Source: a virus
Virus record (IMG/VR): IMGVR_UViG_3300029267_000808
Span: 1 to 22,915 of that record
Strand: one strand, 5' to 3'
Length of the DNA stretch: 22,915 bases
Below are positions 1 to 22,915 of the stretch, piece after piece. The position numbers and the translations under genes are program-made. The first letter of the stretch is position 1; the number at the start of each line of letters is the position of its first letter. Below the pieces are notes generated by a model that worked only from the letters and a program-made list of their open reading frames with translations, had not been told where the DNA came from and searched no databases.

Positions 1-332
1 CCAAGGCAGTCAGAGAATACACAGGCTGGGAGAGGAAGCCAGTCTTCCGCAGAGGATTCTACGAGGGAGCCGTTCAGATTATAAGAGCTCGGCTCTACGA
101 ACAGTGGGAGACTCTGAGGCAGCAGTCAGTCAAGTCCACGGCTCTGGTGGTAAGCAACAGTGAAGCCATCCAGGAGTACATCCAGGTCAACTTCCCCAAG
201 GTCCGTGAAGCCAGAGTCCATCAGGGCACCAGTTCTATCGACGGTCTGATAGCAGGCAGAGAGGCAGGAAAGCAGGTGGACATATCCATCAGGCGCAAAC
301 TGGAAACGACCACCGTTCCGAGGTTAAGCTAA
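1..332 (+). CDS. DUF2786/DUF7168-like protein, 3' end only
   Basis: The frame is open from the first bases of the window to a TAA at 330-332, so this is the C-terminal part (about 109 residues visible) of a longer gene that starts upstream. The visible part has a basic segment (REYTGWERKPVFRRGFYEGA) followed by a helical stretch, and ends in a Gly/Ala segment (GLIAGREAGKQVDISIRRKL). This pattern resembles the C-terminal domain that follows DUF2786 in many phage and bacterial proteins of unknown function; that assignment is from memory of the family and is moderate. The stop overlaps the helicase start by one base (TAATG at 330-334), so the two are probably one transcript with coupled translation. 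An internal GTG at 147 has no clear ribosome binding site and is not the real start. Confidence 0.6.
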   Translation, partial: KAVREYTGWERKPVFRRGFYEGAVQIIRARLYEQWETLRQQSVKSTALVVSNSEAIQEYIQVNFPKVREARVHQGTSSIDGLIAGREAGKQVDISIRRKLETTTVPRLS

Positions 333-3055
333 TGGCAGAACGAATCACAGTAAGGCAGGCAGCGGCATCAGTTCTCAGCCGCTGTGATGGTGCCAGAACT
401 TTGGATGGGGTAGGATTCAACAAGTTTGATTCCTACTTCGTCCGCTCTCTGATGGAGCAATCCAGTCTGTCACCTAAGCAGGAGAGGGCTCTGCACAAAC
501 TGCTGCGGAAGTACATCAGGCAGCTTGAGTCCTATGGCATCGACTACAATCAGATTATTAAGCCACCTGAGGATACTGGAGAATCTACCTCAGAGGCCGC
601 TAGAGCCAAGCTAGGGCCGATGGAACTGGAGCTTAGTGAAATACCATACCAGAAAGGAAAGCGGCTGGCTCTGCACTCACACAAATCCTTCAGAGAGGAA
701 GCTAAGGCCATCCACGGAGCCAGGTGGCAGCCAGACATGAAAGTCTGGTACTACTACCCATGTATTGAGTCTCTGGAAGGATTGCTTCCGTATCTGGTAG
801 ACAAGACCATCAAACCCAGTCCCGAGGCTAGAGAAGTTCTGGTCGGTCTGTTCAAGCAGGCAAAGCAGAGGGAGGCAGTCCAGAACATCAAGGACGGCAA
901 CGGTCTGTCAGAGAAGCCACCAGTCAAGACCAAGCCATATAAGCACCAGGACGATGCCTTCCAGGTAGGAGTGGCAGTTGACCAGTCAGCGCTACTGATG
1001 GAACAGGGTACAGGCAAGACTCTGTCGGCCATCGGAGTTGCAGGCTATCGCTTTCAGAAGGACCAAATCCAGAAGCTCCTGGTAGTCTGCCCTCTGTCTG
1101 TGGTCCCGGTCTGGCACAGCGAGTTCCAGAAGCACGCAGACTTCCCATACAGGCTCTTGGACCTCACCAAGAAGGATAATGACCAGAGAAAGCTGGACCT
1201 CACGTTCTCATCTCCTGGGCGGCTTCTGGTAGCACTCATCAACTATGAGTCCACCTGGAGATGCGATGACCTGCTTCTGAAGTGGAAGCCAGACATGATA
1301 GTGGTTGACGAATCTCAGAAGATTAAGAACGGAAGAGCTAAGCAGTCCAAAGCTCTGTTCAAGCTAGGAGACCAGACCACCTACAAGATGATTCTGTCTG
1401 GAACGCCCATAACTCAGGGTCCTCTGGATACCTGGTCGCAATACAGATTCCTCAATCCAGACATATTCGGCAGACGGTTCATCTCACACAGAGACAGGTA
1501 TGCCATCATGGGAGGCTACGGTGGCTATCAGGTGCTTGGCTACAGGCATCTGGAAGAACTAGCCAGCAAGGCCCACTCTGTGGCTTTCAGAGTTACCAAG
1601 GCCGAGGCACTGGACTTACCAGAGACAACAGACCAAGAGCTCATGGTCAATCTGTCATCTGAGACGATGGACATATACCAGCAGATGGAAGAAGAGTTCA
1701 TGGTCAAATTCTCTGACACTGAAGTCGCTACCGCCCCCATCATCCTGACCCAGTTACTCAGGCTGCAACAAATTACAGGTGGATTCTTACCTACCGAGGA
1801 CAAAGTAGTCAAGGAGTTCGACTCTGCCAAACTGAATGCCCTGAAGGAACTACTGGAGGACCTGCCATCGGAGAAGAAGGTGGTCATATTCGCCAGGTTC
1901 GTTCCAGAGATTGAAGCCATCCGGAAGGTCAGTGAGGCTCTCGGGCGGAATCCAGTCACACTCTACGGAGCCACCAAGGACCGAGGCAAGGTGGTCTCTG
2001 ACTTCCAGGATGACCCGAAGGTCAAGGATATCATAATCCAGATACAGACCGGAGGACTGGGTATCACTCTGACTGCCGCGGATACGGCGGTCTTCTATTC
2101 CACCACCTTCAGCTTTGCAGACTATGACCAGGCTAAAGCCAGACTGCACAGAATAGGGCAGAGGAAGCCAGTGACCTACATCCATATTCTGGCATCTGGC
2201 ACTGTGGACGAGGAGGTCCTCCAGATACTAAAGGATAAGGGGGACATGGCTACCCAGATTGTAGACAGGCTGAAGGGAATAAATAAACTAAAGTACCACC
2301 AAAATAGCCCATCCAGACCATTTACAAAGGGCCCTCAGTCCCTTATAATGTCAGAGGATACCACAAAAGGAGGAACCAAATTGATAGGACTGGATAACAA
2401 AGCAAAAGGTGGATGGCACTGGGATGAGACCACCGGCAAAATTATCAGAAGGGAGGAAGACGGTTCAGTATATTGCTTGCGGAAGGCGGACACACTGGAG
2501 GAGGCTCAGGCAGTGATTGCCAAACTGCATGAGGACCAATTAGCCAGACTGGGCGGAGCCCAGAATAAAACGAAGGAGGATACAATGGCTAAGAACAAGA
2601 AAGGCAAAGGAACCAAGGAGACCAAGGTCACCAAGAAACAGGCAGTCCAGGAACCCGAGGAAGTAATGGAAGAGGCAGTTGAGGAACTGGAAGAGGTAGT
2701 CGAGGAAGAGACCACTGAGACTCCAGAACCCAAGGCCACCAAGAAGTCCAAGAAAGCTCGGAAGGCAGAGAAGGCAGCTCAGGCAGAAGAACCTGCCCCG
2801 GCAGCCAAATCCAAGAAAGCCAAGAAAGCTGAAAAGGCAACCCCCGCTCCGGAGACTAAGAAAGCAGCCAAGGCAACTGACGCCAGCACTGAAATCTCCG
2901 CTAAAGAACTGGCAGCCGAACTGGACATCGACCCCAAGGTCCTCAGGAAGACTCTCAGAGATATGTTCCCGGACCACGAATCCAAAGAACGGTGGGTCTG
3001 GAAACGAGGCTCCAAGGAACTGGAACGGCTAATCAAGAAGCTCCAGAAAAGTTAG
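332..3055 (+). CDS. SNF2-family DNA helicase/translocase with Lys/Ala-rich HTH-like C-terminal extension
   Basis: A 907-residue frame. Residues about 90-150 resemble a small domain seen upstream of SNF2 motors (GARWQPDMKVWYYYP). The ATPase core starts near residue 200: Walker A MEQGTGKT (about 223-230), motif II as DESQ (about 325), motif III SGTP (about 355). The second RecA lobe has QTGGLGITL (about 572) and LHRIGQ (about 606). It should be an ATP-driven dsDNA translocase of phage DNA metabolism. The motor ends near residue 650. The rest is a short domain (GWHWDETTGKI), acidic and Lys/Ala-rich repeats, and a terminal HTH-like segment. A promoter and two strong ribosome sites lie inside the last third, so the C-terminal part may be one or two separate genes that share the frame. 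Start chosen from the TAATG overlap with the upstream gene. Confidence 0.85.
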   Translation: MAERITVRQAAASVLSRCDGARTLDGVGFNKFDSYFVRSLMEQSSLSPKQERALHKLLRKYIRQLESYGIDYNQIIKPPEDTGESTSEAARAKLGPMELELSEIPYQKGKRLALHSHKSFREEAKAIHGARWQPDMKVWYYYPCIESLEGLLPYLVDKTIKPSPEAREVLVGLFKQAKQREAVQNIKDGNGLSEKPPVKTKPYKHQDDAFQVGVAVDQSALLMEQGTGKTLSAIGVAGYRFQKDQIQKLLVVCPLSVVPVWHSEFQKHADFPYRLLDLTKKDNDQRKLDLTFSSPGRLLVALINYESTWRCDDLLLKWKPDMIVVDESQKIKNGRAKQSKALFKLGDQTTYKMILSGTPITQGPLDTWSQYRFLNPDIFGRRFISHRDRYAIMGGYGGYQVLGYRHLEELASKAHSVAFRVTKAEALDLPETTDQELMVNLSSETMDIYQQMEEEFMVKFSDTEVATAPIILTQLLRLQQITGGFLPTEDKVVKEFDSAKLNALKELLEDLPSEKKVVIFARFVPEIEAIRKVSEALGRNPVTLYGATKDRGKVVSDFQDDPKVKDIIIQIQTGGLGITLTAADTAVFYSTTFSFADYDQAKARLHRIGQRKPVTYIHILASGTVDEEVLQILKDKGDMATQIVDRLKGINKLKYHQNSPSRPFTKGPQSLIMSEDTTKGGTKLIGLDNKAKGGWHWDETTGKIIRREEDGSVYCLRKADTLEEAQAVIAKLHEDQLARLGGAQNKTKEDTMAKNKKGKGTKETKVTKKQAVQEPEEVMEEAVEELEEVVEEETTETPEPKATKKSKKARKAEKAAQAEEPAPAAKSKKAKKAEKATPAPETKKAAKATDASTEISAKELAAELDIDPKVLRKTLRDMFPDHESKERWVWKRGSKELERLIKKLQKS
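2321..2349 (+). promoter_or_regulatory. sigma70-type promoter inside the helicase frame
   Basis: TTTACA at 2321-2326, a 17-base spacer, then a perfect TATAAT at 2344-2349. The block TATAATGTCAGAG (2344-2356) is identical to the early promoter at 21365-21377, which also has TTTACA upstream. Transcription would begin near 2356, just before a strong Shine-Dalgarno (AGGAGG at 2368-2373). Confidence 0.65.
2381..3055 (+). CDS. possible nested gene: C-terminal part of the helicase frame, TTG start
   Basis: This is an alternative product of the helicase frame. AGGAGG at 2368-2373 sits 7 bases before a TTG at 2381, immediately downstream of the internal promoter at 2321-2349. The product would be 224 residues: a small domain (GWHWDETTGKIIRREEDG, then a helix), the Lys/Ala-rich repeats and the terminal HTH-like domain, without any motor motif. 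The helicase homology ends about 30 codons earlier, and the stretch between (about 2280-2345) reads more like an intergenic spacer than protein. An earlier gene boundary whose stop codon was lost, fusing two genes in frame, would explain all of this. It could also simply be the helicase C-terminus with a fortuitous signal. Confidence 0.45.
   Translation: MIGLDNKAKGGWHWDETTGKIIRREEDGSVYCLRKADTLEEAQAVIAKLHEDQLARLGGAQNKTKEDTMAKNKKGKGTKETKVTKKQAVQEPEEVMEEAVEELEEVVEEETTETPEPKATKKSKKARKAEKAAQAEEPAPAAKSKKAKKAEKATPAPETKKAAKATDASTEISAKELAAELDIDPKVLRKTLRDMFPDHESKERWVWKRGSKELERLIKKLQKS
2585..3055 (+). CDS. nested gene: Lys/Ala-rich, histone H1-like protein with C-terminal HTH-like domain
   Basis: AAGGAGGA at 2574-2581 lies a few bases before ATG 2585, in the helicase frame; this is as good as any start in the window. 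The 156-residue product begins MAKNKKGKG, then has an acidic run (EPEEVMEEAVEELEEVVEEE), then repeats of the type KSKKARKAEKA / KSKKAKKAEKA, and ends in a folded domain (about the last 50 residues: ELAAELDIDPKVLRKTLRDM, then a W-x-W strand) that looks like a winged-helix or Lsr2-tail-type DNA-binding domain. A basic tail plus an HTH suggests a nucleoid-like DNA-binding protein; that function is inferred. The DNA repeats TCCAAGAAAGC near 2746 and 2810 reflect the protein repeat. It may be made both alone and as the helicase tail. Confidence 0.55.
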   Translation: MAKNKKGKGTKETKVTKKQAVQEPEEVMEEAVEELEEVVEEETTETPEPKATKKSKKARKAEKAAQAEEPAPAAKSKKAKKAEKATPAPETKKAAKATDASTEISAKELAAELDIDPKVLRKTLRDMFPDHESKERWVWKRGSKELERLIKKLQKS

Positions 3056-3078
3056 CTCTGCCAGTATCCACAGACCAG

Positions 3079-3119
3079 AATAAGGGGGCTCAGCCTAAAA
3101 ACTGCAGCCCTCTTATTTT
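3079..3119. terminator. hairpin terminator after the helicase
   Basis: AATAAGGGGGCT (3079-3090) pairs with AGCCCTCTTATT (3106-3117) with a single mismatch in 12; CAG/CTG can extend the stem into the A-rich loop. On the + strand it is followed by TTG after a T-rich stem end. It lies 24 bases after the helicase stop and could also stop leftward late transcripts. Confidence 0.65.
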
Positions 3120-3163
3120 GTGCCTGAAATTGGCTGTCTGAGGTCCAAATCTAGGCCTCTCAA

Positions 3164-3207
3164 ATTCAGTCTGAATAGTAATACACATGCCTATTCCAGG
3201 CTGGAAT
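3164..3207. repeat. pair of related palindromes, centres 30 bp apart
   Basis: ATTCAG-T-CTGAAT (3164-3176) and ATTCCAG-G-CTGGAAT (3193-3207) are both perfect inverted repeats around one central base, related in sequence, with centres at 3170 and 3200, about three helical turns apart. This geometry suits a dimeric DNA-binding protein. Function unknown. Confidence 0.45.
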
Positions 3208-3400
3208 CAGTCCAGGCTGCTTTTCTGTCTGAAGTCTGCCATCAGTTATCCAGTAGCAGCTTTCTGGTCTATCACCCTTTCTGCAATCCCTGCTCAGAGA
3301 GCGTAAGATGAGTGCCAGAGGCCTTATCCCTACCCCGCAAGTATTTTACTATTGCTGCTCGAAAATAGGGCTCTAATTTTGGACGCCCAGATACAAGGAT

Positions 3401-3433
3401 GCCCTCCCCCAGTGAATAACACCAGAGGAGGGC
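3401..3433 (-). terminator. hairpin at the end of the virion operon
   Basis: On the minus strand GCCCTCC (3433-3427) pairs with GGAGGGC (3407-3401), with an inner GTG/CAC stem around TTATT. It is 51 bases downstream of the last late gene. The tail (ATCCTTGTATC) is only weakly U-rich, so termination is likely but not certain. Confidence 0.45.
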
Positions 3434-3484
3434 TATGGAAGGAGGAACCCGCCCATCAGGTTGGCGCTCCTGTGAACGGCTAAA

Positions 3485-3826
3485 CTACCACCACCCCACT
3501 AGCTTTCCAACTCCGTAGATAATAGTGGCTATGGCTGTCAGACTGCCGCCTCCAATTCCTACTATCTTCTTCTTACTGACTTCCTTGACAGTAGCCCCTA
3601 GTCCATGCCTTTCCTCACAGCGGGCAGCAATGGCAGCGATAGCCACTTCTGACTCTTCCACGCGTTCGGTAGTCTGTTCAAGGCTCTTCCTGATGTACTT
3701 TACGTCTCCGAACAGTCCATTGTCATCCGGAACGTCTGGATGCCCACAGACCGCAACCTTTAGCGAGGTTACTTCAGCGTAGACATCGGCAGTGGTTATT
3801 CTTCTCTTACCATTGCTGTTCGCCAT
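3485..3826 (-). CDS. holin-like / XhlA-like membrane protein
   Basis: A 113-residue protein, last gene of the virion operon. Residues about 40-75 form a charged helix (YIRKSLEQTTERVEESEVA) likely to coil; residues about 88-109 form one hydrophobic segment (IVGIGGGSLTAIATIIYGVG) ending in GWW. A coiled coil followed by one C-terminal membrane helix is the layout of XhlA-type haemolysin/holin accessory proteins, which act at the host inner membrane during lysis. The position after the tail fibre gene also fits a lysis role. No endolysin was found next to it, so the holin call rests on topology and place only. The start has an AAGGAGAG ribosome site. Confidence 0.5.
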   Translation of the reverse strand: MANSNGKRRITTADVYAEVTSLKVAVCGHPDVPDDNGLFGDVKYIRKSLEQTTERVEESEVAIAAIAARCEERHGLGATVKEVSKKKIVGIGGGSLTAIATIIYGVGKLVGWW

Positions 3827-3836
3827 TCGTCTCTCC

Positions 3837-4706
3837 TTAACTTAAATTCTCCTGCAGGATAATTCGCCCGATGGTCAGATACGAGTCAGCTCCACCACTA
3901 CCTGAACCATCACTATAGAACTGAGCGAACCAATACAGTTCACCAGTGGGCAAATTACTGGAGTGAGTATGGATGAGAGAACCATCCAGCCAGAACTCGA
4001 CGCTGGATGCTCCGTTGATATATATCTCCAAGACGTGTCTGGTATCATCGGCAGGTGCTGACTCACCAGAAGTAGCTCCTCCAGAACCAGCCGAGACCTC
4101 AGTGCCCCATGAACTGGAAGACATGTAGAGCAGAGCCAGGTTCTCTGTTGCACCACTGGGATTAGTACTCGATGGAGTCTGCCTGAATCCGATGTATACT
4201 TCCTGCAAGTCCTTAGTGCCATCCAGACTGAACTCGAACCGACCATAGGGGTATCTGGATGGATTCCAGGTAGTCGCCTTGCCACCAGTAGAGGCTGCTT
4301 TCTGGCAGATGTAATAGTAGGAACCAACTACGTCGTCGTTAATCTGAAGCACAGCCTGGTGACCAGAGAAGTCTATTGTTCCTGAGCCTACCAGAGGACC
4401 ACCATCTCCATCAATCTGTGCTCCGATGTCATCCGTCATCCAGTCAATAGTGACCTCACGGATGTTCTTGTGGACTGCATACCTCGGGCCAGCATACAGG
4501 TCGTAGAAGTGTCCCTGCCCCCAGGGATTAGCGCTCTCACCAATAGTCAGAGCTGCCGTGTTGGGTATCAGGTCATCTTCCAGAGTCACCTGGCCGTCCA
4601 TACCCTTGAGATACCGAAGAGCGTCTCTTAGGTCTGTATTCCAGATGGACGATGTTATCAGGTCTCCGTAGTTTCGTTGTGTAGGTCCACCACTCGGCCA
4701 TGACAT
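3837..4706 (-). CDS. tail fibre / receptor-binding protein with lectin-like domain
   Basis: A 289-residue protein. The N-terminus (NYGDLITSSIWNTDLRDALRYLKG) resembles the attachment segment of phage fibre or appendage proteins. A short segment (LTIGESANPWGQGHFYDLYA) resembles the repeated structural-template motif of fibre shafts. The C-terminal 180 residues are beta-rich with the spacing of a concanavalin-like jelly roll (YGRFEFSLDG near the start, VEFWLDGSLIHTHSSNLPTG, then YWFAQFYSDG), as in glycan-binding domains. It probably binds the host surface. Its ATG overlaps the stop of the zinc-ribbon gene by one base (TAATG on the minus strand), so the two are coupled. The lectin fold is inferred from pattern, not from a search. 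Confidence 0.6.
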   Translation of the reverse strand: MSWPSGGPTQRNYGDLITSSIWNTDLRDALRYLKGMDGQVTLEDDLIPNTAALTIGESANPWGQGHFYDLYAGPRYAVHKNIREVTIDWMTDDIGAQIDGDGGPLVGSGTIDFSGHQAVLQINDDVVGSYYYICQKAASTGGKATTWNPSRYPYGRFEFSLDGTKDLQEVYIGFRQTPSSTNPSGATENLALLYMSSSSWGTEVSAGSGGATSGESAPADDTRHVLEIYINGASSVEFWLDGSLIHTHSSNLPTGELYWFAQFYSDGSGSGGADSYLTIGRIILQENLS

Positions 4707-5350
4707 TATTCTTCACCTCCGTTTTCGGATTCCGCAGCGGCTATCTCTGCAGCCTCTATGGCTTGTAGCTCTGCCAGCTTCTCTGGATAATTCTCCCTGA
4801 GATACTCTATCTCATCCATCTCGTTAGGTGGTTCCTCATTGATGGTGCACTCTTCGCATTCCTTATCCAGAGGACTTGCCTCACGTCCATACTTAATTCC
4901 TAGAGCCGACAGAGCCACAGGACGTGAGGCAGAACTGCCTAAGACCGGTTCACTCTGTAGAAGCTCGTCTGCGTGTTCCTCGTTCTCTCTCTGCAGGTCT
5001 TCCAGAGTTTCGCCTGGATGCCATTCTCTCTTCTGGAGAGGACGCATCAAGAGCAGGGACTCAATCTCCTTACGGTTGTCCGGGAACACCACTCTGCGAT
5101 ACTTGTGTCCCATATATCCGTTATAGCATGAGTGACAGATAGCCCAGCCTTCTTCCCAAGCGAACTCACCTCCACCACAAGGGCAGGTTATGGACCAGCG
5201 ACCATTAGTGACCCAAGCCTGCAAAGGTTCCTTCACTGTGTCGCAGCCCATGTCCTTCAGACCGTGCTTCAACAGGTCTGGCAGAATAATCTTGCGGCGG
5301 AAGTCCATGAAGCTCATCTTGAACCAGGTGTTAGCGGTTATGATGTTCAT
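4706..5350 (-). CDS. zinc-ribbon protein in the tail module
   Basis: A 214-residue protein of unknown function. Cys56, Cys58, Cys72 and Cys75 (CPCGGGEF... then CHSC) form a likely zinc ribbon near residues 55-76. The rest is charged, with two acidic helical stretches; the last 50 residues (DEIEYLRENYPEKLAELQAI) form an amphipathic helix and an acidic tail. It lies between the hub and the fibre genes, preceded by AAGGAGGAACACA, and its stop overlaps the fibre start. It could be a fibre assembly chaperone or a minor tail protein; nothing in the sequence decides. Confidence 0.5.
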   Translation of the reverse strand: MNIITANTWFKMSFMDFRRKIILPDLLKHGLKDMGCDTVKEPLQAWVTNGRWSITCPCGGGEFAWEEGWAICHSCYNGYMGHKYRRVVFPDNRKEIESLLLMRPLQKREWHPGETLEDLQRENEEHADELLQSEPVLGSSASRPVALSALGIKYGREASPLDKECEECTINEEPPNEMDEIEYLRENYPEKLAELQAIEAAEIAAAESENGGEE

Positions 5351-5361
5351 TGTGTTCCTCC

Positions 5362-8300
5362 TTATAATCCTAGTCTCGTTGTTACTCCGAGCTCTGAGAA
5401 ACCGACCACTCCCAGAATCCAGAATAGCCCCTCAGCCTGACCCTCGGTTCGACTGAGAGAGTACGTAGTGTTGTGAACAGTTCCACCTTCGTTCAGCACG
5501 TACTCCTGAATAATTTTATCGATGAAGTAATCCTGGTCAATACCCAGATTGGTAGATGCCAGAGTTATCCGGTCCGATATCTTCCTGACTAGACACTGAA
5601 TCTTAATCTCATCATCAGGGTAGTCAGTCCAGGCGTTGACTATCACTCTTATCGGAGAGGGCAGTGGGTCCTTGAATCTGGCAATTAACCACTGAGCGTA
5701 AGCCAAGATGTCGTTATAATTGCTCTTGAATCTGGCGTCAATCGAGATGGTCCTTTTACCATGCTGGTCTTGACTGGTGGAGTCCTCTTCAACCACAGCC
5801 ATAGTCAGTTCCTCATAGATGGTTCCGTATACCAGTAGCGTGGCATTGTCTGGAGCCCCCACAGGTGGAGAATCTGGTATGACCATGAAAGCGTCGTAGT
5901 TTCCAGCATTCTCGATAACGAACTTTATAGCCTGCCCATAGTAGGTGGGAGTTACAGTGATATCATCAGAGACATCCGTTCCAGACTTGTCAGCTGCACT
6001 GTTGGCATTCCAGTGGGTACCCTTTACGAGAGTGTCAGATGACTTTCTAGGACCAGCTAAGGGCGCCCATACAGTAATAGTACTGTTGGCTGGAATGAAG
6101 GGCGCGCTCTCGTCTCCAGCCGGAGCATACCATATCCAGTCCTCATCGGGCAGACCATAGTATGGGTCGATGTACTTATATCCAGATACCCGAGCCCAGT
6201 TCTTAACATCTCTCTTGCTCCACTGGTATCCTATCTCAATAAGCTTCTCTCCAAAGTCATACTGACTGGTGAGCCTAGCTCCTGTAACCCTATAGTGTCT
6301 ACTCTGCCAGAGAGCATCACCATCAATATCAACCAGGAAGAATCCTCGAGTGGAGTCCTCCATCTCTCTGATAGCAGGAAGAGCGAAAACCTGATGCCAC
6401 CATCCAAGCTGCAGTGTATCAACCCCAGCATCGAGATTCTTTTTGGTAGCACTCCAACCAGCTCCATCCAGAGCATCCTCGACCATCTGTGACTCATCCG
6501 TGTCAGTTCTGAGAACTGTCTCTATCTCTGACCCAGCAAGGTCGTCGGAACCATCCACAGCCAAGATGTAAGCCGTCAGGTTATCTGGCTCAGGATGCGG
6601 TTCGATTTTATCTATCTTGCCATAGAAGTGTCGATAGGTTATACCCTCATAGACTTCGTAGACGGTCAAGACTGCACCAAGCTGCAGAGTTCCGTAGTAG
6701 GCTCCGCCAGTATTCTCGGGAGAGAAGTCACCATAAAAGTTGTCGCAGGTTAACTCTGCTATACCAGCAGCGGCGTAACCGAGCTCCTCATCTCTTCCTC
6801 GTTCAGTTCTGGCAGACAAGACCATCGGATAGCTAGGCTGAGTAAGCTCATACTGTTCAGGGTCAGCTTCATCACCTATCCAGACGTATATTCTACTTGG
6901 CAGAACGTTATCGTCCCCGTAGAAGGTCTCTCCACAGTCTGTGACCAGAACCGCCCTGAAGTGGTATCTGGTGTCCGGGTCTAATCCAGATATGTCAGCA
7001 TAGAAGGACTCACCCTTTCCGAGTCCAGTTTGAGCCGCAGTATTGTTCCCATAGGCTGTAGTCTCTCCCCACTGGAAGTAGACAGTTATGTCATCAGCAT
7101 CCTCAATGCCTTCATCCTCCTCTATGGTTCCATGCAGTCTGGCAGTTGTACCAGTCCAGAGAGTGAATCCATCAGTCGTGACCTCAGCGTCTATCCAACA
7201 GATGGTCACCTTTATATAGTCACAGACTACAGTCCCATAGCTAGCTGAATAACCTATTCTAATTCCAGCTTGCAGACTATCTAGGTCATCAAGAGTCCAG
7301 GCTACTCCAGTCTTAGGATTCAGTCTGACTACCTCACAGACATCTCCTGGTGAGGTACTCCAGACAGATGCTCCATGCTGACTGCCCTCATACACAGTTC
7401 CTCCCGTCTTGATAGCTCGATAGTAGTTACCATAGGGATAGATTGAGTGTCCTGGTCTAGCCTTCCATTTTATCTTGACGATTCCTTCAAGTCTCTGTTG
7501 TGGGTTAGTAAGACTGTAGAGGTCTCTGGCATAGTTAGTTGAAGAGGCGTGGTAATATACGTAGTTTCCAGAGAAGGCACCCCAGGCTCCAACACCCGGG
7601 TCGAATGTTGCGTCTCTCGACAAGCAAGCCTGCCAGTGAGTTGCTGACCCCGCTAGTCCTGGTATATTAGTCTCATCACCAGCTCCGTTTGGAACAAGGT
7701 CCTCTGCATCCAATGGTGGTCCTGCATAGCCAACAATGTAACACTGACTATTAGCGCTTCTAGCAAGAAAGGTCTGAGCATCAGTCAATGACATATAGGC
7801 TACCATCGGACCGGTCCCATTGGAGTAATTATTAGAATATCCAGAGTCCTTGCGAATGCTATAATACTGATTGGCATGTTGGAAATAGACCATCACCATG
7901 TCACCGTTGGGGGCGATAGCAGATACATCGACTGCGTTTTCCGAGCCTATACCAGTCTTTAGTACCCAGTCAGTATAAGCTGAGAATCCCACGCTGGCAG
8001 TAACGTACCCCAGTAGATAGAAGTAACCACCAGATGACGTATAGAGTTCAACCTCTTGAGAACTGTTGCAGCCAACTATTATATAACTGTGATATCTCAT
8101 TGAGCCAGTAATAGCCTGAGCACTGTCTGGATGTCTAGCACCCATTGTCTCTGCATAGGGGTAGGTAGAGCGCAGTTCAAATATTAGTGCTGTCGCACCA
8201 GGAGCCTGAGCTGAGCAGTCAACAGTCTGCCAAGAGCCCGCTGCGGGGGTCTTATTCACTCTGGTAGCTAGCATAGTAACACCAGCTCCCGTATAGCCAT

Positions 8301-8598
8301 GCAGATAGATATGGTCGGAACCACCAGGGAAGTAGACCTCTATCTGACCACCAGAATCACAGGGTGCGATAACGAAAACATGAGCATCAGTATAACAGTA
8401 GTATTGAGTATTGGTGCTATCACTAGGATGTCTAACACCAATTGACCTAAAACTACCTCCTACATCAAACTCGATGATGGCTCCACTAGAACCAACAGGA
8501 ACACCGTAAGTCAGAACTGAGATAGTCTGCCACCCGGATGAGCCGGGTGTAATATCTACTCTGTCGTTGCCTATCGGCATCATTATTGTATTACTCAT
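5362..8598 (-). CDS. large tail tip protein: repeated N-terminal domains, FN3-like domain, baseplate-hub-like C-terminus
   Basis: 1078 residues, the largest late gene. The first 295 residues hold three degenerate repeats of about 85 residues (about 22-107, 121-205, 211-295) marked by WQT at the front, an RHP motif in the first two, and a GY near the end of each (YLHGYTGAG, YLLGYVTAS, YIVGYAGPP). A region of unclear type follows, then an FN3-like domain near 475-570 (ISGLDPDTRYHFRAVLVTDC is typical). From about 600 the sequence resembles siphophage hub/tail-associated proteins (HFYGKIDKIEPHPEP, then AYILAVDGSDDL). Its place after the tape measure fits the tail tip. The N-terminal repeats may be carbohydrate-binding or structural modules fused to the hub. 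Its ATG overlaps the tape measure stop by one base (TAATG). Confidence 0.65.
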   Translation of the reverse strand: MSNTIMMPIGNDRVDITPGSSGWQTISVLTYGVPVGSSGAIIEFDVGGSFRSIGVRHPSDSTNTQYYCYTDAHVFVIAPCDSGGQIEVYFPGGSDHIYLHGYTGAGVTMLATRVNKTPAAGSWQTVDCSAQAPGATALIFELRSTYPYAETMGARHPDSAQAITGSMRYHSYIIVGCNSSQEVELYTSSGGYFYLLGYVTASVGFSAYTDWVLKTGIGSENAVDVSAIAPNGDMVMVYFQHANQYYSIRKDSGYSNNYSNGTGPMVAYMSLTDAQTFLARSANSQCYIVGYAGPPLDAEDLVPNGAGDETNIPGLAGSATHWQACLSRDATFDPGVGAWGAFSGNYVYYHASSTNYARDLYSLTNPQQRLEGIVKIKWKARPGHSIYPYGNYYRAIKTGGTVYEGSQHGASVWSTSPGDVCEVVRLNPKTGVAWTLDDLDSLQAGIRIGYSASYGTVVCDYIKVTICWIDAEVTTDGFTLWTGTTARLHGTIEEDEGIEDADDITVYFQWGETTAYGNNTAAQTGLGKGESFYADISGLDPDTRYHFRAVLVTDCGETFYGDDNVLPSRIYVWIGDEADPEQYELTQPSYPMVLSARTERGRDEELGYAAAGIAELTCDNFYGDFSPENTGGAYYGTLQLGAVLTVYEVYEGITYRHFYGKIDKIEPHPEPDNLTAYILAVDGSDDLAGSEIETVLRTDTDESQMVEDALDGAGWSATKKNLDAGVDTLQLGWWHQVFALPAIREMEDSTRGFFLVDIDGDALWQSRHYRVTGARLTSQYDFGEKLIEIGYQWSKRDVKNWARVSGYKYIDPYYGLPDEDWIWYAPAGDESAPFIPANSTITVWAPLAGPRKSSDTLVKGTHWNANSAADKSGTDVSDDITVTPTYYGQAIKFVIENAGNYDAFMVIPDSPPVGAPDNATLLVYGTIYEELTMAVVEEDSTSQDQHGKRTISIDARFKSNYNDILAYAQWLIARFKDPLPSPIRVIVNAWTDYPDDEIKIQCLVRKISDRITLASTNLGIDQDYFIDKIIQEYVLNEGGTVHNTTYSLSRTEGQAEGLFWILGVVGFSELGVTTRLGL

Positions 8599-9200
8599 TA
8601 TCTACCCAACCTTGTCTCTTCTCTGGAGATGGTCTGCATCTGCCTGGAAAACTTCCGAGCATCCGCCTGCGACCCTGTAAAGGCTTGAGAGTTGAAGTTC
8701 ACTGTTTGAGTAGCTCCACCTGACATAGAGGGGGCAGTTTTAGTAGCCACAGCTATGTTGGCTGGAGTCTCAGAACTCCCGGCCTTAGAGAGTGCTATGA
8801 TTCCCGCAGTGGCACCAGCTGCCAGACCAAGGCCTATAGCCAGCTTGCCCCATCCGATAGGACCAGCCAGAGCTGCTACGAGAGCCTGAACTATAGCCAG
8901 ACCACGAAGAGTTGTAATCATGCTGCGAATCATAGGTAGAGCAGCGATTATGGCACCAGTCGTCGACATGATAGCACCAGCTGAGGTTACGAATATCGCT
9001 GCTGTCTTGCCAGCTTCACCTCCTAGCTGGTTCATCAGACTACCCACGGCAGTCAGTGCTCCACCAGTGGCCGTCAGCGTCTGCTGGAACTGTTGCATAT
9101 TGAAGGCAGTAGCCTGAACATTCTGACCCATGACCTTCATTTTGTCGGAGGCTTCATCTCGCATTCTGGCGACTATAGTGATACTTGCTTCGTCTGCCAT
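8598..9200 (-). CDS. short tail tape measure protein
   Basis: 200 residues. An N-terminal helical, Gln/Met-rich region (MRDEASDKMKVMGQNV, FQQTLTATGGALTAVG) is typical of tape measure proteins; residues about 60-155 hold hydrophobic, Ala/Gly-rich segments (AIFVTSAGAIMSTTGAIIAA, GKLAIGLGLAAGATAGIIAL) like the membrane-associated part of larger tape measures. Its position after the tail chaperone pair and before the hub gene is the standard one. Tape measure length sets tail length at roughly 0.15 nm per residue, so the tail would be only about 30 nm, far shorter than for the usual 600-1500 residue proteins. The start has GGAGG 5 bases upstream. I see no frameshift that would explain the small size. 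Confidence 0.7.
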   Translation of the reverse strand: MADEASITIVARMRDEASDKMKVMGQNVQATAFNMQQFQQTLTATGGALTAVGSLMNQLGGEAGKTAAIFVTSAGAIMSTTGAIIAALPMIRSMITTLRGLAIVQALVAALAGPIGWGKLAIGLGLAAGATAGIIALSKAGSSETPANIAVATKTAPSMSGGATQTVNFNSQAFTGSQADARKFSRQMQTISREETRLGR

Positions 9201-9232
9201 GTCAACCTCCTGTAGATTAAAGACTTATTCAT
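9173..9232 (-). CDS. possible 19-codon leader frame overlapping the tape measure start
   Basis: AGGAGG (9242-9237), which overlaps the stop of the chaperone fusion, sits 4 bases before ATG 9232. The frame (MNKSLIYRRLTWQTKQVSL) ends at TAG 9175-9173, inside the tape measure gene but in another frame, and spans the tape measure ribosome site. It may couple tape measure translation to the chaperone gene, or be a leftover start site. Peptide function is unlikely. Confidence 0.25.
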   Translation of the reverse strand: MNKSLIYRRLTWQTKQVSL

Positions 9233-9240
9233 AGTTCCTC

Positions 9241-9860
9241 CTAGGGGTCATAGGAGCCACCAAACTGAGCGACGTTCTTGACGTTCCTGTATACCAGCAT
9301 CTTCTCGAGTAGAGGTTCAGGTATGCTGTCTAGAACATCAGGTGGGAATCCTAGTTCCATCACCAGTATAGCCTCCTTATAGTCATGCGGAACTGCGAAC
9401 TTCTGCGGCAGCTTCAATGCCAAGAACAGAGATTCCGCTACCTCTCTGTGCCGCTCCCTGCTAAAGGGACTTGAGTGAATACCTCATCGACCTTCTGCTT
9501 AAGAGCCTTATACTTACTCTCTGGTAGATTGTCCAGAATCTCCCTGGATACTGGAGCTGAGCCTGGTTCCAATCTGAGCTCTGTAGCTGTCTTCTCACTG
9601 AAGGTCCAGGATAATACCTGACCCAGGATACAGGCATCATCCACAGCTACGAGGTCTGCCTTGCTCCAGTCAATACTCACCTCAGTTGCTTTCACCTCAG
9701 CCTTAACAACCTTGCCATCGGCTATCTTGACTGTGGTATCTGGATACACCAGAGCTGGTCGAGTAATCTCCTCGATTCTTCTCTGAGTTCCATGTCTCAT
9801 CTCAGTGAGCATGATGGCCAAATCACCATCCCCCATATCGATTGTTATTTCCCGTTCCAT
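9241..9860 (-). CDS. tail assembly chaperone fusion (gpG-T type) made by -1 frameshifting
   Basis: The two frames 9860-9438 and about 9470-9241 join through a slippery CCCTTTA at 9468-9462, read in the zero frame as C CCT TTA. A -1 slip goes from TTA 9464-9462 to AGC beginning again at 9462 and continues as SRERHREVAESLFLALKLPQ to TAG at 9243-9241, about 206 residues in all. Lambda gpG/gpGT and many siphophages make their tail chaperones this way, and the place, just before the tape measure, is the same. The chaperone fusion binds tape measure and tube protein during tail assembly but is absent from virions. The 60-codon frame starting with TTG at 9423 therefore need not be a separate gene; it has no ribosome site of its own. 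Confidence 0.75.
9438..9860 (-). CDS. tail assembly chaperone, short form (gpG-like)
   Basis: 140 residues when started at ATG 9860, which has AAGGAGG 7 bases upstream; an ATG 18 bases earlier (9878) contains that ribosome site within its own codons (MEGGTN) and is not the start. The protein has an acidic, beta-rich N-terminal half (EREITIDMGDGDLAIML) and a helical C-terminal half (REILDNLPESKYKALKQKVD). It would be the abundant product, with the longer frameshifted form made at a low ratio. It lies directly after the tail tube gene and before the tape measure gene. Confidence 0.65.
   Translation of the reverse strand: MEREITIDMGDGDLAIMLTEMRHGTQRRIEEITRPALVYPDTTVKIADGKVVKAEVKATEVSIDWSKADLVAVDDACILGQVLSWTFSEKTATELRLEPGSAPVSREILDNLPESKYKALKQKVDEVFTQVPLAGSGTER
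9462..9468 (-). promoter_or_regulatory. -1 ribosomal frameshift site CCCTTTA
   Basis: X XXY YYZ heptamer in the correct zero-frame phase (GTC CCT TTA), eight codons before the zero-frame stop. The -1 frame is open across it for over 20 codons before the first candidate start of the second frame. No strong downstream hairpin was seen. Confidence 0.7.
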
Positions 9861-9881
9861 GTTAGTTCCTCCTTCCATCTA

Positions 9882-10316
9882 CTAGAATGTGGTTCGTGAT
9901 ACTGTGCCCTGAACCTGAAGTTCCACTGTGGCAGTTAGAAGATTCCCGACTCGTCCGGTAATGTTATAGTTTCTTATCCAACACGAGCCAGTATACTTCG
10001 GATAGCCACCAGTACTTCCGAATGGTCCGTAGAAGAATGTTCTGGTCGCCGTATGTGTTCTAAGTGGACCAAACACAGTATCGGTGCCGACCAGAGCGTC
10101 CTTGCTTCCTACCAGTTCCAACGTTACCACGACATTCTCGAGTGTTGGATGGTAGTAGCGACCAGACCTGTTAAGCGTAGTAGCTTCACTCAGGTCTCGC
10201 GGTCCAGGCAGTCCGGCAATAGAGACGATGTAATCTGTTATGTCTCTCTCAGTTCCGCTGCTGTCCTGGATGGTAAACTTTTGAACCTGTGCATCAAAGA
10301 CTACTGGGTCTGCCAT
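9882..10316 (-). CDS. major tail tube protein
   Basis: 144 residues, beta-rich throughout, with the typical opening (VVFDAQVQKFTIQDSSGTER, then ITDYIVSIAGLPGPRD) in which a tag-like N-terminal strand is followed by a beta sandwich, and a long loop with aromatic residues (TATRTFFYGPFGSTGG). It lies between the HK97-gp10-like gene and the chaperone pair, the usual place of the tube gene. The protein stacks as hexameric rings around the tape measure to form the tail conduit. GGGAGGT lies upstream of the ATG. Confidence 0.75.
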   Translation of the reverse strand: MADPVVFDAQVQKFTIQDSSGTERDITDYIVSIAGLPGPRDLSEATTLNRSGRYYHPTLENVVVTLELVGSKDALVGTDTVFGPLRTHTATRTFFYGPFGSTGGYPKYTGSCWIRNYNITGRVGNLLTATVELQVQGTVSRTTF

Positions 10317-10322
10317 TTTACT

Positions 10323-10829
10323 TTACCTCCCTGATAAGTATGCTGTTACTTTATTGCCCATCTCATTGACAATCTGTTGTATGTTTCCCCTTAGTCTGGC
10401 AAGAACTCTCTGGTGATAGGGATTGGGGAAGGTCCCTGGATGATGAACCAACAGAGAAAAGACTACTTCACCCCCTATCTCGAACCTTAGAGCCTTAGCC
10501 TTTCTTGGTCTGATTTCATGAGGCTTGGTTCCTTCACGAACTAAGAATCCGTAGAAGGTTCCTTCCTCGGTCATGGCTGGCTGCAGAACCTCGAGCCTCT
10601 GATTCTTTGGCTCACCGGATAACCTGAAGTAGGTGGACCTTGCCAGTTTGCTCTTCCTCTTCGGTGTCTCGTTAGCCAGAGGACCAGTGCCCTTCGCAGG
10701 AACTATCAGACGACCCAGCTTCCGCAGACCTTCATTCAGGGTCACACGGAGAACTGCCTCAGGAGCTCTGTTGAGTTTGTCCTGCAATTCCTTCAGTCCA
10801 TAGGTTTCAAAATGTATCTCTGTAGCCAC
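10323..10829 (-). CDS. HK97 gp10-like neck / head-tail joining protein
   Basis: 168 residues. The pattern LKELQDKLNRAPEAVLRVTL at the N-terminus and the central EGTKPHEIRPRKAKALRF followed by a hydrophobic strand and VHHPGTFPNPYHQRVL are characteristic of the HK97 gp10 family, a head-tail connection or tail completion protein. The start is a GTG one base after the previous stop, with the weaker AGGATGG upstream. It belongs to the neck block of the late operon. The family assignment is fairly sure; the exact place in the neck is inferred. Confidence 0.8.
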   Translation of the reverse strand: MATEIHFETYGLKELQDKLNRAPEAVLRVTLNEGLRKLGRLIVPAKGTGPLANETPKRKSKLARSTYFRLSGEPKNQRLEVLQPAMTEEGTFYGFLVREGTKPHEIRPRKAKALRFEIGGEVVFSLLVHHPGTFPNPYHQRVLARLRGNIQQIVNEMGNKVTAYLSGR

Positions 10830-10830
10830 C

Positions 10831-11271
10831 TTAATCCATCCTAGCAGGCTTTACTACCTCATGTACTTCCAGATACATGCGTTGGCCTCTGTAGGCCGTC
10901 TTTTTGGAACTCAGTGGCTCTGGTGAGTCACCGTTCAGTAGCTCAGCCTTAGTTACTCCTTCCAGACTGTTCAGCCTGGGATATTTTGCCAGTGTATCTA
11001 TGACCTTCTGGCGTTCTGCTGCCAGAGTAGTCTCCATATCTTGAATCTTGCCTCGATAAGGAACATAGACGTCAATCCTCACAGTCCAGATGTGCCTCAT
11101 CAGCTTGATGGTTACTTCCTCCCTTCGAGTAGAACCATACCAGACTCGAACCGCCCTCTCGAAGCCTTCCTTGATTTGACTGGAGTCACCAGCTACGCAG
11201 TTGTTCGTATTGAAGTCCGCATGAGTCTGGATAGCTGTGACCACTGCTGCCTCAACTGTTGCGTAGCTCAT
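10831..11271 (-). CDS. neck protein, tail terminator-like
   Basis: 146 residues. It begins with a helix (YATVEAAVVTAIQTHADFN), followed by a mixed beta region (RVWYGSTRREEVTIKLMRHI) and ends in a strand (YRGQRMYLEVHEVVKP). This order, helix then sheet, with position between the adaptor and gp10-like genes, suits the tail terminator or stopper class, which closes the tail tube at the head-proximal end. No motif confirms which. The ATG overlaps the adaptor stop by 4 bases (ATGA at 11271-11268), so translation is coupled. Confidence 0.5.
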   Translation of the reverse strand: MSYATVEAAVVTAIQTHADFNTNNCVAGDSSQIKEGFERAVRVWYGSTRREEVTIKLMRHIWTVRIDVYVPYRGKIQDMETTLAAERQKVIDTLAKYPRLNSLEGVTKAELLNGDSPEPLSSKKTAYRGQRMYLEVHEVVKPARMD

Positions 11272-11795
11272 TCTGAATCCTCCTCGCTTGTGGCTGTCTC
11301 TTCAGTGGGCAGGACTCGGGCTCCGGGATACTCACCCATCCTCCGCCTGTAGAGTGGGTCCTTCTCCTGAGCACCAGTCTTAAGCTTGGAGAACCTTCCC
11401 TCGGTCATACCGGCCTTCAGCTTCCTGTCCCAGATTCTCTTCAGCGCCTGATTGAGATAGCGCTCATACATCTGAGGCCTAGATGCTCCGGTGTCTACCA
11501 TCTGTGGGTCGTAGGCCTCGGTTGGTATAGTCCCCAGGAGTCTGGCAGAGGCTCCATATTCATTAGCCGCTTTCAAGAATCCATAGGCGTAAGGATAGCT
11601 AGTTTCATCCACAGGCACTGTGTAGCCCATGACATCCAGAGCTGAGTTGATGTCAGCTGCCACATTGTCAAGTTCAGCCTCTACCTGCTCAGTGCTGGGG
11701 ACCGTTGTCTCTGAGAAGGTTCGGTCCTTTACTATATCGCCAATAAGCCTCTGGATTCCTTCAACGGTTCCATAGGTATTGTCATCTAACGGCAT
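11268..11795 (-). CDS. head-tail adaptor-like protein
   Basis: 175 residues, mostly helical: GTVEGIQRLIGDIV near the N-terminus, then VEAELDNVAADINSALDVMG and AYGFLKAANEYGASARLLG, followed by a helix with many positive charges (YERYLNQALKRIWDRKLKAG) and an acidic tail. Short all-helical proteins at this position usually form the ring that docks under the portal (gp6/gp15-type adaptor). It is preceded by AAGGAGGAATATC. The role is inferred from order and helical pattern. Confidence 0.6.
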   Translation of the reverse strand: MPLDDNTYGTVEGIQRLIGDIVKDRTFSETTVPSTEQVEAELDNVAADINSALDVMGYTVPVDETSYPYAYGFLKAANEYGASARLLGTIPTEAYDPQMVDTGASRPQMYERYLNQALKRIWDRKLKAGMTEGRFSKLKTGAQEKDPLYRRRMGEYPGARVLPTEETATSEEDSE

Positions 11796-11810
11796 GATAT
11801 TCCTCCTTTC

Positions 11811-12188
11811 TTAGTGAACTGCCCAAGCAACCTCTTGAACTCTGAGGTAGAATCCGTTCTGATTCTGGTCACTCTGAAAGTTCACTGTATCACCCTCATG
11901 CATTAGAAGATGAAACTCGTATAGAGCTCCAGCTGTCAGATTGGCGTTGGTGTTGAAGTAGAGATTGAGGGTAGTCGTAGACTTCTTCAGTTTGGCCACG
12001 AGCTTTCCGGCTGATGGTAGCATCACTGAGATGCGAAAGGCCGATGGATAATCAGAGGGAGAAAGGTCAGTCGTGAGAAAGTCGTTATTGGCATCCTTAT
12101 TCCCATTGTGCTCATTAGCCTTCTCTATTGGAAGAGCTTTTCGTGTTATCTGCCTAGCAGACCTTGAGTCCCTTGATGTCGCTGTCAT
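11811..12188 (-). CDS. unknown small structural protein
   Basis: 125 residues. A basic N-terminal segment (RDSRSARQITRKALPI) precedes a beta-rich domain (AGKLVAKLKKSTTTLNLYF, then ALYEFHLLMHEGDTVNFQ) with a pattern like small virion decoration proteins. It sits between the capsid-side genes and the adaptor. It has AGGAGGTC 5 bases before its ATG. I do not recognise the family; a head decoration or fibre anchor role is a guess from place and beta content. Confidence 0.45.
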   Translation of the reverse strand: MTATSRDSRSARQITRKALPIEKANEHNGNKDANNDFLTTDLSPSDYPSAFRISVMLPSAGKLVAKLKKSTTTLNLYFNTNANLTAGALYEFHLLMHEGDTVNFQSDQNQNGFYLRVQEVAWAVH

Positions 12189-12254
12189 TTTAGACCTCCT
12201 TACTTTTACTTCGGGTGACTGGGCGGGTCAAGCGCCCTGACTATTCAGTTTATT

Positions 12255-12302
12255 GTGGAGGGCCGGCGGGGTGCTCAATGAGTCCGTTGGCCGACCCTCC
12301 AC
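12255..12302 (-). terminator. long stem-loop inside the virion operon
   Basis: On the minus strand GTGGAGGGTCGGC (12302-12290) pairs with GCCGGCCCTCCAC (12267-12255): 13 pairs including one G-U, with a 22-base loop that itself holds CTCA-A-TGAG. It follows the stop of the 38-residue gene by about 6 bases. No U tract follows (AATAAACTG), so it is as likely an RNA-stability or processing element as a terminator. Confidence 0.5.
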
Positions 12303-12307
12303 CAGAA

Positions 12308-12424
12308 TTACTCTACCAGTCCCCTGTCAATCATACCTGGGGGAACTGGCGCTACATTGGGGTCTTTCCCCGCGTCCTCTGGAATTACCGGAGGATTGAA
12401 TTTGGTTGTTTCTTTCTTGGTCAT
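12308..12424 (-). CDS. 38-residue proline-rich protein
   Basis: A short gene with a GGGGG ribosome site 5 bases before ATG 12424, starting 9 bases after the beta-helix stop. It opens MTKKETTKFNPPVIPED and continues with a Pro/Gly-rich stretch (NVAPVPPGMIDRGLVE) to a TAA at 12310-12308. The codons read naturally as protein, and the strong stem-loop at 12255-12302 follows closely. Function unknown; small Pro-rich proteins next to capsid genes can be linkers or decoration peptides, but there is no evidence for that here. Confidence 0.5.
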   Translation of the reverse strand: MTKKETTKFNPPVIPEDAGKDPNVAPVPPGMIDRGLVE

Positions 12425-12433
12425 TTTACCCCC

Positions 12434-13363
12434 TTATTCCTCGTAGTGGTTGTTGGAGATGCTGTACCCATCCCCCTGAAGCGTGGCGACGGTCTCATCG
12501 AAGGAGCCAGTGTCCGTGGCGTTACCAGTATAGTTGTCACAGATTTGACCATCTCCGGCCTGAGCCTGGTGGTTGAAGAACTTAGCAGGACTGGCGGGAC
12601 CGATGTTGTTGTTACCCTTAATCAGAACCTGCCTCAGGTGAGAGCCCGACTTGACCTCGATACAGTATTTCCCGGAGCCGATATTGTAGAACCTGTTGCG
12701 CTCGATACCATAGTTCCAGCAACCCTGTGCGCCATCGTCCTCGAAGTAGATAGCAGCAGTAGTGTAGCCAGTCCACAGACCATCGAACTCGCAGTCCTCA
12801 ATCTGATTATCAGCACCGCCCTTGCACTGGATAGCGTATGCTTTCGCAATGCCCCAGTGGTCGAATCGGCAATGCTTTATCAGACTCCAGCCACCGGCTG
12901 AGCCACCTGACTCGTTGCAGTCAATCAGCAGTGAGGGTCCGGCCGCCTGAGACCCGCAGAACCCCAGTCCGACTAAGACACAGGGTTGCAGAATCGTAGC
13001 AGCTGGTCCATCCGTGTGGGAGCCGTAGATACAGTGGTATTCTCCCATGGCGAAGGGATTGCCCAGCATATCTGCTACAACCACGATGCCCTTCTTGTTG
13101 AATAGGACTGAGGTCGTGACTGTCTGGGTTCCTCTGTTGACATGAATTACATCTCCATGCCAGTCCGTGCACTTATCAATGGCAGCCTGCATGGTCAGAA
13201 GAGCCTTATTAGGTGAGAGACCGGAGTTGCTGTCGCTCCCGTTCTGGTCATCCACGTAGTAGTGATTGCCCAGGGAGTTCTGCTGGTATCCAGCCGCAGA
13301 CCCGAACAGGTTATCAGTTGACAGGTTGTCGAAGTGCCAGTGTCCTCGTTTTCTTACAGTCAT
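12434..13363 (-). CDS. right-handed parallel beta-helix protein next to the capsid gene
   Basis: 309 residues. After an opening region (NHYYVDDQNGSDSNSG, the usual start of secreted or phage pectate-lyase-fold proteins: a DG.DSN.G segment), the protein has repeating short strands with Asn/Gly/Cys turns (LIKHCRFDHWG, NQIEDCEFDGL, YGIERNRFYNIG, VLIKGNNNIG, ICDNYTGNATD), the mark of a right-handed beta-helix. Such folds occur in tailspikes and in head-attached glycan-binding proteins. It comes straight after the major capsid gene, not in the tail block. That suggests a head-attached appendage or decoration, but a displaced tailspike is possible. Preceded by AAGGAGTAG. Confidence 0.65.
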   Translation of the reverse strand: MTVRKRGHWHFDNLSTDNLFGSAAGYQQNSLGNHYYVDDQNGSDSNSGLSPNKALLTMQAAIDKCTDWHGDVIHVNRGTQTVTTSVLFNKKGIVVVADMLGNPFAMGEYHCIYGSHTDGPAATILQPCVLVGLGFCGSQAAGPSLLIDCNESGGSAGGWSLIKHCRFDHWGIAKAYAIQCKGGADNQIEDCEFDGLWTGYTTAAIYFEDDGAQGCWNYGIERNRFYNIGSGKYCIEVKSGSHLRQVLIKGNNNIGPASPAKFFNHQAQAGDGQICDNYTGNATDTGSFDETVATLQGDGYSISNNHYEE

Positions 13364-13389
13364 TTGAGACTACTCCTTTTTAGAGTCAC

Positions 13390-13423
13390 CAGCCGGGACC
13401 AGGTGGCTAGCCCAGTCCCGCTG
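13390..13423 (-). terminator. hairpin between the capsid and beta-helix genes
   Basis: On the minus strand CAGCGGGAC (13423-13415) pairs with GTCCCGGCTG (13399-13390) with one bulged C; GCTAGC lies in the loop. It follows the capsid stop by 16 bases. A partial terminator or mRNA 3' end is common after capsid genes. Confidence 0.4.
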
Positions 13424-13439
13424 TCGCTCAATTTTACTT

Positions 13440-14367
13440 TTAGCTTACCGCGGCCGAGAAGAAGTAGCCGAGGTCGGTTCCGGTAATCTTGTTGGCGAAT
13501 GCGTGCTTGCCTTTCAGCAAGTCGCGGTCTCTCCAGTCTTGCCGTGTGCTGGAGATTGCAACAGTGTAGCCACTGCCATCCAGATTCCAGGTAAAGGTGT
13601 ATCCGGCAGCGGGTACCCTGAGGCCAGGTCGAGCCGGGACGTGAAGCAGCAAAGCGTTCTTACCCCAGATATAGCCGTTGGAAGCCGTGCCACCCTCAGC
13701 CCCGCTGTCGTAGACAGAGCCACCGACCAGCAGAATATCGACCTTCAGCGTCCAGGATTCCGGGGCTGGTGTACTTGAATTTCTCAAGCAGATTCGGGTG
13801 CTCTGCCAGAATGTCAAGGACTTCCTGGCCGATGACCAGTGTGTTGGCCCTCTGTCCGGTTGACTTCTGGATGGTCTGCTTGCCAGTGTTGACGTCCTTC
13901 ACCGGGTCAGAATTGTCGTAGTCGTCCCACTGGGTAAAGCCCGTGCCTCCGACTACGTCGGTCTCCCATTTGCTGGTGGCGAAGATGTCACCCGCCAGAG
14001 CCAGTTCGCGGTTAAGCATGAACTGCTGAGCGAGCCATTCGGCGCCGGTGATTTCCAGCTCGACCGCCTGGTCTTGATTCTGGACGTCCTCATCAGGAAT
14101 GCCATACCCCAGATGGTACAGCTTGCAGTAGTACTCATCATCGGAGAGGGTCATTCTGCCCTCAGGGTATTCATCACCCGGGGCCCGGCGTTCGACAGAG
14201 TTTCTCAGCCAGGGACCTTTCGCCCAGACGAAGTATTTGTCACTCTGCTTATCAACCGGAACCTGCGGGAAGATGCGGTCGGCGATGAAGTCCTCCTGCT
14301 TATAAGCGATTGCTATGTCGCTCAGAGGTCCGTCGATGTGGAATGTTTCTTTAGTAGGACTCGGCAT
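13440..14367 (-). pseudogene. major capsid protein, HK97-fold type, split by a frameshift
   Basis: Two overlapping frames make one capsid protein. The upstream frame (14367-13696) has a typical beginning (DIAIAYKQEDFIADRIFPQV, VDKQSDKYFVWAKGPW, then ERRAPGDEYPEG) and middle (NTLVIGQEVLDILAEHPNLL then EKFKYTSPGI). The downstream frame (to 13440) carries the missing end (VDILLVGGSVYDSG, then LLLHVPARPG and GYFFSAAVS). The switch lies near 13755-13765; the second frame is +1 relative to the first. The usual protein has about 10-13 residues between the TSPGI-type motif and the VD-type motif, here only about 7, suggesting a short deletion (17 or 20 bases would fit) as well as the shift. No slippery site is seen. 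Either the phage is defective, or it is an assembly or sequencing error. Ribosome site AAGGAGGC precedes the ATG. Confidence 0.75.
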
Positions 14368-14402
14368 TTCAATTGCCTCCTTATATAGATTCTTTCTGCC
14401 TG

Positions 14403-14792
14403 TTAGCAGTCACCCCTGGCATTGGCCGGCCACATGAGGCCTTCTCCTACCTCACTGGCATCACCCCCGATGGTGCACATGCCACAGCAGTAGCACGTTG
14501 TATCGGTTCCGGGGTCCCAGTTGTAGAACTTGCCATCTGAGCCACAGCGGAGTAAAGCGCCAGCCGCCACCGTCTCACCGAGTTCGATTGGCGTTCGACC
14601 CATGACGCATACCAGAGCCTCTTCCCCACTACCAGGTGTGTTGAGAAGAACTCCGACGGGTTTGTCGGTATCTGCATCTACCAGGTCAACCGTTCGGTCG
14701 TCTGACAGAGCGACACCGTAGTACTGCTCATCACTGAGGTCTTCATCAGCGATGAAAGTCTCAGTCCAGATTGTCTTTTCGTTTGCGGACAT
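14403..14792 (-). CDS. capsid decoration protein (DUF2190 / lambda D-like)
   Basis: 129 residues, beta-rich. The order fits a small trimeric decoration protein: FIADEDLSDEQYYGVALSDD, VDADTDKPVGVLLNTPGSGE, then VCVMGRTPIELGETVAAGAL (promoting a capsid-surface beta barrel of the type found in DUF2190 proteins). The C-terminal part has a Cys-rich patch (CYCCGMC) that could bind metal or form disulfides. It lies between the scaffold and the capsid gene, the usual place. AAGGAGGACTG precedes the ATG. Decoration role inferred from fold and place. Confidence 0.65.
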   Translation of the reverse strand: MSANEKTIWTETFIADEDLSDEQYYGVALSDDRTVDLVDADTDKPVGVLLNTPGSGEEALVCVMGRTPIELGETVAAGALLRCGSDGKFYNWDPGTDTTCYCCGMCTIGGDASEVGEGLMWPANARGDC

Positions 14793-14825
14793 CTCAGTCC
14801 TCCTTACTTTATTTGCGAGAGGTCG

Positions 14826-15419
14826 TTAACTCTCGTCTTTGGAATACCGGAGTGCAGGATTGGCCCTCATCACTGCCTTGTGAGCATCTGCCTTATTGGC
14901 ATCGGGGTGCTCCTTCATGTATTCGGAGAGCTTCGACTCGTAGTCGGCACTGCCCTTACCAGAGACCGAAGTCCCCAGGGCTTTTGTGGCGGCTGCGCCC
15001 ATGCGGTTGAGTTCCTGATAGGTCTCAAGCATGGAGTCGGCCTTCTCCTTACCGCGAGATTCCTCAATTTCGGCTAACTCCACAGCGATGTCCTCGGACT
15101 TCTTGCCCGGGATAGCTGTGAACAGGCGCGTCTGTTCGAGATAGCCATGAACGCGGTTGGTGTGTTCCAGTCCGGCAATCCGCTCATCCCTCTTCTGGAG
15201 CTCAGCGGTTACTTTCTGGAATTGGGCCTCTTGGGTGGGAGTCTGCTTCAGGGCCTCGATAGCAGCCAGGATGTCCTCGATGGTAGTACCCTCGCCCAGA
15301 CCCAGAGCCTGAGCAATTGCCATCAGACCAGCCATGACCTCGTCCTGAGGGGCCTCTGGCGGCATCTCACCTTCCTGAAACTTGGAAGTCATTTCCTTTA
15401 AGGTTAGTTTGTTCGGCAT
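14826..15419 (-). CDS. scaffold protein from nested in-frame start (gpZ/Nu3-like)
   Basis: AAGGAGG, 5 bases before ATG 15419, lies inside the protease frame (protease residue 347). The 197-residue product begins MPNKLTLKEMTSKFQEGEMP and is rich in helix (ILAAIEALKQ, KVTAELQKRDERIAG, then LAEIEESRGKEKADSMLETY) with an Ala/Lys C-terminus. It should be an assembly scaffold that is later cleaved by the protease and leaves the head. The ribosome site is as strong as those of the separate genes, so this second product is well supported. Confidence 0.7.
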   Translation of the reverse strand: MPNKLTLKEMTSKFQEGEMPPEAPQDEVMAGLMAIAQALGLGEGTTIEDILAAIEALKQTPTQEAQFQKVTAELQKRDERIAGLEHTNRVHGYLEQTRLFTAIPGKKSEDIAVELAEIEESRGKEKADSMLETYQELNRMGAAATKALGTSVSGKGSADYESKLSEYMKEHPDANKADAHKAVMRANPALRYSKDES

Positions 15420-16457
15420 CTTCGCCTCCTTAGTAGATTTTTGATTCTGTCCTTTGTTCTGGGGGTCTTCCTGTGACTGGTGCTCACGTCTCTTACTGGT
15501 AATCTGGTCGAACATGGCCCGGAGGTTGGACATCAACGCTCGGAATACTGGGGCACCGCGCATCCCCTTGATGGTGTCAGACAGTTTGTCATGAAGAGTA
15601 TTGAACTCTCGTTCCAGATAGTCAGCACCACCATCCTTTCCGAATGTGAGCACGTGGGCTTTCTCTCGTCTTCCCCCAAAGACCAGAGCCCTATCGAGCG
15701 TTGCTTCATCCACAGCGGGTTCCTCAGCTCCCAGCAGTGCGACCGCTGTTATGGCTGAGGCATAGCCCCCGATATCATCCTCAATCTCAACGGATACCGT
15801 CGAGTAGAGGCCCGCTTCAATCAGGTCGGCAATCTGCTCCGGGACACGCTCGAATGAAGCGAGTAGAAGATTAGACCTTCTCTCAAGCGTGGCCATTCGA
15901 CCGATGGCGATTTGACCCTTTCCTTGGTCGCCAGTTACCAGTTCAACAGGGATGTCCAGCTTCTCAGCTATCTTCAGGTTGAAGCTGTCTGGTGTGTGTC
16001 CCGCCTTAATTGGGACGTTACCTGGAACTCCAGCATTGAAGGCTGCTACCAGACCGTCTACGTCTTCTTCAGTCCAGTCTCTAGTAGCTCCTGAGCTGTC
16101 CGTCCAGGTTCCGACAGCGAAGACTCTGACTCCTACTGCCGTTTTGAATTTGGGTGCGGCATACTGCTTTACCCAGCCGATGCGAGAGTAGTTCCAACCG
16201 GCTTCTTCCAGTGCTTTTAGCGCATGTTCGTTCGCCTCCTTTTCTGCTTCTTCCACCTGCTTAGTGGAACTGGTCATAGATGTTGCGTAGGCCTCTCTGA
16301 AGACAGACCAAGCCTCTTCTGGCATACTATCTGCATGCTGTCCGGGCCACTGACCCGTTACCTGATGTTCCAGCCATGCACAGAACCCTTGAGGCGAAGC
16401 CTTATCTGAGTTCTTCGCTACGCATTCCTCGAAACTATTGTAAGGTCCGAATGGCAT
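14826..16457 (-). CDS. head maturation protease with C-terminal scaffold (Mu gpI/gpZ-like)
   Basis: 543 residues. An N-terminal segment (FGPYNSFEECVAKNSDKASP, then a Cys-Ala-Trp) is a common phage head-protein motif, and the next part (MPEEAWSVFREAYATSM, EKEANEHALKALEEAGW) looks ChaB-like. Residues about 105-270 form a beta-rich domain with VPIKAGHTPD and YSTVSVEIEDD in the style of Mu gpI-type prohead proteases. The rest (from about 345) is a helical scaffold. In Mu, gene I encodes the protease and gene Z, the scaffold, is made from an internal start in the same frame; the present gene has exactly that layout. It follows the 35-residue protein and precedes the decoration and capsid genes. 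No catalytic residues can be assigned safely. Confidence 0.7.
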   Translation of the reverse strand: MPFGPYNSFEECVAKNSDKASPQGFCAWLEHQVTGQWPGQHADSMPEEAWSVFREAYATSMTSSTKQVEEAEKEANEHALKALEEAGWNYSRIGWVKQYAAPKFKTAVGVRVFAVGTWTDSSGATRDWTEEDVDGLVAAFNAGVPGNVPIKAGHTPDSFNLKIAEKLDIPVELVTGDQGKGQIAIGRMATLERRSNLLLASFERVPEQIADLIEAGLYSTVSVEIEDDIGGYASAITAVALLGAEEPAVDEATLDRALVFGGRREKAHVLTFGKDGGADYLEREFNTLHDKLSDTIKGMRGAPVFRALMSNLRAMFDQITSKRREHQSQEDPQNKGQNQKSTKEAKMPNKLTLKEMTSKFQEGEMPPEAPQDEVMAGLMAIAQALGLGEGTTIEDILAAIEALKQTPTQEAQFQKVTAELQKRDERIAGLEHTNRVHGYLEQTRLFTAIPGKKSEDIAVELAEIEESRGKEKADSMLETYQELNRMGAAATKALGTSVSGKGSADYESKLSEYMKEHPDANKADAHKAVMRANPALRYSKDES

Positions 16458-16468
16458 TATCTCACCTC

Positions 16469-16576
16469 CTACTTTCCAGGTTTCCCGATGGGTCCTTTAC
16501 CTCCACCCTTGCCTGTTCCTCTTCCAGTCCCACCGCTTCTTATTTTACTGCCAGGACATGGTCGTGATTTCGCCAT
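16469..16576 (-). CDS. 35-residue Gly/Lys-rich basic protein
   Basis: A short gene with a strong AAAGGAGG about 10 bases before ATG 16576 and a TAG at 16471-16469, ten bases before the protease ATG. It reads MAKSRPCPGSKIRSGG followed by Gly/Lys/Arg repeats and GPIGKPGK at the end. About half the residues are Gly, Lys or Arg. I believe I have seen similar short Gly-rich PGSKIRSGG-type proteins upstream of phage protease genes, but cannot prove it. A DNA- or scaffold-binding role in head assembly is possible. Confidence 0.6.
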   Translation of the reverse strand: MAKSRPCPGSKIRSGGTGRGTGKGGGKGPIGKPGK

Positions 16577-16592
16577 GACTTAATAACCTCCT

Positions 16593-16859
16593 TTAATCTG
16601 ATAATGCAGACAGTGACCTAGCTGCCTGAGGGGTCAAGGTATAAAGAAGTTCCTTCTCAATGGCTACGAACTCAATCACTATATTGGTAGAGTTCTCCTC
16701 TGCCTCTATGTGATTGCTGAAGCCAGAAGGTGTGGTCTCACCTGAGTTCTTCCTGAACTTCCCAGATATGTCATAAACTTGACCCTGAGCATCTGAGACT
16801 AGAACCTCAGTGGGCCCCGATTCCGATGCCTTGATTCTGAGTTGGTTAGGTGCAGCCAT
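16593..16859 (-). CDS. small unknown head-module protein
   Basis: 88 residues from ATG 16859, which follows GAGGAGAAGAAG. An earlier ATG at 16880 (MTIEEKKM) overlaps the previous gene's end and contains that ribosome site, so the later start is preferred. The protein has a first half with strands (LRIKASESGPTEVLVSDAQG, VYDISGKFRK) and a C-terminal stretch (TNIVIEFVAIEKELLYTLTP). It may be a small beta protein of the head, but there is no recognised family. It sits between the Mu F-like and 35-residue genes. Confidence 0.5.
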   Translation of the reverse strand: MAAPNQLRIKASESGPTEVLVSDAQGQVYDISGKFRKNSGETTPSGFSNHIEAEENSTNIVIEFVAIEKELLYTLTPQAARSLSALSD

Positions 16860-16869
16860 CTTCTTCTCC

Positions 16870-17637
16870 TCAATCGTCATATACCCCTCTATGCCATGCG
16901 CCGTCTCGAAAGACCTCTAGATGACAGCGACAGTTACCTCGACAAGTAACTTGGCCCGCTGGCACAGTGGGTAGTGCATCCCAGTTTTCATATTCGCCAG
17001 CCAGCTCTGGACAACCATAGAATCCAGGACTATGCTGACAGTGCTTAGCTCGTGGGTCAAGAACCCAGCGGATTGGCTCAAGTGGTTCTCCACTCTTTCT
17101 GCGTTCCTGCTCTCTGGTCTTGCCGATAGTCTTCTGAGTCTCAAATATCATGACCCAGAATCCTCCAGCATACTGAGGTGGCATAGCACGAGCAGTATTG
17201 AAGGCAGTTCTGAGTGCTGCAGCATTGGTCGCCGTTCCTCTAGCTATGTCAGCAGTCAGTTTAGCACCAATGGCTGGAATGAGTGCAGCAGCAATCATGT
17301 TATTGCCCTCAGCCTTACGCTCCTCAGCTAGTCTCTTAACCGCTGGAGTGTCCGACCTGCTACCTCCGGACAGATTCTTGGCTATATCTATTCCTCGGTC
17401 ATACACCTCCTTCAGTTTTATCTCTAGCTCTCTTAGAGCACGTTCGAATACAGACTGCTGTTCTTCCACAGTGTGACCAGACCTTGCGAGTTCAACCAGC
17501 CTTCGTCTGGTCTTAGCACTCCACTCGTCGAAGACCTTAGTCAGCCTTCTCTGCTGCCTGTTAGTCGCCTGCTCCCAGTTACCTGGTGACAGACGTTGCT
17601 TCATTCCACCTGGTAGCTTATTTGTGAACTGGTGCAT
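16870..17637 (-). CDS. Mu gpF / SPP1 gp7-like minor head protein
   Basis: 255 residues. The C-terminal third has the classic Mu F pattern: WVLDPRAKHCQHSPGFYGCP, then YENWDALPTVPAGQVTC and GNCRCHLEV, with four or more Cys and a His likely to bind zinc. The N-terminal two thirds is helical (QQRRLTKVFDEWSAKTRRRL). These proteins are minor head components that attach to the portal and may be injected with DNA. The gene overlaps the 3' end of the portal gene by 20 bases. Family assignment is secure. Confidence 0.85.
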   Translation of the reverse strand: MHQFTNKLPGGMKQRLSPGNWEQATNRQQRRLTKVFDEWSAKTRRRLVELARSGHTVEEQQSVFERALRELEIKLKEVYDRGIDIAKNLSGGSRSDTPAVKRLAEERKAEGNNMIAAALIPAIGAKLTADIARGTATNAAALRTAFNTARAMPPQYAGGFWVMIFETQKTIGKTREQERRKSGEPLEPIRWVLDPRAKHCQHSPGFYGCPELAGEYENWDALPTVPAGQVTCRGNCRCHLEVFRDGAWHRGVYDD

Positions 17638-19021
17638 TGCTTCCTATTCCTTTTACGTCAAATATCCCTGGAGTCGCTGGCATCTCTGCGTCTCTAGGCA
17701 TCCCCCGTTCTTCATCTGGAAGGTCGGGCCAATCAATCAGTTCTCTCAGGTGGTCCTCATCCACATCAGTAGGTGTAAATATCTTCGCGCCTGAGGCTTG
17801 ATTCAACGTTGCTATCAGAGAACCTATGTCAACCTTGCCGGGAGGCATCCAGACTATCTTCGGCAGGTCTGTCATACCCGGGAAGTAGTTGAATGAGAAC
17901 AGATAGGGGACAAGCTGCTGGTTCCAAGCTTCCACAACCGACTCCTGTATTGCACCTATAGCTAGATTGAAGAAGTCTTGTGAGCCCCTTACCAGAGCCT
18001 GTGTCCCTACCTGTTCCATCCCCAGCATAAGAAACTGGGCGAACATCCTCATCAGGATTTCCTTCTTCTTGCGCTCAATAACTGAGCCGATGTCATACAT
18101 CTTCGAACTGGAGCCGTATGGGTTTATCTTCACACCAGGAGGAGTGATGAGGTATTCATTCTCATCTCGTCTCATGCCCTTCAGGGCTTCCTCCAGGTCG
18201 TCCTCATCCTGCTCAGTGATATTGCCCTCAGGCAGTTCTGCCACTGGCATACCACCAACATCTCTCTCGACACCTATGGCCTCGAAGACCTCGAAGTCTC
18301 GAAGCATTCTGTAGGGCCAATGCAGAGACAGCAGAATCGAGTGACCCTCAGGATTGCCCTTCCTACCTCGGAATGTAGCGTGTACGCATTTAGACAGAGG
18401 TATGGGTATCAGGTCATTGGTATTGGGGTCTCGCTGTATCATCTCGATGACCTCATCCTTCCTGTCACTGTCGAAGGTCCACCGTTCCAGTGTCTCCTGG
18501 CCCCGTGGGTCTACGTTCCTTAGCCAGAATCTACCGTCGTTCCTCTTCTCCAGTACAATCTCTGCGTTGGCCCAACCGAAGTCGATGGATGACAGCATAT
18601 CCTCAGCGTGTGAGTTCCAGGTCTGTCTGTGCATGTGTGTCATGTTCTGGTGCAGCCACTGTGCAGCTGCTATGTCTCCAGGCGTCTGTGCCTCAGCTGG
18701 CTCAGTGACAAACGGAGCCTTGAGCAGAGGCAGCTTGACTGCATCCAGCATAGTGGCGACGATATAATAGTCTCGCATCTCCAGGTATTGCTTGACTGCC
18801 CGGCTCCAAGTCTTGAACTCCTTCTGCCAGTTCTCATATACAATACCAGTGCGATGCTTCAGACCTCTAACGCCGATACCAGACTTGCCGTTGCTATTGG
18901 TCTGTGCTTTCTGGTATCTGGTGTTGCTCTTCTTCTCCGTAGGTTCCTTCGTAGCTGTAGCAGTCTCAGCCTGAGCCTTACGGGCGAAGAAGTGGTTTCT
19001 CTTGTCTCTCTTATTACTCAT
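17618..19021 (-). CDS. portal protein (DUF935/Mu gp29-like)
   Basis: 467 residues. A basic N-terminal tail is followed by portal signatures: GIVYENWQKEFKTWSRAVK, the segment with MRDYYIVATMLDAV, HAEDMLSSIDFGWANAEIVL, and the central GHSILLSLHWPYRMLRDFEV, with ALVRGSQDFFNLAIGAIQES near the C-terminus. This matches the Mu gp29/DUF935-type portal. It forms the dodecameric ring at one vertex through which DNA is packaged and released. The ATG overlaps the TerL stop by one base (TAATG). Function is well supported by its place between TerL and Mu F and by these motifs. Confidence 0.8.
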   Translation of the reverse strand: MSNKRDKRNHFFARKAQAETATATKEPTEKKSNTRYQKAQTNSNGKSGIGVRGLKHRTGIVYENWQKEFKTWSRAVKQYLEMRDYYIVATMLDAVKLPLLKAPFVTEPAEAQTPGDIAAAQWLHQNMTHMHRQTWNSHAEDMLSSIDFGWANAEIVLEKRNDGRFWLRNVDPRGQETLERWTFDSDRKDEVIEMIQRDPNTNDLIPIPLSKCVHATFRGRKGNPEGHSILLSLHWPYRMLRDFEVFEAIGVERDVGGMPVAELPEGNITEQDEDDLEEALKGMRRDENEYLITPPGVKINPYGSSSKMYDIGSVIERKKKEILMRMFAQFLMLGMEQVGTQALVRGSQDFFNLAIGAIQESVVEAWNQQLVPYLFSFNYFPGMTDLPKIVWMPPGKVDIGSLIATLNQASGAKIFTPTDVDEDHLRELIDWPDLPDEERGMPRDAEMPATPGIFDVKGIGSNAPVHK

Positions 19022-20364
19022 TAGCTCCTCCAGCTCGATGTCTTCTTGCCTCTGCGGACCCCACCGGAGCCCTTGACATATCTGCCGAGTAGCAGTTCTG
19101 TCAGCAGCCAGACTAATGCGTCCAGCCTGTCAGGACTCTTCTCGCCGGGTACCCATTCACAGAGCTGGTCTTCCAATTCGGGGAAGAACCCAACGTGATG
19201 TACTCGGCCTTGCTCGTATAAGGCAGAGACAGGCTCGGCTCTGGAATACTTACCCCTGGTGGCATGCAACTTCTTGACCAGAATGTTGGGGTCAATGGTC
19301 GTGATGTTGGATTCCACCATGTCTCCACCGTTATTGACCTCAGCGACTATTCTGTCGCCTTTGAATGTAGTGTAGTCCGAGACAGCAGCTGTACCCCAGC
19401 CTTGAGGCGAGGCTCGGAGTGAACTGTCTGACAGTATAAAGGCATGAACCTGTTTGTTGACGTAGCCGATTCCACCTGTAATGATACCAGTCTCAGCGGA
19501 TTCCGATGTATTGCTGACTGCTGGGTCAATACTGGTGACCACAGTAAAGAGGGGTGGATGCTTGTGGACTCTGTGCTGCTCCAGTTCCTCTCGTTTCCAT
19601 AAGGCGTCTGGATTGTCACCTAGGGTCTCACCTGCCAGCTCCTGACGGCCCAGCCTCGTTCCTTCATACCGTTCCAGGATGAACTTCAAGAACTGCGGAT
19701 TCAGATTGTCCTTGTTCTCCAGTGTGTGAGTTCTGGTAACTACTACGTCGTTATCTCGTTCCAGCTTCTTTATAATAGGTATAGCTCTAGGAGTGGTGGT
19801 AACGATGCACTGCGGTGCGTCTCCAATGCGGAGGCCCATCATCAGGTTGTCCCACATCTCCTGCGGGTTCTCAAATTTGGCTAGCTCGTCTACCCAAGCC
19901 TTCATGTGCTGTGGGCCCCTGAGCTGGTCAGGCTCATCACCGGAATACGTAATAGCCAGAACGCCATTCGGCCATACCAGATGTCTCTTGGTCGGCTCGT
20001 ACTTCGGCATGAACCAGGGTGGACTGCATTGCATGATGGAACTGTCACCAGTCTCCACTATGATGTCTCGAATGTCTGCCTTGGTCCGTCCTACCAGTGC
20101 AATCGGACTGTATCCGTCCTTCGCCCACTGGATAACTGTCTCAGAACCAACACGAGTCTTGCCTCCACCTCTGCCTGACAGCAGTAGCCAGATATACCAG
20201 TCAATGGGTGCAGTCTGATTCTCTCTGCGCCAGAGGCTCCAGTCATATAATAAGGAAAGCGCCTCTTCGTCCGACAGACTGGTCACCAGCTCCACTGCCT
20301 TGGCTCGCGGAAGCGAAGTTACCAGCTCCTTGAAGGACTGTCGCTCCTCAATGGCTACTGCCAT
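19021..20364 (-). CDS. terL: terminase large subunit (TerL)
   Basis: 447 residues. The ATPase domain has a Walker A SGRGGGKT at about 63-70, Walker B within KAWVDE at about 155-160, and the coupling motif TTTPR at about 189-193. The nuclease domain has Asp residues in SIDPAVSN (D280), VNNGGDMV (about D348) and PDRLDALVW (about D412 and D415). It drives DNA into the prohead through the portal and cuts concatemers. A GGAGGG ribosome site precedes the ATG. The stop overlaps the portal start by one base. All expected motifs are present. Confidence 0.95.
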   Translation of the reverse strand: MAVAIEERQSFKELVTSLPRAKAVELVTSLSDEEALSLLYDWSLWRRENQTAPIDWYIWLLLSGRGGGKTRVGSETVIQWAKDGYSPIALVGRTKADIRDIIVETGDSSIMQCSPPWFMPKYEPTKRHLVWPNGVLAITYSGDEPDQLRGPQHMKAWVDELAKFENPQEMWDNLMMGLRIGDAPQCIVTTTPRAIPIIKKLERDNDVVVTRTHTLENKDNLNPQFLKFILERYEGTRLGRQELAGETLGDNPDALWKREELEQHRVHKHPPLFTVVTSIDPAVSNTSESAETGIITGGIGYVNKQVHAFILSDSSLRASPQGWGTAAVSDYTTFKGDRIVAEVNNGGDMVESNITTIDPNILVKKLHATRGKYSRAEPVSALYEQGRVHHVGFFPELEDQLCEWVPGEKSPDRLDALVWLLTELLLGRYVKGSGGVRRGKKTSSWRS

Positions 20365-20466
20365 TCGTTATCCCTCCTGCTTTCTGGGGCCCCCATGTGC
20401 GGTGAGGGGTAGGATAGGGTGACCCTCTTCTGATAAAACACGGCCTGGGGGGTAGAGCGTCCTGTG

Positions 20467-20895
20467 TCAGTCCTCATCATCATCCCCCTGGTCCTCTTCA
20501 GCGGTCTTGAGTATCTTGTTGAGTCTCTGGAGCAGGACGTCCTTCGGGTCTAGTTCTCCTGCGGCATGAACTGTCGCGTCGAGCTCAACGGATTCCTTAG
20601 GCTTGCCCTCGATGCGGTCCAGGACTATAGCCAGCAGTTTGTTGTCAATGGTCAGACCTTGCCTCAGCTCACGTACTACCTTAATAGCTATGAGTTCCAG
20701 TTCTGAGGCTTCCATGAGCGAACCGTCCGCTCGCCTGAATCTCTTGCGCTTGGTCAGCTCGGCGCGTAGCTTGTCAGTGAAGCAGAGTTCCTTAGGAGGT
20801 CGACCGTTGGGATTGTTGGTCTTCCCTTTCTCGGTCTCGCTCAAACGAGTGTCGCCGGTGCGCGTACTCTTGTTTTTCTCACTCTTTTTACTCAT
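20467..20895 (-). CDS. terminase small subunit-like (DUF5681/NPNGRP type)
   Basis: 142 residues from ATG 20895. It opens with a very basic tail (MSKKSEKNKSTRTGDTR), then NNPNGRPPKELCFTDKLRAE, the motif of phage DUF5681-like proteins used as terminase small subunits, then a helical region (ELELIAIKVVRELRQGL and LLAIVLDRIEGKPKESVELD) and an acidic tail. It lies directly upstream of TerL, and would bind packaging sites. A TTG 12 bases upstream (20907) would give a longer form, but GGAG 6 bases before the ATG supports the start chosen. First gene of the late operon. Confidence 0.7.
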   Translation of the reverse strand: MSKKSEKNKSTRTGDTRLSETEKGKTNNPNGRPPKELCFTDKLRAELTKRKRFRRADGSLMEASELELIAIKVVRELRQGLTIDNKLLAIVLDRIEGKPKESVELDATVHAAGELDPKDVLLQRLNKILKTAEEDQGDDDED

Positions 20896-20924
20896 CAGCT
20901 TCTCCAAGTTTTGAATCTGATAAC

Positions 20925-20954
20925 AGTATATAAGACCAGTTATCCAGCTGTAAA
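20925..20954 (-). promoter_or_regulatory. late operon promoter upstream of the small terminase
   Basis: On the minus strand TTTACA (20954-20949), an 18-base spacer, and TATACT (20930-20925). The -35 is the same TTTACA as in the two + strand promoters. Transcription would start near 20918, about 23 bases before the TerS ATG. Confidence 0.55.
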
Positions 20955-20958
20955 TGGG

Positions 20959-21010
20959 TTAAAGTCCACTCACAGGAGCCTTCCATTATATATATTAAAG
21001 TCCGGAGCCT
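20959..21010. repeat. composite direct repeat next to the late promoter
   Basis: TTAAAGTCC at 20959-20967 and 20995-21003, and GGAGCCT at 20975-20981 and 21004-21010. The elements are 7 bases apart in the first copy and adjoining in the second. They lie just upstream of the late promoter -35, a fitting site for a regulator. Confidence 0.5.
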
Positions 21011-21030
21011 GCCGTCCTAGCGCCTGTCGC

Positions 21031-21188
21031 GTGTCGCAGTATTATAAATAATACATGCGACGCACGTCTGTCTGGTGCTCTCACTCGACGCGACGAAGCT
21101 CGGCGACACGCTTGCCAGATAGGAATAGTGTCGCGAGTGTCGCCTAAGTGTCGCCAAGCTCAAAATATGGCAAAAAGGGCCGCGACAC
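21031..21188. repeat. cluster of six GTGTCGC repeats (iteron/operator-like)
   Basis: Exact GTGTCGC on the + strand at 21031, 21128, 21137 and 21148, and on the minus strand at 21103-21109 and 21182-21188. The three at 21128-21154 are direct repeats spaced 9 and 11 bases. Two copies extend to GTGTCGCC-R-AGCT in inverted orientation (21096-21109 and 21148-21161) and can pair over 12 of 14 positions. Related GCGAC/GTCGC half-sites lie at 21025-21030, 21057-21061 and 21090-21095. By chance about 0.02 exact copies are expected in this span. Confidence 0.75.
21033..21061. repeat. 29-base palindrome with AT core
   Basis: GTCGCA-GTATTAT-AA-ATAATAC-A-TGCGAC: 13 pairs per arm with one unpaired A (21055) and an AA centre. 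Its outer arms are GTCGC half-sites of the repeat cluster. This is the shape of an operator or an origin cruciform. Confidence 0.65.
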
Positions 21189-21199
21189 CCCCGTTTTTG
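21171..21199. terminator. terminator-like hairpin in the control region
   Basis: CAAAAAGGG (21171-21179) pairs with CCC-G-TTTTTG (21190-21199), one bulge, and a loop containing one GTGTCGC copy. On the minus strand the stem ends in UUUUUG after CCC; on the + strand it ends in CGTTTTTG. The GC part is only three pairs, so the call is weak. Confidence 0.35.
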
Positions 21200-21290
21200 A
21201 GCCTAAGTGAGCATTTTGGGGCCTTCGGAACCCTTGATAGTGAACCTTTCTGCCAGTCCCAGCGCAATCAGAGGGATAAGTAGGTCAAAA

Positions 21291-21324
21291 GTACTGGGAA
21301 TACAGGGTACTAAAATAGGGAATA
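21291..21324 (+). repeat. GTACT / GGGAATA direct repeats upstream of the early promoter
   Basis: GTACT-GGGAATA at 21291-21302, then GTACT at 21307-21311 with GGGAATA at 21318-21324. The second copy ends 16 bases before the early -35, where an activator or repressor could act. Confidence 0.35.
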
Positions 21325-21340
21325 AAGTCTGTCCAACACA

Positions 21341-21370
21341 TTTACATCCAAATTATTAAGGTGATATAAT
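21341..21370 (+). promoter_or_regulatory. early promoter
   Basis: TTTACA at 21341-21346, an 18-base spacer, and TATAAT at 21365-21370, with the run TATAATGTCAGAG to 21377 shared exactly with the promoter in the helicase frame. The first gene starts at 21405 after an AAGGAGG site at 21394-21400. Confidence 0.7.
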
Positions 21371-21404
21371 GTCAGAGTACGCATACAGATAGGAAGGAGG
21401 ACAG

Positions 21405-21707
21405 ATGAACAAGGCACTGGCAGCCACTTTCGCAATCCTGTTATCTCTGGACGGCGCTCTCACCTACTGGGCAATCAACACCGGCCAATTCACCGAGCAG
21501 AACCCACTCATGGCACCTATGGCTGGAAGCCCGGTCTTCGTTCTGTATAAGCTGGCCACAGCAGTCATCGCTATCCTTATTATAGGCTGGCTTACCAGTA
21601 AGGTCCCCAGAATGCGCCGGCTAACCAATCTCGGCATGGTTGCAGGCAGTCTGCTCTATGTAGCAGTTCTGGCAACGAACCTCTGGGAAGTATTCACCAC
21701 TATATAA
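21405..21707 (+). CDS. DUF5658-like membrane protein
   Basis: 100 residues. Three hydrophobic segments (about 4-24, 45-65 and 77-97). The motif near the first loop, LDGALTYWAIN, then EQNPLMAPM, matches the D...LT...G...E.NP.M signature of DUF5658-type small membrane proteins; function unknown. First gene of the early rightward cluster, right after the early promoter, with AAGGAGG before the ATG. The family call rests on this pattern alone. A role in superinfection exclusion or host membrane change is possible but not shown. Confidence 0.6.
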   Translation: MNKALAATFAILLSLDGALTYWAINTGQFTEQNPLMAPMAGSPVFVLYKLATAVIAILIIGWLTSKVPRMRRLTNLGMVAGSLLYVAVLATNLWEVFTTI

Positions 21708-21722
21708 TTGGAAGGAGGAACT

Positions 21723-22224
21723 ATGGCAAAGTACAAGCAGACAGAGGAACAATTCACAGTCGAGGAAGGCCTTGACACCTGTGAAATGCCTTGACACCTG
21801 TGAAATTGAATCTCTCCGCGACGAGATGACAGAATGGCGCGACAATATGGATGGCACCGGCCTGGAGAACACCCAGAAGTATGAGGCCGTCTCAGAAGCC
21901 GCGGACCAGCTGGACAACGTCGACAGTATCACCTTCGACGACCTTGACTCAGTAATGGAAGAGGCCGAACTGGCAGATGACATCAAGGCTCTGACCTACA
22001 AAGCTATTCTGATGGTTCCTAGAAGCCGCAGACAGTCTTCGTCCAGGTCTGTCAGACTGAGCAATGCAGTATCCACTCTGACTGGTGCACTGGACTGCAT
22101 AGAGGCTTATCTGGCAGAGCTACCGGAATCAGATAAGGTCACGGACATCCAGACAGAGGTGGACAACCTCAGAGGATTGGTGGAGGAGATGGACGGCGTT
22201 GAGTTTCCAGGGATGTTCGGCTAA
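21723..22224 (+). pseudogene. acidic early protein gene disrupted by a 19-bp tandem duplication
   Basis: ATG 21723 follows AAGGAGG. The frame reads MAKYKQTEEQFTVEEGLDTC and stops after 23 codons at TGA 21792-21794. The 19-base unit GCCTTGACACCTGTGAAAT occurs twice in tandem (21769-21787 and 21788-21806); deleting one copy restores one frame of about 160 codons that runs through LDTCEIESLRDEMTEWRDN to FPGMFG at 22224. The TTG at 21772 of the second part has no ribosome site of its own. The intact protein is acidic and helical, with a Ser/Arg patch (RSRRQSSSRSVRLSNAVS) and no recognised domain. Resembles small acidic phage proteins; function unknown. Confidence 0.75.
21769..21806 (+). repeat. 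19-bp exact tandem duplication
   Basis: Two adjoining copies of GCCTTGACACCTGTGAAAT (21769-21787, 21788-21806). It shifts the frame of the surrounding gene by one base (19 = 18 + 1). Confidence 0.9.
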
Positions 22225-22406
22225 TGAACAGAGAACCAGTATACACACCGGAGGAAGTGGCCAAGTATCTGAAGGTCAATGTCATCACTATCGTTCGGAG
22301 TCTGAGAAGCGGAGACCTGAAAGGATTCAAAATAGGTCTCAGGCTCTGGAGAATAACCGAGAGCAGTCTGAATGACTTCATGAAAGGAGGAACAGGTGGT
22401 AACTAA
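22224..22406 (+). CDS. MerR/excisionase-type HTH protein
   Basis: 60 residues. It starts at the ATG overlapping the previous stop (TAATG at 22222-22226) and shows the winged-HTH pattern of HTH_17/excisionase proteins: YTPEEVAKYLKVNVITIVRS, then the wing with GFKIGLRLWRITESSLNDF. It should bind DNA, perhaps as a recombination directionality factor or a regulator. No integrase was seen in the window, so the regulator role is as likely. Domain assignment is secure; the exact job is not. Confidence 0.8.
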   Translation: MNREPVYTPEEVAKYLKVNVITIVRSLRSGDLKGFKIGLRLWRITESSLNDFMKGGTGGN

Positions 22407-22704
22407 CTCAGAGGATGTATTGGAGCAGCAGATAGCCATCTCAGAGGCAGAGATGGTGGCTTTACGCGAGTTCCCCACTGAAGGCTGGATTCGCTCGAAG
22501 TATGACATCCCCTATTCCAAACTGCCTTACTGTTATAGCCGCAGGCATATTGGAGAGCGAGGTGACCCACTGGCAGGCACTCACATGTTTCTATTCAGAA
22601 GTAGGCCACTGACTGACTCCAGACGCAGAGCCTGGTCACCATCACCGTCCACAGCTGAGAGGACGTATTCTTACAGACTACCGATAGGAGGCGTAGATGC
22701 TTAA
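22396..22704 (+). CDS. unknown early protein
   Basis: 102 residues from GTG 22396, five bases after AGGAGG (22385-22390), overlapping the HTH gene by 11 bases. A helical start (NSEDVLEQQIAISEAEMVAL) is followed by a conserved-looking WIRSKYDIPYSKLPYCYSR and a basic C-terminal part rich in Arg and Ser. No family recognised. It is part of a tight early operon with overlapping genes on both sides. Confidence 0.5.
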   Translation: MVTNSEDVLEQQIAISEAEMVALREFPTEGWIRSKYDIPYSKLPYCYSRRHIGERGDPLAGTHMFLFRSRPLTDSRRRAWSPSPSTAERTYSYRLPIGGVDA

Positions 22705-22885
22705 AGGATGCCACTTCCATATCAGACCTGAGACCGACGACTATATTGCCGAGGTCGACGGCAAGCAGTATCGGTGCCACTCAATCAGAGGAATCTTCAA
22801 GGCAGCCAACGGCAGATGGCCGAAGGACCTTGAGGAGACCAACAAGTTCATCGAGATATCAATAAGAGGAGGTAAGAATGGGTAA
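22697..22885 (+). CDS. unknown small early protein
   Basis: 62 residues. ATAGGAGG lies 5 bases before ATG 22697, which overlaps the previous gene's stop. It has the look of a small beta-alpha fold: MLKGCHFHIRPETDDYIAEV, then GKQYRCHSIRGIFKAANGR and WPKDLEETNKFIEISI. I do not recognise it. The stop at 22883-22885 overlaps the next start. Confidence 0.5.
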   Translation: MLKGCHFHIRPETDDYIAEVDGKQYRCHSIRGIFKAANGRWPKDLEETNKFIEISIRGGKNG

Positions 22886-22915
22886 AAAGGAACAGGAACG
22901 TTTCTCAAAGGAGGG
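22878..22915 (+). CDS. partial gene running off the window
   Basis: ATG 22878 follows AGAGGAGGTAAGA and overlaps the preceding gene by 8 bases. Only MGKKEQERFSKEG is visible, so no function can be given. The continuing pattern of overlapping starts suggests that the early operon goes on to the right. Confidence 0.45.
   Translation, partial: MGKKEQERFSKE

Follow-up and report, generated by a model that had tools for sequence, protein, structure and literature searches.

A GTGTCGC repeat array between the divergent early and late genes of an uncultured tailed phage: a candidate iteron-type replication origin

Clusters of short repeats are common in phages, and the array described here is a fresh example of a known sort. 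In the c2-type lactococcal phages, early and late gene blocks diverge from a non-coding gap, and this gap holds the replication origin (PMC7150918). The pac site of SPP1 has direct repeats that run across the terS promoters and the start of the gene (PMC4737164). The proteins 186 Apl and BldC assemble cooperatively, in head-to-tail fashion, on short direct repeats spaced by about one turn, with Apl bound between two early promoters (PMC7498355, PMC5859096). In Gram-positive phages, late activators act through four direct repeats that precede late promoters (PMC13123087).

The window, that is the whole stretch of 22,915 bases analyzed here, comes from an uncultured tailed phage and covers part of its genome; neither end is closed. 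The late genes lie on the minus strand from 20,895 down to 3,485 and encode a probable small terminase subunit (TerS), the large subunit (TerL), portal, protease, major capsid and tail proteins; the early genes begin at 21,405 and occupy the plus strand up to the right end of the window. A second plus-strand block at 1-3,311 carries a SNF2-type helicase and would extend the early operon if the genome were circular or circularly permuted. A lysine-rich repeat in the C-terminal part of this helicase (2739-2865), which is coding, is the window's other strong local repeat signal. The GTGTCGC array lies in the gap between the divergent units (Table 1). Judging from its sequence, it is most likely a cluster of specific sites for an oligomerizing phage-encoded DNA-binding protein. 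We tentatively read it as a replication origin of the iteron type, situated in the control region from which early and late units diverge (probability about 0.4). We place this reading narrowly ahead of a cooperative operator, with a packaging site third.

Table 1. Positions of the array, of the features around it, and of arrays in other genomes
Feature	Position	Strand or arrangement	Basis
GTGTCGC array, exact and one-mismatch copies	21024..21188	both strands	motif count
Inverted pair of extended sites, AGCTCGGCGACAC / GTGTCGCCAAGCT	arms 21097-21109, 21148-21160	38 nt apart	92% complementary
Non-coding gap, terS (-) to first early gene (+), 509 bases	20896..21404		ORF list and sequence
Predicted late promoter, TTTACA-18-TATACT, 10/12	20925..20954	-	sigma70 consensus match only
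Predicted early promoter, TTTACA-18-TATAAT with TG extension, 11/12	21341..21370	+	consensus match only
TATAAT without -35, possible alternative late -10	20985..20990	-	read from sequence
Large terminase subunit TerL	19021..20364	-	phrog_979, E 6.5e-36
Probable small terminase subunit TerS, DUF5681-like	20467..20895	-	PF18932, E 2e-5, slightly below cut-off; adjoins TerL
First early gene, DUF5658 membrane-like protein	21405..21707	+	Pfam PF18902
Third early gene, 60-aa HTH_17/excisionase-family protein, candidate array binder	22224..22406	+	PF12728, TIGR01764, phrog_66
Arrays inside O-type initiator genes of other contigs	L020 3526-3665, L025 1466-1616, L039 3380-3527, L049 3517-3633, L060 5897-6012, L071 2850-2948		
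Loci of the L333 genome	L274, L276, L287, L290, L323, L327, L328, L330, L344, L374		

Organization and significance of the array

A motif count confirmed the six exact GTGTCGC copies, four plus and two minus, that a preliminary description of this DNA had reported. They lie within 21031-21188, at 21031, 21128, 21137 and 21148 on the plus strand and at 21103 and 21182 on the minus strand. The spacing of 9 and 11 bp between three plus-strand direct repeats and the inverted orientation of two extended copies, which have 13-bp arms, were confirmed as well. The remaining exact copies are 25-72 bp off or inverted, the heptamer itself is asymmetric, and the array includes two members with one mismatch (CTGTCGC at 21024 on the plus strand and GCGTCGC at 21057 on the minus strand). 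The array is compact, occupies both strands, is non-coding and lies between both predicted promoters, neither of which it overlaps (about -106 to -270 for the late promoter and about -189 to -346 for the early one). With the alternative late -10, the first two copies (21024-21037) would be placed at about -46 to -59, immediately upstream of where its -35 would be. At 47% AT the array is not AT-rich, and it has a 17-bp AT patch inside; the best 40-bp stretch within 150 bp of it has 70% AT, which is in the top 0.2% of the window, and lies over the late leader. Rfam and tRNA searches gave no match.

The clustering of GTGTCGC is non-random. The whole window holds 9 copies against 1.8 expected with dinucleotides preserved, and only three of them are in the ~22.7 kb outside the array (5238 on the plus strand, 14710 on the minus strand, and 20849 on the plus strand, the last inside terS). 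With six of the nine copies in the array, the even scatter that the preliminary description had named as its counter-case is excluded within the 22.9-kb fragment. In 300 dinucleotide shuffles of the whole window, the top heptamer count per 164 bp was 3 (291 shuffles) or 4 (nine shuffles), against 6 observed, and in 2000 shuffles of the intergenic region no heptamer ever exceeded three copies per 164 bp. Poisson tails amount to 2e-13 for the exact copies and to 7e-10 with up to one mismatch, both for a motif and an interval picked post hoc, and the shuffles are therefore the fairer measure. The array searches used varied thresholds, of 4 or 5 copies and spans of 164-250 bp, that were set while working, and the final array rule was applied solely in the shuffle test.

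The sole contig found with the same gene order (L009, from IMG/VR and apparently from the same sample) is a strain of the same phage. It is 99.5% identical over 17,168-22,232 and carries the array unchanged, the closest differences being at 20,997 and 20,999, and it is too close to show selection. This strain is without 19 bp at 21788-21806, near the listed start of a 150-aa early ORF, so that the start of this ORF is probably downstream, or the strains differ. Searches with the helicase and with the first early gene gave no further relative.

The candidate replication origin

Several copies of a short motif within about 200 bp, as in an iteron origin, are present in the array. In the origin reading, the copies would be bound cooperatively by an initiator whose gene would lie in the part of the early operon that the fragment lacks, and the bound initiator would wrap or bend the DNA and open an AT-rich stretch nearby. 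The replication machinery would then be loaded at the opened DNA, and replication would start where early and late transcription diverge.

The origin is ranked first mainly because of the base rate in a calibration set. Contigs fetched for a related TerL, together with a few TerS or portal relatives, none of them picked for repeats, were scanned for any heptamer with at least 5 copies in about 170 bp. The scan returned 13 arrays, with a different motif each time, and these are not 13 independent events, since some of the contigs are mutually related. Six of the 13 lie inside lambda-O-type initiator genes, identified by Phage_rep_O above cut-off in L020, L025, L039 and L049, by Phg_2220_C and phrog_428 'replication initiation protein' in L071, and by eye only in L060. 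In several of these arrays the copies occupy both strands and are spaced by 9-13 and 22 bp, as in the window. Two others are at terS, upstream of the gene in L209 and, in L020, inside a gene that matches phrog terS families. The array of L053, as read by eye, comes after a frame that resembles a VirE-type primase and before VRR-NUC-like and SNF2 genes, and the remaining four are coding repeats or have no assigned class. The calibration suggests that probable origins can be found in uncultured phage contigs simply by scanning for dense arrays of any heptamer. The second reason for ranking the origin first is the c2-type layout, in which the origin occupies the divergent early/late gap (PMC7150918).

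Counting against the origin, the calibration arrays are mostly inside the initiator gene and not in a divergent gap, and the array of the window is not AT-rich and has no full DnaA box. Profile searches of the 22.9-kb fragment, which lacks the remainder of the early region, recognized no initiator or replisome-loader gene. The preliminary description had seen neither a repressor nor an initiator; this goes too far, given the small HTH_17 DNA-binding protein of the early operon. The GC skew that it proposed to measure does have its cumulative minimum at 21-22 kb, yet this is uninformative, because gene orientation alone would give a minimum there.

Alternative readings

The pair of readings put forward at the outset, an iteron origin or a cooperative operator, is still the leading pair, and a packaging site should join it. 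The operator, which we hold to be somewhat unlikely, would have a small winged-helix protein bound head-to-tail on one-turn direct repeats and switching the flanking early and late promoters. Its binder would be the HTH_17 protein or an unseen regulator, which would bend or coat the DNA and repress or activate. The asymmetric heptamer and the three direct repeats at 9 and 11 bp speak for such an operator, with Apl and BldC as precedent for short direct repeats about one turn apart (PMC7498355, PMC5859096). The array is also flanked by the two predicted promoters; however, it is on or beside neither of these consensus matches, and its copies occur in both orientations with gaps of 25-72 bp. The early operon has an HTH_17/excisionase-family gene above curated cut-offs (PF12728 at 45.3 bits and also NCBIfam 'excise' TIGR01764), and the protein matches phrog_66 'excisionase and transcriptional regulator' as well. 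Proteins of the HTH_17 family are, however, widespread among phages and bacteria. Other contigs with GTGTCGC arrays show no enrichment of HTH_17 genes (2 of 25 above cut-off, against 6 of 27 controls), and no association between HTH_17 and the array was found across such contigs. If the array is an operator, it would mark the early/late transcription switch, and the 60-aa protein would be the candidate switch.

At a packaging initiation site (pac or the binding part of cos), a TerS ring would bind repeats beside its own gene and TerL would cut nearby. We consider this distinctly unlikely for the window. Repeats are indeed found at terS, with the array upstream of the gene and one more copy in it; the direct repeats at terS in the SPP1 pac site are a precedent (PMC4737164), and the two calibration arrays of L209 and L020 have a similar position. 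However, the array is more than 120 bp upstream of the terS start and has no copy over the promoter, SF6 TerS binds pac DNA with little sequence specificity (PMC4737164), and phages with a related TerL are mostly without an array at terS. The one clear TerS relative, in L209 (58% over 77 aa), does have a strong array directly upstream of its gene, but of another motif (AGTGATAAC-type), and has no GTGTCGC cluster.

The GTGTCGC cluster is also absent in the TerL relatives, which apart from L009 are at most 66% identical and differ in gene order too. The head module is common to L216, L217 and the window phage (portal 68-71% identity); L216 has no array, no divergent layout and a different terminase module. 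Same-motif clusters were sought in relatives sharing only TerL, only TerS (L209) or the head module (L216/L217), and none was found.

Further features were observed in these contigs. L209 has at 1-290 tandem dyad-like units of ~21 bp (AGTGATAACGTTGTCC), directly upstream of its TerS, and L020 has at 9180-9349 five CCATCGT-type repeats in the 5' part of terS, possibly a pac site. In L216 and L223, a head module near that of the window (portal 68%, capsid 74%) is combined with a different terminase module, which includes an HNH-like gene, and tail-type genes lie between terminase and portal; this layout is apparently a terminase exchange.

Short repeats are also found at transposon ends and in the arms of attachment sites. 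A foreign element in the window, whether transposon end, miniature repeat element or integrase attachment site (the repeats then being its arm sites), is very improbable: some bacterial chromosomes have dispersed GTGTCGC arrays with inverted ends and the window encodes an excisionase-family protein, but no integrase or transposase was recognized in the window, and inspection by eye revealed no transposase next to those chromosomal arrays that were examined. The specific idea of an IS21 or other transposon end was rejected, because no transposase was seen by eye and the repeat spacing differs, the direct repeats of IS21 being 23 bp apart (PMC10122671).

Arrays in other genomes and comparison with described systems

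GTGTCGC arrays are present in many unrelated viral contigs and in some chromosomes. It is nevertheless hardly probable that the heptamer is an iteron core recognized by a single protein family, with initiators that are related or have converged, across unrelated phages and replicons (TerS/exonuclease-bearing marine-type contigs, DUF3987/primase prophages and the window phage) and in the dispersed chromosomal arrays of a Dehalococcoidia and an alphaproteobacterial genome. A control heptamer, CGCTGTG, gave 16 raw matches against 21 for GTGTCGC, and dense arrays made up 2 of the 16 and 10 of the 21, respectively, a modest difference (Fisher p 0.035). For any heptamer, the base rate was 54 heptamer-array pairs in 1.16 Mb, and many arrays per heptamer are therefore expected in 2.9 million contigs. 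Among 398 bacterial genomes there were 0 GTGTCGC-array matches, against 3 for the reversed control. Because of the base rate and the 398-genome result, recurrence of GTGTCGC is no evidence of a shared protein, and a shared recognition code was rejected, with recurrence about as the base rate predicts and none of the 398 genomes matching.

Individual arrays of this kind were observed in several settings. The genome of an uncultured Dehalococcoidia (L333, OY282365; loci in Table 1) has 217 matches to a pattern of three GTGTCGC copies, with 0 for the reversed-pattern control; the plus strand by itself accounts for at least 22 separate places. Its arrays are 10-11-bp tandem repeats of the GTGTCGCATAAG type with an inverted copy ~65 bp on, and they look like a dispersed repeat family. 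One alphaproteobacterial-type MAG (L258, L298, L315 and L332) and also L309 have a recurrent intergenic architecture, with three GTGTCGC at ~10 bp, a ~57-bp gap, and TGTCGCTGTCGCAAGTGTCGC; the MAG has 11 pattern matches, one per contig, and 0 for the control. In a group of related AT-rich phage contigs (L105, L107, L127, L143, L148, L156, L200 and L202), an exonuclease-like gene is separated from the terS region by large two-sided GTGTCGC(A) arrays. Five prophage-like loci (L203, L229, L236, L238 and L260) have GTGTCGCA arrays next to genes for a DUF3987 helicase and a CHC2-type primase; these arrays are possible origins, and four of them are close downstream of the DUF3987 gene.

Among described systems, the SPP1/SF6 pac sites resemble the window in having direct repeats that adjoin terS (PMC4737164), and differ in that their repeats cover the terS promoters and start, whereas the window cluster is farther upstream with a single copy in terS. 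The operators of 186 Apl and BldC share short asymmetric direct repeats of about one turn and a small HTH protein in the early operon. The seven repeats of Apl are evenly spaced between promoters, however, and the repeats favored by BldC are AT-rich, whereas the window copies are GC-rich, irregularly spaced and distributed over both strands. The late-activator sites of TP901-1 Alt and phi13 Ltr are likewise a direct-repeat cluster upstream of a late promoter (PMC13123087), but at about -107 to -32. Relative to the predicted late start, the main block of the array lies at about -185 to -270 and the nearest exact copy at about -113, and the position would agree only with the alternative -10 at 20990-20985.

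The proposed origin compares with two further systems. Lambda-O-type origins likewise have at least 5 copies of a short motif within ~150 bp, often on both strands and with one- or two-turn spacing; their iterons lie inside the gene for a Phage_rep_O-family initiator, whereas the window array is non-coding and no initiator was recognized in the fragment. The c2-type (Ceduovirus) origin has the same setting as the array, a non-coding gap with divergent early and late blocks (PMC7150918). The c2-type origins differ in that they support replication without phage proteins and surround early promoters. If the array is an origin, replication of this phage would begin at the early/late divide as in c2, without the initiator-embedded iterons found in contigs with related terminases.
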